Shown: positions 1 to 64,000 of the stretch, piece after piece
How the letters are laid out: the number at the start of each line of letters is the position of its first letter
How positions within the stretch are numbered: the first letter of the stretch is position 1
Assembly: GCF_025685575.1 (NCBI RefSeq)
Contig: NZ_JAGSYD010000002.1
Location: forward strand, 248,001 to 312,000
DNA length: 64,000 bases
Source: Granulicella cerasi
GTDB taxonomy: Bacteria; Acidobacteriota; Terriglobia; Terriglobales; Acidobacteriaceae
Direction: 5' to 3'
The notes under the pieces: model-generated
What the model saw: only the letters and a program-made list of their open reading frames with translations
What the model was told of the DNA's origin: nothing
Databases searched by the model: none
Made by a program: the position numbers and the translations under genes

Positions 1-575
1 AGCGGCGCAAGCAGCGCGTCGGCCTCGGCGCGTTCCGCCGCCGTCAGCCCAGGAGCAAAGTTCGCCGGATCGCTCGTCACAGGATCGCCCAACTCCGCTG
101 CCACACACCGCGCAAGACGATCTGCCTCGGCTTCATAGAGCGGCTTGCCGTCCGCCTCGGTGCGCAGCAAGCGGTTCTTCTGCTCGTCCTCGGTCAGCGG
201 AAGCCCGATGATGCGCTTGATGCCGCATAGCCGAAAGAAGGCGCGATCGCGCTCTGCGGCCTTCATGCCGCGTGGTCCTGCGAGATACACCATCGTGTCC
301 GCGCCATAGCGACGGATGCGCCACATCAGCTTCAGCAGCGCCAACGGGCTGCGCTCGCCCACCACGTAGGTCTCGAAGCCATCGACAAGACCGGAGTTGC
401 CCAGCACAGCTTCTGCGGCAGCGGCCTTCGCCGCGACAGGGATGTTCGTCAACAGACGCATCTCTGCGTTGGGAAACGCGCGACGCGCCTGCCTGTAGCA
501 AGGAATCGCAATGAGATGATCGCCCAGCGAACCGAGGCGATAGAGCAGCACACGCTTTGTCTTCGAGTCCGGCAT
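1..575 (-). CDS. Glycosyltransferase family 9 (heptosyltransferase-like), partial
   Basis: The gene starts at an ATG (575-573) behind a GGGGAA ribosome site and runs off the left edge, leaving about 191 residues. The N-terminus reads RVLLYRLGSLGDHLIAIPCY, followed by a RRAFP-NAEMRLLTN segment. This is the typical opening of GT9 ADP-heptose:LPS heptosyltransferases: a first Rossmann strand, a Gly-Ser-Leu-Gly-Asp loop, then a strand ending in LLTN. Such enzymes transfer sugars to lipopolysaccharide or other surface glycans on the cytoplasmic face of the inner membrane. The nucleotide-sugar binding C-terminal half lies outside the window, so donor and acceptor cannot be judged. It is divergent from the DUF4254 gene, 50 bases away, which fits a shared surface-glycan role. 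Confidence 0.8.
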   Translation of the reverse strand, partial: MPDSKTKRVLLYRLGSLGDHLIAIPCYRQARRAFPNAEMRLLTNIPVAAKAAAAEAVLGNSGLVDGFETYVVGERSPLALLKLMWRIRRYGADTMVYLAGPRGMKAAERDRAFFRLCGIKRIIGLPLTEDEQKNRLLRTEADGKPLYEAEADRLARCVAAELGDPVTSDPANFAPGLTAAERAEADALLAP

Positions 576-625
576 TCGTTCCCCGAGTGTAACGTGCGCG
601 GTCGCGTTATGCTGTGAAGCGAGAC

Positions 626-1249
626 ATGCTTCCAGCCACCGAGATCGTCCGCCTGCACCAGCAAACGAACGCGCATTGGCATGATGCTGCGCAATCGTTC
701 GCGGCTCCGCAGCCCGACACCTTCGCCGCACTCGTGCTCCAACAACATCGCGCTAATTTCGACCTCTGGCATCGCGAAGATGCAGCGCGCGACACGCATG
801 CGACCGACGCCGCTATCGCCGAGGTGAAGCACGACATCGACCGCCTCAATCAACGTCGTAACGATCTCGCCGAGCGCATCGATGAGCAGCTTCTGCGCGA
901 AGCAGGCTCTCAACCCGCCGACGCCGCGCTGCACTCCGAAACGCCTGGCATGATGATCGATCGCCTTTCGATTCTGTCGCTGAAGATCTTCCACACGGAA
1001 GAAGAAGCCGAGCGCGCCGATGCTGAACCGAGCCACCGCGAGCGCAATCTCCGCCGCCTGAACGTACTGCGTGAACAGCGCGACGACCTCACAGGTTGTC
1101 TCGACGAACTATGGGCCGCCGTGCAGCAGGGCCAGCGCCGCTTCAAGCTGTATCGTCAGATGAAGATGTATAACGATCCCACGCTGAATCCGGTGCTCTA
1201 CGGTCGCCACGAATCTTCCTCCGACGACGCGACACCCGCCGCGAGTTGA
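626..1249 (+). CDS. DUF4254 family protein
   Basis: A soluble protein of about 207 residues with no signal peptide. It has the features I associate with DUF4254: a QQHRANFDLWHREDAARD block, then an IAEVKHDIDRLNQRRND block and ERIDEQLL, all predicted helical and rich in charged residues. The biochemical function is unknown. Members of this family are commonly found beside glycosyltransferases, and here the gene is divergent from a GT9 gene. I chose ATG 626; an in-frame GTG at 614 would add four residues. The stop overlaps the longest reading of the next frame, but the next real gene probably starts about 100 bases downstream. Confidence 0.75.
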   Translation: MLPATEIVRLHQQTNAHWHDAAQSFAAPQPDTFAALVLQQHRANFDLWHREDAARDTHATDAAIAEVKHDIDRLNQRRNDLAERIDEQLLREAGSQPADAALHSETPGMMIDRLSILSLKIFHTEEEAERADAEPSHRERNLRRLNVLREQRDDLTGCLDELWAAVQQGQRRFKLYRQMKMYNDPTLNPVLYGRHESSSDDATPAAS

Positions 1250-1347
1250 CCCCGAGGCTGCTGGCCTCGTATAACACCGATGCAGCCCTACATTACGCTG
1301 TAGACGATCACAGCACCTTATCTCTAACCCTCGAGTTCCCTTCAAGC

Positions 1348-1929
1348 ATGGCCACAAAGTCCGCAACTACGAAGTCGACCACCCCTAAAGCCGAAGTCAA
1401 GCCGAAGCGCGCCAGCAAGACGATCGCCGGTGACGTGGTCAACGACGATGCCGCTCGCAAGAGCATCCTCGCTCTCTACGAGAGCGCGCTGAAGCTGATG
1501 CAGGCCGGCAAGTACGACAAGGCCCACGCCGCATTCGACGAGATGCTCGCCGAAGCGCCGCAGGATCTTGGCGACCGCATCCGCATGTACATCGCCGCAT
1601 GCGTCGCACAGATCAGCAAAGGCTCGACCGAGTTCTCCACGCACGAGGAGCGCTACGATTACGCGATCTCGCTGCTGAACCAGGGCCACTACGAGGACGC
1701 ACGCGAGCACTTCAACGAGATCATCCTGAAGGACAAGGAAGCCGACTACGCTTTCTACGGCCTCGCGCTGCTGGCTTCGCTCACGGGCGAAACCTCGCAC
1801 TGCATCGAGCACCTCACCGAAGCGATCCGCCTCAATGCGCAGAACCGCTTCCAGGCCCGCTCGGACTCGGACTTCGAGCCTGTGGCTGACGACCCTCGCT
1901 TCACGGAACTTCTCTACCCCGAAGCGTAA
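1348..1929 (+). CDS. TPR-repeat protein with C-terminal end-of-group motif
   Basis: A protein of 193 residues. It opens with a Lys/Thr/Ala-rich tail of about 35 residues (MATKSATTKSTT), followed by two or more tetratricopeptide helical pairs (YESALKLMQAGKYDKAHAAF and AISLLNQGHYEDAREHF). The end, SDFEPVADDPRF-TELL, matches the TPR end-of-group segment common in Acidobacteriota. TPR proteins are protein-protein adaptors; no enzymatic motif is visible. The longer frame begins at 1246, but its first 34 residues do not look coding and ATG 1348 begins the basic tail, so I chose the shorter form. A strong terminator follows at once, so it is probably monocistronic or the end of a unit with the DUF4254 gene. 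Confidence 0.75.
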   Translation: MATKSATTKSTTPKAEVKPKRASKTIAGDVVNDDAARKSILALYESALKLMQAGKYDKAHAAFDEMLAEAPQDLGDRIRMYIAACVAQISKGSTEFSTHEERYDYAISLLNQGHYEDAREHFNEIILKDKEADYAFYGLALLASLTGETSHCIEHLTEAIRLNAQNRFQARSDSDFEPVADDPRFTELLYPEA

Positions 1930-1946
1930 GACTTCACCCAAATGCG

Positions 1947-1981
1947 AACCCGTCCATCGCTCGCGCGGTGGACGGGTTTTT
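1947..1981 (+). terminator. Intrinsic terminator after the TPR gene
   Basis: A perfect 10-bp stem (AACCCGTCCA at 1947-1956, TGGACGGGTT at 1969-1978) is followed by a run of T residues to 1981. It starts 18 bases after the TPR stop codon and precedes the yvcK start by 47 bases. Confidence 0.85.
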
Positions 1982-2027
1982 CATGCGACACAACTCCCCA
2001 CAGCCACCTGCTCTACACTGATCGACA

Positions 2028-3065
2028 ATGTCGCAGACCGCACATTCTCAGGCGCTTCGCGTTGTCGCTATCGGCGGAGGCACCGGCCTCTCCACGCTGC
2101 TCCGCGGACTGAAGCGGTTTGTGTCGCCGCCGCCCGGCGCGCCCACGCCGCAGGATTCGCGCTGCAAGGATGCTCCGTGTGTCATCCACGACCTCTCGGC
2201 CATCGTCACCGTCACCGACGACGGCGGCTCCTCGGGACGCCTGCGTGACGAGTTGAACATGCTGCCCCCCGGCGACGTTCGCAACTGCCTCGTCGCCCTC
2301 AGCGAAGACGAACACCTGCTCTCGCGGCTCTTCCAGCATCGCTTCCAGCATGGCGATCTCGGGGGCCACAGCTTCGGCAACCTCTTCCTCGCCGCACTGA
2401 CAGAAATCTCCGGCGACTTCGCGCAGGCCGTGCAGACCTCCTCCCAGATTCTCGCGACCCGCGGACGCATTTACCCCTCAACGACCGTCAACGCGCGCCT
2501 CTCCGCGATCATGGACGACGGCTCGATCGTTCGCGGCGAGACGAACATCACCCAATCGAAGCGCAGTATCTCGGAACTTCTGCTTGAGCCGTCCAATGCC
2601 GCGCCGATGCCCGAAGCACTTGAAGCGATCGAGCAAGCCGACCTGATCACCATAGGCCCGGGCTCGCTCTACACCTCGCTCATCACCAATCTACTCGTGC
2701 GCGGCATCCCCGAAGCGATGGCATCGACGAACGCGACACGCGTCTACGCCTGCAACCTGATGACGCAGGCCAACGAGTCGCTCGGCCTCTCGGCTTCGCA
2801 GCACATCGAGAAGATCTTCAACCACGCGCATGGACGCATCTTCGACTACGCGCTGATCAACACTGCGCCGATCCTGCCGGCAACGCTGGAGCAGTACGCG
2901 CGTGAAGGCCAGACGCCGATTGAAGCAGACCTCGAACGCATCCGCGCGCTCGGCGTGGAGCCGATCGTCGGCAACTTCGTGCATGAGGGCAATGTGCTGC
3001 GCCACAACTACGACAACGTCGCCGAAGTCGTACTCGCTATCGGCCAACGCGGCCGCATCGCCTAG
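2028..3065 (+). CDS. yvcK: YvcK/CofD-like gluconeogenesis factor family protein
   Basis: A cytosolic protein of 345 residues. The N-terminus has the nucleotide-binding loop AIGGGTGLSTLLRGLK (about residues 14-29), then VTVTDDGGSSGRLR and PPGDVRNCLVALS, all hallmarks of the YvcK branch of the CofD/UPF0052 superfamily. In Gram-positive bacteria YvcK binds UDP-sugars and is needed for growth on gluconeogenic carbon sources and for envelope integrity. Its role in Acidobacteriota is inferred only. A 15-residue Pro/Cys-containing stretch after FVSPPPG (about residues 37-52) looks like a lineage-specific insertion before the DDGG motif. A GNAT gene follows 31 bases downstream and may be co-transcribed. 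Confidence 0.88.
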   Translation: MSQTAHSQALRVVAIGGGTGLSTLLRGLKRFVSPPPGAPTPQDSRCKDAPCVIHDLSAIVTVTDDGGSSGRLRDELNMLPPGDVRNCLVALSEDEHLLSRLFQHRFQHGDLGGHSFGNLFLAALTEISGDFAQAVQTSSQILATRGRIYPSTTVNARLSAIMDDGSIVRGETNITQSKRSISELLLEPSNAAPMPEALEAIEQADLITIGPGSLYTSLITNLLVRGIPEAMASTNATRVYACNLMTQANESLGLSASQHIEKIFNHAHGRIFDYALINTAPILPATLEQYAREGQTPIEADLERIRALGVEPIVGNFVHEGNVLRHNYDNVAEVVLAIGQRGRIA

Positions 3066-3096
3066 CACATTCGCTCTGCGGTACCCTGAGACTGCT

Positions 3097-3702
3097 ATGG
3101 AATGGATCGATACCCCAGTTCTTGATGGCCAGTACGTTCGCCTCGAACCGCTGAGCCCGCGTCATCTCACGCTCGTAGAAACCATCGCGCTCGAGGAGCA
3201 GACGTGGAAGTACATGGCGAACCCGATCCTCGATCGCAAAGACCTGGAAACCTGGGCCAAGCAAGGATGGGAGCAACAGGAAGCCCACACGATGATGCCC
3301 TGGGTAACCTTCGCAAAGTTTCCCGATGGCAGCGAGATCATCGCAGGCGGCACGCGCTTCCTCGACATCAACCTCAAGGACTCCAGCGTCGAGATCGGCA
3401 ATAGCTGGATCACGCCTCCGCTGCGTGGCACAAAGGTCAACGCGGAGGCAAAGTACCTGCAGTTGAAGTTCGCCTTCGAAACCTTCGGTTGCCGCCGCGT
3501 GGCATTCAAAGCCCACGGCAGCAATCTCCGCTCCCACGCCGCCATCAAAGCGCTCGGCGCAAAGTATGAAGGCACCTTCCGCGACCACATGCTCATGCCC
3601 GACGGCAGCTTCCGCGATACGGCGTGGTTCTCGATTCTGAAGAGCGAGTGGCCTGAAGTGAAAAGCGGCCTCGAACGCCGCCTCGCAGCGCCGCTCCCGT
3701 AG
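3097..3702 (+). CDS. GNAT family N-acetyltransferase (RimJ/RimL-like)
   Basis: A cytosolic protein of 201 residues. The start MEWIDTPVLDGQYVRLEPLS, an IGNSWITPPLRGTKVN segment (about residues 105-120) and LKFAFETFGCRRVAFKAHG followed by NLRSHAAIKALGAKYEG match the Acetyltransf_3 branch, in which the acetyl-CoA pyrophosphate loop is degenerate (here PPLRGTKVN). These enzymes acetylate protein N-termini, aminoglycosides or small amines; the substrate cannot be told from sequence. I used ATG 3097 because the longer upstream frame overlaps yvcK and lacks domain similarity. It is 31 bases from yvcK and ends just before a strong hairpin. Confidence 0.85.
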   Translation: MEWIDTPVLDGQYVRLEPLSPRHLTLVETIALEEQTWKYMANPILDRKDLETWAKQGWEQQEAHTMMPWVTFAKFPDGSEIIAGGTRFLDINLKDSSVEIGNSWITPPLRGTKVNAEAKYLQLKFAFETFGCRRVAFKAHGSNLRSHAAIKALGAKYEGTFRDHMLMPDGSFRDTAWFSILKSEWPEVKSGLERRLAAPLP

Positions 3703-3721
3703 CGCAATTCGCCTCACGATA

Positions 3722-3756
3722 AACGCGGAGACAGTTCATCCTGGCTCCGCGTTTTA
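3722..3756 (+). terminator. Terminator between the GNAT and DinB genes
   Basis: A 9-bp perfect stem (AACGCGGAG at 3722-3730, CTCCGCGTT at 3745-3753) is followed by TTT on the plus strand, 20 bases after the GNAT stop. The right arm touches the stop codon of the convergent DinB gene. Confidence 0.7.
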
Positions 3757-4269
3757 CTTTGGGGAGGCCCGCATCGCACGAATCACCGCGAGGTGATGAT
3801 CTTCATGCTCCGCGACGAAGTACAGATGATCCACGATGCCCATCGGCAGCTTCATCCGTGGATGCTCCACCATCGCGGTGATCTGCCTTGGATGCAACGT
3901 TTCCAATCGATGCAGGAGCAGCATACGACGTGCGCGGAACCGCTCGAGAAGATCGGTGATCTCGCTCGCGTTGTGGTTCGCTTCATCCGTCTGCTTGTTC
4001 TGCAGATCGGTGGGCGTCAACTGCTGACGCCCCTGCACATAGTCTTCAACGCGTGCGAGCCAAAGGGGCTCGATGTCACCCAGATGCCCGACATGCTCCT
4101 TGATCGACCATCGCCCTTGAGGCTTCTTCATCAGCGATGTGCCTACGGAGCTCACCTCTTCCGCCAGTCGATCCGCGGCGCTGGACAATCTCTCGACGAC
4201 CGAGGGATACACCTCAATCGACAACGGGAACGCAAACTTCCTCTCAAACCACGCAGTCGGCTGCGACAC
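3754..4269 (-). CDS. DinB superfamily protein
   Basis: A protein of 171 residues predicted to be a four-helix bundle. The three-histidine metal site typical of DinB/YfiT-type proteins is visible: one His in IKEHVGHLGDIE (about residues 57-68) and a pair in the C-terminal HLYFVAEHEDHHL. Family members are thiol transferases (bacillithiol or mycothiol S-transferases) or damage-inducible proteins of unknown role. Which thiol would be used here is unknown, so I leave the function open. No signal peptide. It is the last gene of a minus-strand group with the sedolisin and rlmN genes, 16 bases downstream of the sedolisin stop, which suggests co-transcription. Confidence 0.82.
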   Translation of the reverse strand: MSQPTAWFERKFAFPLSIEVYPSVVERLSSAADRLAEEVSSVGTSLMKKPQGRWSIKEHVGHLGDIEPLWLARVEDYVQGRQQLTPTDLQNKQTDEANHNASEITDLLERFRARRMLLLHRLETLHPRQITAMVEHPRMKLPMGIVDHLYFVAEHEDHHLAVIRAMRASPK

Positions 4270-4285
4270 AACGAGTCTCCTTCGG

Positions 4286-5590
4286 TTACGGCAGAGCCGC
4301 CAACGCTTCCAGCATCACCTTGCCGTTCGGCACACCCAGGCCCGTCAGGTAGTCATACCCCGGTCCGGCCTTGCACTCATCTCCGCAGTCGCCGTTCGTG
4401 CCTTCGGTGATGTCCATGAACGCACTTGGCGTCGACTTCCCTACGCTGTACAACGCGGCCAGTGTGCCCGAGCCAAACTCCTTGCTCTCAAACTGCGAGA
4501 GCGGCTTCTTGCCCTGCTGCACGCGCATGGAGTTTGCCGTCGCGAGAATGCCCGCCCACATGGGCGCGCCAGCGCTCGTGCCACCGCTCTGGTGCCACAG
4601 CGGAGCCTCTCCGCCCTCAGGGTTCACGTTGGAGTTGTAGACCGCGATGCCGATCTTGCCGGTCGCATAGAGGGCCACATCCGGCGTGCCGCGCATATGC
4701 AGCTCATCGCCGGGTAAGCCGTATGCCAACTGCGCCTGTGGCTCCTTCACCGCAAGCGACGTGCCGCCCCCCGTGCCGGTTGCATGCTCCTTGTCGGACT
4801 TCTTCGTCCACGCCACTTCGCCGAGACGCTCGCCCATTTCATTCGTGGTGATCGTGGTTCCGCCGACACCAACGACCTCCGGCAGCGACGCAGGCCAGCG
4901 CGCCGTATGCGCGTGGTCGCCACCTGCAGCTACGTACACTGCGCGGTTGTCGCTGTAGAATTTCTCGTTGTCGAGATAAAGCTGCTTGTGGTCGGCACGT
5001 TCGGGTTCGGCGAGCGACAACGACACCACCGTCGCTCCATGCTCGAGCGCTGCTTTCACGCACAGGTTGTAATCGGACCACGAGCCCGTCATGCCTTCTA
5101 CAAGCATCAGGTGCGCCGCAGGAGCCATCGCATGGGCCCACTCCATGTCCATCTCTTCTTCGCCGTAGCTATGCGGCTTGCCGTCGTCATTCGGCGTCGC
5201 ACCGAGCGTCGGCTTCCAGTGGCTTGGATCGCCGCTCTGCACCGCCACCTGCGTAAGGCACTTGTTCTTGAAGCTGCACTGCGGCAAACCGAATCGCGAC
5301 GAAAAGACCATCAGGTCATGCTCGATCACAGGATTGTGATGCGCGCCGATGATCGCAATCGTCTGCCCTTCGCCCATATTGCGCACGCCGTTGAAGTGAT
5401 AGAACGCCCGCATCTGTGCAGGACCCAGCAGCATGTGCTCCGGATGCTTCTTCGAGTACACAACATCCGTGATGCGCGCCGTGGGCTGCGCTTCATCCAC
5501 CGTGATGACAGAGGGAGCTTCCTTCTGCGCAAACGCAGGCAGACACACAACGGCTAACGCCAGGCCACAACGTACAAGCAAGGAATTCAT
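4286..5590 (-). CDS. Secreted S53 family peptidase (sedolisin) with a short pro-region
   Basis: A protein of 434 residues with a signal peptide (about 1-21, ending AFAQ). The S53 triad is readable: Glu144 and Asp148 in EEEMD, and Ser339 in GGTSAGAP. Asp225 in GGDHAH is the probable oxyanion residue, and a C-terminal calcium site (DITEGTNGDC, then AGPGYDYLTGLG) is present. These are acid-active serine-carboxyl endopeptidases. Typical sedolisins have a pro-domain of roughly 170-200 residues; here only about 40-50 residues separate the signal peptide from the catalytic domain, so folding may not need the usual foldase. The gene lies 21 bases downstream of rlmN on the same strand. Confidence 0.88.
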   Translation of the reverse strand: MNSLLVRCGLALAVVCLPAFAQKEAPSVITVDEAQPTARITDVVYSKKHPEHMLLGPAQMRAFYHFNGVRNMGEGQTIAIIGAHHNPVIEHDLMVFSSRFGLPQCSFKNKCLTQVAVQSGDPSHWKPTLGATPNDDGKPHSYGEEEMDMEWAHAMAPAAHLMLVEGMTGSWSDYNLCVKAALEHGATVVSLSLAEPERADHKQLYLDNEKFYSDNRAVYVAAGGDHAHTARWPASLPEVVGVGGTTITTNEMGERLGEVAWTKKSDKEHATGTGGGTSLAVKEPQAQLAYGLPGDELHMRGTPDVALYATGKIGIAVYNSNVNPEGGEAPLWHQSGGTSAGAPMWAGILATANSMRVQQGKKPLSQFESKEFGSGTLAALYSVGKSTPSAFMDITEGTNGDCGDECKAGPGYDYLTGLGVPNGKVMLEALAALP

Positions 5591-5611
5591 GCGTCCAGCG
5601 TAAATGATGCT

Positions 5612-6844
5612 CTAGCTAATCGACACCAGCTGCGGCTGCTCTTCCGCCACCGTGCGCTTCAACTGTCCGCACGCCGCGTAGATGTCGCGTCCACGCGGAC
5701 GGCGAATGTACGTCGCGATGCCGCCGTCGATCAGCATCTTCTGGAAGACCGCGACATCCTCAGGCTTGGGCTGCGTGTATGCGATGCCCGGGCCCGGGTT
5801 CCACACGATCAGGTTCACCTTCGCGCGTATGCCCGCGAGCAGCGCCAGTACCTCACGCGCGTGTACCGGCTGATCGTTCACGCCGCCGAGCAGCACGTAC
5901 TCAAACGTCACCCACTCGCGCGTCTTCAGCGGAATCTTCAGCACCGCTTCGAGCAACTGCGCGATGTTCCACTTGCGCGTGATCGGCATGACCTCTTCAC
6001 GCACCATATCGTTCGACGCGTTCAACGAAAGCGCCAGCTTCGGGCGCACTTCCTCAGCGGCGAAACGTTCGATGCCCGGCAGAATGCCCGAGGTCGACAC
6101 CGTCATGCGCGACTCCGGAATACCGATGCCCTCGACCAGCAAACGCACGCTCTTGATGAAGTGGTCGTAGTTGAGGAACGGCTCGCCCATGCCCATGAAC
6201 ACGAGGTTGATGCGGTCCTTGCCCATCTGAATGCCGTGACGATTCAGCACCGCCGCCACCTGCCCGGCGATCTCGCCAGCGGTCAAGTTGCGCTTGATGC
6301 CGAGCTTCGCCGTCAGGCAGAACTGGCAGTTCACCGCGCAGCCTACCTGCGACGAAATGCAGATCGTTGCACGGCGGAATCCATTCGCCGCCAGCGTGCC
6401 GAAGCTCGACCGCGGCCGTCCCGCAGTCATACGGCGATCCCAGAAACCCTTCGACTCCTCCGCAGTGACAGCCTCTTCGGCAGATACATCTTCGCCCTGC
6501 TCTTCTTCAGCAGCCTCGGAGCCATCGCCGCGTTCGCCGCCATCACCGTCGGGCATCCACACGGTCTCTACGGTCTCGCCATCTGCCATGCGCATCAGGT
6601 AGCGCTCGGTGCCATCCACGGACTTCGCCGTCTGCACGATCTCCGGCAGGCCAATCGTCTGCTCGTCGTGGATCAGCCGATCTCGCAGCGACTGCGAAAG
6701 CGTGGTGATGTCTTCCACCGACGCCACGCGCTGCTTGTAGAGCGCCTCGAACATCTGGCGCGCGCGATACGGCTTCTCCCCCATCGTGGAGAAGAGTTCC
6801 GTGAGTTCAGCCAGGTTCAATCCGAAAAGCGCGCGTGTGTCCAT
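5612..6844 (-). CDS. rlmN: 23S rRNA (adenine2503-C2)-methyltransferase RlmN
   Basis: A radical-SAM enzyme of 410 residues that methylates A2503 of 23S rRNA and, in many bacteria, A37 of some tRNAs. The 4Fe-4S motif is C169-AVN-C173-QF-C176, with the first conserved catalytic Cys at 162 (ATICISSQ) and the second near the end (Cys392 in YAACGQLK). An N-terminal HhH-like segment (GEKPYRARQMFEALY) is intact. Unusually, residues about 99-147 hold an acidic, low-complexity insert (runs of Glu/Asp/Gly) between the N-terminal domain and the barrel; most RlmN proteins have only a few residues there. It is divergent from lpxB, 41 bases away. Confidence 0.95.
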   Translation of the reverse strand: MDTRALFGLNLAELTELFSTMGEKPYRARQMFEALYKQRVASVEDITTLSQSLRDRLIHDEQTIGLPEIVQTAKSVDGTERYLMRMADGETVETVWMPDGDGGERGDGSEAAEEEQGEDVSAEEAVTAEESKGFWDRRMTAGRPRSSFGTLAANGFRRATICISSQVGCAVNCQFCLTAKLGIKRNLTAGEIAGQVAAVLNRHGIQMGKDRINLVFMGMGEPFLNYDHFIKSVRLLVEGIGIPESRMTVSTSGILPGIERFAAEEVRPKLALSLNASNDMVREEVMPITRKWNIAQLLEAVLKIPLKTREWVTFEYVLLGGVNDQPVHAREVLALLAGIRAKVNLIVWNPGPGIAYTQPKPEDVAVFQKMLIDGGIATYIRRPRGRDIYAACGQLKRTVAEEQPQLVSIS

Positions 6845-6885
6845 CTCTTCTAGGATAAACGGCTTCCTGCTACCCTCGACAAGGA

Positions 6886-8178
6886 ATGTCCTCGCCCCAA
6901 CAACCGCGCATCTTTCTCTCCGCCGGAGAAGCCTCTGGCGACGCCTACGGCGCGGCGATCATCCGCGAACTCGCCAGCCGCCTGCCCGGCGCCAGCTTCA
7001 CCGGCCTCGGCGGCGTGCAGATGGAGTCCGCCGGCCAGCAGCGCGTCGTGCGCGCCGAAGACGTCGCCGTCATGGGCGTCACCGAAATCCTGCGCCACAT
7101 CCCGCGCATCTACGCGAGCTACCGCCGCCTCGTCGCATCGATCAAGCGCCAGCGGCCCGATGTCGCGATCCTCATCGACTTCCCCGACGTGAACTTCCGG
7201 CTCGCCAAGCACCTGAAGCGGGCGGGCGTGCCGGTCATCTGGTTCGTCAGCCCTCAGCTCTGGGCATGGAAGCGCAGTCGCCTGCGCTGGGTGCAGCAGC
7301 GCGTCGCGAAGATGATGGTGATCTTCCCCTTCGAGCAGACCTTCTACGCCAAGCGCGGCGTGCAGGCTGAGTTCGTCGGCCACCCGCTGACGGAGTTGCC
7401 GCCGATCACCAGCACGCGCGAGGAGTACGCCGAGCGCTTCGGCCTGGACCCCGCAAAGACGTGGATTGCGCTGCTCCCCGGTTCGCGCTGGAAGGAGATT
7501 CGGGCGAACCTGCCTGCGTTGCATGAGCTCGCCATGAGCGACCTCATCGCCAGCACCGCCGCGCACACCACGCTCGGCTGGAACGGCGTTGAAACGCCCG
7601 AAAACCCCGCCGCCTACACGAGCTTCGAGTTCCTGCTGCCCTACGCCACGACCATCAAGCCTGACGATCTGCGCGCCTACATCGCGGAACTCAACCGCGA
7701 GCACCTGAAGTACTTCGGCCCCGAAGCCGCAACGATGCGTCTGACGCTCGTGCCGGACGCCCGCGAGGCGATGACGCATGCGCGCGCCTCCGTGGTCGCC
7801 AGCGGCACCGCCACAGTGCTTGCCGCGCTCGTCGGCAACCCATTCGTGGTTGTCTACCGAGTCTCGTCGCTCACCTTCGCGCTCGCGAAGAAGCTCGTGG
7901 AGTACCCGCAGGAGATGCGCACGCCGCTCGACGCCGCAGGCAACCTGCCTGTGGCGATGGCGAACCTCATCGCCGAGCGCCGTCTCGTACCCGAGTTGTT
8001 GCAGGGGCGCTTCACGGCGCAAAACGTAGCGCTCGAGCTTTCGCAGATCCTTCCGGACGGCCCGGCACGCGATCGCCAGATCGAGGGACTTACCGCCGTG
8101 CGGGAAAGCCTCACCACCACCGGCCCGACGGCCACCGAACGCGTCGCAGACGCTGTTGCGCGTCTGCTGAGTGCCTAA
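6886..8178 (+). CDS. lpxB: Lipid-A-disaccharide synthase LpxB
   Basis: A GT19 glycosyltransferase of 430 residues that joins UDP-2,3-diacylglucosamine and lipid X to make the lipid A disaccharide on the inner face of the inner membrane. Recognisable blocks are FLSAGEASGDAYGA near the start, GLGGVQMESAG, EDVAVMGVTEIL, IDFPDVNFRLAK, WFVSPQLWAWKRSR, LLPGSRWKEI and VASGTATVLAALVGNPFVVVYR. The region after LPGSR contains an extra segment of about 30 residues compared with proteobacterial LpxB. This gene shows that the organism makes LPS. An AAGGA sits immediately before the ATG. Confidence 0.95.
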   Translation: MSSPQQPRIFLSAGEASGDAYGAAIIRELASRLPGASFTGLGGVQMESAGQQRVVRAEDVAVMGVTEILRHIPRIYASYRRLVASIKRQRPDVAILIDFPDVNFRLAKHLKRAGVPVIWFVSPQLWAWKRSRLRWVQQRVAKMMVIFPFEQTFYAKRGVQAEFVGHPLTELPPITSTREEYAERFGLDPAKTWIALLPGSRWKEIRANLPALHELAMSDLIASTAAHTTLGWNGVETPENPAAYTSFEFLLPYATTIKPDDLRAYIAELNREHLKYFGPEAATMRLTLVPDAREAMTHARASVVASGTATVLAALVGNPFVVVYRVSSLTFALAKKLVEYPQEMRTPLDAAGNLPVAMANLIAERRLVPELLQGRFTAQNVALELSQILPDGPARDRQIEGLTAVRESLTTTGPTATERVADAVARLLSA

Positions 8179-8284
8179 GCCCTATCTTTCGGCCCCGCTT
8201 GCGCACCAAGTAAGCCGTGTGCGACAAAGTAGCGTCTAACCTAGAAGTCGGCAGTCCAGGCTCAGGAACTTGCTCCGAGGATTC

Positions 8285-10240
8285 ATGATCAAGCGACTCA
8301 CCCTCCTTTGCACGCTCACCCTTGGTTCGTTCACAAGCCTGCACGCGGCCGTGCCGACGCGCGCGCAGGTCGACGTTACCGGATACGTCATTCACGCCGA
8401 CCTCGACCCCGCCAGCGGCCAACTGAAGGCCACCGTCGCCGTCACCTTTACCGCGCTCGATGATCTGAACTCCGTCCTCTTCGGCCTGAACAACGGCCTG
8501 CAGGTCGCCTCAGTCACCGACGCCACGAACGCCGCACTCACGCCGCAGCGCAACGCCGCCGACTCCACCGTCGCCATCGCACTCACGACGCCCATGGCGA
8601 AAGGTTCCTCGACCACGTGGACCTTCACCTACGCGGGCGCGCCCAACGCCGACACCAGCCCTATCACCGGCATCAACTTCGTCTCGGTCAAAGACCCGAT
8701 CAGCGTGCTGCTTTACCCTGGCCGCTGGTTCCCCATCGCTATGCCCGGCCTCTATACCGACCGCTTCACCGCAGAGACGCACATTACCGTCCCCAAGGAC
8801 GAGCGCGTCGTTGGCTCCGGCTTCGTCGATCGCAAAGACGCAGGCAACGGTCGCACCGAGTACACCTTCAACTGGACCAAGCCCGGAATGCCCGGAACGA
8901 TTGTCGCTGGTAAATTCCTCGCGCCTGTCACGCCTACGGGCATTCCGAATGTCCGCGTCTACACCACCGAGGCCAGCAAAGATCGCGCGCAGGACCTCGG
9001 CATGAACACCGTGAAGGCCTTCGAGTTCCTCTCGAACGCCTTCGGCCCCGCTGAGTCCGGCAAACTCGAAGTGGTCGAGCTGCCGACTGACTCCGTCAGC
9101 GCGAACTGGGGTCCTGAGGTCGTCGCGCTGCGCCCCACCGCCAGTCAGCGCCTCACCACCAACATCGTCGCGCACCAGTGGTTCGGCTCCATGATCTCGC
9201 CCCAAACGCTGAACGACGCGTGGATCACCAACGGCCTCTGCCGCTACTCGGAGCTACTCTTCCTTGAAGATCAGAACGGCAAGTCCGCGCTGCAGGCAGC
9301 AATCACCGACACCTCCGCCGCTGCGCTGGCGTACGATACCGACCCGCTGACCACACTCGCGCGCGTTGATCCCTTCTCGCCGCAGTTCCAGGACGCCACC
9401 TACGACAAGGGAGCGATGGTCTTCCACATGCTCCGCCGGGAACTCGGCGATGACGCGTTCCTGAAGTTCGTGCGGGGCATGCTCACACAGTTCACCGACA
9501 AGCCCATCCGTACCTCGCAGGTGCAGCGCGTCGCCGAAGATTTCACCGAGTTGCCGCTCACGGCCTTCTTCTCGCAGTGGCTGGACGGCACAGGTGCGCC
9601 GGAGTTCACCAATAACTACTCGGTCTTCCGTCTTGGCAAAGGCAAGGGCTTCCGCACCGTCGGCTCTGTCACGCAGGACCTTGATCTCTTCTCCATGCCC
9701 GTGCAACTGCGCGTCGAAACCGAGGGTAAGAGCGAAGACCGCCGCGTGGACCTCTCCGGCACCGATGCAAAGTACTCCATCGAAACCTTTGGCAGACCGC
9801 GCCGCATCATCCTCGACCCGGAGAATTGGCTGCTCAAGAGCTCGCCTGATCTCGCGGTGAAGATCGCCATCCTGCGCGGCCAGCAGGACCTCGCACAAGG
9901 CGATCAGGCGGGCGCGATCGCGGAGTATCAAAAAGCTCTGCAGAATAACCGCGGCTCTTCGCTCGCAAACTATCGCCTCGCTGAAGTCTTCATGCAGCAG
10001 CACAACTACCAGACAGCCGCGAACAGCTTCCGCGACGCTCTACGCGGTGACGGAGATCCGCGCTGGGTCGAGGTCTGGAGCCACGTCAACCTCGGCAAGA
10101 TCTTCGACATTACCGGCCAGCGCGAGCGCGCTGTGAACGAGTATCGTCAGGCCATCCAGACGAACGACAACACACAAGGCGCCATCAACGAGGCCCGCGC
10201 CTACTCGCAGAAGCCTTACAAGATCGCCAACGACGAGTAG
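8285..10240 (+). CDS. M1-type aminopeptidase fold with lost active site, plus TPR domain
   Basis: A secreted protein of 651 residues (signal peptide about 1-21). Residues about 25-230 form an M1 N-terminal beta-sandwich and about 235-480 the peptidase domain. The zinc site is gone: where HExxH is expected the sequence is T293-N294-I-V-A-H297, followed by QWFG, and the third ligand, 19 residues on, is Asn316 in WITNGL. The GAMEN exopeptidase motif is replaced by SANWG. The fold signature around these sites is kept, so this is probably a non-catalytic paralogue. Residues about 540-640 contain TPR helices (ARGQQDLAQGD-type and LANYRLAEVF). I chose ATG 8285 behind CGAGGA; an upstream TTG at 8270 would add five residues. 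Confidence 0.8.
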   Translation: MIKRLTLLCTLTLGSFTSLHAAVPTRAQVDVTGYVIHADLDPASGQLKATVAVTFTALDDLNSVLFGLNNGLQVASVTDATNAALTPQRNAADSTVAIALTTPMAKGSSTTWTFTYAGAPNADTSPITGINFVSVKDPISVLLYPGRWFPIAMPGLYTDRFTAETHITVPKDERVVGSGFVDRKDAGNGRTEYTFNWTKPGMPGTIVAGKFLAPVTPTGIPNVRVYTTEASKDRAQDLGMNTVKAFEFLSNAFGPAESGKLEVVELPTDSVSANWGPEVVALRPTASQRLTTNIVAHQWFGSMISPQTLNDAWITNGLCRYSELLFLEDQNGKSALQAAITDTSAAALAYDTDPLTTLARVDPFSPQFQDATYDKGAMVFHMLRRELGDDAFLKFVRGMLTQFTDKPIRTSQVQRVAEDFTELPLTAFFSQWLDGTGAPEFTNNYSVFRLGKGKGFRTVGSVTQDLDLFSMPVQLRVETEGKSEDRRVDLSGTDAKYSIETFGRPRRIILDPENWLLKSSPDLAVKIAILRGQQDLAQGDQAGAIAEYQKALQNNRGSSLANYRLAEVFMQQHNYQTAANSFRDALRGDGDPRWVEVWSHVNLGKIFDITGQRERAVNEYRQAIQTNDNTQGAINEARAYSQKPYKIANDE

Positions 10241-11446
10241 TCACTTCACATCCGTATCCGCCGCTACAAACGCCAGCGCTGTCATCCCCTGCTTGATGAT
10301 GGCGTTCTTTCCGCCCTTCGCTTCCATCGTTTCTCCGCCAAAGAGCGGCACGACTTTCTCGCCAACCTGCACACCATGCACCTCGAAAACGAGGTCTCCG
10401 GGCGTGCTCAGTCCGTGCCCCTGATCGGCGTTCGTCAATTCTGCGACAACCTTTGAGCCCTTCGGCGCGATCACCTTACCGCCGAACTTCAAGTCATCAT
10501 CCAGCACAATCGCAGGGTCATCTCCCACGGCCGCTTCTTTGCTGCTGAGCTCCTTGCTGAAGGACACACGTAACGGCGTTCCCGCTCGCAAAATGCCGTC
10601 CGTCGGCACCTGCGTCGTCGTCTCCATCGGCTCAGACTTCGTGCCGTTCACCTCGTAGTCTGCGATCTCGACCGAGCTCCGCATGTAGTTCGGACCAATC
10701 GCCATGACTTGCAGATGCGTCGTGTTATTGATCGTGATCGGCCCGCGATACCTTGCAGAGTGCGTCGTAGGGGTCCAGCCGTTCGTCGTGTAATACAGCG
10801 TCGCGTAGTGCGTATCGCTCTTCAACTTGATCTTCGTACCCTTGTTTACCGTTCCCGGCTCTGCGGAGAACGTCGGCTTTTCCACGCCGAGCGCATTACC
10901 GAAGGTTGGCCGAATCATCATCGGAGGCGGCTCACTCGCTACAGTCGCCGCTGAGACCTCCGCGGAGGACGTCGAGTTCTTCTGCGCAGCTTCCTGACCT
11001 CCTGAGGCGAGCGCCGCTGTGCGGTAGAGTCCGTTCATCCGCTTCAGCGCCGCAGGGCTCGATGAGAGCGAAGCCATCTGCATCACACCCTGCACCTTCG
11101 ACGCATCCGTGATCGAGAGGTTCCTCGCGCGCACCAGCGCGTTGAGCATCGCACGCTCATGCTGGATGTTGCTCATCTGCGTGATGAAAATCATGTTCTG
11201 CTGATTGGCCAAATGCAGCGAGGACATCTGCGACATGAACACCATCGACGCCTGCATGTTCATACCAATCATCTGGTTCATCGCCATGGCCATCAACTGC
11301 GCAGAGTTTTGAATCGTCATCGCCTGTTGCTGCGCGGCCATCATGGCCATAGAAGCCTGCGCTTCAGGCGGGATCCCGGGAGTGGCACTGAACTGCGCAG
11401 TAGCAACGGCAGAAAACAGGAATGCGAGAGCCACAGCAGGCTTCAT
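10241..11446 (-). CDS. Secreted Met/Gln-rich protein with chitobiase-C-like domain
   Basis: A protein of 401 residues with a signal peptide (about 1-18). Residues about 30-100 are strikingly rich in Met, Gln and Ala (for example SMAMMAAQQQAM and MAMNQMIGMNMQ) and predicted helical. Residues about 195-262 (KPTFSAEPGTVNKGTKIKL, then YYTTNGWTPTTHSARYRGP) resemble the CHB_HEX_C-type Ig-like domain found at the C-termini of chitobiases and in many acidobacterial surface proteins. The last 120 residues contain a beta-rich segment (VSFSKELSSK and VIAPKGSKVVAEL). No catalytic motif is seen and the function is unknown. Its stop abuts that of the M1-like gene tail to tail. Confidence 0.6.
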   Translation of the reverse strand: MKPAVALAFLFSAVATAQFSATPGIPPEAQASMAMMAAQQQAMTIQNSAQLMAMAMNQMIGMNMQASMVFMSQMSSLHLANQQNMIFITQMSNIQHERAMLNALVRARNLSITDASKVQGVMQMASLSSSPAALKRMNGLYRTAALASGGQEAAQKNSTSSAEVSAATVASEPPPMMIRPTFGNALGVEKPTFSAEPGTVNKGTKIKLKSDTHYATLYYTTNGWTPTTHSARYRGPITINNTTHLQVMAIGPNYMRSSVEIADYEVNGTKSEPMETTTQVPTDGILRAGTPLRVSFSKELSSKEAAVGDDPAIVLDDDLKFGGKVIAPKGSKVVAELTNADQGHGLSTPGDLVFEVHGVQVGEKVVPLFGGETMEAKGGKNAIIKQGMTALAFVAADTDVK

Positions 11447-11504
11447 CGATGGAACCTCTCTCAGCTGGAAGAATGATCCAACATAGCATGAAGTCCGCTC
11501 TCGA

Positions 11505-12053
11505 CTAAAGTTCCGGCCGCAGCACGTTCTTCATCAACTGCGGCTGTTCCACATCGGGGGAAAGAGTCGCCGTGAGCCTCATCTGCTGCGCGAGAACGAT
11601 CACGTCCTCCAGCACAGCCTGCTCCACAAAGCGCGAGCGCATCACGAGCACTTCCCCCTGCAGCAGGTCGCCGCTCTCCGCACGCAAGCCAACGCATTTC
11701 CCTTGGCGATAGGTGCAGCTTGCGAGGTCCGTAATGCTCAGCGTCTGTGTGGGAGTTACGAGCACTGTACGCGGAGGGGCCATGCGGTCGAGCAGCGAGA
11801 AGATCTCCAGCTTGGACTCAAGATCATCCGGCACAAAGTCGATCGCCACGTCCGCATCGGCGACAGCTTCTTCCACCGTCAATGCGAAACGCACACCGCT
11901 CACGCCAGCTTCGGCGTACTCGTCTTCCGCGCGGCGAAGCTTGGAGGGCATCACGTCTTCGAGCACAACGTCGAAGCCCGACTGCGCGCAACGCAAAGCG
12001 AACGCGCGTCCGGCCACGCCGGCGCCGATCACCGCAACCTTCTGTACGGGCAT
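11505..12053 (-). CDS. Stand-alone 3-hydroxyacyl-CoA dehydrogenase NAD-binding-like protein
   Basis: A protein of 182 residues beginning with a Rossmann dinucleotide loop, VAVIGAGVAGRAFALRCAQS, then DVVLEDVMPSKLRRAE and DADVAIDFVPDDLESKLEIF. These match the N-terminal NAD-binding domain of 3-hydroxyacyl-CoA dehydrogenases. Full enzymes have a second, C-terminal domain of about 100 residues that is absent here, and the catalytic His-Glu pair region is weakly conserved (VTPTQTLSITDLA replaces the usual SNTSxxxI block). I infer an NAD(P)-binding protein that may not be a beta-oxidation enzyme. It starts four bases after the stop of the small gene upstream, so the two are almost certainly co-transcribed and probably translationally coupled. 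Confidence 0.65.
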   Translation of the reverse strand: MPVQKVAVIGAGVAGRAFALRCAQSGFDVVLEDVMPSKLRRAEDEYAEAGVSGVRFALTVEEAVADADVAIDFVPDDLESKLEIFSLLDRMAPPRTVLVTPTQTLSITDLASCTYRQGKCVGLRAESGDLLQGEVLVMRSRFVEQAVLEDVIVLAQQMRLTATLSPDVEQPQLMKNVLRPEL

Positions 12054-12057
12054 GGAG

Positions 12058-12234
12058 CTACTTCAGCGCTTCGAGTACCGAGTTCACGCTCGGGTCCGAG
12101 TTCTTGATGTACTCGCTCACGCGCGCCTTCTCTTCAGGAGTCAGCACCTGGATCGTCGTCAGAATGCGACGCAGAGTGACAGCCATATCGTCAACGTAAT
12201 TCATGGTGCGGATTGCTTCACCGGAAAGAGGCAC
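12058..12234 (-). CDS. Small conserved-looking protein, 58 residues
   Basis: This small gene has a GTG start at 12234 preceded by AGGAG at 12249-12245, a spacing of ten bases. An in-frame ATG at 12204 would give 48 residues. The product reads as an acidic-basic helical protein with segments RRILTTIQVLTPEEKARVSE and SDPSVNSVLEALK. No signal peptide or membrane segment. It lies four bases upstream of the Rossmann-fold gene. I do not recognise a family. The LTPEEKA...YI.NSDP pattern is reminiscent of small helical proteins common in Acidobacteriota, but this is only an impression. Confidence 0.6.
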   Translation of the reverse strand: MPLSGEAIRTMNYVDDMAVTLRRILTTIQVLTPEEKARVSEYIKNSDPSVNSVLEALK

Positions 12235-12315
12235 GCGGTTGGTTCTCCTGGAACAAGATACCGCCAGTCTACTCCTTCATCCGCGCGGAGTTCTGCACAG
12301 GACGCGCAATGAAAG

Positions 12316-13896
12316 CTACTTCGTCGCGCCCTCTTCCACCCGCAGTGCGGCCTGGTCCGTGGGCTGCCCTGCCGTGTCGCCCTCGATCGGCTTCTGGTAG
12401 CCATCGCGGTCCGTCATCTCCATGATCGCCGCCATCTGCGCCGCGAAATCCGGGTGCAGCGCGTCACGATGATAACGCCATGACCAGTTCCCCTCCGGCA
12501 GCGACGGCGTGTTCATGCGGCCATCCGAGCCGAGGTGCAGGATGTCCTGCAACGGGAAGATGCAGGTATTGGCGACCGATGAAGCCGCGCACTTGATCAT
12601 CGCCCACACGATCTGCCCGTCGTGCTCGATGGGATGCAGATACGTCTGCACATTCGCGCGCTCGATCTCGTTCACGTCATCGCGCCACCAGCCCAGCGTC
12701 GTATTGTTGTCATGCGTGCCGGTGTAAACGACGGTGTTCGGCACCATGCGGTGCGGCAGGTAGAGATGACCGCCGCGATCGCCGAATCCAAACTGCAGGA
12801 TGCGCATGCCCGGCATGTTGAAGAACTCGCGCAGCTCGTCAACCTCCGGTGTGATGAGACCGAGGTCTTCCGCAAGGAACGGAAGCTCGCCGAAGATCTC
12901 TCGCAGGCGATTGAACAACGCATGACCGGGGGCCTTGATCCATTGGCCGTTCAGCGCGGTCTCTTCCTCCGCGGGGATCGACCAGTACGCCTCGAAGCCA
13001 CGGAAGTGATCGAGGCGAATCGCGTCGTAAAGCGCCAAAGCACGACGAATACGCGCAACCCACCAGTCGAAGCCACGCTCTTCGAGAAGCGACCACTTGT
13101 AAAGCGGATTGCCCCAACGCTGGCCGGTCACCGAGAAGTAATCCGGCGGCACGCCTGAAACCCGGATGGGCATGCGCTTCTCGTCGAGTTCAAAGATCTC
13201 AGGATGCGTCCACACATCGGCGGAATCGTACGACACAAAGATCGCAACATCGCCGAGAATCTTGATGTCCTTCGCCTCGCAGTAGCGACGCAGGTCACCC
13301 CACTGCTGGTCGAAGAAGAACTGCACCACCTCTTCGGTCGCGATCTCGCGCGAAGCCTCATTCATGAACTGCGTCATCGCATCGGCCTTGCGAAGACAGA
13401 ACTCCTCGGGCCACTCATTCCAGCTCTTATATTCGAACTTGCGACGCAGCACGTTGAAGAGCGCGTAGTCCGTCAGCCAGGCAATGTTGTCCTGCTTGAA
13501 CCGCTGAAAGCGCTGCTTCTGCTCGGGACTCGCGTTGTCGAGAAAGTTCGCCGCAGCTTCTTCGACCAGCGGCAGCTTCTCGTTGAAGACGCGGCCGAAG
13601 TCGCAGTTGCCGTCATGCCCAGCAAGGCCGGCGATGCGCTCCTGCGTGAGAAAGCCGTCGCGCACCAGGAACTCGAGCGAAATCAGCTGATAGTTGCCCG
13701 CGAACGCTGAGAGCGCGGAGTACGGCGAAGAACCGTAGCCCGTGGGCGAGAGCGGAAGCACCTGCCAGAGTCGCTGTTTCGCTGAGACGAGGAAGTCGGC
13801 GAAGTCATATGCCGCAGGGCCGAAGTCGCCCACGCCACCATAGGACGGAAGGCTCGTAATGTGGCACAGGACACCTGAAATTCGTTCGCTCGTCAA
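12316..13896 (-). CDS. malQ: 4-alpha-glucanotransferase (amylomaltase)
   Basis: A GH77 enzyme of 526 residues that transfers alpha-1,4-glucan segments in maltodextrin or glycogen metabolism, in the cytosol. Visible blocks: SGVLCHITSLPSYGGVGDFG and WQVLPLSPTGYGSSPYSALS near the start, ILGDVAIFVSYDSADVW, IRLDHFRGFEAYWSIPAEE (Asp nucleophile in RLDHFRG), PFLAEDLGLITPEV (acid/base Glu in AEDLG) and TGTHDNNTTLGWW (conserved HD). It starts at TTG 13896 behind a GGGAG six bases upstream. The length matches the bacterial type I enzymes. No other glycogen gene lies nearby. Confidence 0.95.
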   Translation of the reverse strand: MTSERISGVLCHITSLPSYGGVGDFGPAAYDFADFLVSAKQRLWQVLPLSPTGYGSSPYSALSAFAGNYQLISLEFLVRDGFLTQERIAGLAGHDGNCDFGRVFNEKLPLVEEAAANFLDNASPEQKQRFQRFKQDNIAWLTDYALFNVLRRKFEYKSWNEWPEEFCLRKADAMTQFMNEASREIATEEVVQFFFDQQWGDLRRYCEAKDIKILGDVAIFVSYDSADVWTHPEIFELDEKRMPIRVSGVPPDYFSVTGQRWGNPLYKWSLLEERGFDWWVARIRRALALYDAIRLDHFRGFEAYWSIPAEEETALNGQWIKAPGHALFNRLREIFGELPFLAEDLGLITPEVDELREFFNMPGMRILQFGFGDRGGHLYLPHRMVPNTVVYTGTHDNNTTLGWWRDDVNEIERANVQTYLHPIEHDGQIVWAMIKCAASSVANTCIFPLQDILHLGSDGRMNTPSLPEGNWSWRYHRDALHPDFAAQMAAIMEMTDRDGYQKPIEGDTAGQPTDQAALRVEEGATK

Positions 13897-14029
13897 CGTC
13901 TGCTCCCGCGCGCTCCGGGCGCGCTGCTCTCAGCATAGGACGTAAGACATACCTCACAGGATGGATGAATTCTCTGACGTATCTTTCGCAGCAATGGAGC
14001 TTTTCACCGCACCGAAACGAACGGGTGCT

Positions 14030-14053
14030 CCCTGTCTCGATTCTGAGACAGGG
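14030..14053. other. Hairpin in the region upstream of malQ
   Basis: A 9-bp perfect inverted repeat, CCCTGTCTC (14030-14038) and GAGACAGGG (14045-14053), with a six-base loop. It lies in the 234-base space between malQ and ppiD, about 135 bases upstream of malQ. It could be an operator or a second terminator; nothing decides between them. Confidence 0.35.
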
Positions 14054-14082
14054 GTTGGCCGGCATCATGCGCACCCAGACGC

Positions 14083-14109
14083 AAAAACGCGACGCCGAAG
14101 CGTCGCGTT
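14083..14109 (-). terminator. Intrinsic terminator after ppiD
   Basis: A perfect 10-bp stem (AACGCGACGC at 14086-14095, GCGTCGCGTT at 14100-14109) with a CGAA loop. Read on the minus strand it is followed by a run of five T, 21 bases beyond the ppiD stop codon. Confidence 0.8.
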
Positions 14110-14130
14110 CGTTGTCTTCTTGCGAAGAGG

Positions 14131-16101
14131 TTAGTTGCCGAACGGTCCACCCGGCATTTGCTTCTTCGAGTAGACGATAGCGCCACCCTTTTCGTACTTC
14201 TGCATCAGGTCGCCCGCGAAGATGCCGAAGACTTCCTGCTGCTTCTGCTGCAACAGCTTGTCCTTGGTCGCCGCGAAGTTCTTCGCGATGTCATCATCGG
14301 TGGGCTGCTGCTTGTCGGTGATCTGCAGCACTGCCGCGCTTGCACCCGAATTGATCGGACCGGAAACCTGGCCCTTGTTCAGGTCGAATGCGACAGCAGC
14401 TGCGCCGTTCATCGCGCCAATGCCCTGTACCTGGCCATCGCGGCCAACAAGGTCGGAGCTCTTCACGTCGAGGTGCATTTCAGCAGCGGCCTTCTTCAAG
14501 TCGCCCGAAGCCTTCGCTGCGTCCGCCAGCTTCTTCACCTGCTGGTTCAGCAACTCAGGAGCCTTCTGCTCCTTGTAGTCGTCCAGAACATGCGACTTCC
14601 AGTCAGCGAACGCCGGTGCGTGGGCTGCCTTCACATCTTCCACCTGGAAGATTGCGAAACCTTCACCGGTGGAAGCGGCCTGCGGAGCTGCACCCTTGGT
14701 CGCGGCAAACGCGGCCTTCAACACGCTCGTCGAATCGGCGAGCACACCGATCACGCCGTCCGCACCGATGTAGTCGGTGGTTTCAACGTGCAGATTGTGC
14801 GCAGCAGCGGTGGCGTCGAGGCCCTTGGACTTCGCTTCGGCAGCGAGCTGCGTAGCGTAAGCCTGAGCTGCGGTCGCGGACTTCTGCGCGGCAAGCTGTG
14901 CGGCGATCGTGTCATGCACTTCGCTTAGCGGCTTTGCATGAGCGTTGTCCTTCGCGATCGTCTGGATGATGTGGTAACCGAACTGCGAGCGAACCAGATC
15001 AGAGGTCTGACCGGGGTTCAACGCCATCGCAGCCTTTGCGTACGCCGGATCCAGCGAGCTCGTCGGGATCATCGGCAGTTCGCCGCCCTTGTCCTTCGAG
15101 CCGGGGTCAGCCGAGTACTTCTTGGCGAGCTCCGCGAAGTTGCCGCCGGCCTTGAGCTGCTTCAGCACATCCGCAGCCTTTGCCTTCGCGTCAGCGTCGG
15201 TCTTGGCATCAGCACCCTTGGGCGCAGTGATGAGGATGTGGCGCGTCTGCACCTGCTCCGGAACCTTGTACTGGTCCAGGTGGCCGTTGTAGTACGCCGC
15301 AATCTCTGCGTCCGTCGGCTTTGCAGCAGCATTCGGTACATCCGAGTTCGAGAACGCAAAGAGCTTGATCTTGCGCTGCTCGGGGATCGCCGTCGCGTAA
15401 CGCGATGCGCTCTGCTTGAAGAACGCTTCGAGCTCCGAGTCGCTCGGGTTGATGGTCTTCTTGATGTCGTCAGCCGAGATCGTCGCGTAGTCAAACTTGA
15501 TCTTCGTACCGGTCTTCAGGTACTCCGTACGCACGGCAGCGTCCGCTACCGAAACACCGCCGCTGACGAGGGCCTGCAGGCGCTGAATCTCGAGGTCCGA
15601 CTTCACTTCCTTCTCGAAGTCGGCCACCGAGATACCGAAGTACGTCTGGACGAAGTCCATGTACTTCTGGTCGCCGATGAACTGTCCGCTCGGGAAGAGG
15701 TACTGCGCGAAAACGCCCTTCTGCAGCTCGCGACGAAGATCGTCGTCGGAAACTTGCAGGCCGAGGCGGTCAGCTTCGCGGAGCAGCACAGCACGCTCCA
15801 CCTGCTGCTGGCCCACACGCGACATCAGGAACGACGCGTAGAAGCTCGGCAGGTTCTGGCGGCGCATCTGCTGCTGCACTTCGCGGTCGACGTCCGCCAT
15901 GCGGATCGGCACGGCTTCGCCGGTCAGGCGGCCCCACAGTCCCGGAGCACGAACCGTCGCAAACACCGTGGCGTCGTTCGCTGCGTTGTTATCAAAGATG
16001 CCGGGAACGAGCGTAATGACCATCGTGACGATGGCAGCGCCGATAATGAGCCACCAAATTGCTTTGGTGACACCGTTGTCCTTCTGCAGAGTGCGAATCA
16101 T
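14131..16101 (-). CDS. ppiD: PpiD-like periplasmic peptidyl-prolyl isomerase
   Basis: A protein of 656 residues with one N-terminal membrane anchor (about 13-35, IWWLIIGAAIVTMVITLVPG) and a large periplasmic part. Residues about 60-260 match a SurA-N-type chaperone domain. Residues about 285-385 form a parvulin domain (RHILITAP, NFAELAKKYSADPGSKDKGG, MALNPGQTSDLVRSQFGYHII), and the C-terminal part resembles a second, degenerate parvulin. PpiD family proteins sit at the Sec translocon and help newly exported proteins fold. The domain order and length match the family. Followed by a strong terminator. Confidence 0.9.
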   Translation of the reverse strand: MIRTLQKDNGVTKAIWWLIIGAAIVTMVITLVPGIFDNNAANDATVFATVRAPGLWGRLTGEAVPIRMADVDREVQQQMRRQNLPSFYASFLMSRVGQQQVERAVLLREADRLGLQVSDDDLRRELQKGVFAQYLFPSGQFIGDQKYMDFVQTYFGISVADFEKEVKSDLEIQRLQALVSGGVSVADAAVRTEYLKTGTKIKFDYATISADDIKKTINPSDSELEAFFKQSASRYATAIPEQRKIKLFAFSNSDVPNAAAKPTDAEIAAYYNGHLDQYKVPEQVQTRHILITAPKGADAKTDADAKAKAADVLKQLKAGGNFAELAKKYSADPGSKDKGGELPMIPTSSLDPAYAKAAMALNPGQTSDLVRSQFGYHIIQTIAKDNAHAKPLSEVHDTIAAQLAAQKSATAAQAYATQLAAEAKSKGLDATAAAHNLHVETTDYIGADGVIGVLADSTSVLKAAFAATKGAAPQAASTGEGFAIFQVEDVKAAHAPAFADWKSHVLDDYKEQKAPELLNQQVKKLADAAKASGDLKKAAAEMHLDVKSSDLVGRDGQVQGIGAMNGAAAVAFDLNKGQVSGPINSGASAAVLQITDKQQPTDDDIAKNFAATKDKLLQQKQQEVFGIFAGDLMQKYEKGGAIVYSKKQMPGGPFGN

Positions 16102-16297
16102 GCTGGGCTAACAACCTTCAGTAGGGCGCACATACGCCGCGTCGCGAGCGGGTACGCCGGCCTCATGGGATTTTGGGAGCGAACAAACGAACGCGATCAA
16201 GTACAAACGACCGGTCGCTATGTCCGCAAGAGGCTCACACCAGAGTATAAATCAGGCGTTTGCGGGAATGTTGCCGAGCGTCACGCCAAAATACGAA
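16102..16297. other. Intergenic space upstream of ppiD
   Basis: About 200 bases separate the ppiD start from the terminator of the BON gene. It must hold the ppiD promoter. I see no convincing reading frame, RNA gene or inverted repeat, and no clear consensus promoter boxes. Confidence 0.4.
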
Positions 16298-16324
16298 GGC
16301 CGCACCCATTTCCCGGGTGCGGCC
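16298..16324 (-). terminator. Probable terminator after the BON-domain gene
   Basis: A perfect 10-bp stem (GGCCGCACCC at 16298-16307, GGGTGCGGCC at 16315-16324) with a seven-base loop, 22 bases beyond the stop. On the minus strand a short T-rich tail (TTCGTATTTT) follows. Confidence 0.7.
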
Positions 16325-16346
16325 TGCATTTTCTTTTCGCCGAAGC

Positions 16347-17546
16347 TTAGTACGGGTACGGCGAGTAGTATCCGCGACGATAGTACGCCGGCGGAGGCGG
16401 CTGCTGCGGTCCCGGGCCCGCGCCATACGCCAAACGCTGCATCTCCGCCTGCGATACGGTCCGAACCTCCGCCGGAGCGGCCAGCGTAAAGCTCAGCACG
16501 GCTTCCGGTGCGACCAGCACGCGTCCGCCAGGGCCGCCCGCCGAAGCCGCAACGCCTGCGCCGGCGCCCACCGCTCCACCGACGACGGCACCTGCCCCGC
16601 CGCCAACCGCTGCACCGAGAAGCGCGCCGAATGCTCCAAGGCCGACCGCGTTCCCCACCGTGTGGCCGGTCTTATCCCGTCCCTGACGCATCCAGATGCT
16701 TGACTGGATCGGATACACCTGCCCGCCGAGAATCACGCTGTTGATTTGTAGTGCGAGCTGCCCCTTGCCCGAAAGCGCCTTCGCCTTCTCCGCATCGACG
16801 ACCACGCCGTTCACTTGTGCACCGCGAGGAATCGCGACCACATTCGGACCGAGCACATCATTCATCAGGATGCCGGTAAACGGCGTGCCCGGAGCGATGT
16901 GGTTCGAATCGATCCCGCGGTTGATGCGCACCGAAATCAACTGCCCTGCCGGAACCGTCACCGGCTGGCCGCCAACCTGACCACCTTGGGGCGCGTTAGC
17001 GTAGTAACCGTTGCCACCGTTGCCGTTGTAAAGCGGGCGACGACCCGAGGGCGGCGGAGGCGGAGGAGCCGAACCGTCCGCAGGCATGTTTTCAGCCATG
17101 CCGGTCTCCGAGGAGGTCGAAGGTGCTCCCGGAGCGTAGCTGCCATCCTGCTGCGGCACGAGCGGCTGTCCTTGTGCGTCTACCGGAGGGCCATCTGGAG
17201 CGGGCTGCCCCGGAGCCGCAGCGTCTGCGGTCTGGGTTCCGTCGGTCGGCGGCGGGGTGTCGCCCAGCGCGAGCTGATCGACGACCTTCTTCACGCCCGA
17301 CACGCGGGCCACAATGTTCTCTGCCTTCGAGCGCAGCGCTTCATCATGCACATTGCCCGAAAGCGTGACGACACCATAAGTCGTCGAGCTCTGGATGTTC
17401 TGCGAGGCCAACTCCGGCGCATCCGCCAGCGCCTTCAATACATTGGCTTCCACCTGCGCATCGGGCACGGCAGTCTTGCTCTGCGCACCTGCCACTGCGG
17501 CAACCATCAGGGTCCCCACCAATACTCCGGACCGTAAACGAGTCAT
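16347..17546 (-). CDS. Secreted BON-domain protein with glycine-zipper segment
   Basis: A protein of 399 residues with a signal peptide (about 1-21). Residues about 28-95 form a BON domain (VEANVLKALADAPELASQNI, VVTLSGNVHDEALRSKAENI, VVDQL), a fold that binds phospholipid or other envelope ligands. A Pro/Gly/Gln-rich linker follows (about 95-190). Residues about 200-290 are beta-rich (VPAGQLISVRINRGIDS, IPRGAQVNGVVVDAEKA). Residues about 300-345 form a glycine zipper (AFGALLGAAVGGGAGAVVGG) likely to insert in or lie against a membrane. The end is Pro/Tyr-rich. Probably outer-membrane or periplasmic; the role is unknown. Confidence 0.72.
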   Translation of the reverse strand: MTRLRSGVLVGTLMVAAVAGAQSKTAVPDAQVEANVLKALADAPELASQNIQSSTTYGVVTLSGNVHDEALRSKAENIVARVSGVKKVVDQLALGDTPPPTDGTQTADAAAPGQPAPDGPPVDAQGQPLVPQQDGSYAPGAPSTSSETGMAENMPADGSAPPPPPPSGRRPLYNGNGGNGYYANAPQGGQVGGQPVTVPAGQLISVRINRGIDSNHIAPGTPFTGILMNDVLGPNVVAIPRGAQVNGVVVDAEKAKALSGKGQLALQINSVILGGQVYPIQSSIWMRQGRDKTGHTVGNAVGLGAFGALLGAAVGGGAGAVVGGAVGAGAGVAASAGGPGGRVLVAPEAVLSFTLAAPAEVRTVSQAEMQRLAYGAGPGPQQPPPPAYYRRGYYSPYPY

Positions 17547-17653
17547 GGACGTAAGCCTCCAACTTTCAGGCGCGCGTTTGCCGCTGCGCCATCTGCTACT
17601 TCAGACGCTCATTCACCGAAAAAGTTCCGGTGCAGAAACCGCCGCGGAAAACA

Positions 17654-17686
17654 GATGCGCCTCACCGAGGTTCGATGAGGCGCATC
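17654..17686 (-). terminator. Terminator of the araA-galM unit
   Basis: A perfect 11-bp stem (GATGCGCCTCA at 17654-17664, TGAGGCGCATC at 17676-17686), 17 bases beyond the galM stop. On the minus strand it is followed by TGTTTT. Confidence 0.8.
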
Positions 17687-17703
17687 CGTTGCCGTGTTGG
17701 CTG

Positions 17704-18816
17704 CTACTTCGTAACGCTGAACGTGAAAACCGTGCTCGAGTGCATTGTCTCGCCCGGCTTCAGCTCCGTCGAAGGGAACGACGGCTGGTTCGGCGAATCC
17801 GGGAAGTGCTGCGTCTCCAGGCAGAAGCCACCGTTCTTCACGTAGGCCTTGCCGCTGATGCCGGTGAGCGTGCCGTCGAGGAAGTTGCCGGAGTAGAACT
17901 GCACACCCGGCTCCGTGCTGGTCACGGTCAGCGTGCGGCCCGACTTTGGATCGACCGCCTTCGCCACCAGGTGCAGCGTGTTCGTCTTCGCGCTCAGGAC
18001 AAAGTTGTGATCGTACCCACCAGCGGTCTTCAACTGCTGATCAGCTGCATGGATGCGCTCGCCGATTGTGTGCGGCTTGTTGAAGTCAAACGGCGTTCCG
18101 GCAACCGGTGCCAGCTTGCCGGTCGGAATCAGCGTCGCGTTCACCGGCGTGGTGGCGTCGGCAGCGATCATCATCTGTTCATCGAGCACTGTTCCACTTC
18201 CCTCGCCGGCGAGGTTGAAGTAGGAGTGGTTGGTCAGGTTGACCACGGTGTCCTTGTCGGTCGTGGCGGTGTAGTCAATGTGCAGGCTCGACCCGACCAG
18301 CGTGTACTTCACGTGCGCGGTCAGCTTACCCGGGAAGCCCATATCGCCGTCCGGGCTGACCAGCGTGAACTCCACACCGTTCGGCAGTTCCTTACCCTGC
18401 CAAACCTTCTGGTCGAATCCCACCTTGCCACCGTGCAGCGCGTTGCCATTGTTGTTCGTCGGAATCTCATACGACTTGCCGTCGAGCGAGAACCTGCCGT
18501 TCGCGATACGGTTGCCATAACGGCCCACGATCGCGCCCATGTAAGAGGTGTTCTTCGGGTTCTCGTACCCGGCAACATCCTTGAAGCCGAGCACCACATC
18601 CGCAACGTTGCCGTTCTTGTCCGGCGCGTCGATGCTCACCACATGTGCGCCGAAGTTCGTCAGCTTCACGGTGAGCTGCGCGTCGTGCAGCGTGTAGAGA
18701 AACAGCGGCTGCCCGTCGGCGGACTTGCCCCAGCTGTCCTTCTTGACCTCGCCCTGCGCCATCGCACTCGTCAGCACAAGACCCGCTGCCATCGCCATCG
18801 ATACTGCCTGCTTCAT
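17704..18816 (-). CDS. galM: Aldose 1-epimerase (mutarotase), exported
   Basis: An enzyme of 370 residues that interconverts alpha and beta anomers of aldoses. Family blocks: [61 protein letters not shown] (catalytic His) and [20 protein letters not shown] (catalytic Glu in LETQ). It carries a signal peptide (about 1-20, ending SAMAQ), so it should act in the periplasm or outside. I chose the ATG at 18816 because AGGAG lies at proper spacing for it, whereas the ATG at 18825 overlaps that site. It lies 30 bases downstream of araA and shares its terminator, so arabinose is a likely substrate. Confidence 0.92.
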
Positions 18817-18846
18817 TCTCTGCATCTCCTCGTTCCCGTGCCGGAC

Positions 18847-20340
18847 TTAGCGCAGCTTGTAGGCCGCATCGCTCCAGTGAAGCTCCTGCCGCAGACGATG
18901 AATCTGCGTCTCGCTGTCGATGCGCACAAACTCGATGCCCGCAATCTCGGCGAAGTCCGCCAGATGCTCCATGCGCAGCGCCTGGCTGAAGCCCGTATGG
19001 TGCGCGCCGCCTGCGTAAATCCACGCAGAGGCCGCAATTTTCAGGTTCGGCTTCGGCACCCACAAGGTACGCGCCACAGGCAGCTTCGGCAAGTCCTGCT
19101 CCACAGCCACCACGTCGATGTCGTTGGCGATCATCCGGAAGCGATTGCCCATGTCCACCACCGTCGCGACCACACCTGCGCCCGGACCCGAGGTGAACAC
19201 CAGACGCACCGGATCAGCCTTGCCGCCGATGCCCAGCGGATGCACTTCCAGCGTCGGCTTGCCGACACCGATCGTCGGACAAATCTCCAGCATGTGCGAG
19301 CCAAGAATCTTCGGCGTGCCACCGAAGTCATAGGTGTAATCCTCCATGAACGACGTGCCGCCATCCATGCCCTCGGCCATCACCTTCATCACGCGCACCA
19401 GCGCGGCCGTCTTCCAGTCGCCTTCACCGGCAAAGCCGAACCCATCGGCCATCAAACGCTGTGACGCGATGCCCGGCAACTGTCCCATGCCGTGCAGGTC
19501 TTCAAACGTATCGCTGAAAGCACCGAAGCCGCCATCGACAAGAAACGCTCGCAGACCAAGTTCGATGCGCGCCGCGACAGCGAGCGAGTCCGGACGATCA
19601 TGCTCGGGCTTGATCGTGTAGCTGTCGCGATACTCCTCAACAAGCTTCGCCACGTCCGCATCGGTGAACTCCGCCATGCGGTCAGTGAGATCGCCAATGC
19701 CGTAGCCATGCACCTCATAGCCGAAGACCCGCTGCGCTTCGACCTTGTCGCCGTCGGTCACGGCGACGTTGCGCATGTTGTCGCCGAATCGCGCCACCTT
19801 CAAGTGCTGCGACTCATGCCAGCCCGCAGCCGCACGCGTCCATGCACCGATCTCGGCAAGCGTTTCGTCGTCCTGATAGAAGCCCACCACCACCTTGCGC
19901 GCCAGGCGCAGACGCGCCGTGATGAAACCGAACTCGCGGTCGCCGTGCGCGGCCTGGTTCAGGTTCATGAAGTCCATGTCGATGGTGGAGTAAGGCAGCT
20001 CGCGGTTGTACTGCGTGTGCAGATGCAGGAACGGCTTGCGCAACTGTGAAAGCCCGCTGATCCACATCTTCGCTGGCGAAAACGTGTGCATCCACAGCAC
20101 CAGGCCGATGCAATTCTCATTGCTGTTGGCCTCGATGCAGAGCTTCGTGATGCTCTCCGCAGAGACCATCACCGGCTTTGCCACAACTTTCACCGGAATG
20201 TGCGAACTCTTGTCGAGCGCCGCGGCAATTTCCTGCGCGTGCTCGGCCACAGTTGCCAAAGGACCGGGACCATACAGGTGCTGGCTTCCGGTTACAAACC
20301 AAACTTCACGAGAGCGGGACGAGGCAACGGCGGTAGTCAT
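18847..20340 (-). CDS. araA: L-arabinose isomerase
   Basis: A cytosolic enzyme of 497 residues converting L-arabinose to L-ribulose, the first step of arabinose catabolism; it uses Mn2+. The start [13 protein letters not shown] is diagnostic. Other blocks are [63 protein letters not shown] (metal-binding Glu and His) and [12 protein letters not shown]. The length matches the Escherichia coli enzyme (500). I used ATG 20340, since the upstream extension of 52 residues runs into the divergent promoter region. Divergent from araD and followed by galM. Confidence 0.97.
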
Positions 20341-20382
20341 AACGCTCACGAGATTACATGCCCCGAGCAAGGACGTGCCACC

Positions 20383-20405
20383 ATATTTTCCGGCGCGAAA
20401 GATAT
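20383..20405. promoter_or_regulatory. Candidate operator in the araA/araD divergent promoter
   Basis: The 118-base gap between the divergent araA and araD genes contains a 23-base imperfect palindrome centred at 20394, with outer arms ATAT and inner TT...CG/CG...AA. Eight of eleven pairs match. Its place between two divergent arabinose genes suggests binding by a dimeric regulator controlling both. No araR or araC gene is in the window, and the half-sites do not clearly match a regulator I know. Confidence 0.4.
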
Positions 20406-20458
20406 TTGCCAACCGTCCTGCGGAACCAGTATGTTTGCGCGAAGGATTATCTCTGCAC

Positions 20459-21145
20459 ATGCTTGAAAAGCTGAAAGAAGAAACGCTCGAAGCCAACCTT
20501 GACCTCGTCCGCCGCGGACTCGTGCTCTACACATGGGGCAACGCCAGCGGCATCGATCGCGAGCAGGGTCTGGTCGTCATCAAGCCGAGCGGCGTTGACT
20601 ATGACTCGCTTCGCCCTGAGCAGATGGTCGTCACCGACCTCGAGGGTAAGGTCGTCGAAGGCACGCACCGCCCTTCGAGCGATCTGATGACCCACGTTGC
20701 GCTCTACAAGGCCTTCGAAGGTATCGGTGGAGTCGTGCACACGCACTCCGAAAATGCTACCGCATGGGCGCAGTCCGGCCGCGACATCCCCGCACTCGGC
20801 ACCACGCATGCGGACTACTTCCACGGCCCCATTCCCTGCACGCGCGAGCTCACCGATGATGAGATCAACGGCGAGTACGTCCTGAATACCGGTCTCGCCA
20901 TCATCGAGCGCTTTCAAGAGATCGACCCACTCGCTGTTCCCGGCGTCATCGTCGCAGGTCATGCGCCCTTTGCCTGGGGCAAGAACGCCATGGACGCAGC
21001 GCATAACGCGGTCGTGCTCGAAGCCGTCGCCAAGATGGCTTTCATGACCGTGATGCTCAACGAAAAGGCAGGCGTTTCGCAGGCCCTGCTCGATCGCCAT
21101 TACTTCCGCAAGCACGGCGCCAACGCCACCTACGGGCAGAAGTAG
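20459..21145 (+). CDS. araD: L-ribulose-5-phosphate 4-epimerase
   Basis: A class II aldolase-fold zinc enzyme of 228 residues that converts L-ribulose-5-phosphate to D-xylulose-5-phosphate. Blocks: [15 protein letters not shown] and [12 protein letters not shown] (substrate phosphate), [27 protein letters not shown] (two zinc His), [17 protein letters not shown] and [12 protein letters not shown] (third zinc His). ATG 20459 has GAAGGA upstream. The longer frame starting at 20006 overlaps araA antisense and was rejected. araB follows 71 bases downstream, so araD-araB is a likely transcription unit. Confidence 0.96.
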
Positions 21146-21216
21146 CCCCCCCTTATCGATCCGCGCAGAAGACCTGCGTTTCGTATCACCACCGCTCTCT
21201 AAGGAACACACGCACC

Positions 21217-22812
21217 ATGGCCATTGCAGCAGGAGCAGATTTCGGCACCCTCAGCGTTCGAGTAACGCTGCTTGACTCAGAACGCGGCCGCCTCGGCACC
21301 GCCACCGCGCCGTATCCGCTGCATCGCCGCCGCGAAGACCCTGACTACGCTACGCAGTCTCACGATGACCAGATGAATGCGCTCGTCGCGGCAACCAGGC
21401 AAGTCATCGCAGACACCGGCGTCAACGGCCAGGAGATTGTCGCCTTCGCGCTCGATACCACCGGCTCCAGCGTGCTCATCGTCGACGAAGCCATGCAGCC
21501 GCTCGGCGAGTACTACCTGTGGTGCGACCATCGGGCACACAAGGAAGCGCGCCAGATCACCAGGCTCGCGCACGAGACCAACCTCGAAGCCATCGAGTGG
21601 TGCGGCGGCGTCTATTCGCATGAGTGGGGCTGGGCGAAGCTGTTGCATTGGCTGCGCAACGCTGCACCTGAAGAGCGCGCAAACTTCGGCACTGCGCTCG
21701 AGCACTGCGACATGGTCGCGGCCACGCTCACCGGAGTGCAGAGGCCCGCAGACCTGAAGCGCTCCGTCTGCGCGATGGGCCACAAATGGATGTGGAATCC
21801 GAAGTGGGACGGACTGCCCAGCGAAGAGTTCCTCACGCAGCTCGATCCCCTGCTCGCGGGCGTTCGCGAAAAGATCGGCGGCGAATACCTCACCTCCGAT
21901 CACCTCTATGGCGGCATCAGCGAAGAATGGGCCACAAAGATGGGCCTCAAGCCCGGAACCATCGTCCCCGTCGGCGCCTTCGACGCACATTGGGATGCGC
22001 TCGGTGCAGGCTGCAAGGAAGGCGATGTCGTCAACGTCGTCGGCACCTCCACCTGCATCATCGCAATGGCGCAGAAGACCGAACTCGTCCCCGGAGTCTG
22101 CGGTGTCGTGCCCGGCAGCGTGCACCCGCAACTCACGGGTATCGAAGCTGGGCTCTCGGCCGTTGGCGACATCTTTGAAGCCATCGCCAAGCGCGCCAAT
22201 ACGACGGTGAAAGACCTCGCCAAGGGGCTGGAAGATTACCGCGCCGGACAAACAGGCCTCCTCCGCCTGAGCTGGGACAACGGCGACCGCACCGTGCTCG
22301 TGAACCCGGAGCTCGGCGGCGTCACGCTCGGCTGGAACATGATCCACACGGCGCAGGACGAGCTTCACGCAGCGATCGAAGGCACCGCCTTCCACACACG
22401 CATCATCCTTGAACGCATGGCCGAGTACGGCGTGCCCGTCGAGCGCGTCATCAACGGTGGCGGCATCCCGCAGAACAACCTCACACTCAACCACATCTAC
22501 GCCAACGTGCTGAACAAGCCCGTACTCGTTCCCGACGGCATCCCCACCAGCCTCGGATCGGGCATCGTCGCGCTCACTGCGGCGGGTGTTTATCCGTCGA
22601 TCGAAGCTGCGCAGGAAAAGCTCTGCCTGCCCTTCCGTACGTACATGCCGCAGCCTGAGGCGGTTGCGATCTACGAGCGCTTGTATCAGCTCTATCGCAA
22701 GGTGTACTTCGGTCTCGGCTCAGCCGATGCGCCCGCCGTCGCGCTCGGCGAAGTGCTGCCGGAACTCCGCCGCATTGCGAAAGACTCGCTCGCACAAAGC
22801 GCGTCGGACTAG
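21217..22812 (+). CDS. araB: L-ribulokinase
   Basis: An FGGY-family sugar kinase of 531 residues phosphorylating L-ribulose at C5 with ATP. Blocks: AAGADFGTLSVRVTLLD (N-terminal phosphate loop), LDTTGSSVLIVD, YYLWCDHRAHKEA, SVCAMGHKWMW, VPVGAFDAHWDALGAG, NVVGTSTCIIAM, RVINGGGIPQNN and GSGIVALTAAGVYPS. With AraA and AraD this completes the L-arabinose to xylulose-5-phosphate route. AAGGA lies 11 bases before the ATG. The stop TAG overlaps the convergent MFS stop in a CTAG. Confidence 0.95.
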   Translation: MAIAAGADFGTLSVRVTLLDSERGRLGTATAPYPLHRRREDPDYATQSHDDQMNALVAATRQVIADTGVNGQEIVAFALDTTGSSVLIVDEAMQPLGEYYLWCDHRAHKEARQITRLAHETNLEAIEWCGGVYSHEWGWAKLLHWLRNAAPEERANFGTALEHCDMVAATLTGVQRPADLKRSVCAMGHKWMWNPKWDGLPSEEFLTQLDPLLAGVREKIGGEYLTSDHLYGGISEEWATKMGLKPGTIVPVGAFDAHWDALGAGCKEGDVVNVVGTSTCIIAMAQKTELVPGVCGVVPGSVHPQLTGIEAGLSAVGDIFEAIAKRANTTVKDLAKGLEDYRAGQTGLLRLSWDNGDRTVLVNPELGGVTLGWNMIHTAQDELHAAIEGTAFHTRIILERMAEYGVPVERVINGGGIPQNNLTLNHIYANVLNKPVLVPDGIPTSLGSGIVALTAAGVYPSIEAAQEKLCLPFRTYMPQPEAVAIYERLYQLYRKVYFGLGSADAPAVALGEVLPELRRIAKDSLAQSASD

Positions 22813-23921
22813 CGCACATCCTCACGGCGCTGCGCGGCCACCAGCCCCAGCGCCAGCACGACGCCCGCCACGGCCATCGATCCAAACGCCGTCCGCAGCG
22901 ACTCCGTACGCAACGCGATGCGCCCGATGATCCACGGCAACAGCGCGCTCCCGATTCCTGCTGAGACAAAAACCACGCCGCGTCCGCGCAGCGTCATCGC
23001 CTCCGCCAGCACAGCCGGATAGATCGCCGACACGCCCATCGCCGCGACGCCTGCCGCAAGCACCATCAACATACCGCTCTGCACCACGACCAGCGCCCAT
23101 GTGCTCAGCGCACACATCGCCATCGTCAACGGCAGTAGCAGCCAATGCGGCTTGCGATCATGCAGGACCTTCGCAGCGACTACGCGCCCGAGCAAAATGC
23201 CCGTCCAAAAGACGCTTCCAAGCGGAAGCACGCCAAGCCACCACGAGCTCTGATACCGCGCCGCGTAGCTGGGCAGCCAGTTGGCCAGCCCCGTCTCGAT
23301 GCCTACGGCCAGCAGCGCGAGGAACGCCAGCCCCGCGAGCAGACGCGGCCTCGCCACGGCCTCCCGCACGTCTTCACTCGCCGCCTGCTCCGCTCCTCCG
23401 CCTTGCGCAAAGGCGTACATCGCCGCGATCGCAAGCGCGGCGGCCAGACATTGCCAAGGCAGGATCGCCAACCGGGCCTGCGAGATGTGCGCGGTCCACC
23501 ATCCGGTGCACGCTGCGCCGATCGGCCAGAAGATGTTCAGCAGCTCCAGCCGCGAAGCGCGCTCATGCTCCTCGCACCCTTGCCCCACGAGCACATTCGC
23601 CATCGTCATCGCGATGCCGAGCCCGAGGCCATAGACCGCCAGCCATGCGAGCATCCACGCACCGCCGAAACTCAGCAGCGCGGCGGCAATCGCCGTAATC
23701 AAGCCACCCCAGGCCAGTCCGCGCATCGGACGCCGCCACGGAATCATCGGCCCTACGAGCTGCCCGCCAAACTGCACGGCCAGCCCCGTCGCGGTGTTTG
23801 CCAGATGCAGCTCATGTCCCCGCGCCAGCGCCGGCAGCAACACGCCCTGCAACACAGTCGCAATCCCTGTCACGAAAAACAGAGGATAGAGCCACAGGAT
23901 TTTGCGTGCGCTGGAGTTCAT
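22809..23921 (-). CDS. MFS transporter
   Basis: An integral inner-membrane protein of 370 residues with about 11-12 hydrophobic segments. The family loop between TM2 and TM3 is weak (PWRRPMRGLAWGG). NVLVGQGCEEHERASRLELLN and YPAVLAEAMTLRGRG resemble the FucP/NarK-like sugar transporter branches. The substrate is unknown. It ends head-on against araB, so it is not in the ara operon, though a sugar substrate would be reasonable. The start ATG is at 23921; a 10-base perfect palindrome AGGACGTCCT lies immediately upstream (23923-23932). Confidence 0.82.
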   Translation of the reverse strand: MNSSARKILWLYPLFFVTGIATVLQGVLLPALARGHELHLANTATGLAVQFGGQLVGPMIPWRRPMRGLAWGGLITAIAAALLSFGGAWMLAWLAVYGLGLGIAMTMANVLVGQGCEEHERASRLELLNIFWPIGAACTGWWTAHISQARLAILPWQCLAAALAIAAMYAFAQGGGAEQAASEDVREAVARPRLLAGLAFLALLAVGIETGLANWLPSYAARYQSSWWLGVLPLGSVFWTGILLGRVVAAKVLHDRKPHWLLLPLTMAMCALSTWALVVVQSGMLMVLAAGVAAMGVSAIYPAVLAEAMTLRGRGVVFVSAGIGSALLPWIIGRIALRTESLRTAFGSMAVAGVVLALGLVAAQRREDVR

Positions 23922-23984
23922 AGGACGTCCTCTATTGTGCGCTAAAACCCTGCATACTCGCTGGCTATTCCGCGCCGAGGATCG

Positions 23985-24068
23985 GGCCTGTGCGTGATAT
24001 TCTGAACGCTGAAATCACCCTGAAAAACTAGGCCAGACGAGCAGAGCAGTAAGCGGCAGAAAGCCGCT
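23985..24068 (+). promoter_or_regulatory. Possible structured leader upstream of the PLD lipoprotein
   Basis: The 203-base gap before the lipoprotein gene can fold into nested stems GGCCT/AGGCC (23985-23989 with 24030-24034) and GTGAT/ATCAC (23994-23998 with 24014-24018), followed by a 6-bp hairpin AGCGGC/GCCGCT (24052-24057 with 24063-24068). It matches no riboswitch I know. The short stems could also be chance in GC-rich DNA. Confidence 0.25.
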
Positions 24069-24124
24069 CCAGGTGCGTTTCTCATCAGCTTCCATCTCTC
24101 CTGATAAAGCAGGCTTCAAACACG

Positions 24125-26851
24125 ATGTTTCGTCACAGCCGTTTTGCCGTAGCCCTCTTCGCGTTCATCACCTCTACTCTCCTCGCAGGATGCGGTAGTG
24201 GAGTGGTCCCCTCCAGCGGCACGGCCACTGACGTGCCCATCGCGACGTTGAACACCTCGTCGCAGATCTCTTTCGGCACGGTTGCCGTGGGGCAAACGGG
24301 AACCGCCCAGTCGATCACGCTGACGAACTCCGGCAAGGCGACGCTGGTCATCTCCGGCGTGGTGCTCAACGACACGACAAACTTCAGCATGGCCAACAGC
24401 TGCGGAGCCTCGCTCGCCGCTGGCGCGAGCTGCCAGATAGCAGCTAACTTCAAGCCGTCAACCGCAGCCACGTTCTCCTCGACCATCGTCATCACCGACA
24501 ACAGCAACAACGTGTCCGGCTCGACGCAGACCATCACGCTTACCGGCATCGGTGGCAGCACCACATCCACCGCCCCGGTCGCCGAACTGAGCGCGACCAC
24601 ACCGCTCGACTTCGGTTCCGTCTCTGCGGGGTCCACCGGCACAGCGCAGTCGTTCACGCTCTCCAACACCGGAAACGCCACGCTGAACATCGCAAGCATC
24701 GTCCTCAGCGATACGACGAACTTCACATGGACCAACGCTTGCGGCGCTACACTCGCGGCCGGCGCAAACTGTCAGATCACGGCGAACTTCAAGCCGTCCT
24801 CCACCGGCACCTACACCGCGACCATCACGATCACCGACAACAGCTACAACATCACCGGCTCAACGCAGACGGTGGCGCTCAACGGCGCGGGCACTGCCGC
24901 AATCGTTCCACAGGCCACTCTGAGTCCCACCGCACTTACCTTCCCCGATACCGACGCTGGCGTGACCTCCTCGCCGCTCACCGCCACGCTCACCAACAGC
25001 GGCAACGGCCCGCTCACCATCTCGAACATTGCGAGCACCAACACGGCGAACTTCACGGTGACCAACACCTGCGGCGCTACGCTCGCAGCCGGAGCAAGCT
25101 GCACGCTCTCCATCACCTTTACGCCGACTACCTCAGGCACGAGCTACACGGGCAGCGTCGTCATCACCGACAACGCAGGCAACGTCACCGGGGCAACGCA
25201 GACGCTTTCTCTCGGCGGCAAGGGCACAACGGCTACGGGCGCGGTCCTCACATTGACGCCCTCTTCGCTCACCTTCCCGGCGACCAACGTCGGCTCCAGC
25301 TCGACGCCACAAACGCTGACGCTGACGAACACCAGCTCGACAGCATCGGTCAACATCAGCAGCATTGCCGTCACCGGTGGCGCTACAGCAAGCTCCTTCT
25401 CGCAGACCAATACCTGCGGCACCACGCTTGCGGCCAATGCGTCCTGCACCATCAGCGTTACCTTCAGCCCGACGATCGCAGGCACCTTCCTCGCCTACGT
25501 CACCGTCACCGACACCGCGACGAACTCGCCGCAGACCGCTACGCTGAATGCAACCGGCGCCGCTGCAACGCTCGCACTGTCGTCAAACGCCCTGAACTTC
25601 ACCTCCACGAAGATCGGCACGACGGCCACGCTGAGCACCACGCTCTCCAACACCGGTGCGGCCACGGCGAATCTCTCCAGCATCACGCTTGCAGGCAGTT
25701 CGAACTACGTGAAGTCCACCACCTGCGGCACCACGCTCGCAGGCGGCGCATCCTGCACCCTCTCCGTCGCCTACACTCCCACGTCCACCTCGACGGACAC
25801 GGGTACGATCACCATCACGAGCTCCAACGCCACGAACTCGCCACTCACGGTCTCCATCACCGGCTCTGGCACCAACGCGGCGGTGACGTACAACCTCTAT
25901 GAGCTGCCAGATCCCGGCACCGGCCAGCCTGGCGCTGGCCTGCTCACCGCTGTTTACGGCCTCATCGACAACGCGCAGTCAACGCTCGACATGACGATGT
26001 ACGCCCTGAACGACGCGACCACGCTTTCAAAGCTCGTCTCCGCCTGCGGTCGTGGTGTGAAGGTGCGCGCGGTGCTTGACCAGAACAGCGAAAAGTCGCA
26101 AAACGCAACCTCCTACAGCACGCTGAACTCAACGACCAACTGCGCTGCCGTCTGGGCAAACAAGGCCTTCAGTGTGACCCATGAGAAGAGCCTGGTCGTC
26201 GACAACTCCAAGATGGCGCTCATGAGCCTCAACCTGCAGTCGGCCTACTACAGCACGACGCGTGACTTCGCGATGGTCTACAACGACCCCGCCGATATCG
26301 CCGCCGTAGAGGCCACCTTCAACATGGACTACGCCGCAGGAACGCCGTCTTCTGGCGTCGCGGGAGCCAGCGACTTCAGCTACTCCCCCGGTGCGGGCAC
26401 CGACCTCATCTGGAGCCCGACCACCGCGAAGCAGAAGATGCTCGACATCATCAACAACGCCACCACGACGCTGGTCATTGAAGCGGAAGAGCTCACGAAC
26501 TCCGCCAGTTACATCACCAGCGCCGTAACCTCGGCGTGCTCGCGCGGAGTCACCGTCAAGATCATCGTCGAGAACGTGAGCCACGCTTACGACACGCAGA
26601 TGACCGCGCTCAAGAGCGGCGGGTGTGCCCCGCGTCAGTACACCTCCAGCTCAGGCTTCTACGTCCACGCTAAGGCTGTCGTAGCCGACTACGGGCTGCC
26701 CACGCAGACCGTCTACCTCGGTTCGATCAACTACTCGAACGCCTCCATGACCGCGAACCGCGAGCTTGGCATGAACATCTCCGATCAAGCCAGCGTCACG
26801 ATTCTGTACAACACCATGACTACCGACTGGAACGGCGCGGCAATTTACTAG
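24125..26851 (+). CDS. Lipoprotein with five Ig-like (choice-of-anchor D) repeats and a phospholipase D domain
   Basis: A protein of 908 residues. A lipobox (L20-A-G-C23) marks it as a lipoprotein. Residues about 44-585 hold five repeats of roughly 105 residues, each with an FGTVAVG-type start, a TLTNSG strand and a Cys pair (as in TNTCGATLAAGASC), followed by F.P...G. These are choice-of-anchor D/ASH-like domains. Residues about 590-908 are a phospholipase D domain with two complete HKD motifs: H686/K688/D693 and H848/K850/D855. The PLD half also has LDMTMYALND and SINYSNASMTANRELG, as in PLD-type nucleases and lipases. The result would be a catalytic head on a stalk at the cell surface. Substrate unknown. 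Confidence 0.82.
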   Translation: MFRHSRFAVALFAFITSTLLAGCGSGVVPSSGTATDVPIATLNTSSQISFGTVAVGQTGTAQSITLTNSGKATLVISGVVLNDTTNFSMANSCGASLAAGASCQIAANFKPSTAATFSSTIVITDNSNNVSGSTQTITLTGIGGSTTSTAPVAELSATTPLDFGSVSAGSTGTAQSFTLSNTGNATLNIASIVLSDTTNFTWTNACGATLAAGANCQITANFKPSSTGTYTATITITDNSYNITGSTQTVALNGAGTAAIVPQATLSPTALTFPDTDAGVTSSPLTATLTNSGNGPLTISNIASTNTANFTVTNTCGATLAAGASCTLSITFTPTTSGTSYTGSVVITDNAGNVTGATQTLSLGGKGTTATGAVLTLTPSSLTFPATNVGSSSTPQTLTLTNTSSTASVNISSIAVTGGATASSFSQTNTCGTTLAANASCTISVTFSPTIAGTFLAYVTVTDTATNSPQTATLNATGAAATLALSSNALNFTSTKIGTTATLSTTLSNTGAATANLSSITLAGSSNYVKSTTCGTTLAGGASCTLSVAYTPTSTSTDTGTITITSSNATNSPLTVSITGSGTNAAVTYNLYELPDPGTGQPGAGLLTAVYGLIDNAQSTLDMTMYALNDATTLSKLVSACGRGVKVRAVLDQNSEKSQNATSYSTLNSTTNCAAVWANKAFSVTHEKSLVVDNSKMALMSLNLQSAYYSTTRDFAMVYNDPADIAAVEATFNMDYAAGTPSSGVAGASDFSYSPGAGTDLIWSPTTAKQKMLDIINNATTTLVIEAEELTNSASYITSAVTSACSRGVTVKIIVENVSHAYDTQMTALKSGGCAPRQYTSSSGFYVHAKAVVADYGLPTQTVYLGSINYSNASMTANRELGMNISDQASVTILYNTMTTDWNGAAIY

Positions 26852-26905
26852 CCGAACTTGATATCCTCTCTAACGACAGCAAGTCCCGAGGAGTTTTACC
26901 GCACC

Positions 26906-27682
26906 ATGATCAATCTCGAAGGCAAAGTCGCCGTTGTGTTCGGCGTCGCCAACAAGCGCTCCATCGCTTACTCCATTTGCGAGAAGCTCGCTACCGCAGG
27001 CGCGACGCTCGTCATCAGCTATCAGTCCGAGCGCCTACGTAAGGACTCCGAAGAGCTCCTCGCCTCGCTCGGCCAGGCGGAGAAGGGCCTGCTCGTGCAG
27101 TGCGATGTCGCCGACGACGCGCAGATTGACGCAGCCTTCGAACAAATCGCAGCGCGCTTCCCCGTCGTCCACACGCTCGTGCACTCCATTGGTTTCGCTC
27201 CGGCTGACGCCATCAAGAACGACTTCCTGCTGACCAAGCGCGAAGACTTCAAGATCGCCCACGACATCAGCGTCTACTCCTTCATCGCGCTCGCACGCGC
27301 TGTGGCTCCGCTGATGACCGAAGGCGGCTCGCTGCTCACGCTCACCTACTACGGTGCAGACAAGGTCTTCCCAAACTACAACGTGATGGGCGTCGCGAAG
27401 GCTGGCCTCGAAGCTTCAGTGCGTTACCTCGCGGCATCGCTTGGCACCAAGAACATCCGCGTCAACGGCATCTCCGCTGGCCCCATCAAGACGCTCGCCG
27501 CACGCGGCATCGGCGACTTCACCACGATCCTCGATGAAGTCACCAAGCGCGCACCGCTGCACCGCAACGTCGAGCAGGCAGAGGTCGCCAACACGGCGCT
27601 CTTCCTCTCAAGCGATCTCGCCAGCGGCATCACCGGCGAAATCACCTTCGTCGATTGCGGCTTCAACGTCACCGGCATCTAG
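26906..27682 (+). CDS. fabI: Enoyl-[acyl-carrier-protein] reductase (NADH)
   Basis: An SDR-fold enzyme of 258 residues performing the last step of each fatty-acid elongation cycle. Family marks: VAVVFGVANKRSIAYSIC (FabI-type nucleotide loop), HSIGFAP, and the Tyr-x6-Lys active site in NYNVMGVAKAGLEAS, preceded by TYYGADKVFP. SAGPIKTLAARGI and EITFVDCGFNV follow. The loop and spacing separate it from FabG and from FabL/FabV. GAGGAG lies 12 bases before the ATG at 26906; the 16-residue upstream extension is not supported. A terminator follows. Confidence 0.96.
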   Translation: MINLEGKVAVVFGVANKRSIAYSICEKLATAGATLVISYQSERLRKDSEELLASLGQAEKGLLVQCDVADDAQIDAAFEQIAARFPVVHTLVHSIGFAPADAIKNDFLLTKREDFKIAHDISVYSFIALARAVAPLMTEGGSLLTLTYYGADKVFPNYNVMGVAKAGLEASVRYLAASLGTKNIRVNGISAGPIKTLAARGIGDFTTILDEVTKRAPLHRNVEQAEVANTALFLSSDLASGITGEITFVDCGFNVTGI

Positions 27683-27706
27683 CTCCACACATCTCAGCGC
27701 ACCACC

Positions 27707-27742
27707 AAGGCCGTCCTCTTCGGAGCGACGGCCTTGTTCTTT
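27707..27742 (+). terminator. Terminator after fabI
   Basis: A 9-bp perfect stem (AAGGCCGTC at 27707-27715, GACGGCCTT at 27727-27735) followed by GTTCTTT, 24 bases after the fabI stop. Confidence 0.75.
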
Positions 27743-27765
27743 ACCTGCGATATGCTGCAAACAAG

Positions 27766-29034
27766 ATGACTCTTCGCCGCGCCCTCACGCTCGCACTCGT
27801 CGTTGCCTCCTCTTCAGCCTTCGCGCAACAGCCCATCGTGCTGCACGCTGCGCATCTGCTCGACGTCGCCGACGGCAAACTCCTCACTCCCGGCGAAGTG
27901 CTCGTCGAAGGCGAACGCATCAAGGAAGCAGGCGCGCACGTCACGCATCCTGCGAATGCCAGGACGATCGACCTCGGCAACAGCACGCTGATGCCCGGCC
28001 TCATCGACGCACATACGCACCTCTTCCTGCATCCCGGTAACGAAGGCCTACAGACAGTCGAAGAGTCGATCCCGCAGCGCACACTCACTGCGGCCGCTGC
28101 TGCGAAAGCTGACCTCCTCGCGGGCTTCACCGCGGAGCGCGACATGGGCACCGAAGGCGCGAAGTGCGCCGACGTGGCCGTGCGCAATGCCATCAATCAC
28201 GGCGAGATCCCCGGCCCACGCATGCGAGTCTCGTGCAACGCCATCGACATCCTCGGCGGCCACGAAGACGCCATCGGCTTCAACCCCGAACAGCATGTGC
28301 TCTCGAACGCCGACTTCGCCAACAACGAAGCCGAGCTCATCCCGCTTATGCGCGAGCAGCACAAAGAAGGCTCCGACTTCTTCAAGCTCTACGAGACCGG
28401 CAAGGACTCTCTCGTCGGCGATGAGTTCCACTCGCCGTATCAGTACACCGAAGCAGAGCTCGCCGCCGCTGTTGCCGAAGCGCATCGCATGGGCACGACC
28501 GTCGGCGTGCACTGCACCAGCGACCCCGGCGCGCTCTACGCCGCCAGAGCAGGCGTCGCGTCCATCGACCACGCCGACCAGCTTTCGCCCGAGACCATGA
28601 AGCTTATGCGTGAGAAGAACATCTTCGCCGTGCCCACCTTCGCGGTTGTCGAATACTTCGCCGCGCACGCCGAGAAGCCCGCCTCCGCCGCGCGTCTCAA
28701 GGCGATGGACGCCTATCACCGCGAGCAGTTCAAGAAGCAACTCGCCGCAGGTGTTCCCTTTGCGGTCGGCTCCGATGTTGGCCCCTTCCCGCACGGCACG
28801 CAGGCGCGCGAGTACGAACTGATGGCCGAGTACGGCATGACAAACGCGCAGGTGCTGCACGCGGGCCTCATCAATGGCGCCAAGCTCCTCGGCTGGGCCG
28901 ACAGCATCGGCCAACTCAAGCCGGGCTTCTACGCCGACATCATCGCCGTCCCCGGCGATCCGCTCACGAACATCCACGTCCTCACCACACCCACCTTCGT
29001 AATGAAGAACGGCGACGTCATCCGCGATAAATAA
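27766..29034 (+). CDS. Secreted metal-dependent amidohydrolase (imidazolonepropionase/prolidase-like)
   Basis: A protein of 422 residues with a signal peptide (about 1-20, ending SAFAQ). Amidohydrolase metal-site motifs: LMPGLIDAHTHLFLHP (HxH), DFFKLYETG (candidate carboxylated Lys), VGVHCTSDPG and ASIDHADQL (two more His) and FAVGSDVGPFP (Asp). The last 50 residues form the composite beta-sandwich (GFYADIIAVPGDPL). Secreted members in Acidobacteriota are annotated as imidazolonepropionase- or Xaa-Pro-dipeptidase-like; the substrate cannot be assigned. The upstream extension of the frame to 27655 overlaps the fabI 3' end and was rejected. A short dispersed repeat begins at its stop codon. Confidence 0.88.
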   Translation: MTLRRALTLALVVASSSAFAQQPIVLHAAHLLDVADGKLLTPGEVLVEGERIKEAGAHVTHPANARTIDLGNSTLMPGLIDAHTHLFLHPGNEGLQTVEESIPQRTLTAAAAAKADLLAGFTAERDMGTEGAKCADVAVRNAINHGEIPGPRMRVSCNAIDILGGHEDAIGFNPEQHVLSNADFANNEAELIPLMREQHKEGSDFFKLYETGKDSLVGDEFHSPYQYTEAELAAAVAEAHRMGTTVGVHCTSDPGALYAARAGVASIDHADQLSPETMKLMREKNIFAVPTFAVVEYFAAHAEKPASAARLKAMDAYHREQFKKQLAAGVPFAVGSDVGPFPHGTQAREYELMAEYGMTNAQVLHAGLINGAKLLGWADSIGQLKPGFYADIIAVPGDPLTNIHVLTTPTFVMKNGDVIRDK

Positions 29035-29095
29035 CTGACATTCTGACTTACAGGCACGCTGACAGCCTGAATGGATCACACAACGTCAGCGTGCC
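29034..29095. repeat. Short intergenic repeat element, copy A
   Basis: Directly at the amidohydrolase stop lies ACTGACATTCTGA, repeated 24 bases on as CTGACAGCCTGA. An 11-bp perfect inverted repeat, GGCACGCTGAC (29053-29063) and GTCAGCGTGCC (29085-29095), overlaps it. The first 13 bases are identical to those of the element at 44558, and the 24-base period of the CTGACAnnCTG units is also the same. It lies between convergent genes and could act as a bidirectional terminator, but lacks a T run. Confidence 0.6.
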
Positions 29096-29113
29096 GCAAA
29101 GAAAGGGTTGAGC

Positions 29114-30925
29114 CTAAACGCCAGCCTTTTCGCTCAGCTCTGCCCAACGTTCGTAGATCGCATCGTGCTCGGCCTGCGCGGCTTCCAGCTCCGCCAACGC
29201 AGTCGTCAGCTTCGCCGCGTCGGTCGCCACCGCGGGATCTTCCACCGCGCCGCGCGCCTTGTCCAGGCGCTCATCGGCCGCTTCCACCTTCGCTTCAATG
29301 CCATCGAACTCGCGTTGCTCCATGTACGAGAGCTTCTTCTTCGAGCTGCTTGCCGCAGGCTTTGCCGAGGCTTCCTTCGGCAGATCGCCGCTCTGCGTGC
29401 CGGTCAACTCGCCGCTGCGTTCCTTCCACTCTTCCCACTGCATGTAGTCCGCAAAGACCTGCGCCTTGCCCTTACCATCCAGACCCAGCACCGTGTTCGA
29501 GACGCGATCGAGCAGATAGCGATCATGCGTCACCAATACGAGCGCGCCCTTAAACTCCAGCAACGCCTCTTCGAGAATCTCGAGCGTCGGGATATCAAGG
29601 TCGTTCGTCGGTTCATCAAGCACCAGCACATCCGCAAGCTCGAGCATCAACTTCGCCAGCAACACGCGCGCACGCTCGCCACCGCTCAAGCGCGCCACAG
29701 GCTGGTTCAACTGCTCGCCGGTGAACAAAAACTTCGCCGCATAGCTCGCAACATGCACCACCGCGCCCTGATACACCACACCATCGGAATCCGGTGCGAG
29801 CGCACGACGCAACGTCAACGACTCGTCAATCTCGCGGCGCTGCGAGAAGTACACTACGCGCAGATTCGCCGCACGCTTCACCGTGCCAGCGTTTACGGCA
29901 AGCTCGCCGGTCATCGCGCGCAAGATCGTCGTCTTCCCCGAGCCATTCGGCCCGACCAGCCCAAGCTTCATGCCGTTGGACAAGCCAAACGTCAGTCCTT
30001 CGACAATCTTCTTGTCACCCAGCGTGATGTTCACGCCCTCGAACTCAACGAGTCGCTTCGTCTGGCGATCCGTGGCATCGAACGCAATGCCTGCGCTCGA
30101 TGTGCGCGTGCGCGAGTCCACCTCTGCGAGTTTGCCGATCAACTCATGTGCGTTGTCGATGCGCGCCTTGGCTTTTGTCGCACGCGCCTTCGGTCCGCGA
30201 CGGAGCCACTCGATCTCCGTCTTGACGCGGTTGCGCAAGCCTTCCTGCATCTTCGACTGCGCTTCCATGTACTGCTCGCGGCCTTCGAGAAACTTCGAGT
30301 ATCCGCCACGCACGCGCAGCAGCCCCTCGGCGTACACGCGGCTCAACTCGATGATGTCCTTTGCCACGTTCTCGAGAAAGTAGCGATCGTGCGAAATCAC
30401 GACGACGGCCATGTTGCTCGTCTTCAACACGCCTTCAAGCCACTCGATGCCTTCAAGGTCAAGATGGTTCGTCGGCTCGTCGAGCAGCATCACGTCAGGC
30501 GCAACAGCCATCGCTTCTACGATCGCAAGACGCTTGCGCCAGCCACCGCTCAGCGTCGCCGCCTCTGCGGTGAACTCGTCAAAACCCGCACGGCCCAGCG
30601 TCTCGCGCAAACGCTGCTCGCGCTCTTCGCTGGGCACATCGGCTTCGGCCAGCGCGCGCTCAACCACCTGGCGAACACTCTTGCCTGCGGCATACTCCGA
30701 GATCTGGCGAACGTACGCGACACGCGCACGCTTGCGGCGCGACACATCACCGCTGTCCGGCTCCATCTCACCGCCGAGCACAGCCAGCAGCGTCGACTTT
30801 CCGGCACCGTTCGGGCCGATCAGGCCAATGCGATCGCCATCCGAAACGGTGAACGAAACATCGGAAAACAGGGGCGTGGCCCCGAACTTCTTACTTACAC
30901 TCTGGGCGCTGAGAATGGGAGGCAT
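29114..30925 (-). CDS. uup: ABC-F family ATPase (Uup-like)
   Basis: A cytosolic protein of 603 residues with two ABC domains and no membrane segments. Domain 1: GPNGAGKST, LSGGWRKRLAIVEA and LLDEPTNHLD. Domain 2: GPNGSGKTT, LSGGERARVLLAKL and VLDEPTNDLD. Between them is the ABC-F linker with its basic RGPKARATKAKARID stretch, which in this family reaches the ribosomal E/P site. Residues about 520-603 form a Lys/Ala-rich segment and then a coiled coil, as in Uup. ABC-F proteins act in translation or ribosome-associated quality control; Uup affects transposon excision in Escherichia coli. Resistance ABC-F proteins have longer linkers. It follows the CLC gene by 20 bases on the same strand and may be co-transcribed with it. 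Confidence 0.88.
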   Translation of the reverse strand: MPPILSAQSVSKKFGATPLFSDVSFTVSDGDRIGLIGPNGAGKSTLLAVLGGEMEPDSGDVSRRKRARVAYVRQISEYAAGKSVRQVVERALAEADVPSEEREQRLRETLGRAGFDEFTAEAATLSGGWRKRLAIVEAMAVAPDVMLLDEPTNHLDLEGIEWLEGVLKTSNMAVVVISHDRYFLENVAKDIIELSRVYAEGLLRVRGGYSKFLEGREQYMEAQSKMQEGLRNRVKTEIEWLRRGPKARATKAKARIDNAHELIGKLAEVDSRTRTSSAGIAFDATDRQTKRLVEFEGVNITLGDKKIVEGLTFGLSNGMKLGLVGPNGSGKTTILRAMTGELAVNAGTVKRAANLRVVYFSQRREIDESLTLRRALAPDSDGVVYQGAVVHVASYAAKFLFTGEQLNQPVARLSGGERARVLLAKLMLELADVLVLDEPTNDLDIPTLEILEEALLEFKGALVLVTHDRYLLDRVSNTVLGLDGKGKAQVFADYMQWEEWKERSGELTGTQSGDLPKEASAKPAASSSKKKLSYMEQREFDGIEAKVEAADERLDKARGAVEDPAVATDAAKLTTALAELEAAQAEHDAIYERWAELSEKAGV

Positions 30926-30945
30926 ACATCTCTAGTCTACCGGCT

Positions 30946-32226
30946 TTATTCTTCGGCCTTCGCAGCAAGCGCCTCCGGCAACTGCTTGCCCACGCCAGCA
31001 CGCTGCGCGTGGTAGATGCCTGCACGTCCGGAGAAGAGATACGCGCCCACGCAAGCGATCGCCGCGAACGCTCCAGCGTCAGCACCGAACAACTCCACAG
31101 CCATCAACGCCGAGGCGATCGGCGTGTTCGCCGCGCCCGCAAATACGGCGACAAAGCCCATGCCTGCCAGCAGAGATACAGGAAGCGGCAGCACATGCGA
31201 GAGCGCGTTGCCCAACGTCGCGCCAATGTAAAACAGCGGTGTCACTTCTCCGCCTTTGAAGCCCGTACCGAGCGTCAGCGAGGTGAACAGCGACTTCGCC
31301 ATGAAGTCCCACGGATGCACCTGGTGCAAGAAAGACTCCTGAATGACCGGCACGCCGAGGCCGATGTAGCGCGTCGTTCCCAACGCGAACACGGCGCAGC
31401 TCACAATGGCTCCGCCGAGGAACGGTCGCAGCTCGGGACGCGTGATGTGCTTCTTCGCAAACGCCGAGATCGCGTGTGTCGTGCGCGCGAAGAACATTGC
31501 CATCAACCCGAACACAGCGCCTGCAGCCATCGCCATCAGCAGATTGCTCGCCGCCAGCGCAGGTACCTCGTCCACTTTGTAGATCGTGTGACCCATGTGC
31601 ACGAGCTGCAGCAAGTGATGCGTTGTAAGGTCGCCGACGAAGGCCGCGAGGAAACATGGAGCAATCGCGTCATAGGACACCGCGCCAACCGCCAGCACTT
31701 CCAGACCGAAGATCGCGCCCGCTAGCGGCGTTCCAAACACTGACGCAAAACCCGCGGAAATGCCCGCCATCAGCAACACGCGACGCCCCGCTGCATTCAA
31801 GCCCAGCGGTCGTGCAAGCTGATCAGCCAACGACGCGCCGGTCTGGATCGCCGTGCCTTCGCGACCGGCAGAGCCGCCAAAGAGATGCGTCAGGAACGTG
31901 CCGATCAAAATGAACGGCGTCATGCGCAGCTTGATCGTGCGCTTCGGATCATGCACCTCGTCGATGATGAGGTTGTTCCCAGCTTCAACGTCTTTGCCGA
32001 AGTGCTTGTACAGCAACCCCACGCACAGCCCCACCGGTGCCAGCAGCCAGATCATCCAGCGATGCGCTTCGCGGATCGCTGTCGCCACGTTCAGCGACCA
32101 CAGCAACAGCGCAGAGGCCGCGCCAGCCATCAAGCCCACGGCGATCGCTACGGGCGTCCAACGAAAAAGCTCCCACGCCAGTGCAAACTGCGAAGGCTTC
32201 ACCTGAGTTGTTTGATCTTGAGACAC
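30946..32226 (-). CDS. eriC: CLC-F type fluoride/proton antiporter
   Basis: An integral membrane protein of 426 residues of the CLC family, about 10-12 hydrophobic helices. The gating-glutamate motif is G121-R-E123-G-T. Instead of the chloride-type GSGIP it has GNNLI at 83-87, and residues 325-332 read GGEVTPLF where Cl- types have a GGIFAP-like block. To my knowledge these changes mark the fluoride-exporting CLC-F clade, in which a Glu equivalent to E327 is important. The start is GTG 32226 with GGAGGAA just upstream. Right before it sits a fluoride riboswitch, which independently supports fluoride export. ABC-F follows on the same strand. Confidence 0.88.
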   Translation of the reverse strand: MSQDQTTQVKPSQFALAWELFRWTPVAIAVGLMAGAASALLLWSLNVATAIREAHRWMIWLLAPVGLCVGLLYKHFGKDVEAGNNLIIDEVHDPKRTIKLRMTPFILIGTFLTHLFGGSAGREGTAIQTGASLADQLARPLGLNAAGRRVLLMAGISAGFASVFGTPLAGAIFGLEVLAVGAVSYDAIAPCFLAAFVGDLTTHHLLQLVHMGHTIYKVDEVPALAASNLLMAMAAGAVFGLMAMFFARTTHAISAFAKKHITRPELRPFLGGAIVSCAVFALGTTRYIGLGVPVIQESFLHQVHPWDFMAKSLFTSLTLGTGFKGGEVTPLFYIGATLGNALSHVLPLPVSLLAGMGFVAVFAGAANTPIASALMAVELFGADAGAFAAIACVGAYLFSGRAGIYHAQRAGVGKQLPEALAAKAEE

Positions 32227-32227
32227 A

Positions 32228-32322
32228 CTTCCTCCTACGAGTAGAAATTCGTAGGAGTCATCAGCGTCCGAGTCTTCTTCGCAAACACTCGGAGCGGTTA
32301 GAGGCGGAACCCCATCGCCTTC
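32228..32322 (-). promoter_or_regulatory. Fluoride riboswitch (crcB motif) with ribosome-site-sequestering platform
   Basis: Read on the minus strand, the aptamer runs from 32322 to 32251. It begins with GGCGATGGGGTTCCGCC, continues with TAAC and a 6-bp stem CCGAGT/ACTCGG, and ends with GCTGATGACTCCTAC. These are the conserved blocks of the crcB RNA, and GGGGU (32313-32309) can form the expected pseudoknot with ACUCC (32258-32254). The expression platform is a 9-bp hairpin: CTCCTACGA (32257-32249) pairs with TCGTAGGAG (32240-32232), which contains the start of the GGAGGAA ribosome site of the CLC gene. Fluoride should free the site, giving a translational ON switch. Confidence 0.93.
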
Positions 32323-32361
32323 TGGATTACCTCCAGCTTACCCCAGCCAGGCACCAACGAC

Positions 32362-32388
32362 AAAGGCCGCCTCTCTCGAAGCGGCCCT
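32362..32388 (-). terminator. Probable terminator after mreB
   Basis: A 6-bp stem GGCCGC/GCGGCC (32365-32370 with 32381-32386) within a slightly longer imperfect pairing, 19 bases beyond the mreB stop, with CCTTTG on the minus strand. Modest strength. It would insulate the riboswitch unit from mreB transcription. Confidence 0.5.
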
Positions 32389-32404
32389 CATGGTTATTAA
32401 GTGC

Positions 32405-33463
32405 TTAGTCGATCGAAATCTTACGCAGCAGGCGGAAATCGCTGAGCATCTTGCCCGTGCCCAGCACCACCGAGGCCAGCGGATCATCCGCCACGGCAAC
32501 GGGCAGGCCCGTTTCTTCGCGAATGCGCTTGTCGAGGTTCTTGATCAGCGCGCCACCGCCCGTCAGCACGATGCCGCGGTCGGAGATGTCCGCCGAAAGC
32601 TCCGGCGGGGTGCGTTCCAGTGCGACACGAATCGCGTTCATGATCGTCGCAATGCACTCACCGAGCGCTTCACGAATCTCGGAGTCATCGATGGTGATCG
32701 TCTTCGGCACGCCTTCGATCAGGTTGCGGCCCGTGTACGTGCGCTGCTCGGGCTTGTCCAGCGGATACGCCGAACCCAGCTCAATTTTGATCTGCTCCGC
32801 CGTGCGCTCGCCGATCAGCAGGTTGTACTTGCGCTTGATGTACGTGATGATCGCCTCGTCCATCTGATTGCCGGCCATGCGGACCGAGCGCGAGTACACG
32901 ATGCCCGCCAGCGAAATCACAGCGATGTCCGTCGTTCCACCACCGATGTCGACGACCATGTTGCCGCCCGGCTCGGTGATCGGCAAACCCGCGCCAATTG
33001 CGGCCACCATCGCCTGCTCGACGAGATGCACTTCGCTCGCCTTGGCGCGATAAGCCGAGTCCATCACAGCGCGCTTTTCTACCTGCGTAATCTCCGAAGG
33101 CACGCCGATCACGATGCGCGGATGCACCATCATCTTGCGGTTATGTGCCTTCTGGATGAAGTAGTTCAGCATCTTCTCGGTTTGCTTGAAGTCGGCGATC
33201 ACGCCATCCTTCATCGGCTTGATCGCGATGATATTGCCCGGCGTACGGCCCAGCATCTCCTTCGCTTCCTTACCAACAGCTTCCACCTCGTTCGTCACAC
33301 GGTTCACAGCGATGATCGAGGGCTCATTCACGATGATGCCCTTGCCGTGTGCGTAGACCAGCGTGTTCGCCGTTCCGAGATCGATCGCCAGATCGCTCGA
33401 AAACAGGGAAAAAATCGACCGCATGTTGCCGCGCCCACTGCGCGATGAGAAATTCGAAGACAT
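32405..33463 (-). CDS. mreB: Rod-shape determining actin homologue MreB
   Basis: A bacterial actin of 352 residues guiding lateral peptidoglycan synthesis beneath the inner membrane. Blocks: SSDLAIDLGTANTLVY (phosphate 1), GVPSEITQVEKRAVMDSA, VVDIGGGTTDIAVISL (phosphate 2), RMAGNQMDEAIITYI, ELSADISDRGIVLTGGGALIKNLD and ADDPLASVVLGTGK. The N-terminal 13 residues (Ser/Arg-rich) may be a tail; an alternative start is the Met before RSIFSLF. Unusually, mreC, mreD and the PBP2/RodA genes do not follow; the next genes downstream are CLC-F and ABC-F. ald is divergent, 210 bases away. Confidence 0.95.
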   Translation of the reverse strand: MSSNFSSRSGRGNMRSIFSLFSSDLAIDLGTANTLVYAHGKGIIVNEPSIIAVNRVTNEVEAVGKEAKEMLGRTPGNIIAIKPMKDGVIADFKQTEKMLNYFIQKAHNRKMMVHPRIVIGVPSEITQVEKRAVMDSAYRAKASEVHLVEQAMVAAIGAGLPITEPGGNMVVDIGGGTTDIAVISLAGIVYSRSVRMAGNQMDEAIITYIKRKYNLLIGERTAEQIKIELGSAYPLDKPEQRTYTGRNLIEGVPKTITIDDSEIREALGECIATIMNAIRVALERTPPELSADISDRGIVLTGGGALIKNLDKRIREETGLPVAVADDPLASVVLGTGKMLSDFRLLRKISID

Positions 33464-33673
33464 GGACTAGCTTTTCCTGGAGTCCCGGTCGTTCTTCCCC
33501 CGGGGAGTCATACTCGATTGTAAAGGTCAAAGGGAACCAAGGCGAATACGGTCACCCGCTTCGCCATTGCCTAATGAACAAACAGTACTCCTTCCTTCGA
33601 GACTTGGTACTCTGATGCGAAGAGGTCTATACAAGACCCCACCGCAGTTATCGAACCACAGGAGCTCTCCAGC
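33464..33673. other. Divergent promoter region of mreB and ald
   Basis: These 210 bases must carry promoters for both genes. A small inverted repeat, GGTCT/AGACC, lies around 33624-33640, about 35-50 bases before the ald start, and could be an operator. I see no reading frame or known RNA motif. Confidence 0.35.
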
Positions 33674-34789
33674 ATGATCATCGGCGTCCCGAAGGAAGTA
33701 AAAGACCACGAAAGCCGCGTAGGCATTACCCCCGCAGGCGCCAAGGCGCTCGTCGAAGCCGGCCACAAGGTGCTCATCGAGCAGAACGCTGGCGCGCTCT
33801 CCTCCTTCCCCGACGACGAATACCAGGCCGTCGGAGCCGAGATCGTCGGCGCAGCCGCCAATGTCTGGGGCAACGCCGACATGGTCGTCAAGGTGAAGGA
33901 ACCGGTCGAGCAGGAGTACTGGCACTTCCGCGAAGGCCTCACGCTTTTCACCTACCTGCACCTCGCGCCGCTCAAGGACCTTACCGAAAAGCTGCTCTCC
34001 AAGAAGGTGCTCGGCATCGCCTATGAGACCGTGAAGGACCGCGCGAACACGCTGCCGCTGCTCACCCCCATGAGCGAAGTCGCTGGCCGCCTCAGCGTCC
34101 AGGTCGGCGCAACGTATTTGCAGAAGGAGCACGGCGGGCGCGGCCTGCTGCTCGGCGGCGTCCCCGGCACGCTGCCTGGCAACGTCACCATCATCGGCGG
34201 CGGCATCGTCGGCACCAACGCCGCGAAGATGGCACTCGGCCTGGGCGCCAGCGTCACCATCGTGGACCTCAGCCTGAACCGCCTGCGCGAAATCGACGAC
34301 ATCTTCAACGGCCGTATGAAGACGCTCGCCTCCAACAGCTACAACATCGAGAAGGCAGCGGCCGAAGCCGATCTCCTGATCGGCGGCGTGCTGATCCCGG
34401 GCGCGGCCGCACCGAAGATCGTCACTGCCGCGATGGTGAGCAAGATGAAGAAGGGCGCGGTCATCGTCGACGTGGCGATCGACCAGGGCGGCTGCATCGA
34501 AACCGCTCGCCCCACCACGCACTCCGACCCCAGCTACACCGTCGACGGCGTCGTCCACTACTGCGTCACCAACATGCCCGCAGCCGTGCCGAACACCTCG
34601 ACCCTCGCGCTGACGAACGCCACCTTCCCTTACGTACTGAAGCTCGCCAACCAGGGAGCGATCGCGGCGTTGAACTCCGACGCGGGATTCGCCGAAGGCG
34701 TGAACACCTACAACGGCAAGCTCACCTACAAGGCCGTCGCCGACGCGCAGGGCGTGGAGTACACGCCGGTCGCGTCGCTGCTCGGCTAA
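33674..34789 (+). CDS. ald: Alanine dehydrogenase
   Basis: An NAD-dependent enzyme of 371 residues that interconverts L-alanine and pyruvate plus ammonia. Blocks: [21 protein letters not shown] at the start, [66 protein letters not shown] (NAD loop), [13 protein letters not shown] and [19 protein letters not shown]. The length matches the hexameric Bacillus and Mycobacterium enzymes. AGGAG sits 9-10 bases upstream of the ATG. A strong terminator follows. Confidence 0.96.
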
Positions 34790-34805
34790 CCACGCTCGCC
34801 ATACG

Positions 34806-34840
34806 AACGCCCCCTCGCCATGAGGGGGCGTTTCTCTTTT
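34806..34840 (+). terminator. Intrinsic terminator after ald
   Basis: A perfect 11-bp stem (AACGCCCCCTC at 34806-34816, GAGGGGGCGTT at 34822-34832) with a five-base loop, followed by TCTCTTTT. Confidence 0.9.
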
Positions 34841-34930
34841 CCCGAAGCCATTCGAGCGAATCCGTGAAGCCGCGTCCAAACCTTCGCTTATTCACCACAA
34901 TACTGTGGCAAAACGGATACACTCATCCGC

Positions 34931-37252
34931 ATGGGCACGAACGCGACTCGCCGACGCATCGCCATCATCACGCTTGGCGTCTGTTTGCTCCTCCTCTTCC
35001 TCGGCCTCGCGACGCTCAACGCCTTCAACCTCAACTTCCTGAACCCCGCGTCGGCGAGCCAGACCCTCGTCTTCATCGCGCTTTCGACCGTCGCGTTCAT
35101 CCTCTTCCTCGCGGTCCTCTTCGCGCTCGTTCGCAATATCCTCAAGCTCTACGCAGACCAGCGCAGTCGCGTGCTTGGCACACGCCTACGCACCCGCATG
35201 TTGTGGGGAGCCGTGCTTGTTTCGGTCATCCCGCTCGTCTTCATGTTCGCGTTCAGCTACCTGCTGATGAACCGCGCGCTCGACCGCTGGTTCTCGCAGC
35301 CCGTCACCCAGATGCGCGACGACGCCAATCGCCTCGCCGTTGAACTTTTCCGCTACGCCGCGGCCAATGCCCGCTCGGAAGCAGACTCCATCGGCGTCGA
35401 GATTTCCGCCGCGCGCACGGACAACACTGCGGCCATCAACGACGTCTTCGCGCACCATGACCTCACGCTGCAGGGCGGATTCGCCGTCATTTATCACGAC
35501 AATCATCCCATCGCGTCACTGCATCTGCCGACCGGAAGCTCCGCGCAGATCCATGCGCTACAGCCGCCCGACGAAGCCACCGACGAAGACCCCACGCACC
35601 TTCCGCCGGTCATCTCCACCACGCTGAACGCGCCCGCGCCCGAAGCGATCCTCATCGCCGCGCGCCGCAACGATGAGCCGTTCTACAACGTGGCGGGCAC
35701 CGACTACACGCTCGCCACTGCGGGCCTGAAGAACGGCAATATCCTCGTCGTCGGACTGCCCATCCCGAACGGCATTTCCGCGACGAGCCTTCGCCTGCGC
35801 TCCGCCGCCGACGCCTACTGGACGCTCTTCCGCGAGCGCCGCGTCGTGCGTAACCTCTACATGTTTCTCCTGCTGCTCATCACGGTGCTTGCGCTCTTTG
35901 CCTGCTGCTGGCTCGCGCTCACCTTGGCCAAGCAGGTGACCAAACCCATCGAAACACTCGCTGACGCGATGGAAGCCATCGCCAGCGGAGATTACGCGCA
36001 TCGCGTTGACCAGACCGCCACCGAAGAACTCGGTGAACTCTCCGCCAGCTTCAACGCGATGGCATCCGACCTCGACAATGCGCGACTCATCGCAGAGCAA
36101 TCGACGCAGCAGCTTTCGGAGTTGAACATCGCGCTGCTTGCGCGTCGTCGCGAACTCGAAACCATCATCGAAACCATTCCCAGCGGCCTCGTCACGCTCT
36201 CTGCAGAACGTAACGTCGTGCTCGCGAACCGCGCCTTCTATGAACTGCTCGACCCCGGCGGCCAGCGCAGCTTCGTCGCGCTCACACTCGACGCCATCTT
36301 CCCTGCCGAAGTCGTCGAAACGCTCGATCGCCTCTTGCGCCGATCACATCGCATGGGCTCGGCCGCAGCCGAGCTTGAAGTCGCCACCACCGCTGGCACC
36401 AAGCAACTCTCTGCCACCATCGCCGTCATCGACGACGGCCCGCAACACGACGTGCGCGGCTACGTGCTCGTGCTTGAAGATGCGACTGAACTCCTCCGCG
36501 CGCAGAAGCAATCCGCGTGGAAAGAGGTCGCCCGTCGCGTCGCACACGAGATCAAGAACCCGCTGACGCCCATCGCGCTCAACGCTGAACTGATTCGCCG
36601 CCACATCGATCGCCTCGAGCCGCTCATCACCGAGGCCAGCATCGACACGCGCTCGCCCGCGGTCATCCAGCGCTCCACCGAGGTCATCTCCTCCTCGGTC
36701 GAAACGATGCGTCAGCTCGTCGACCAGTTCTCCGCGCTCGCTGAGTTTCCCACCGCGCGCCCGCGTCCTGCGGACATCAACTCCATCGTCGAAAATTCGC
36801 TTGCGCTCTTCGCCGGACGCCTTGGCAACATCCGCGTCCACAAGCAGCTTGCGCGTGAGCTTCCGCTCGTCCTCGCCGACCCCAACGCCCTGCAGCGTGC
36901 GCTCTCGAACCTCATCGACAACGCCGCCGAAGCCATGCAGAATTCTCTGCTTCGCGAGCTCACGCTTTCCACTCGCCCGCTCGAAAGCGGCATGGTTGAA
37001 CTCTGCGTTGCCGACACTGGCTCGGGGCTCACCGACGAACTCCGCTCGCGCCTCTTCCTGCCTTATTTCTCCACCAAGCAGCGTGGCACCGGCCTGGGCC
37101 TCTCCATCGCAGCGAAGATCATCCAGGAACATCAAGGCAACATCCGGGCCGAAAAGAATGTGCCCTCCGGCGCACGCTTCATCATCGAGCTGCGCCCCGC
37201 CAACGAGACACAGGAACTCCCGGAACAACGGCCGCTCATCTCAGATTTTTAG
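34931..37252 (+). CDS. NtrY-like sensor histidine kinase
   Basis: A membrane kinase of 773 residues. Four hydrophobic segments lie near 12-35, 45-70, 95-117 and 305-330, with a periplasmic or sensor region between the last two. HAMP covers about 330-385 (KPIETLADAMEAIASGDYAHRV in part). A PAS-like domain lies at about 400-510. The H-box is VAHEIKNPLTPIALNAELIR, with the phospho-acceptor His539. N-box LSNLIDNAAEAM, G1 VADTGSGL and G2 GTGLGLSIAAKII complete the ATPase. The four-TM, HAMP, PAS, HEIKNPLTP layout is that of NtrY, which senses nitrogen or redox state in Proteobacteria; the signal here is unknown. The response regulator follows 37 bases downstream. Confidence 0.9.
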   Translation: MGTNATRRRIAIITLGVCLLLLFLGLATLNAFNLNFLNPASASQTLVFIALSTVAFILFLAVLFALVRNILKLYADQRSRVLGTRLRTRMLWGAVLVSVIPLVFMFAFSYLLMNRALDRWFSQPVTQMRDDANRLAVELFRYAAANARSEADSIGVEISAARTDNTAAINDVFAHHDLTLQGGFAVIYHDNHPIASLHLPTGSSAQIHALQPPDEATDEDPTHLPPVISTTLNAPAPEAILIAARRNDEPFYNVAGTDYTLATAGLKNGNILVVGLPIPNGISATSLRLRSAADAYWTLFRERRVVRNLYMFLLLLITVLALFACCWLALTLAKQVTKPIETLADAMEAIASGDYAHRVDQTATEELGELSASFNAMASDLDNARLIAEQSTQQLSELNIALLARRRELETIIETIPSGLVTLSAERNVVLANRAFYELLDPGGQRSFVALTLDAIFPAEVVETLDRLLRRSHRMGSAAAELEVATTAGTKQLSATIAVIDDGPQHDVRGYVLVLEDATELLRAQKQSAWKEVARRVAHEIKNPLTPIALNAELIRRHIDRLEPLITEASIDTRSPAVIQRSTEVISSSVETMRQLVDQFSALAEFPTARPRPADINSIVENSLALFAGRLGNIRVHKQLARELPLVLADPNALQRALSNLIDNAAEAMQNSLLRELTLSTRPLESGMVELCVADTGSGLTDELRSRLFLPYFSTKQRGTGLGLSIAAKIIQEHQGNIRAEKNVPSGARFIIELRPANETQELPEQRPLISDF

Positions 37253-37289
37253 TCCTCGCATCTCGAACCTTATATCTCGGACGCTTTTT

Positions 37290-38684
<1,395 letters not shown>

Positions 38685-38687
38685 CTC

Positions 38688-39671
38688 ATGCGCATCCTCA
38701 TCCCCGGCGGCTCCGGCCAGGTCGGCACCATCCTCGCGCGACACCTTACGCACGTCGGCCACACCGTCACCGTGCTCTCGCGTACGCCCTCCTCACAGCC
38801 TTGGAAAACACTCGCCTGGGACGGCCTCACGCCCGGCCCGTGGGTCGAGGAGCTGCACCGCAGCGATGCAGTGATCAACCTCTCCGGGCGCTCCGTAAAC
38901 TGCCGCTACAACGCAGAGAACCGCCGCGAGATCTTTGACTCGCGCATCAAGCCAACGCTGCTGCTCGGCGAACTCATCGCCGCCTCGCCGACACCGCCGC
39001 GCATCTGGATGAACGCCAGCACCAGCACCTTCTACCGCAACGCATACGACCGCCCGCAGGATGAGTTCACCGGCGAACTCGGCGATCTGCCCTCCGAGCG
39101 CGGCACACGCGAGCCTGCGGACCAGCCTGAAACCTGGAGCTTCTCCATCGACGTCGCGCACCAGTGGGAGGCAGCCTTCGCGGCCATCCCCACGCCGCAG
39201 ACGCGCAAGATTCGCCTGCGGTCTTCGATGGTGATGAGCCCCGATGCCGGTGGCGTTTTCTCAGTGCTCTCGCGCCTCGTGCGGCTCGGACTCGGTGGCA
39301 GTGTCGGCTCAGGGAAGCAATACGTTTCGTGGATCCACGACATCGACTTCTGCCGCATCACCGACCTCCTGCTGGAGCATCCCGAGCTCGCCGACGCCAC
39401 CAACGGCATCGTCAATATGACCGCACCTAATCCGCTGCCCAACCGCGAGTTCATGCAGATTCTTCGCCAGGGTTGGGGCGCGCGCATCGGCCTTCCCGCA
39501 ACGAAGTGGATGGTTGAGATCGGCACCTTCCTCATGCGCACCGAGAGCGAGCTTGTGCTGAAGAGCCGCCGTGCCGTACCTACGCTGCTGCTCAACGAGG
39601 GCTACGACTTCGTCTACCCCACATGGTCCAGCGCGGTCACGAACCTCGTGCGCCGCAGCAACCCCAAGTAA
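38688..39671 (+). CDS. TIGR01777 family epimerase (SDR39U1-like)
   Basis: An NAD(P)-binding SDR of 327 residues. The N-terminal loop is ILIPGGSGQVGTILARHL; AVINLSGRSVNCRYNAENRR and the SRIKPTLLLGELI segment mark the SDR39U1/YfcH branch; the C-terminal about 50 residues match DUF1731 (IGTFLMRTESELVLKSRRAV). The usual YxxxK catalytic pair is not evident, as in most of this family. The physiological role is unknown. It starts three bases after the regulator stop and is therefore co-transcribed with the NtrY/NtrX-like pair. Confidence 0.88.
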   Translation: MRILIPGGSGQVGTILARHLTHVGHTVTVLSRTPSSQPWKTLAWDGLTPGPWVEELHRSDAVINLSGRSVNCRYNAENRREIFDSRIKPTLLLGELIAASPTPPRIWMNASTSTFYRNAYDRPQDEFTGELGDLPSERGTREPADQPETWSFSIDVAHQWEAAFAAIPTPQTRKIRLRSSMVMSPDAGGVFSVLSRLVRLGLGGSVGSGKQYVSWIHDIDFCRITDLLLEHPELADATNGIVNMTAPNPLPNREFMQILRQGWGARIGLPATKWMVEIGTFLMRTESELVLKSRRAVPTLLLNEGYDFVYPTWSSAVTNLVRRSNPK

Positions 39672-39681
39672 GCGACCCCAA

Positions 39682-39718
39682 GCACAAAGGCCTCGCATGG
39701 ATTGCGAGGCCTTTGTGC
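39682..39718. terminator. Bidirectional terminator between SDR39U1 and M28 peptidase genes
   Basis: A perfect 16-bp stem: GCACAAAGGCCTCGCA (39682-39697) and TGCGAGGCCTTTGTGC (39703-39718) around a five-base loop. It lies between convergent genes, 11 bases from one stop and 16 from the other. Confidence 0.85.
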
Positions 39719-39733
39719 GTCTGTCGTTGCGGT

Positions 39734-41437
39734 TTACCTCACCGGCATCAAGGTCGCCTTGAACTCCGGCGTCTTCGCTTCCGTGCCGAACTTCCACGTG
39801 CTCAGATACGCGAGTTCCAGAATCTTCCGCATCTTCACGTAGTCGATCTTGTCGGCGGTGTCCGTAGTGTGGTGGTAGTCGGGATGGAAGCCCGTGAACC
39901 ACCACAGCGCGGGAATATCATGCAGGAGGAACGGAAATTGGTCGGAGCGGAAGAGCACATTCAGCGCCGACTCGTGATCGAAGCGATCGTCCAACACCAG
40001 GCCCACAGACTTGTTCGCTTCCTTCACTTCGCGGTCGTACTCCGGAGAGTACAGCGCTCCCACAAGGTTCAAGCGGTTCGTCGTATCCTTCGGGATCTCG
40101 ATCAGACCATCCGTCTGCGGGCTCGCCGTCTCATCGCGACCGATCATGTCGAAGTTGATCTGCGCCTTCGTTCCGGCCAGAGGACGCAGCGGATGTGCAG
40201 CCATCCAGTACGCACCCAGCAGCCCGCGCTCTTCGCTCGCAAACACGCTGAACAGGATCGAACGCTTCGGCTTCGCAGGGTTCGCCGCGAAGGCACGCGC
40301 CAGAGCCACCACGCCCACCGTGCCAGAACCGTTGTCGTCGGCACCGTGCCAGATCTGCGGGCAAGGATGCGGGTCCGCAGGCACCTGCACTGGAGGATGC
40401 TTCTCATCCGCACACGGCGAAATGCCGTCATGGTCATGGTGCGCGGAGATGATGACCGTCTCCTGCGCCAGCTTCGCATCGCTGCCCGGCAGCAGCGCCA
40501 CCACGTTATACGTTGTGCCTTCGTGCTCGTAGAGGTTCTTCGAGTGCAGCGTCAGCACTGCATCCACCAGCGCGCGCGACTGCGGCTTCAGGTCGCGATC
40601 GATTGCAGTCTGCGCTTCGCCTGGCGTTGTGCCGGAGCCTTCAAACAATGTCTTCGCCACATCGTCCAGAACCATGCCCAAAGGGATCTTCACTTCATCG
40701 TCGGCGATCATCTGGACTGGCAGCGGCTTTACGCGGGCAGCCGATCCGCCGATGCGCGCATAGCGCTCCGCGTTCGTCAGATGCTTGCGGTTCGGCTCGG
40801 CCACAATCAACACCGCCAACGCGCCATGCCGCTGCGCGTTCAACACCTTCACGCGTGAGGTCGCATAGCGCGTATTGCCCGTGCCGTTGAAGCGCGAGTG
40901 AGCGTCATCTTCCTGCGGCTCGTGGTCGAAGATCAGCACGATCTTGCCCTTCACATCGAGCCCCGCGTAATCGTCATAGCCGAACTCCGGAGCGGTGATG
41001 CCGAAGCCCGCGAAGACCACCGGCGCGGTAATGTCTACCGCATGTTTGAAACCCACACCAGCCTTCGGCAGCGCCCAAGCCGTTTCCTTGCCGCCACGCT
41101 GCAGACTCACGCGAACGGATGCGCGGTCCGGCGCAAACTCGATCAGCGGCACCGCCTGCAGATAACTTGGCTTCCCCGCAGCGTCCGTGGCTGCCGGCTT
41201 CAACCCAGCCGCGCGAAACTGCTCTTCCACCCAGTGGATCGCCTTTTCGTCACCAGGCTGCAACGAGAGACGCCCTTCCATCTCATCCGACGCGACGTAG
41301 TAGAGGTCCTTCTTCAACTCGTCCACGGTGATCGAGTCGAAGCCGACCTTCTGCTTCGGCGGCACCGGCGTCTGCGCGAACGCAGCCGCGCCCACCGTCA
41401 TCGCCAACCCCATTGCCCAGAAACGCACATGCTTCAT
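39734..41437 (-). CDS. Secreted M28 family metallopeptidase with PA-like insert
   Basis: A protein of 567 residues with a signal peptide (about 1-20, ending AAFAQ). The two-zinc site of M28 is clear: ISAHHDHDG, HGADDNGSGTVGVVALARAF (bridging Asp), SVFASEERGLLGAYW (catalytic Glu and zinc Glu), NFDMIGRDE (Asp) and YHHTTDTADKIDY (His). Residues about 130-290 hold a PA-like domain (PVVFAGFGITAPEFGYDDYA). These exported enzymes are aminopeptidases or related dipeptidases. I chose ATG 41437, which follows AGGAG at good spacing; the longer frame covers the space up to era. Acidobacteria often carry many such peptidases. Confidence 0.92.
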   Translation of the reverse strand: MKHVRFWAMGLAMTVGAAAFAQTPVPPKQKVGFDSITVDELKKDLYYVASDEMEGRLSLQPGDEKAIHWVEEQFRAAGLKPAATDAAGKPSYLQAVPLIEFAPDRASVRVSLQRGGKETAWALPKAGVGFKHAVDITAPVVFAGFGITAPEFGYDDYAGLDVKGKIVLIFDHEPQEDDAHSRFNGTGNTRYATSRVKVLNAQRHGALAVLIVAEPNRKHLTNAERYARIGGSAARVKPLPVQMIADDEVKIPLGMVLDDVAKTLFEGSGTTPGEAQTAIDRDLKPQSRALVDAVLTLHSKNLYEHEGTTYNVVALLPGSDAKLAQETVIISAHHDHDGISPCADEKHPPVQVPADPHPCPQIWHGADDNGSGTVGVVALARAFAANPAKPKRSILFSVFASEERGLLGAYWMAAHPLRPLAGTKAQINFDMIGRDETASPQTDGLIEIPKDTTNRLNLVGALYSPEYDREVKEANKSVGLVLDDRFDHESALNVLFRSDQFPFLLHDIPALWWFTGFHPDYHHTTDTADKIDYVKMRKILELAYLSTWKFGTEAKTPEFKATLMPVR

Positions 41438-41495
41438 TGCGGAGTTCTCCTTCGCTTGCATCATTGCTGCCCGGTGGATGGCGATCCTGAGCCGC

Positions 41496-42617
41496 CTATT
41501 TTTCTTCAGCCCCGTCCTCTTCACCGAAGTCCGGGAAGTCCACCGCTTCCGCACTTTCGGCCAGCGACATCGAGCGACCCTGCTTCTCCGCGAGCTGCTC
41601 GAGCTGTCGACGCCAATCCAGATCGTCGACGAACACACGCTTCGTGCGCCAATCCTCTTCGACCTTCACAAACAGTTCGAGGAAGACACGCGTTCCCAGC
41701 AGCGACTCGATGTCCTTACGCGCCGCCGAGCCAATCTGTTTCAGCATCGTGCCCTGCTTGCCGATCAGGATCGCCTTCTGTCCCGCACGCTCGCAGTAGA
41801 TCGCCGCGGCGATCTTCGTCACCGGCAGCTTGCCATCCTTGCCTTTGCGCATCGACGCCGGCTCTTCGTACTTCTCGATCACCACCGCCGCCGCGTACGG
41901 CACCTCTTCGCCCGTCAGCATCAGAATCTTCTCGCGGATCAACTCCGCCACCAGGAAGCGCTCTGGCTGATCGGTCAACTGGTCCTTCGGGAAGTAGCGC
42001 TGGCCCTCGGGCAGCTTCTCCACCACCTTGTCCAGCAGCAGCTCCAGACCGTCTTTCTTGCGCGCCGAAATCGGAATCACGTCCGCAAACTTGTGCAGCG
42101 TCGACCAATGTTGAATGATCGGCAGCAGGTCAGCGCGCGGCACAGAATCAATCTTGTTCAGCACGAGGATCACCGGACAATCTAGCTTCTGCACGAGCTG
42201 CAGTGCGAAGTCGTCCTCTGCCTTCGACTTGCGGCGTCGCTGCACGCCGGGTTTCTTCTCATCCTGCTCGAAGACCTCATCGCCGTGGATGCGATGCGTC
42301 GCGTCCACGATGAACAGCACGACATCGCGCGACTCCAGCGCGTCGTGAACTTCCTGCATCATGCGCTTGTCGAGCTGCGTGTCCGGCTTGTGCACGCCCG
42401 GCGTGTCGACCATCACGACCTGCGCCATCGAGCGTCCAGCGTCGGAGCTGGTCTTCTTGCGCAGCGGCAGTTCCAGCACGCCTTGGATGCGCGTACGCGT
42501 CGTCTGCGGTTTATGCGTGACGATCGCCAGCTTCTGCCCAAGCAGCGCGTTCAGCAGCGTCGATTTGCCCGCGTTCGGGCGACCCACAATAGAAACAAAT
42601 CCGGAGCGAAGAGCCAT
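41496..42617 (-). CDS. era: GTPase Era
   Basis: A ribosome-biogenesis GTPase of 373 residues acting in 16S rRNA 3'-end processing. G1 GRPNAGKS, G3 DTPGVHKP, G4 NKID, then a KH domain (about 245-335) with GQKAILIGKQGTMLKQIG. It is longer than the usual 300 residues: about 12 extra residues lie between the switch I threonines and the DTPG motif (a KKTSSDAGRSM insert), about 20 basic residues after the G3 region, and about 35 acidic residues at the C-terminus (ending in a DFGEEDGAEEK tail). It lies 35 bases downstream of the CorC-like gene, in the classical ybeY-corC-era order. Confidence 0.95.
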   Translation of the reverse strand: MALRSGFVSIVGRPNAGKSTLLNALLGQKLAIVTHKPQTTRTRIQGVLELPLRKKTSSDAGRSMAQVVMVDTPGVHKPDTQLDKRMMQEVHDALESRDVVLFIVDATHRIHGDEVFEQDEKKPGVQRRRKSKAEDDFALQLVQKLDCPVILVLNKIDSVPRADLLPIIQHWSTLHKFADVIPISARKKDGLELLLDKVVEKLPEGQRYFPKDQLTDQPERFLVAELIREKILMLTGEEVPYAAAVVIEKYEEPASMRKGKDGKLPVTKIAAAIYCERAGQKAILIGKQGTMLKQIGSAARKDIESLLGTRVFLELFVKVEEDWRTKRVFVDDLDWRRQLEQLAEKQGRSMSLAESAEAVDFPDFGEEDGAEEK

Positions 42618-42652
42618 AGAGGTCTATTGTATGGCGATACGTTGCCGCGATC

Positions 42653-44008
42653 TTACTCAACTTCACCGCGAGTGAGCTTCACGCGCACTTTCTCGATCAG
42701 GCGATCAGTCGACTCCATCACCTCGATGCGCAGCGGACCGTCCTCCACCACCTCGCCCGGCAGCGGAATATGCCCAGCCATCTCACTCACCAGGCCGCCC
42801 ACCGTCGTCGCATCATACTCTGCCAGCAGCGGCGTCAGGCTCTGCTCGGCAATCTCCGCCTCGGGCGCCATATCCGCACCGTCCTCGTCGTCGCCGTACT
42901 CGCCATCATCTTCCGTTTCCTTCTCTTCCATGAAGAGCTCGCGCAGGCGGCTCACATCAAAGGACCCCGGCAGCACCCAGCTTCCGTCCTCTTCCTTCAC
43001 CGGAGCATCATCTTCGGCCGTGTCGTGCTCGTCCTCAATGTTGCCGACGATCGCCTCCAGCAAGTCCTCAATCGTCACCAGACCGGCCACGCCGCCATAC
43101 TCATCGATCACGATGCCAAGGTGCTGCTTCTTACTCTGCATCTCGCGCAGCAGCTCATTGACCTTCTTCGTCTCCGGCACAAACGCCACAGGCTTCTGCA
43201 GGCTCGCCACCGTACGACGCTTCGCATCTTCGTCCTGCACCTTCAGCAGATCGCGCGCAAAAGCCACGCCCGAAATCTTGTCCAGCGACTCGACATATAC
43301 CGGCACGCGCGAGAAGCCGTGCTCATTCACCGCCGTTGTAAATTCCTCAAGCGACATGCGGCTCGGCACCGCGAAGATCTCCGGCCGCGGCGTCATCACT
43401 TCGCGCACGATCTTGTCGCCAAACTCCACGACGAGGCGCACCAACTCGCGGTCCTCTTCGTCCAGCACACCCTCTTCTTCGCCCGCCTCGAGTAACGCAT
43501 CCACCGCTTCGCTCGGATGCTCGTCCTCTTCTTCCTCTTCCTCTGCGAGTGCCGCGATCGAGAGCACGAGGCTCAGCGTCAGCGTGATCGGCAACGCCAG
43601 ATAGAAGAGCGCCTGCACGACCCAGCGAATACGGATAACCCATTCGCCACGCGTGCGCGTGAAGAAGATCTGCGGGATCAGACGATCGAAGATCACCAGC
43701 ACCAGCAGCAGTTCGAAAACAGCCGTCGCGATCGTGCTCGTGGAACGCGCCTCCACGACACGTAAACGAATCGCCAGCAGGAACGCGATCGCCAGCAACA
43801 GCAACTGACGCAACACCGACGCCGACAACGCCGCAGACTCCGGCGCCAGCTTCAGCTTCGGCTCCACGCGCCGCTCCCACACGTCGATGTTCTCCGTGTA
43901 CTCGCGCGAGAGGAATTTACCCATCTCGAAGTAAATGCGATCGATGTAGGCGGTCAGCGCCAGCAGGCACAACAGCACGAGAAAGACGATGCCGAAGGTC
44001 GCATTCAT
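42653..44008 (-). CDS. HlyC/CorC family (CNNM + CBS) membrane protein
   Basis: A protein of 451 residues. Three or four hydrophobic segments (about 5-20, 63-85, 90-112 and 130-152) form a CNNM-like domain. A paired CBS module lies at about 205-325 (DKIVREVMTPRPEIFAVP and HLGIVIDEYGGVAGLVTIED). A C-terminal CorC_HlyC domain covers about 350-445 (SWVLPGSFDVSRLRELF), interrupted by a 20-residue acidic insert. Family members are linked to Mg2+ and Co2+ efflux. The gene overlaps ybeY by four bases (ATGA type), which implies coupling. Confidence 0.9.
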   Translation of the reverse strand: MNATFGIVFLVLLCLLALTAYIDRIYFEMGKFLSREYTENIDVWERRVEPKLKLAPESAALSASVLRQLLLLAIAFLLAIRLRVVEARSTSTIATAVFELLLVLVIFDRLIPQIFFTRTRGEWVIRIRWVVQALFYLALPITLTLSLVLSIAALAEEEEEEDEHPSEAVDALLEAGEEEGVLDEEDRELVRLVVEFGDKIVREVMTPRPEIFAVPSRMSLEEFTTAVNEHGFSRVPVYVESLDKISGVAFARDLLKVQDEDAKRRTVASLQKPVAFVPETKKVNELLREMQSKKQHLGIVIDEYGGVAGLVTIEDLLEAIVGNIEDEHDTAEDDAPVKEEDGSWVLPGSFDVSRLRELFMEEKETEDDGEYGDDEDGADMAPEAEIAEQSLTPLLAEYDATTVGGLVSEMAGHIPLPGEVVEDGPLRIEVMESTDRLIEKVRVKLTRGEVE

Positions 44009-44520
44009 CGGCGTGCCGCCTTCTTCGCAGCGTCTTTCATAGCCTGCGTCTTCGGCGCTTCCACGCGCGCGATCAAACCGTTGGGTAGACGCAGCTTCTT
44101 GCGAAGTTCCGCTTCGCGCGCTGCCATCTCGCCGCTGTCCACCTCGTGGTCCATACCGTTGAGATGCAACATGCCATGCAACAGCAGCACGCGCAGCTCC
44201 GTCGCCAGATCATGCCCATGTTCGTCGGCCTGCTTCTGCGCAGTCTCGAGCGAAACCGCAAGATCGCCCGCAGTAACCTCGGCGAGCTCTTCCATCGCAG
44301 GAAAGCTCAACACATCGGTGGCTTTGTTTTTGCCGCGATACTCGCGGTTCAACCGCCGCAACATGCGGTCGTCGGCAAGCAGCACAGCGATCTCACCGCG
44401 CAAGCCGACCTGCGTTTGCGCTGCGCGAACAAATCGCGAGAGTCCGGCCTTCGACAGCCCGAGCTCCCGCCACGGATCGCTTGCTTCAGCAACGCTGCGT
44501 GGGGGTTCCAACGTAATCAT
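44005..44520 (-). CDS. ybeY: Endoribonuclease YbeY
   Basis: A zinc-dependent endoribonuclease of 171 residues involved in 16S rRNA 3' maturation and ribosome quality control. The H-x3-H-x5-H zinc site is seen in LLLHGMLHLNGMDHEVD, and LNREYRGKNKATDVLSFP is the other conserved block. I chose ATG 44520, preceded by GAAGGC; a GTG/ATG-type start at 44565 would add 15 residues and enter the upstream repeat region. The C-terminus has a Lys/Ala-rich tail. Overlaps the CorC-like gene by four bases. Confidence 0.93.
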   Translation of the reverse strand: MITLEPPRSVAEASDPWRELGLSKAGLSRFVRAAQTQVGLRGEIAVLLADDRMLRRLNREYRGKNKATDVLSFPAMEELAEVTAGDLAVSLETAQKQADEHGHDLATELRVLLLHGMLHLNGMDHEVDSGEMAAREAELRKKLRLPNGLIARVEAPKTQAMKDAAKKAARR

Positions 44521-44557
44521 GGTTGCCTTCGATGCTATCGCATCGAGCCGCCGCCCT

Positions 44558-44594
44558 ACTGACATTCTGAGTCAGCGACTCGCTGACAGTCTGT
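44558..44594. repeat. Short intergenic repeat element, copy B
   Basis: ACTGACATTCTGA (44558-44570), then a perfect palindrome GTCAGCGA-C-TCGCTGAC (44571-44587), then CTGACAGTCTG starting at 44583. The CTGACAnnCTG units are again 24 bases apart, as in the copy at 29034. It lies between phoH and ybeY. Confidence 0.6.
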
Positions 44595-44687
44595 AAGGAG
44601 CATCAGGACCGCTTCGACGATCACTCGCAGGCGGTCGATCTAAACTCGCCATCTCTACTCCGGCACGTTGAACTGTGCCAAACGCAA

Positions 44688-44728
44688 ACGCCCCACTCGC
44701 GACGATGAAGCTGTCACGAATGGGGCGT
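44688..44728 (-). terminator. Possible terminator after phoH
   Basis: An 8-bp stem (ACGCCCCA at 44688-44695, TGGGGCGT at 44721-44728) with a loop of about 25 bases, 13 bases beyond the phoH stop. The minus-strand tail TTGCGTTTG is only mildly T-rich. If active, ybeY would need its own promoter. Confidence 0.45.
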
Positions 44729-44740
44729 CCGCAGTGGATT

Positions 44741-45772
44741 CTAGTGCTTGGTAAATGCGCCCGGCTTCGTCGGTTCACGCTTCGACACCGGCCCCGCGGC
44801 TTCGATACCCAGCGGCAACTGTTCGGCAGCCTTGTAGGTGTCGTAAGCGCGGACAATCCGCTGCACCAGCGCATGACGCACCACATCCACCGCTTCGAAG
44901 TGACAGAAGCGAATGCCTTCCACGCCGTCGAGCACATGCAGCGCTTCATACAGTCCGCTCTTCGACGCAACAGGCAGATCGATCTGCGAAAGATCGCCTG
45001 TGATCACTGTCTTCGAGCCATTGCCGAGACGCGTGAGGAACATTTTCATCTGCTCATTGGTCGTGTTCTGCGCTTCGTCCATGATGATGAACGCATCGTT
45101 CAACGTACGACCACGCATGAACGCCAGCGGCGCTATCTCGATGACATTCGTCTCCAGCATCTTGTCGACCTTCACCGGGTCGAGCAGATCATAGAGCGCG
45201 TCATACAGCGGACGCATGTATGGGTCGACCTTCTCCTGCAGCGAACCCGGCAGGAAGCCGAGACGCTCGCCCGCTTCCACCGCCGGACGCACCAGGATGA
45301 TGCGCGAAACCTTCTTCGCCAGCAGCGCGCTCACCGCCATCGCCACCGCAAGATACGTCTTGCCCGTACCCGCCGGCCCAAGGCCAAAGACCATGTCGTT
45401 CGCCTCAATGGCTTCGACATACTTGCCCTGGTTCGCCGTGCGCGGGCTCACGAGCTTCTTCGTTCCCGCCGAGCGCTGCTTGCCGCTATCGATCAGTCCA
45501 CGCAGCGTCGCCGTAGGATCGGCCACAACCATCTTCAGCAAGCCATGCAGCTCGCCGTTGTGCGGGTGAACGCCCGACTTTCGGAGCGTCTCAAAGTCGT
45601 TGAAGATGCCTTCCACACGCGCCACATCTTCCGCAGCGCCCATGATCTGAATCGACTCAGAACGCAGGTCGATCTGCACATGCAAACCATCTTCCATCAG
45701 GCGAAGGTTCTCGTCGCGCGTGCCATACAGCGGCTCAATACCGGGCGTAAGGGGAAGTGACTTTTTCACCAA
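44741..45772 (-). CDS. phoH: PhoH-like ATPase
   Basis: An RNA-helicase-like ATPase of 343 residues. Walker A GPAGTGKTYLAVAMAV and Walker B AFIIMDEAQNTT, plus LVRPAVEAGERLGFLPG, MFLTRLGNGSKTVITGD and ASKSGLYEALHVL, are classic PhoH blocks. It usually sits next to ybeY, as here, and is linked to RNA metabolism. The start is TTG 45772 or GTG 45769, with GGAGG 12-15 bases upstream. A 220-base spacer with repeat element B separates it from ybeY. Confidence 0.94.
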   Translation of the reverse strand: MVKKSLPLTPGIEPLYGTRDENLRLMEDGLHVQIDLRSESIQIMGAAEDVARVEGIFNDFETLRKSGVHPHNGELHGLLKMVVADPTATLRGLIDSGKQRSAGTKKLVSPRTANQGKYVEAIEANDMVFGLGPAGTGKTYLAVAMAVSALLAKKVSRIILVRPAVEAGERLGFLPGSLQEKVDPYMRPLYDALYDLLDPVKVDKMLETNVIEIAPLAFMRGRTLNDAFIIMDEAQNTTNEQMKMFLTRLGNGSKTVITGDLSQIDLPVASKSGLYEALHVLDGVEGIRFCHFEAVDVVRHALVQRIVRAYDTYKAAEQLPLGIEAAGPVSKREPTKPGAFTKH

Positions 45773-46123
45773 AGGCGTACCTGACCTCCGTCAGAGGACT
45801 GCTCAATATTGGATGTGCGTGAATGAGATCGGATGCCCGCACCGCAGACCGGCCACGCGAAGAGTTTCGCGTTCTGCAGTACCGTCACCGAGTTGGCGTA
45901 GGTTGCCAATGGAGGAGCGATCTTGCCGAAACAATAACCCCCAGTACCTAACTCGTCAAGAGAAAGCTGTGTAAATACCGGCAGAAACCTGAAGAAGCCA
46001 GAGATCAACCCGTCAACCGAGCTGAATACTGCTAATCGATGGCAGCGGCGATGAAAAGGCGCTAAGTCACGCAAAACTCTTACAAATAAGCCTCGAAATC
46101 TTGTGACATACTTGGCCACAACC
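45773..46123. other. 351-base intergenic region
   Basis: No convincing gene. It is less GC-rich than its surroundings and has many stops in all frames. It holds a 7-bp perfect hairpin, ACGCGAA/TTCGCGT (45855-45872, four-base loop). Minus-strand open frames crossing it have no coding character. It must contain the phoH promoter and that of the small membrane-protein pair. Confidence 0.5.
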
Positions 46124-46393
46124 ATGCCTCGTTGGATATCAAGTTTGCGACCTCCATTGATCTCGCTCATAGCGTGGTCGGTTTCTCTCCCTGCTGCATG
46201 GCTTCTGATCGGACTCCCTGGCTCTTGCGGATTCACCGGAAGGTTCGGCGATGCGGTGGCGAGTGTCATTGGGTTTGGCGCAACATTCATCGTTGCGATA
46301 CTGCCACTTCCACTCATCTTCCTCAGCGCATTTTGGCTAGTTCTGGTTCTCGGCGTCCGCGTTCAAAAGAGAGGTCTCCGTGCCTCGAGTTAA
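46124..46393 (+). CDS. Small membrane protein, first of a tandem pair
   Basis: A protein of 89 residues with two hydrophobic helices (about 8-30 and 46-76) joined by a loop containing PGSCGFTG. The C-terminus is basic (RVQKRGLR). I chose ATG 46124; a GTG at 46103 is possible. Its end overlaps the start of the next gene by 14 bases, and both begin MPR and carry the same PG-x-CG-x-TG loop, which suggests duplication. No family is recognised. Confidence 0.5.
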   Translation: MPRWISSLRPPLISLIAWSVSLPAAWLLIGLPGSCGFTGRFGDAVASVIGFGATFIVAILPLPLIFLSAFWLVLVLGVRVQKRGLRASS

Positions 46394-46676
46394 TTTCGAC
46401 CCGAAGATGGCACTCAAGAGCTTGGCCACCTGCGTTGGCGCGCTCGTTCTGTTGACGCCCTTCTTCGGCACGCCCGGAATTTGCGGGCTCACTGGCGGCA
46501 TCATGGCGAAGCTCTTCCCCACGAGCGATTTTGTAGGGATCAGTGGAGTGGTTCTCTTCTTCGCGACGCTGCTTTGCGCAGCCATTAGCATCGTTTGGCT
46601 CATCATCGCGCTGATCGTATACGGCATACGTGCCGCCAGAGCCCAAGAGCGTGACATTTCCCGCAAAACCCCATAG
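46380..46676 (+). CDS. Small membrane protein, second of a tandem pair
   Basis: A protein of 98 residues with two hydrophobic helices (about 12-32 and 52-84) and the loop PGICGLTGG. The GTG start at 46380 has AGAGAGG about six bases upstream, inside the preceding gene, so translation is probably coupled. The C-terminus is basic (RAARAQERD). The role is unknown; the Cys may be periplasmic or lie at a helix boundary. Confidence 0.5.
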   Translation: MPRVNFDPKMALKSLATCVGALVLLTPFFGTPGICGLTGGIMAKLFPTSDFVGISGVVLFFATLLCAAISIVWLIIALIVYGIRAARAQERDISRKTP

Positions 46677-46804
46677 AATCAAACCTGCAGAGGCGCGGCT
46701 TGCACTGTCGTTGATTCCGCTCTCGCGGAGTCCGTCATCGGCCACCAGTCTGCATCCCATTTTCCCGACAACCGGGCAAAAAGAAAGTGTAGGAAACCCT
46801 ACCC

Positions 46805-47077
46805 ATGGCAAATCACGTATCGTCCCTGAAGCGCGCTCGTCAAACCGAGAAGAAGACCGCCGTTAACCGCGCCAACAAGTCCAAGCTCCGTGGCACGCTC
46901 CGCCTCATCCGCGAAGCAATCACCGCTGGCAACAAGGAAGCCATCGTGGCTCAGTACCGCGTTACCGTGTCGATCCTCGACAAGAGCGTGCAGAAGGGTG
47001 TCCTGCACAAGAACACCGCAAGCCGCTACAAGAGCCGCCTGAACGCACGCGTCAAGGCTGCTGTCGTCAAGGCATAA
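46805..47077 (+). CDS. rpsT: 30S ribosomal protein S20
   Basis: A basic protein of 90 residues. [20 protein letters not shown] at the start, [14 protein letters not shown] and [19 protein letters not shown] are the standard S20 blocks. It binds the 5' domain of 16S rRNA. The length is typical. It is monocistronic, with a terminator directly downstream. Confidence 0.97.
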
Positions 47078-47099
47078 GCTCAGTTCCAAAGCATTTCGA

Positions 47100-47127
47100 A
47101 ACGGTCAGCCTTCGGGCTGGCCGTTTT
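47100..47127 (+). terminator. Terminator after rpsT
   Basis: A GC-rich hairpin (AACGGTCAGCC at 47100-47110, GGGCTGGCCGTT at 47114-47125, one bulge) with a TTC loop and TTTT tail, 23 bases after the stop. Confidence 0.85.
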
Positions 47128-47182
47128 CACTTGTGCGTCACGTTCCGGCTCCGGCAAAATGTATCGCATCAGGAGACATTCA

Positions 47183-47602
47183 TTGAACCGCGCCCTTGTG
47201 CTTTCCTTTTGCTGCGCTTTCCTTACAGGCTGTGGTGCCTCACCGAACTCCACCTCATGCGTGCCGCAGGGCTTCCTTATGGATGCGAAGCCCGTCGTTC
47301 TTCCGGAACAGATGCCGGACCACACTCTTCCGGCCCCCGGCAATCAGATCGAATTCGAGGCGGCGAAAGGCGCGACGTACGGCCCGAATTGCGTCACATC
47401 GATGCTTCTTCATGTCGTGCCAGCCCAATGGACGACATCGGACCCAACCAACGTCAGCATCACCAACACGACCGATAGCAACGGAACGTCTTATGGTCTG
47501 GCGACCTGCAAGGGAACCACGCAGGCTAATGCCACCGTAACCGCCACCATCACCGACTCCGGCTTTACTCAGTCGATCCCTATCCCCATCACCTGTAAGT
47601 AG
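47183..47602 (+). CDS. Small lipoprotein with Ig-like strand pattern
   Basis: A lipoprotein of about 139 residues. From a TTG start at 47183, AGGAG lies seven bases upstream and the signal peptide is well formed, ending LTGC. The ATG at 47159 would add eight residues but has no clear ribosome site. The mature part has about four Cys and a pattern W.TSDPTNVSI...YGLATCKGTTQANATVTATI that resembles bacterial Ig-like (BIG2) domains. Probably outer-membrane anchored; the function is unknown. Convergent with the next gene, stops adjacent. Confidence 0.62.
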   Translation: MNRALVLSFCCAFLTGCGASPNSTSCVPQGFLMDAKPVVLPEQMPDHTLPAPGNQIEFEAAKGATYGPNCVTSMLLHVVPAQWTTSDPTNVSITNTTDSNGTSYGLATCKGTTQANATVTATITDSGFTQSIPIPITCK

Positions 47603-49141
47603 CTAATTCCGCGGCGGCAACTTGTCCTGATATTCCGCCTTCTCGCCGGGGTTCAGCAGCGTCGGGCGCTTGCGGGGACCGGTCGCGTCTCCCAGCGTTC
47701 CCGGCTCTGCGCCGGATGCTGCAGCGACTGCGCCCTGCCCTGCCTCGGTGCTTGAGGCGATCGGCGTCTGCAAGCTCGCAGCCACCTCCGGCGGGGCCTC
47801 CGCCAGGCGCGACAACGACACCTTCGCATCACCCACGGTCGGCGGAGCGAATTTGTTCACCTCGGCAAGCTCCGCGAGGTCCTTCTTCGACGGCGCTGGC
47901 AGGTCGTACAACTGCAACTCATCGCCCTCCAGCACCACAAGCTCGCGGCCATCGGCGGTGAGGTCAAAGTTCTCGGCCGTCTCCATCACCGGCGAGAGCG
48001 CGAGCTTCAGCAACAGGTCACCGCTCTCCGACTGATACACACGCACTTCCTGGTCGAACGCAGGGCGCGCGCTGGGATCGGGCTGCATCGTTCCCGGCGC
48101 CGGAGAGCCGACCGCGGCGCGGCGAAAGCTCATCGCAAAGCGGCCCGCCGCAGGTGCGGTGATGAAGCTCGGAGTCTCCGGAAATGCGGGGAAATCCTCT
48201 TCCCAAACTTCATGCCCGTCGAAGCCCAGCACCTGCACGCGAGGGTCCTGACTGATGCCCTGGCAGGAAATCACCGCGAACTGCGAGTGCGACAGAAGAC
48301 GCGCTCGCGGCGGACAAGCCGACGGCATCTCCCCCATAGCCACCGGCTTCGCCCCGCCAAAGGGGTTGAAGCTGAAGGCCCACACATTGCGGTTCTTTTC
48401 TTCAGTCCACAGATATCCATCCGCGTTCATCGGCAGCGCAATCGGAATCGCAGCCTTCACCGCTCCCGCCGGATGCGTCTCGCCGTCTTCGCGGACGCGG
48501 AAATAGCTCATCAGGTATTCGGCCTTCGGCTGGTTGTCGGAGGTTTCCCCGAGCTTCACCACAGGCCCATGCTGCTCCTTCGGTGGAAGCTGGCGAATCG
48601 CGGCGAAGATCTGGCTGTCCGGCGAAGGAATGATGCTGATCGGCTCTCCCGGCCAATGCTCAAACGCCTTGCGCAGGAAGGGATCCTTGCCGCCCATCTG
48701 CGCGCGCACGTCCATGATGCTGAAGAGCTTGCCCATGCGCACGACGAAGCGGCCATCCCCCAGCGCCCAGAGATAACGCGCATGGTCGTGCAGTAGCCAC
48801 TCGGTAGTGGCGACCACGCTGCCGCTCGGCAAAGTCAGAATCGCCGCGGTCACATTGCGTGCATCGCTGTCGCGCTCCTGCAGGTCCGACCGCTTGACCA
48901 GCGTGCGCGAGGAGTACGTCACCAGCAGATGCTCGCTGTCGACGAAGTCCACCGTGAACATCGACGCGCCCACATCAAGCAGGCGTCCGCCCACGGCCGG
49001 AGCGCCGAAATCCGACAGCTTGATGCGCGCTACCGGCTCCGGAGCCTTGCTCTTTTTCGGCGCACTGGCACCACAGACCAGCGAGCCAGCCAGGCCCGCA
49101 GCCGAAAACATTGCGCACGCCTTTTGCCACGCTCGCCGCAT
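47603..49141 (-). CDS. Secreted protein of unknown function, possible beta-propeller
   Basis: A protein of 512 residues with an N-terminal signal-like segment (about 1-25, with a Cys in LVCGAS that could be lipidated). The body has repeated strand-turn patterns typical of propellers (LLVTYSSRTLVKR, RYLWALGDGRFVVRMG, VWAFSFNPFGGAKPV, VQVLGFDGHEVWEEDF, LVVLEGDELQLYDLP). The C-terminal 90 residues are Pro/Ala-rich and likely disordered. I used ATG 49141, which has GAGG six bases upstream; the longer frame overlaps the M13 promoter. No active-site motif was recognised. Confidence 0.6.
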   Translation of the reverse strand: MRRAWQKACAMFSAAGLAGSLVCGASAPKKSKAPEPVARIKLSDFGAPAVGGRLLDVGASMFTVDFVDSEHLLVTYSSRTLVKRSDLQERDSDARNVTAAILTLPSGSVVATTEWLLHDHARYLWALGDGRFVVRMGKLFSIMDVRAQMGGKDPFLRKAFEHWPGEPISIIPSPDSQIFAAIRQLPPKEQHGPVVKLGETSDNQPKAEYLMSYFRVREDGETHPAGAVKAAIPIALPMNADGYLWTEEKNRNVWAFSFNPFGGAKPVAMGEMPSACPPRARLLSHSQFAVISCQGISQDPRVQVLGFDGHEVWEEDFPAFPETPSFITAPAAGRFAMSFRRAAVGSPAPGTMQPDPSARPAFDQEVRVYQSESGDLLLKLALSPVMETAENFDLTADGRELVVLEGDELQLYDLPAPSKKDLAELAEVNKFAPPTVGDAKVSLSRLAEAPPEVAASLQTPIASSTEAGQGAVAAASGAEPGTLGDATGPRKRPTLLNPGEKAEYQDKLPPRN

Positions 49142-49254
49142 CTTGAACCTCAGATATCTTTTACTCTGGCACAGACGGGGCGACATGCTCAAACGAGCAC
49201 AGCCGTTTCCGTTCGTTCCACGAAACTTAACACCCCGGAAAGCGAGCCCCATCC

Positions 49255-51318
49255 TTGCGCCTCAAATTTAGTGTTCTCGCCAGTACCGCGGCCCTGCTGC
49301 TTTCACCTCTCGCGCTCCAGGCGCAGGCTCCCAGCACCGCCGCACCCACCGAGATCCCCAAGCCCTCTCCGCTTTTCGACGCCGCCGCGATGGACCGCAC
49401 CGCCGATCCCTGCACCGACTTCTACAAGTTCTCCTGCGGCAACTTCGCCAAGCTTCATCCGATCCCTAACGACCAGGCCTCGGTCGATCAGTTCTATCTG
49501 CTCTTCAACGTGAACACCGCGCGCCTGAACGCCATCCTCAGCGACCTCAGCAAGCCCGGCACCAGGCGCACCGCCATGGAGCAGAAGGTCGGCGATGATT
49601 ACGCCGCATGTATGGACACCACGCGCATCGAACAGCTTGACCTGAAGCCGATCGAACCGCTGCTCGGCGAGATCGACCGCGTCTCGCTTTCGGGCCTCAC
49701 CTATCTCGCCGGCGAGTTGCAGCGCATCGGTGTCAACGCCTTCTTCAGCTTCGGCGAGTTGCAAGATTTCAAGGACTCGACCAAGCAGATCGCGTTCATC
49801 GATCAGGGTGGGCTTGGCCTGCCCGAGCGCGACTACTACACGCGCACCGGCGACGCCGACAAGAAGCTCCGCGATCAGTACGTCGAGCACATCACCAAGA
49901 TGCTCTCCTTCATCGGCTACCCGCCGCAGCGCGCTCTCTTCGAGGCGAAGAACATTCTGGCTTTCGAGACCAAGCTTGCCGAAGCACAGATGACCGTCAC
50001 CGAACGCCGTGACCCGATGAAGATCTATCACCCGGAGACGCTCGCGCAGTTCAACGAGCTGGTACGGGTGCCCTTCGCGCCGTTCTTCGAGGCCATCCAT
50101 GCTCCGAAGTTCGACACGCTCAACAACGCGAACCCCGATTACTTCCCGAAGCTCGTCGCAGCTATTCACTCCACGCCTATCGATACCCTGCGGGCTTATC
50201 TGCGCTATCAGCTCGTCACCACCTACGCGCATGATCTTCCGCAACGCATTGATGCCGAAAACTTCCGCTTCTACGGTACGGTGCTGAACGGTCAGCCTGT
50301 GCAGCGCGCGCGCTGGAAGCGCTGCTCGAACATGGTCGACGGCTCGCTCGGCGAAGCTCTCGGTGAAGCCTACGTGGACCGCTACTTCGCTGGCGACTCC
50401 AAGGCCAAGGTGCTCGCGATGGTGCATGACATCGAGACCTCGATGGACCGCGACATCAACACCCTCGACTGGATGAGCCCGGAGACGAAGGTCAAAGCCA
50501 AGGCCAAGCTCAACCTCATCACCAACAAGATCGGCTACCCCGACAAGTGGCGCGACTACTCGAAGCTCGAGATCTCGCCGTCGGACGCGTTCGGCAACGA
50601 TCGCCGCGCCAAGGCGTTTGAGAACGATCGCGTGCTGGACAAGATCGGCCAGCCCGTCGATCGCGGCGAGTGGAGCATGACGCCGCCGACCGTCAACGCT
50701 TACTACGATCCGTCGATGAACAACATCAACTTCCCCGCCGGCATCCTGCAGCCTGCGTTCTACGACGCAAGCTCGAATGATCTCGCCGCAAACTACGGCC
50801 ACATGGGCGCGGTCATCGGCCACGAACTCACGCATGGCTTCGATGATCAGGGCGCGCAGTTCGACGGCCAGGGCAACCTCAAGGACTGGTGGAGCGCCGA
50901 TGACAAGAAGAAGTTTGAGGAGCGCACCGGCTGCCTCGCCACCGAATATGGCGGCTTCACCGCCGTGGACGATGTGAAGGTCAACGGCAAGCTGACGCTT
51001 GGCGAAAACACCGCGGACAATGGCGGTGCGACGCTCGCTTTCATGGCTTACCTCGACGCCGCCAAGGCGGCGGGCGTGGACGTGAACGCTAAGGTCGACG
51101 GCTTCAACGGCCCGCAGCGTTACTGGATCGCCTTCGCCCAGAACTGGTGCGAGAACTCACGCCCCGAGACGATCCGCCAGCAGGTGCAGACCGATCCGCA
51201 TTCTCCCAGCCACTTCCGCGCCAACGGCGTCGTCGTGAACCAGCAGGAGTTCCGCAAGGCCTTCGGCTGCAAGGCCGGCACGCCCATGGCTCCGGCCGAC
51301 GCCTGCCGCGTCTGGTAG
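49255..51318 (+). CDS. Secreted M13 family metallopeptidase (neprilysin/PepO type)
   Basis: A protein of 687 residues with a signal peptide (about 1-23). DPCTDFYKFSCGNF at about 51-64 is the M13 N-terminal mark. The zinc site HELTH (in GAVIGHELTHGFDDQGAQFD) and the third ligand Glu in LGENTADNGG (GENxAD) are intact, as is NAYYDPSMNNINFPAGILQPAF for substrate binding. The C-terminal CRVW ending is the family standard. It cleaves peptides on the amino side of hydrophobic residues in the periplasm or outside. The start is TTG 49255. Such enzymes are numerous in Acidobacteriota. Confidence 0.95.
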   Translation: MRLKFSVLASTAALLLSPLALQAQAPSTAAPTEIPKPSPLFDAAAMDRTADPCTDFYKFSCGNFAKLHPIPNDQASVDQFYLLFNVNTARLNAILSDLSKPGTRRTAMEQKVGDDYAACMDTTRIEQLDLKPIEPLLGEIDRVSLSGLTYLAGELQRIGVNAFFSFGELQDFKDSTKQIAFIDQGGLGLPERDYYTRTGDADKKLRDQYVEHITKMLSFIGYPPQRALFEAKNILAFETKLAEAQMTVTERRDPMKIYHPETLAQFNELVRVPFAPFFEAIHAPKFDTLNNANPDYFPKLVAAIHSTPIDTLRAYLRYQLVTTYAHDLPQRIDAENFRFYGTVLNGQPVQRARWKRCSNMVDGSLGEALGEAYVDRYFAGDSKAKVLAMVHDIETSMDRDINTLDWMSPETKVKAKAKLNLITNKIGYPDKWRDYSKLEISPSDAFGNDRRAKAFENDRVLDKIGQPVDRGEWSMTPPTVNAYYDPSMNNINFPAGILQPAFYDASSNDLAANYGHMGAVIGHELTHGFDDQGAQFDGQGNLKDWWSADDKKKFEERTGCLATEYGGFTAVDDVKVNGKLTLGENTADNGGATLAFMAYLDAAKAAGVDVNAKVDGFNGPQRYWIAFAQNWCENSRPETIRQQVQTDPHSPSHFRANGVVVNQQEFRKAFGCKAGTPMAPADACRVW

Positions 51319-51336
51319 TCGTCTCGTGGAAACAAG

Positions 51337-51366
51337 AAGGCCGGGCATGCAGCCCGGCCTTTCCTT
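51337..51366 (+). terminator. Terminator after the M13 peptidase gene
   Basis: A perfect 10-bp stem (AAGGCCGGGC at 51337-51346, GCCCGGCCTT at 51352-51361) followed by TCCTTTT, 18 bases after the stop. It lies between convergent genes and may serve both. Confidence 0.85.
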
Positions 51367-51382
51367 TTGGTTTTCGTCACGC

Positions 51383-52486
51383 TTAGAACTCGAGCTGAGG
51401 CTCTTTCGGAGCGGCCGTATCCACCGGAGTACTCGGAGTTCCCTCGCGCGGCTCCGTTCCGTCCTTCAAGGGCACCCCTGTCTCCTTCGCCCCCGGCACG
51501 ACCTGTGCTGCGATCGCTTCCTGCGGCGTCGGCACGCCGTTCATCCACTCGTCGTGTACCTCCAGCAGCGGAGCGTCCTTCGGCAGGTGGAAACGCCCTC
51601 CGCCGATGTACGCGACCAGCGTGATGATCGCCGTCGGTGGCGAAAGCAGCGTCAGCGGAATGCCGTAAAGCTTTACGAGGCTCTCGGCGACGCCCTTCAC
51701 ATCATGCGAGCGCGGGATCGTCCCCGGCACCTGCGGAATGCGAAAGATCGTGAGCCCGGTTTCCGGATGTTTCTTCGAGTAATGCACCATCGCACGCGCA
51801 ACAGACTTCGGCGTCGTCATGCCGAGATCTGAGATGAAGTTGCGACGCACCGCGTGCGGATAAAGCCGGTTCACCAGCGTGCGCGCAAAGTCGGCGCAGT
51901 TGCGAAACGCTCCGTTGTAATGCTCCGTGTTCGGCAAGCCATTGAAGACCGCGATCAGGTCCGCATCCTGCTCCGGCGTGGAGTTCACCTGAAAGCCATA
52001 GATCGTGCGGTCATACGCCGAGCCAACCACCTCATACCAGTTGCCACCCGGAACCTTGCCATCGGGACCATCCGGCGCAATTGCCTCCAGATGTTCGCGG
52101 CGATAGCGATCGCGCAACTCATGCTCCAGCGAACGGTCCGCCCACGTCGGGATCTCGGCCACCGCATCTACCGAGTACAGATACGGCACCAAAGGCACCG
52201 CGACCCAGTCGTAATGCTCGATACCGTCATAGCGCGAAATCACCACGCCCATCTCACCGGGGCGACAAGGCCGCAGCCGAAGCGGGCCTTCAGCGCAAAT
52301 GTGGTCGAGATAAACCGCCATGTGCCCCGTGGGATTGATAAACCCCATGTCGCCGTAGGGCATCTCCAGGAGAAGCGAAACTGACGCCGATGCGCGCGTT
52401 GGAAGCAAGCTCAACGCCGCGAAAGCCGCTGCTGTTGCAGCACGCTTGAGAGCGGTGGCCAAGCGCGTCGCGCGCGGCTTAACCAA
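51383..52486 (-). CDS. Secreted protein with His...NCxxFA layout, possible permuted papain-like hydrolase
   Basis: A protein of 367 residues from a TTG start at 52486; the start is uncertain because the frame continues open upstream into the ubiX promoter. A signal peptide covers about 1-34 (ending TRASA). His55 lies in GHMAVYLDHIC and Cys197 in FRNCADFARTLVN, 142 residues later. His-before-Cys with NC.xFA recalls permuted NlpC/P60- or LRAT-type thiol hydrolases, but I cannot confirm it. The C-terminal 60 residues are Pro/Thr-rich. Divergent from ubiX. Confidence 0.55.
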   Translation of the reverse strand: MVKPRATRLATALKRAATAAAFAALSLLPTRASASVSLLLEMPYGDMGFINPTGHMAVYLDHICAEGPLRLRPCRPGEMGVVISRYDGIEHYDWVAVPLVPYLYSVDAVAEIPTWADRSLEHELRDRYRREHLEAIAPDGPDGKVPGGNWYEVVGSAYDRTIYGFQVNSTPEQDADLIAVFNGLPNTEHYNGAFRNCADFARTLVNRLYPHAVRRNFISDLGMTTPKSVARAMVHYSKKHPETGLTIFRIPQVPGTIPRSHDVKGVAESLVKLYGIPLTLLSPPTAIITLVAYIGGGRFHLPKDAPLLEVHDEWMNGVPTPQEAIAAQVVPGAKETGVPLKDGTEPREGTPSTPVDTAAPKEPQLEF

Positions 52487-52620
52487 TGCCTCTACGCCGC
52501 GCTTCTCCTTTTCGGAGAACGGCGTTGATGAAAATCCTTTAGGCGAGGGCACAGTACCATTAGAGCGCAAATGCGCGCGAATGTGTTGCCCATGCCTGCA
52601 ATGCTCACCTTCAAGAGATA

Positions 52621-53235
52621 ATGAAAATGATGATGTCTTCAAACGCCCCCGTGGAGATCGCCCTTGCGCTGACCGGCGCCAGCGGTGCAATGCTCGCGCA
52701 ACGAATGCTCCGTGCGCTCGAAGCGGACACGCGCGTTGCACGCGTTCATCTCACAGCCTCTGATGCCGCGCTGCGCGTGATCGCAGAAGAGATGAGCCTC
52801 TCTGGCCGCAACGATCTCGCTGAGAAGCTACTTGACTCGCCGGCGAAGAAGACCGTCGCCTACACGCACCAGGACGTCGGCGCACCCATCGCTTCAGGCA
52901 GCTATCCGCTCCATGCGATGGTCGTGCTGCCCTGCTCCATGGGAACGCTCGCGGGCATTGCGAACGGCTCTGCCGGCAACCTCATCGAGCGCGCCGCCGA
53001 TGTCTGCCTCAAGGAACGTCGACGCCTCGTTCTCTGCGTACGCGAGACCCCGTTGAGCCTCATTCACCTGCGCAACATGACGGCGGCGACAGAAGCGGGC
53101 GCGACCATCTTCCCCGTCGCACCCACCTTCTACAACCACCCGCAAACGCTTGAGGACATGGCGCAGAACTACGTCGACCGCGTGCTCGCGCACATCGCCC
53201 TGCCGCAGTCTGGCGCTTATATCTGGAAGGGTTAG
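52621..53235 (+). CDS. ubiX: UbiX-family flavin prenyltransferase
   Basis: A flavoprotein of 204 residues that prenylates FMN to make the cofactor for UbiD-type decarboxylases. Blocks: LALTGASGAMLAQRMLRAL, LPCSMGTLAGIANGSAGNLI, ADVCLKERRRLVLCVRETPL and IFPVAPTFYNHPQTLEDM. Three near-adjacent Met codons (52621, 52627, 52630) are possible starts. A ubiD partner is not in the window. Its last four bases overlap the convergent alpha/beta hydrolase. Confidence 0.93.
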   Translation: MKMMMSSNAPVEIALALTGASGAMLAQRMLRALEADTRVARVHLTASDAALRVIAEEMSLSGRNDLAEKLLDSPAKKTVAYTHQDVGAPIASGSYPLHAMVVLPCSMGTLAGIANGSAGNLIERAADVCLKERRRLVLCVRETPLSLIHLRNMTAATEAGATIFPVAPTFYNHPQTLEDMAQNYVDRVLAHIALPQSGAYIWKG

Positions 53236-54200
53236 CGGCCCATCGCGGTCAGGGTGCGTACTTGCCCTGCCGGCGCAGGATTCGCCTTGAGATAGTCGGC
53301 CGTCGCCGCTGCCACGCGTCCCGCGCAATACAACGGCGCAAGATGCCCACAGCCCTCAACGATATCCAGCTCCGAGTTCGGCACCAGCGTGTGGAACTTT
53401 TGCCCCACTGCCAGCGGGACCAAGCGGTCATCCTTGCCCCACACAATCAGCAGCGGCTTGGAGAAATTGCCGAGCTTGTCGTCCAGCGCATCCTTGCGGG
53501 TCTTCATGTCGGCCAGTTGCGCATGGATCACCGCCTGGTGCTCCTGCATGGCATCCACGACACCGTCAGCCACACGCTCCGGCAGGCGCTTTGCATGGGG
53601 CTCCATCAGCGCAAACAGCTGATACACATCGTCAGCGGACTTCGGCTCAAAGACATTCGCAGGAGGCTCAGGCATTCCCTCGGCCAGCCCCGCAGCGTCG
53701 TAGATCACCACGCGATCGATCTTCTCCGGGTGTTCGTTCGCCAGCTTCATCGCGATGAAGCCGCCCATTGACCAACCGCCGAGCGACGTATGCTGCAGAC
53801 CCAGCGAATCGATGAAGTCGCCGACAAACTTCTCTTCAGCGGCGATCGAATAATCCGCGCCTTCCGGCATCGGCGAACGTCCCGCACCCAGCAGATCCGG
53901 AGCATATACATGGAAGCCCGCGCGCTTCAGTTTGCGCAGCATTGGAGCCCAGCTCTCGCTACGGTCTGCAAGGCCATGCACCAGCACCAGCGGAATGCCG
54001 CCGCCAGGTGTACTCGCCTCGGCCTCGTAGTAGTGCACGCGGCCCTCAGGCGTCATCACGTAGTTGCTCTGCACGCGAGAAAGGAACAGCCCGAAGTGCG
54101 TCACCTGTCGGCTCGTCCACAGCGGCGCTCGCCACAGCAGCAACCCTGCCACCGCGAGCAACAACACCACCAACGCCACCAGACGACCCAACATCTTCAT
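53232..54200 (-). CDS. Membrane-anchored alpha/beta hydrolase
   Basis: A protein of 322 residues with one N-terminal hydrophobic helix (about 5-24). Hydrolase blocks: LVLVHGLADRSESW (oxyanion HG), YAPDLLGAGRSPMPEG, the nucleophile elbow GGWSMGGFIA (Ser in GWSMG), the acid Asp in VWGKDDRLVPL and His in VEGCGHLAPL. Likely an esterase or peptidase-like enzyme at the periplasmic face; the substrate is unknown. The nitroreductase gene lies 26 bases upstream on the same strand, so the two are probably co-transcribed. Confidence 0.88.
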   Translation of the reverse strand: MKMLGRLVALVVLLLAVAGLLLWRAPLWTSRQVTHFGLFLSRVQSNYVMTPEGRVHYYEAEASTPGGGIPLVLVHGLADRSESWAPMLRKLKRAGFHVYAPDLLGAGRSPMPEGADYSIAAEEKFVGDFIDSLGLQHTSLGGWSMGGFIAMKLANEHPEKIDRVVIYDAAGLAEGMPEPPANVFEPKSADDVYQLFALMEPHAKRLPERVADGVVDAMQEHQAVIHAQLADMKTRKDALDDKLGNFSKPLLIVWGKDDRLVPLAVGQKFHTLVPNSELDIVEGCGHLAPLYCAGRVAAATADYLKANPAPAGQVRTLTAMGR

Positions 54201-54226
54201 GCGCTTCTCCGTCCTCTTCTCACTGC

Positions 54227-54874
54227 TTACTTCAGCGGCTTGCCGTATTCCTCGCCAAACACTGTATGCGAAATGTCAAAGCGTCCGCCGTCGAACTTCT
54301 GCGGTCCACGCAGGTGGCCGATCGCCAGCAGCGACACAACCCAGTAGCTCATCGGCAGCTTCAGCGTTTCGCAGATCCCCTGCTGCTCAAAGCCTTCCAT
54401 CGGCGCAGTGTCATAGCCCAACGTCTCGGCCATCCACATCATCGAGGTTACGGCGATCATCACCTGCTTGTTCAGCCAGCCTGCCATCTGCCACTCGTTG
54501 AAGTTCGCCAGATACGGCGGCACATTGCCTGCCATCTGCGCGGCGTAACTCTCCGGCATCCCGGCCTCGCGGCCTACGCGAATCACCTCATCAATGTCTT
54601 TGCGCCAGCCATCGCGGTCACCACACGCGACGATCACCGCCGAAGCTTCTTCCACCTTCGCCTGGTTGTAGCAGGCCCCGCGCAGCTTCCGCAGCTGTTC
54701 GGGATTCTGCACCACCACAAAGCGCCAGGGCTGCAGGTTATAGCTACTGGGAGACATCAATCCCGCATCCAGAATCTGCCGTAGGTCCGAGGCCTCTATC
54801 GGCTCGCCGTCAAAGCTCGGCGTTGCGCGTCGTTCGCGAATCGCCTGCGCCAGCGTTTTTTGCGTCGTTGCCAT
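54227..54874 (-). CDS. Nitroreductase family protein
   Basis: An FMN-dependent oxidoreductase of 215 residues. Blocks: AIRERRATPSFDGEPI (FMN phosphate), ILDAGLMSPSSYNLQPWRFV, ASAVIVACGDRDGW and APMEGFEQQGICETL, close to the YodC/NfsB-like branch. These enzymes reduce quinones and nitro compounds with NAD(P)H. The substrate is not predictable. It lies just upstream of the alpha/beta hydrolase gene. Confidence 0.9.
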   Translation of the reverse strand: MATTQKTLAQAIRERRATPSFDGEPIEASDLRQILDAGLMSPSSYNLQPWRFVVVQNPEQLRKLRGACYNQAKVEEASAVIVACGDRDGWRKDIDEVIRVGREAGMPESYAAQMAGNVPPYLANFNEWQMAGWLNKQVMIAVTSMMWMAETLGYDTAPMEGFEQQGICETLKLPMSYWVVSLLAIGHLRGPQKFDGGRFDISHTVFGEEYGKPLK

Positions 54875-54996
54875 CGTTGTCCGTGTCTACTCCGCGAAAG
54901 TCTTCAGCCAGCCCTTGCAGGCAGGCAATACGCGCTGCAATCCTTCGCCGGATTGCGGTGCATTCATCGTCAGGTTCTCAGTGTATGCGATGCAGC

Positions 54997-56046
54997 TTAC
55001 GGCGCAAGCGTTCTCGCGGAAGCATCTTCGCCGGTGACCTCGGTCGCAAACGGGTCAGCGCCATCCGGCGGGTCTGCGAAAACCATCACCCCATCGAAGG
55101 CGCCCTTCAGATCCGCATGAGCGTCCATCAATGCCTTGACCAGAGCCACGTTGCGCTGCCGCGCCTTGTCCGGGTCGCCAATCGGCCCCACGCGATAGTG
55201 CACGCTCAGGTAAAGCCGCTTGCCGTCCTCTGTCCCCACCGCATCCATCTGCGTGATCGCGTATCCGGCGTTATCGCGTCCGCGCAGCAGAAAGAGCACA
55301 TCGTTGGACAAGCTGTCGCGCAGCTCCGCAGGCTGCACTTCGGCACGCTCGCCGCGCAGCTTCTCAAGGTGGGTCGTCGTTACAAACGCCGCAGGCCGCA
55401 GCAACGTCTCCGCCAGCCCATACTCCACCCACCCCAGCCAGCTTGCGTTCGGCCGCGCCGCGACCACGCGTTCGCGAGCATCCTTCCAGTGCCAAAGTCC
55501 GTCATGCCCACGCGCCGCCCGGTCATGGGGATAGAACCCCGCCAGCTTCCACGCACCCGCCTGCTGACGCAGCAACATCGAAATCACGTAGGGCCGATCG
55601 CCCGAGGCCTCCACCATCGCAAACGCGTACAGGCCGCGTTGCAGGCCGTTCACGGTAAAGATCGTCGCAGCGTTCACGCCCACCAGCTTGCAGTTGAACT
55701 CCGTGGTGGAGTCGCTGCCCGGCACGACCGCGTTCGCGTCCAGCTCATACAGTTGCGTTACCGCAAGCGAGTCGTTCGCGATCTTCTCGCCCGTCATCCG
55801 CAGCAGATAGAGCAGGTTGGGATTGTTGCGAAGCTCAGGCGCGAGTGTAGACGCCACCGCGCCCAGATCGCCGTTACGTACACCGGTCGCTGCGCTCAGC
55901 GCCACCTGCGCCAGCGTCTCTCGCGTACCGGAGAGCAACTTGCTCTGCGTCGTGCAGTTCTGCGCCGTGGCCGAATGCGATGCGCTCCAGAACGCCATCG
56001 TCGCCATCAGGGAAAGTCGTTTTCCCTTCCTCAATCCACTCACCAT
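54997..56046 (-). CDS. Secreted protein of unknown function
   Basis: A protein of about 349 residues with a signal peptide (about 1-28, ending SATAQ). Mixed alpha/beta composition with conserved-looking segments (LRRQAGAWK-like LLRQQAGAWKLAGFYPHD, a W-rich GLWHWKDAR-type stretch, and GPIGDPDKARQRNVALVKAL). No enzyme motif was recognised. An alternative GTG at 56052 adds two residues. LAGFYPH after a QQAGAWK strand resembles NTF2-like or lumazine-binding folds, but weakly. Confidence 0.6.
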   Translation of the reverse strand: MVSGLRKGKRLSLMATMAFWSASHSATAQNCTTQSKLLSGTRETLAQVALSAATGVRNGDLGAVASTLAPELRNNPNLLYLLRMTGEKIANDSLAVTQLYELDANAVVPGSDSTTEFNCKLVGVNAATIFTVNGLQRGLYAFAMVEASGDRPYVISMLLRQQAGAWKLAGFYPHDRAARGHDGLWHWKDARERVVAARPNASWLGWVEYGLAETLLRPAAFVTTTHLEKLRGERAEVQPAELRDSLSNDVLFLLRGRDNAGYAITQMDAVGTEDGKRLYLSVHYRVGPIGDPDKARQRNVALVKALMDAHADLKGAFDGVMVFADPPDGADPFATEVTGEDASARTLAP

Positions 56047-56176
56047 CTCCACGTCATCCTACCCGACCACAGCCGCAGAACGGTATGCTGAGAACGGCAA
56101 CCACAAATATCTGTGTCGCCCACGGCTCGCGGAGACTACCTTCCCGCGCGCTCGCACGTCCTACTAAAGAAGACCC

Positions 56177-57214
56177 ATGCTCACCGTGAAGCTCACTCTC
56201 GTCGCTCTTGCCGCACCGGTCGCCGTCGCGACGGGCTTCGCCCAGGTCTCCACTCTACCCGCGACTGCGCCCACCGCGCAGCCGGCCCCCATCGCCGCAC
56301 AGCCGACCATCACGCCTGGCCGACGCGCCTTCGTCACCTTTGACGACGGCATGTTGAACGTGCGCGCCGATAACTCTTCGCTGAACGTCATCCTGCGCGA
56401 CGTCGCCCGCGTTACCGGCATGAAAATCACCGGCGGCGTGAACGACGAGCGCGTCTTCGGCAACTACGGCCCGGCCGACCCCGGAACCGTGCTCGCCACG
56501 CTCCTCGGCGGCACCGGCGTCAATGTCCTCGTGCTGGGTGACGAAACGAACGCCCCGCGCGAACTCGTCCTGACACCACGGACCGGTGGCCCGACGCCGC
56601 CCAGTCCCACCGCGCCTCAGTACGACAACGAAGCCACCGCAGAGCCTGTCGCAGCCCCGGTGGCCGCGCCGATGCCACGCACGGGCGCAGTCGGCTTCAA
56701 CGCGAACCGTGCGCCGCGTAACAACGATGGCACCACCCCGGTCCCCGCGCCGGTGACGTCGAACGGCACAACGCCCGTGCCCGATCCGAAGGCTTCGCCC
56801 ATCTCTTCGCCGCAGCCTCTCTCGCAGCCGGCGAACAACGTCCTGGGCTCCAGCGTGAACAGTTCCCCCACAGCCTCCACGATGCCTACGACGAACTCTG
56901 TGCCGATCGACTCCCTGCCGACTCCCACAACGACCACGTCGTCAGACCCCGGCATCGTCGATTCGCCGAACCCTGCGCCTGCAGGAACGACGACGAACCC
57001 GAACGGCAATACGACCTCGAACCCCGCCACGCCGACCGACACCAACCCCGGCACCGCGACGACGGACAACACGACCACGAACCCCACCACAGGGGCCGCG
57101 AGCGCTCCAGGAACAACCACCGACAGCAGCGGCTCCAGCACGCTGACGCCGGAGCAGATCTATCAGAAGCTGCTCGACATGCAAAAGGCCAAGGCAGCGG
57201 CCTCCCCGCAGTAG
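56177..57214 (+). CDS. Secreted protein with secretin/STN-like domain and Thr/Pro-rich tail
   Basis: A protein of 345 residues with a signal peptide (about 1-22). Residues about 50-125 (LNVRADNSSLNVILRDVARV, MKITGGVNDERVFGNYGP, VLATLLGGTGVNVLVLGDE) match the STN/secretin-N type fold found at the N-termini of secretins and TonB receptors. Then about 180 residues of Pro/Thr/Ser/Asn low complexity, and a short helix at the end (TPEQIYQKLLDMQKAKAAA). No barrel or secretin core follows. It may bind a secretion partner or peptidoglycan; the function is unknown. Confidence 0.65.
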   Translation: MLTVKLTLVALAAPVAVATGFAQVSTLPATAPTAQPAPIAAQPTITPGRRAFVTFDDGMLNVRADNSSLNVILRDVARVTGMKITGGVNDERVFGNYGPADPGTVLATLLGGTGVNVLVLGDETNAPRELVLTPRTGGPTPPSPTAPQYDNEATAEPVAAPVAAPMPRTGAVGFNANRAPRNNDGTTPVPAPVTSNGTTPVPDPKASPISSPQPLSQPANNVLGSSVNSSPTASTMPTTNSVPIDSLPTPTTTTSSDPGIVDSPNPAPAGTTTNPNGNTTSNPATPTDTNPGTATTDNTTTNPTTGAASAPGTTTDSSGSSTLTPEQIYQKLLDMQKAKAAASPQ

Positions 57215-57231
57215 TAGCCTCCAGACGCAGA

Positions 57232-57258
57232 AAGGCCCTCCCGACAGGAGGGCCTTTT
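57232..57258. terminator. Terminator between the STN-like gene and a small convergent gene
   Basis: A perfect 10-bp stem (AAGGCCCTCC at 57232-57241, GGAGGGCCTT at 57247-57256) with a five-base loop, T-rich on the plus strand. It lies 17 bases after the stop. Confidence 0.85.
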
Positions 57259-57282
57259 CCGTTACCGCAAAATTTCTGATGC

Positions 57283-57441
57283 TTACGCAGTCACAACGTT
57301 CGCCGTCGTAGCGCGCTTGCTCGCCGCGGCGATCGAATGCACACGGAACACACGGAACATCGCCTGGCAGATGCCGTACGAAACCAGCACTCCCAGCGTC
57401 AGCGACGCCGCCACCGCACAAACCAGCATGATCGTCTCCAC
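57283..57441 (-). CDS. Small single-helix membrane protein, 52 residues
   Basis: A GTG start at 57441 has GGAGG five bases upstream. The product has one hydrophobic helix (about 4-24, including MLVCAVAASLTLGVLVSYGI), then an amphipathic CQAMFRVFRVHS stretch and a basic tail. The longer frame to 57564 lacks such a ribosome site. The family is not known to me, but the ribosome site and clean topology support a real gene. Confidence 0.62.
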   Translation of the reverse strand: METIMLVCAVAASLTLGVLVSYGICQAMFRVFRVHSIAAASKRATTANVVTA

Positions 57442-57653
57442 AGAACCCTCCAAAAAGTACAACAGCACTACAACAGATGCCTGATGCGTTCTTAAGTCTG
57501 GCCTACGCAGAGGCGGTTGCCTATTGCCTCGTCGTGTACATCCTGAGAATTTCTCTTCTCCCATCCCAGACCGGCACCGTTCCTCGCCTTGTCGCTTCCT
57601 CTTCGCCTTCGCGATAAACTAGAAGACTGGTCGCAGGTGGGCCGTCTGACACT

Positions 57654-60752
<3,099 letters not shown>

Positions 60753-60769
60753 CGCTCCCTTCTCACAAA

Positions 60770-60815
60770 CTGACATCCTCGCTCGCTGACGGGTCGGACG
60801 AAACGATCAGCGAGC
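60770..60815. repeat. Possible diverged copy C of the intergenic repeat, with hairpin
   Basis: CTGACATCCT begins at 60770, and a 9-bp perfect inverted repeat, GCTCGCTGA (60781-60789) and TCAGCGAGC (60807-60815), follows. It shares the CTGACAT and CGCTGA words with copies A and B, but the spacing differs. It sits 18 bases after uvrA and could be its terminator, though no T run follows. Confidence 0.4.
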
Positions 60816-60845
60816 ACCAGCCGGAAAGCAAGAAGCTCGAAGCAG

Positions 60846-61784
60846 ATGCCGAACGAACGCAAGAACCCGAACGCAGACCTCGCCGAGCTTCCTGACCCCG
60901 CGCTCACGCCCGCCGAGTTGGTCACCTTCGACGCCGCCGAGCCGCTCGACATTCAGCACGACACCGATCCGGCGAAAGAAGTCCCCCCCGCACGCCGCAT
61001 CCCCCACCTCGGACACACTGCGGTCTTCTTCTCGCTCACGGGCTTCTGCATGCTGCTCTGCAGCGCGGTCGCGCTCGGCGTTGCTCATGCAGGCGCACCG
61101 GGCGAAGCCATCAAGCACCCGCTGATCCTCGGCGCAGCACAAGCCATCAGCTATCTGCTCGCTCTCGCCATCTCCTTCTTCATCTTCCCGCTCCTCTGGG
61201 AACGCAGCTTTCCCGACGGCATCCACTGGAACACGCGCCCGGCAAAGCTTCACTGGTGGAAGCTGCTCCTCCTGGGCATCACGCTGAGCGTGCTGGCGCA
61301 GTTGGCCATCAACCATCTCACCGGGCCCACGAGTGAGTCCGACGTCGTCGGCCTCTTCAAGACGCAGCTTTCCTCCTGGCTCACCCTGATCATAGGCGGC
61401 ACGCTTCCTGCGCTCATGGAGGAGATCGCATTCCGCGGTTTCCTGCTGCCCTCACTGGCCACCGCGTATGACTGGCTCACACTCGATCGCACGCCCGCCG
61501 GCCTGCGTCGATGGGACACCACCGCGAACCACACCATGACGGCTTGGACCTTTGCCACGCTGCTCTCCAGCCTCGTCTTCGCGTTGCTGCACGCACCGCA
61601 ACTGCATCACGCCTGGGGAGTCGTTTCAGTGCTCTTCGTCGTCTCGGTGCTCTTCAGCATTGTGCGCATCCGCACGCACTCTGTAGCCGCAGCCGTCATC
61701 GTTCATGCCGCCTACGACATGCTCCTCTTCTGCGAGATGGCCTTCGCCACCGGCGGCTTCCAACACCTCGACAAGCTCAACTAA
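60846..61784 (+). CDS. CPBP family intramembrane protease
   Basis: A protein of 312 residues with a hydrophilic N-terminus of about 55 residues and then about six hydrophobic helices. The glutamate motif ALMEEIAFRGFLLPSL (EExxxR) and LVFALLHAPQ (FxxxH) are present, with a final HAAYDMLLF. These match the CAAX-prenyl protease/bacteriocin-processing (Abi) family. Bacterial members process peptides or work in immunity to self-toxins; no toxin gene is nearby. It lies 93 bases after uvrA. Confidence 0.88.
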   Translation: MPNERKNPNADLAELPDPALTPAELVTFDAAEPLDIQHDTDPAKEVPPARRIPHLGHTAVFFSLTGFCMLLCSAVALGVAHAGAPGEAIKHPLILGAAQAISYLLALAISFFIFPLLWERSFPDGIHWNTRPAKLHWWKLLLLGITLSVLAQLAINHLTGPTSESDVVGLFKTQLSSWLTLIIGGTLPALMEEIAFRGFLLPSLATAYDWLTLDRTPAGLRRWDTTANHTMTAWTFATLLSSLVFALLHAPQLHHAWGVVSVLFVVSVLFSIVRIRTHSVAAAVIVHAAYDMLLFCEMAFATGGFQHLDKLN

Positions 61785-61811
61785 ACCCGCAAGCGATAAA
61801 CTGGATACACG

Positions 61812-62861
61812 ATGATTCCCACCCTGCAATGGACGTCTGAAGGCGTCAGCTTCCTCGATCAGACCAAGCTCCCGCAAGTCGAGACCTACGTTCTCGCCCG
61901 CAACTACAACGAAGTCGCCGACGTCATTCGCAACATGGTCGTGCGCGGCGCGATGGCCATCGGCGTCTCTGGCGCAATGGGCGTGGCCCTCGGCATCCAG
62001 CAGTCCACCGCCGTCACCCTTCCGGACCTGAACGCCGAAGTTGAGGTCATCTGCGATACGCTCGCAAAGACGCGCCCCACGGCCGTCAATCTCTTCTGGG
62101 GCATCGCGCAGATCCGCGACCTGTACAACAAGCTCGCGGCTGAGAACGTCGCCATCGACGAGATCAAATCGCAGGTCGTCGCACTCGCGCAGACGCTCTA
62201 CGACGAAGACATCGCCAACCTCAAGGTCCTCGGCGCGTACGGCGCAGACCTGCTGCCGAAGGAAGGCACGATCCTCACCCACTGCAATGCTGGAGCCCTT
62301 GCTGCCTGCGGCTACGGCTCAGCGCTCGGCGTCATCCGCGCCGCTGTAGAGCGCGGCTATAAGATCGACGTCTTCGCCGACGAGACGCGCCCCTTCAACC
62401 AGGGCACACGCCTCACCGCGTGGGAGCTCACGAAGGACAACATCCCCACCACGCTCATCTGCGACAACATGGCCGGCTACTTTATGGGCCAGGGCCGCAT
62501 CAAGGCCGCCATCGTCGGCGCAGACCGCATCGCCGCCAACGGTGACACCGCTAACAAGATCGGCACCTACTCTGTCGCCATCCTCTGCAAAGAGCACGGC
62601 ATCCCGTTCTACGTTGCCGCGCCCTTCAACACCATCGACATCGAAACGCTCAACGGCAAGGACATCCCCATCGAAGAGCGCGCCGCGAAGGAAGTCACCC
62701 ACGTGAACGGCGTGCAGGTAACGCCCGACGGTGTCGGCATCGCGAACCCGGCCTTCGACGTCACGCCCGCCAAGTACATCACCGCGATCATCACCGAGCG
62801 CGGCGTGCTGCGCGCACCGTTTGAAGAGTCCATCGCAGCAATGTCCAAGCAGACGAAGTAG
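61812..62861 (+). CDS. mtnA: S-methyl-5-thioribose-1-phosphate isomerase
   Basis: A methionine-salvage enzyme of 349 residues converting methylthioribose-1-phosphate to methylthioribulose-1-phosphate. Blocks: [19 protein letters not shown] (RGAPAIG equivalent with Met for Pro), [20 protein letters not shown] (catalytic Cys), [37 protein letters not shown] (catalytic Asp) and [12 protein letters not shown]. 27 bases from the CPBP gene. Other mtn genes are not in the window. Confidence 0.95.
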
Positions 62862-62945
62862 TTTTTGTTTCCCATTCCCGAAGAGAATCTGCCGCTCGCC
62901 ATCTCGGCAAGTCGCGCGATCTCCGAGGGCAAAACCGCGAATCCC

Positions 62946-62977
62946 GAAGCCGTGCGCAACTATCTGCGCACGGCTTC
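62946..62977 (+). terminator. Hairpin after mtnA
   Basis: A perfect 13-bp stem (GAAGCCGTGCGCA at 62946-62958, TGCGCACGGCTTC at 62965-62977) with a six-base loop, 85 bases after the mtnA stop and 38 before the next start. Only a weak T tail (TGTCTAT). Likely a terminator. Confidence 0.6.
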
Positions 62978-63015
62978 TGTCTATACTGCAAACGATTCTC
63001 TTTCAGAGGCCTTTG

Positions 63016-64000
63016 ATGCGTCGAGTTTTCGCAGTCGCCCTGCTTGCCCTCGCTTCCGCCACGCTGCCCGCGCAGCAGGAGCAGGAACCCACGATGCCGA
63101 CCATCCACGCCAGCACACAGATCGTGCTCGTCGACGTCACCGTGCAGGACAAAAAAGGCAACCCCATCCACGGCCTTAGCAAAGACAGCTTCGTTCTTTC
63201 GGAGGATAAGCACCCGCAAGGCGTGCGCCACTTCGAAGAGCACTCTGCCGCGACCGCAAAGCCTGGGCCCGAGCTGCCGCCCATGCCTGCCGGCACCTTT
63301 ACCAACTACACGCCCACCCCCGAAGGCGGCGCGCTCAACATTCTTCTGCTCGATAGCCTCAACACGCCGATCCAGGACCAGGTCTTCGTACGTCAGCAGC
63401 TGCTCGACTTCATCAAGAAGGCGCCCGCCGGCCAGCGCATCGCTATCTTTGGCCTCTCCAATCGCCTGTATATGCTGCAGGGATTCTCGTCGGACCCGCA
63501 GACACTCAAGGATTCCCTGCAGAAGAAGCTCACAGCGCGCCAGTCCACCATGCTTGACGGCGCCGCTGGCTCCAGCGAGGCCGTCGACAGCCTCGACGAC
63601 CTCACTCCCGCCAGCGACATCAGCGGCTCGCTCGCAGCCTCCTCGCTGCAGCAGTTCCAGACGCAGATGAACGCACAGATGACGCAGTTCCGCGTGCAAT
63701 ACACGCTCGACGCCTTCAACACGCTCGCGCACTATCTGCAGAACTTCCCCGGCCGCAAAAACCTCATCTGGTTCTCGGGCTCGTTCCCCATCAACATCAT
63801 GCCGGATGCCACGCTCGACAACCCGTTCTCCGTGATGAACCTGAACGAAGACGAGTTCCGCGAAACGACCAATCTGCTCGCCCGGTCGCAGGTCGCGGTT
63901 TATCCCGTGGACGCGCGCGGCCTCATGGTCGACCCGACCTTCTCCGCTGCGCAAAGCGGCCGCAGCTTCTCGCGCAACCCTCAGGCCTTCGGGAACAAGA
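63016..64000 (+). CDS. VWFA-related secreted protein, partial
   Basis: Runs off the right edge; about 328 residues are visible. Signal peptide about 1-19 (ending LPAQ). Then IVLVDVTVQDKKGNPIHGLS and SFVLSEDKHPQGVRHFEEHS, the standard opening of the acidobacterial VWFA-related family (TIGR03436-like). A MIDAS-like LLLDSLNTP follows, then FIKKAPAGQRIAIFGLSNRL and FPGRKNLIWFSGSFP. These exported proteins are abundant in Acidobacteriota and their function is unknown. AGAGG lies seven bases before the ATG. Confidence 0.88.
   Translation, partial: MRRVFAVALLALASATLPAQQEQEPTMPTIHASTQIVLVDVTVQDKKGNPIHGLSKDSFVLSEDKHPQGVRHFEEHSAATAKPGPELPPMPAGTFTNYTPTPEGGALNILLLDSLNTPIQDQVFVRQQLLDFIKKAPAGQRIAIFGLSNRLYMLQGFSSDPQTLKDSLQKKLTARQSTMLDGAAGSSEAVDSLDDLTPASDISGSLAASSLQQFQTQMNAQMTQFRVQYTLDAFNTLAHYLQNFPGRKNLIWFSGSFPINIMPDATLDNPFSVMNLNEDEFRETTNLLARSQVAVYPVDARGLMVDPTFSAAQSGRSFSRNPQAFGNK

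What the first reader, a model, noticed from the sequence alone, without database searches (positions are those of the whole stretch)
32228..32322. Fluoride riboswitch with a translational ON platform in front of a CLC-F gene
The minus strand carries all conserved blocks of the crcB aptamer, and GGGGU can pair with ACUCC as the pseudoknot. The distal bases CTCCTACGA are used either by the aptamer or by a 9-bp hairpin that hides the GGAGG of the downstream start, a clean mutually exclusive switch. The downstream protein has CLC-F-type changes (GNNLI and GGEVTPLF), so RNA and protein evidence agree. crcB-motif RNAs being fluoride riboswitches that control eriC-F genes is established knowledge.
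Basis: partly seen in the sequence, partly recalled or inferred. Interest (0 to 1): 0.8.

Follow-up and report, generated by a model that had tools for sequence, protein, structure and literature searches.

The report
Fluoride riboswitch controlling a fluoride exporter
A bacterium carries a standard fluoride-sensing RNA in front of a fluoride pump gene; without fluoride the RNA most likely folds so that it hides the ribosome landing site, which is a well-made example of a known kind of switch rather than something new.

Summary
Rfam's Fluoride model RF01734 hits window 32328-32245 (minus) at 51.5 bits, cut-off 34. The gene starting 4 bases after the GGAGG (32226-30946) encodes a CLC-F: GNNLI, GREGT and GEVTP are present, and the best solved relative is a CLC F-/H+ antiporter, 217 bits against 37 for a chloride CLC.

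The pseudoknot tail ACUCC lies in the 5' arm of a perfect 9-bp hairpin whose 3' arm holds GGAG of the Shine-Dalgarno. A tail-anchored stem of 7 bp or more occurs in 33 of 38 CLC-F leaders, against 25 of 91 Fluc leaders, and outer pairs covary. No terminator was found.

Most likely a translational ON switch: fluoride locks the tail in the pseudoknot and frees the ribosome site. Fluoride binding and regulation are inferred, not shown.

It is a new member of a known kind. Relatives add two less expected points: a second G-U wobble in the pseudoknot, present here, is common in CLC-F and rare in Fluc leaders; and 38 of 72 Fluc leaders carry a complement of the aptamer loop near the start codon.

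The parts
32245..32328 (-). Fluoride riboswitch aptamer (crcB motif RNA, RF01734)
   Evidence: cmscan 51.5 bits, gathering 34, E 2.3e-11, model 1-64 of 64
32303..32319 (-). P1 stem GGCG/CGCC (32319-32316 with 32306-32303) with the conserved loop between
   Evidence: RF01734 alignment; sequence
32308..32313 (-). Loop strand of the pseudoknot, GGGGUU; its third G (32311) faces U (second wobble of the pseudoknot)
   Evidence: sequence; comparison with relatives
32254..32259 (-). Tail strand of the pseudoknot, GACUCC; its CUCC is also in the anti-SD arm
   Evidence: sequence and RF01734 alignment
32264..32295 (-). Aptamer stem GC + UCCGAGU / ACUCGGA + GC (probably the P3 of PMC13273304)
   Evidence: RF01734 alignment; minimum-free-energy fold
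32249..32257 (-). Anti-Shine-Dalgarno arm CUCCUACGA (5' arm of the OFF hairpin)
   Evidence: perfect 9-bp inverted repeat; folds
32232..32240 (-). 3' arm UCGUAGGAG of the OFF hairpin, containing GGAG of the Shine-Dalgarno
   Evidence: covariation in 28 loci
32231..32235 (-). Shine-Dalgarno GGAGG, 4 nt before the GTG start
   Evidence: sequence; similar spacing in relatives
30946..32226 (-). CLC-F fluoride/proton antiporter gene (eriC-F), 426 aa, GTG start
   Evidence: ORF; PF00654 241.7 bits; 6d0j CLC F-/H+ antiporter 217 bits; GNNLI at 83, GREGT at 121, GEVTP at 326
32360..32391 (-). Strong hairpin just after mreB (stop at 32405), possibly the mreB terminator; its U-tract is weak and the terminator scan did not call it
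   Evidence: fold -22.5 kcal/mol for the piece 32360-32400, z -6.11; not listed

Best explanation
A fluoride riboswitch acting on translation. As the leader is transcribed, the aptamer (32328-32245) comes out before the Shine-Dalgarno. With fluoride (as a Mg-fluoride complex) the loop GGGGUU and the tail GACUCC close the pseudoknot; the tail is then unavailable, GGAGG stays single-stranded, and the CLC-F exporter is made. Without fluoride the pseudoknot, which carries two G-U wobbles, opens, and the tail CUCCUACGA pairs with UCGUAGGAG, hiding GGAG and blocking initiation at the GTG. Supported here by computation: the aptamer, the alternative hairpin, its conservation and covariation, the identity of the protein. 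Inferred from knowledge of the family: fluoride binding, the ON direction, and that the choice is made during transcription (the finished hairpin is predicted more stable than the pseudoknot pairing alone).
For: RF01734 hit. CLC-F assignment by three signature sequences (signatures as given in PMC11139923, passages) and by nearest solved structure, 217 v 37 bits; control: the genome's other CLC ranks ClcA-type chloride CLCs first, 90.7 bits, and CLC-F 39. Pfam CRCB (Fluc) not found in this genome, 0 of 1, which fits CLC-F as its fluoride exporter. Among 185 distinct RF01734 loci, a stem of 7 bp or more anchored on the tail is found in 33 of 38 CLC-F leaders with an ACTCC tail (window's included) and all 33 arms end in GGAG; in Fluc leaders of that tail 25 of 91, 21 ending in GGAG. 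In 25 of 28 nearest leaders, those my pattern parsed, 4-6 nt lie between AGGAG (AGGAA once) and an in-frame start. Covariation on 28 leaders (alignment A1): 88.8% of 242 cells paired, 11 cells changed on both sides (0 of 500 shuffles as high), score 0.101 (0 of 500) against 0.004-0.063 for six slid versions. Over 59 CLC-F leaders, other phyla included, 49 have a tail-anchored stem at p <= 0.05 (recounted). At least 4 of the tail's CUCCU bases pair downstream before the start in the minimum-energy fold of 38 of 38 ACUCC-type CLC-F leaders, against 47 of 72 Fluc leaders. No terminator-like site was found in 32150-32480.
Against: No fluoride response is shown. Pairing of the conserved tail CUCC with any GGAG Shine-Dalgarno is automatic, so the inner pairs (four of nine never vary) prove nothing; of the 11 both-side changes 9 come from one pair (columns 13/35), the outermost pair 14/34 is unpaired in 14 of the 19 sequences with letters there, and the measures 'further pair types' (53 of 500 shuffles as high) and 'pairs with a change on both sides' (14 of 500) are weaker. 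The OFF hairpin (-13.2 kcal/mol) lies well below the pseudoknot pairing (-5.8 for six pairs), and holding the tail open costs 10.6 kcal/mol in the model, so a simple equilibrium switch would sit OFF. With the tail blocked, predicted SD openness rises only to 0.40 in the window (from 0.00) and, with more coding sequence, from 0.11 to 0.24. Of 25 leaders folded this way L080 does not respond (0.45 to 0.42) and L079 hardly (0.02 to 0.08). The whole leader folds no better than expected (z -1.44). No sigma-70-like promoter was found in 32150-32480.
Confidence: 0.9

Rival explanations
1. The same aptamer works mainly on transcription: the hairpin 32257-32232, or a Rho site uncovered when ribosomes are blocked, ends the transcript without fluoride.
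For: Terminators are a known platform of this riboswitch class (PMC13273304, passages). Two CLC-F relatives outside the group (Dyella, L091 and L098) have the tail in a hairpin followed by a run of T (sequence).
Against: The bases after the hairpin are GAAGUGUGUC, no U-run; 0 terminator-like sites in 32150-32480. The arm covers the SD, 4-6 nt from the start in the 25 leaders parsed. Rho action cannot be excluded by sequence.
Confidence: 0.07
2. The leader binds fluoride but the short hairpin is merely a constitutive translation damper, with little exchange between the two folds.
For: The hairpin is much more stable than the pseudoknot pairing, and the model's SD release is partial.
Against: The stem is built on the aptamer's own tail and extends past the SD in 33 of 38 CLC-F leaders, and in other phyla with other sequences, which a plain damper would not need. 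The tail is made before the SD, so kinetic control is available.
Confidence: 0.03

Closest known systems
Translational fluoride riboswitches of Pseudomonas syringae and Burkholderia pseudomallei (crcB motif, RF01734)
   Same: Same aptamer family; used in PMC13273304 as translational controls, with 0% change in anti-termination (passages). That the P. syringae switch sits before eriC-F and hides the ribosome site is recalled from Baker et al. 2012, which was not held.
   Different: Here the anti-SD is the aptamer tail itself in a 9-bp hairpin with an 8-nt loop; the published platforms could not be read in detail, so no structural difference is claimed.
Bacillus cereus crcB transcriptional fluoride riboswitch
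   Same: The expression platform captures the pseudoknot strand in the absence of fluoride; in transcriptional members the terminator covaries along nucleotides that make the pseudoknot (PMC13273304, passages). A wobble pair in the pseudoknot is critical for switching (PMC11077080, abstract and passages).
   Different: There the competing hairpin is a terminator; here it hides the Shine-Dalgarno. The wobble studied there is position 1; by my count the window has that one and a second, at position 4.
CLC-F fluoride/proton antiporter of 6d0j (Enterococcus casseliflavus in the table of PMC11139923)
   Same: Best solved relative, 217 bits over residues 18-411; GREG and GEVTP shared.
   Different: The window protein has GNNLI where the solved chain reads GMNLV, and GREGT instead of GREGV (alignment).

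Membership tests
Fluoride riboswitch (RF01734) | Covariance-model match above the curated gathering score | tested here: met
   51.5 bits, gathering 34, whole model
Fluoride riboswitch (RF01734) | Loop-tail pseudoknot with conserved GAUGG loop and UGAUGACUCCUAC tail | tested here: met
   Both blocks present; GGGGUU/GACUCC pair with two wobbles
Fluoride riboswitch (RF01734) | Selective binding of fluoride | not testable with these tools
   Needs in-line probing or ITC
Fluoride riboswitch (RF01734) | Located directly before a fluoride-resistance gene | tested here: met
   CLC-F start follows 18 nt after the end of the aptamer hit
Translational ON riboswitch | Ligand-free fold hides the Shine-Dalgarno using a strand of the aptamer | tested here: met
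   Predicted SD openness 0.00 free, 0.40 with the tail blocked; stem of 7 bp or more in 33 of 38 CLC-F leaders; covariation, mostly at one pair. Prediction only.
Translational ON riboswitch | No intrinsic terminator in the leader | tested here: met
   0 sites in 32150-32480; 0.4 expected in shuffles
Translational ON riboswitch | Ligand raises translation | not testable with these tools
   Needs a reporter fusion
CLC-F antiporter | GNNLI/GMGLI, GREGT/V and GEVTP signatures (PMC11139923) | tested here: met
   Residues 83, 121, 326
CLC-F antiporter | Closer to solved CLC-F than to chloride CLCs | tested here: met
   217 v 37 bits; reversed for the genome's second CLC
CLC-F antiporter | Placement in the CLC-F clade of a tree with chloride CLCs | not tested
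   No such tree was built; the tree holds CLC-F only
CLC-F antiporter | Fluoride/proton exchange | not testable with these tools
   Needs a transport assay

The most novel reading that the evidence does not exclude
In this bacterial family both strands of the one fluoride pseudoknot have been recruited, gene by gene, to hold the ribosome site shut: CLC-F leaders (the window's kind) capture the tail strand with the Shine-Dalgarno and weaken the pseudoknot by a second G-U wobble (position 4) so that the hairpin can win without fluoride, whereas many Fluc leaders capture the loop strand with a complement of up to 10 nt lying between the Shine-Dalgarno and the start codon. If so, the OFF tightness of a fluoride switch is set by a single aptamer pair matched to its expression platform.
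Probability: 0.4. Interest if true: 0.55.

Novelty: new member of a known kind. Interest (0 to 1): 0.33.

Why it matters
For the window itself: it adds a well-supported fluoride switch and exporter in a lineage little mentioned in the papers searched (two papers hold both 'fluoride riboswitch' and 'Acidobacteri', search listing only), and the gene should be annotated as a fluoride, not chloride, transporter. The comparative set gives a natural test of how pseudoknot strength and expression platform are matched, a point raised experimentally for transcriptional fluoride switches (PMC11077080).

Tried and rejected
Considered and rejected: intrinsic terminator (no U-run); chloride CLC; a chance hairpin (conserved and extended past the SD in related CLC-F leaders; its rarity in the genome alone is no argument, since the reversed control pattern also occurs at one place); the window using the Fluc-type loop complement (best contiguous complement 5 nt, p 0.69, row L001, which is the window's own locus).

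Led nowhere: promoter scan (0 found); conserved synteny (an mreB match lies upstream in L061 and L002 only, of L061-L088 and L002; the ABC-F gene that starts 20 nt after the CLC-F stop had no match in the flanks held, at most 1500 bases); two papers of 2012 (not held).

Weaknesses of my own analyses: choose the best stem, so their pair tables lean towards pairing; shuffles kept single-base composition only. In one search a minimum loop of 3 made L080 score badly. In one search the pattern missed 3 of 28 loci (L068, L073, L084; they begin AAT, not GAT). In one search the loop pattern read the wrong place in some rows (L002, L061 and others); it was redone. One search kept 41 of 69 CLC-F and 88 of 92 Fluc loci for the wobble count (the rest, mainly Bacteroidetes CLC-F with other loops, did not match the pattern) and 40 and 72 for the leader test. 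The gene classes rest on tblastn with one CLC-F, two Fluc and one NADHdh-type query. The 185 loci are not a random sample: the best-scoring riboswitches of two searches, 80 further hits fetched (best first, some skipped) and 58 CLC-F loci, which itself kept the best 80 of 566.

Full report
What was claimed and what is there. On the minus strand the Rfam Fluoride model (RF01734) matches 32328-32245 over its whole length at 51.5 bits (gathering score 34, E 2.3e-11). It is the only Rfam match above threshold in the window, and the only RF01734 match listed in the genome. The sequence shows GGGGUU in the P1 loop and GACUCC in the tail; they can form six pairs with two G-U wobbles. The tail continues into CUCCUACGA (32257-32249), perfectly complementary to UCGUAGGAG (32240-32232) across an 8-nt loop. 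That 3' arm contains GGAG of the GGAGG at 32235-32231, 4 nt before the GTG start at 32226. The hairpin is -13.2 kcal/mol; the 36-nt piece folds better than all 200 shuffles, the whole 133-nt leader does not stand out (z -1.44). The pattern CTCCTAC-N3-25-GTAGGAG occurs at one place in the 4.08-Mb genome, but so does the reversed control pattern, so rarity alone says little.

The gene. The 426-aa product is a CLC (PF00654, 241.7 bits). Its best solved relative is the CLC fluoride/proton antiporter 6d0j at 217 bits; the best chloride-type CLC scores 37. It has the three CLC-F signatures listed in PMC11139923 (passages): GNNLI at 83, GREGT at 121, GEVTP at 326. As a control, the other CLC of the same genome has no G.NL, GRE[GA] or GEVTP and ranks ClcA-type chains first at 90.7 bits with CLC-F at 39. 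No Fluc (CRCB) match was found in this genome (0 of 1); that CLC-F and Fluc usually exclude each other is stated in PMC11139923.

Where it is. The nearest proteins in named records are 84% identical (L061, titled as a Micavibrio MAG, probably a mislabelled bin) and 60-69% in L062-L088, most of them titled Granulicella, Terriglobus, Edaphobacter or other Acidobacteria. RF01734 is found in 24 of 28 genomes of the genus (21 over the cut-off) and 126 of 150 of the family (116 over the cut-off). The riboswitch begins 76 bases after the mreB stop, behind a strong hairpin. An mreB match lies upstream only in L061 and L002 of the 29 loci tested.

Conservation of the switch. Of the 80 CLC-F loci kept, 79 were scanned with Rfam; 58 of 79 have RF01734 upstream on the sense strand, counting matches down to E 0.1. 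Of the 28 nearest (L061-L088) 27 have it; the other, L078, has almost no leader on its contig. With the window that gives 28 leaders, aligned as A1. In all 28 at least the inner pairs of tail and SD can form, but CUCC will pair with any GGAG, so this is not evidence by itself; L064 and L074 have no more than 5 pairs. In the 25 that my pattern parsed, AGGAG (AGGAA in L088) lies 4-6 nt before an in-frame ATG, GTG or TTG. The informative part is the extension beyond the SD. Across the 185-locus set a gapless stem of 7 bp or more from the tail is found in 33 of 38 CLC-F leaders with an ACTCC tail and in 25 of 91 Fluc leaders. On A1, 88.8% of 242 cells pair, 11 cells are changed on both sides (0 of 500 shuffles as high; mean 4.6), covariation score 0.101 (0 of 500; slid versions 0.004-0.063); 9 of the 11 come from columns 13/35, and the ninth pair is formed in only 5 of 19 sequences. 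Across 59 leaders including Bacteroidetes the tail-anchored stem is significant (p <= 0.05) in 49, and aptamer positions 57-59 show several pair types (choosing the best stem biases these). In several Bacteroidetes the arm ends a few bases before the start without an SD, and in two Dyella loci the tail is in a hairpin followed by a T-run.

How it most likely works. Fluoride stabilises the pseudoknot and holds the tail; without fluoride the tail pairs with the SD. In folds from the aptamer to shortly after the start, the SD is unpaired with probability 0.00 free and 0.40 with the tail blocked in the window; over the 25 leaders free values are 0.00-0.15 except L080 (0.45), blocked values 0.08-0.80. 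With 70 nt after the aptamer the window's change is 0.11 to 0.24, so release in the model is partial. At least 4 of the 5 CUCCU bases pair downstream in the minimum-energy fold of 38 of 38 ACUCC-type CLC-F leaders, and of 47 of 72 Fluc leaders. Because the hairpin is predicted more stable than the pseudoknot pairing (-13.2 against -5.8), the decision is probably made while the RNA is being made: the aptamer is complete before the SD arm exists. That step, fluoride binding and the ON direction are inference from the family (fluoride switches as ON switches: PMC11207198, passage).

A tuning feature. [quoted passage not shown] The window has, by my count, the position-1 wobble and a second at position 4 (loop G facing tail U), which costs about 0.9 kcal/mol in a duplex calculation. 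Among loci with a readable loop and tail, position 4 is G-U in 26 of 41 CLC-F leaders (12 A-U; 3 are not of the ACUCC type) and in 7 of 88 Fluc leaders (28 further CLC-F and 4 Fluc loci did not match the pattern). On trees of the proteins the state changes at least 8 times among 38 CLC-F and at least 6 times among 71 Fluc, so the contrast is not one inherited event; but this is no formal test and the wobble may have another cause.

A second platform in relatives, not in the window. Among 72 Fluc leaders with a recognised start, 38 have a contiguous complement (wobbles allowed) of at least 8 nt to the aptamer loop at p <= 0.01, 33 of the 72 over all 10 nt; 17 hold the exact AACTCCATCG. In the listed leaders it lies between the SD and the start codon or runs into it. 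Of 40 CLC-F leaders 0 meet that mark (3 reach p <= 0.05 with 7 nt). In the 40 Fluc leaders with an SD ending 9 nt before the start, changes in the spacer relative to the commonest loop are partly pairing-preserving and partly not (for example C for U opposite A at two positions, 5 each). The loop/spacer helix is in the minimum-energy fold of 38 of 41 such leaders (the p <= 0.05 set), of 7 of 31 other Fluc and of 7 of 38 CLC-F leaders. This looks like a different translational platform that takes the other strand of the pseudoknot; 34 of 72 Fluc leaders do not meet the mark.

Comparison with what is known. The riboswitch class, its control of eriC-F genes and translational members are established (PMC7266159, PMC11207198, PMC13273304; passages). 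Covariation of the competing terminator with pseudoknot nucleotides was published for transcriptional members (PMC13273304). The window's element is therefore a new member of a known kind. I saw no paper on the platforms of this family in the listings of searches, but the library holds open-licence papers only, the listings were capped, and the 2012 originals were not available.

Noticed in passing
Relatives' loci, e.g. L030, L033, L035, L037, L044, L045, L050, L158 (aptamer loop and the 9 nt before the GTG start): In many Fluc (crcB) leaders of the family the spacer between Shine-Dalgarno and start codon (AACTCCATC|G) is an exact or wobble complement of the aptamer loop CGATGGAGTT: 38 of 72 Fluc leaders at >= 8 nt and p <= 0.01, 17 of 72 exact, 0 of 40 CLC-F leaders. 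It looks like a translational platform that captures the loop strand of the pseudoknot; I saw no description of it.
   Followed up: partly
window 32311 (loop G of the pseudoknot) and the same position in relatives: A second G-U wobble in the pseudoknot is common in CLC-F leaders (26 of 41) and rare in Fluc leaders (7 of 88), with at least 8 and 6 changes on the protein trees.
   Followed up: partly
L142 (G140:C28:10500-30100) and other contigs of genomes G140 and G093: Some relatives have many RF01734 matches (14 in G140, 7 in G093). Nine reading frames of the G140 stretch were scanned: three dynamin-family proteins, two MutS domain V proteins, an enolase, an NADHdh-family (NuoH/HyfC-like) protein, an MFS protein, and one without a family. 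Enolase and the NADHdh protein follow the two arms of a divergent riboswitch pair.
   Followed up: partly
L007/L026 (G010:C1), L173/L209 (G142:C1, the same place as L071), L184/L190 (G127:C2): Pairs of fluoride riboswitches in divergent orientation 83-108 nt apart. In the first two pairs CLC-F is on one side and Fluc on the other; in the third CLC-F faces an unclassified gene.
   Followed up: no
L003, L006, L009, L013-L015, L019-L022, L025: Fluc loci within the window's own genus have another leader: tail ACTCCT followed by a hairpin-like stretch around CAGG, in several the clear Fluc frame begins 100-240 nt downstream, and a frame that I recall as DUF190-like follows. Their expression platform is unexplained.
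   Followed up: no
window 29114-30925 (-): An ABC-F ATPase gene starts 20 nt after the CLC-F stop codon and may share its transcript; no match to it was found in the flanks (at most 1500 bases) of L061-L088.
   Followed up: partly
L061 (JAPWJZ010000004.1): A record titled Micavibrio MAG carries an 84% identical CLC-F with the same mreB neighbour and riboswitch; the bin or its name is probably wrong.
   Followed up: no
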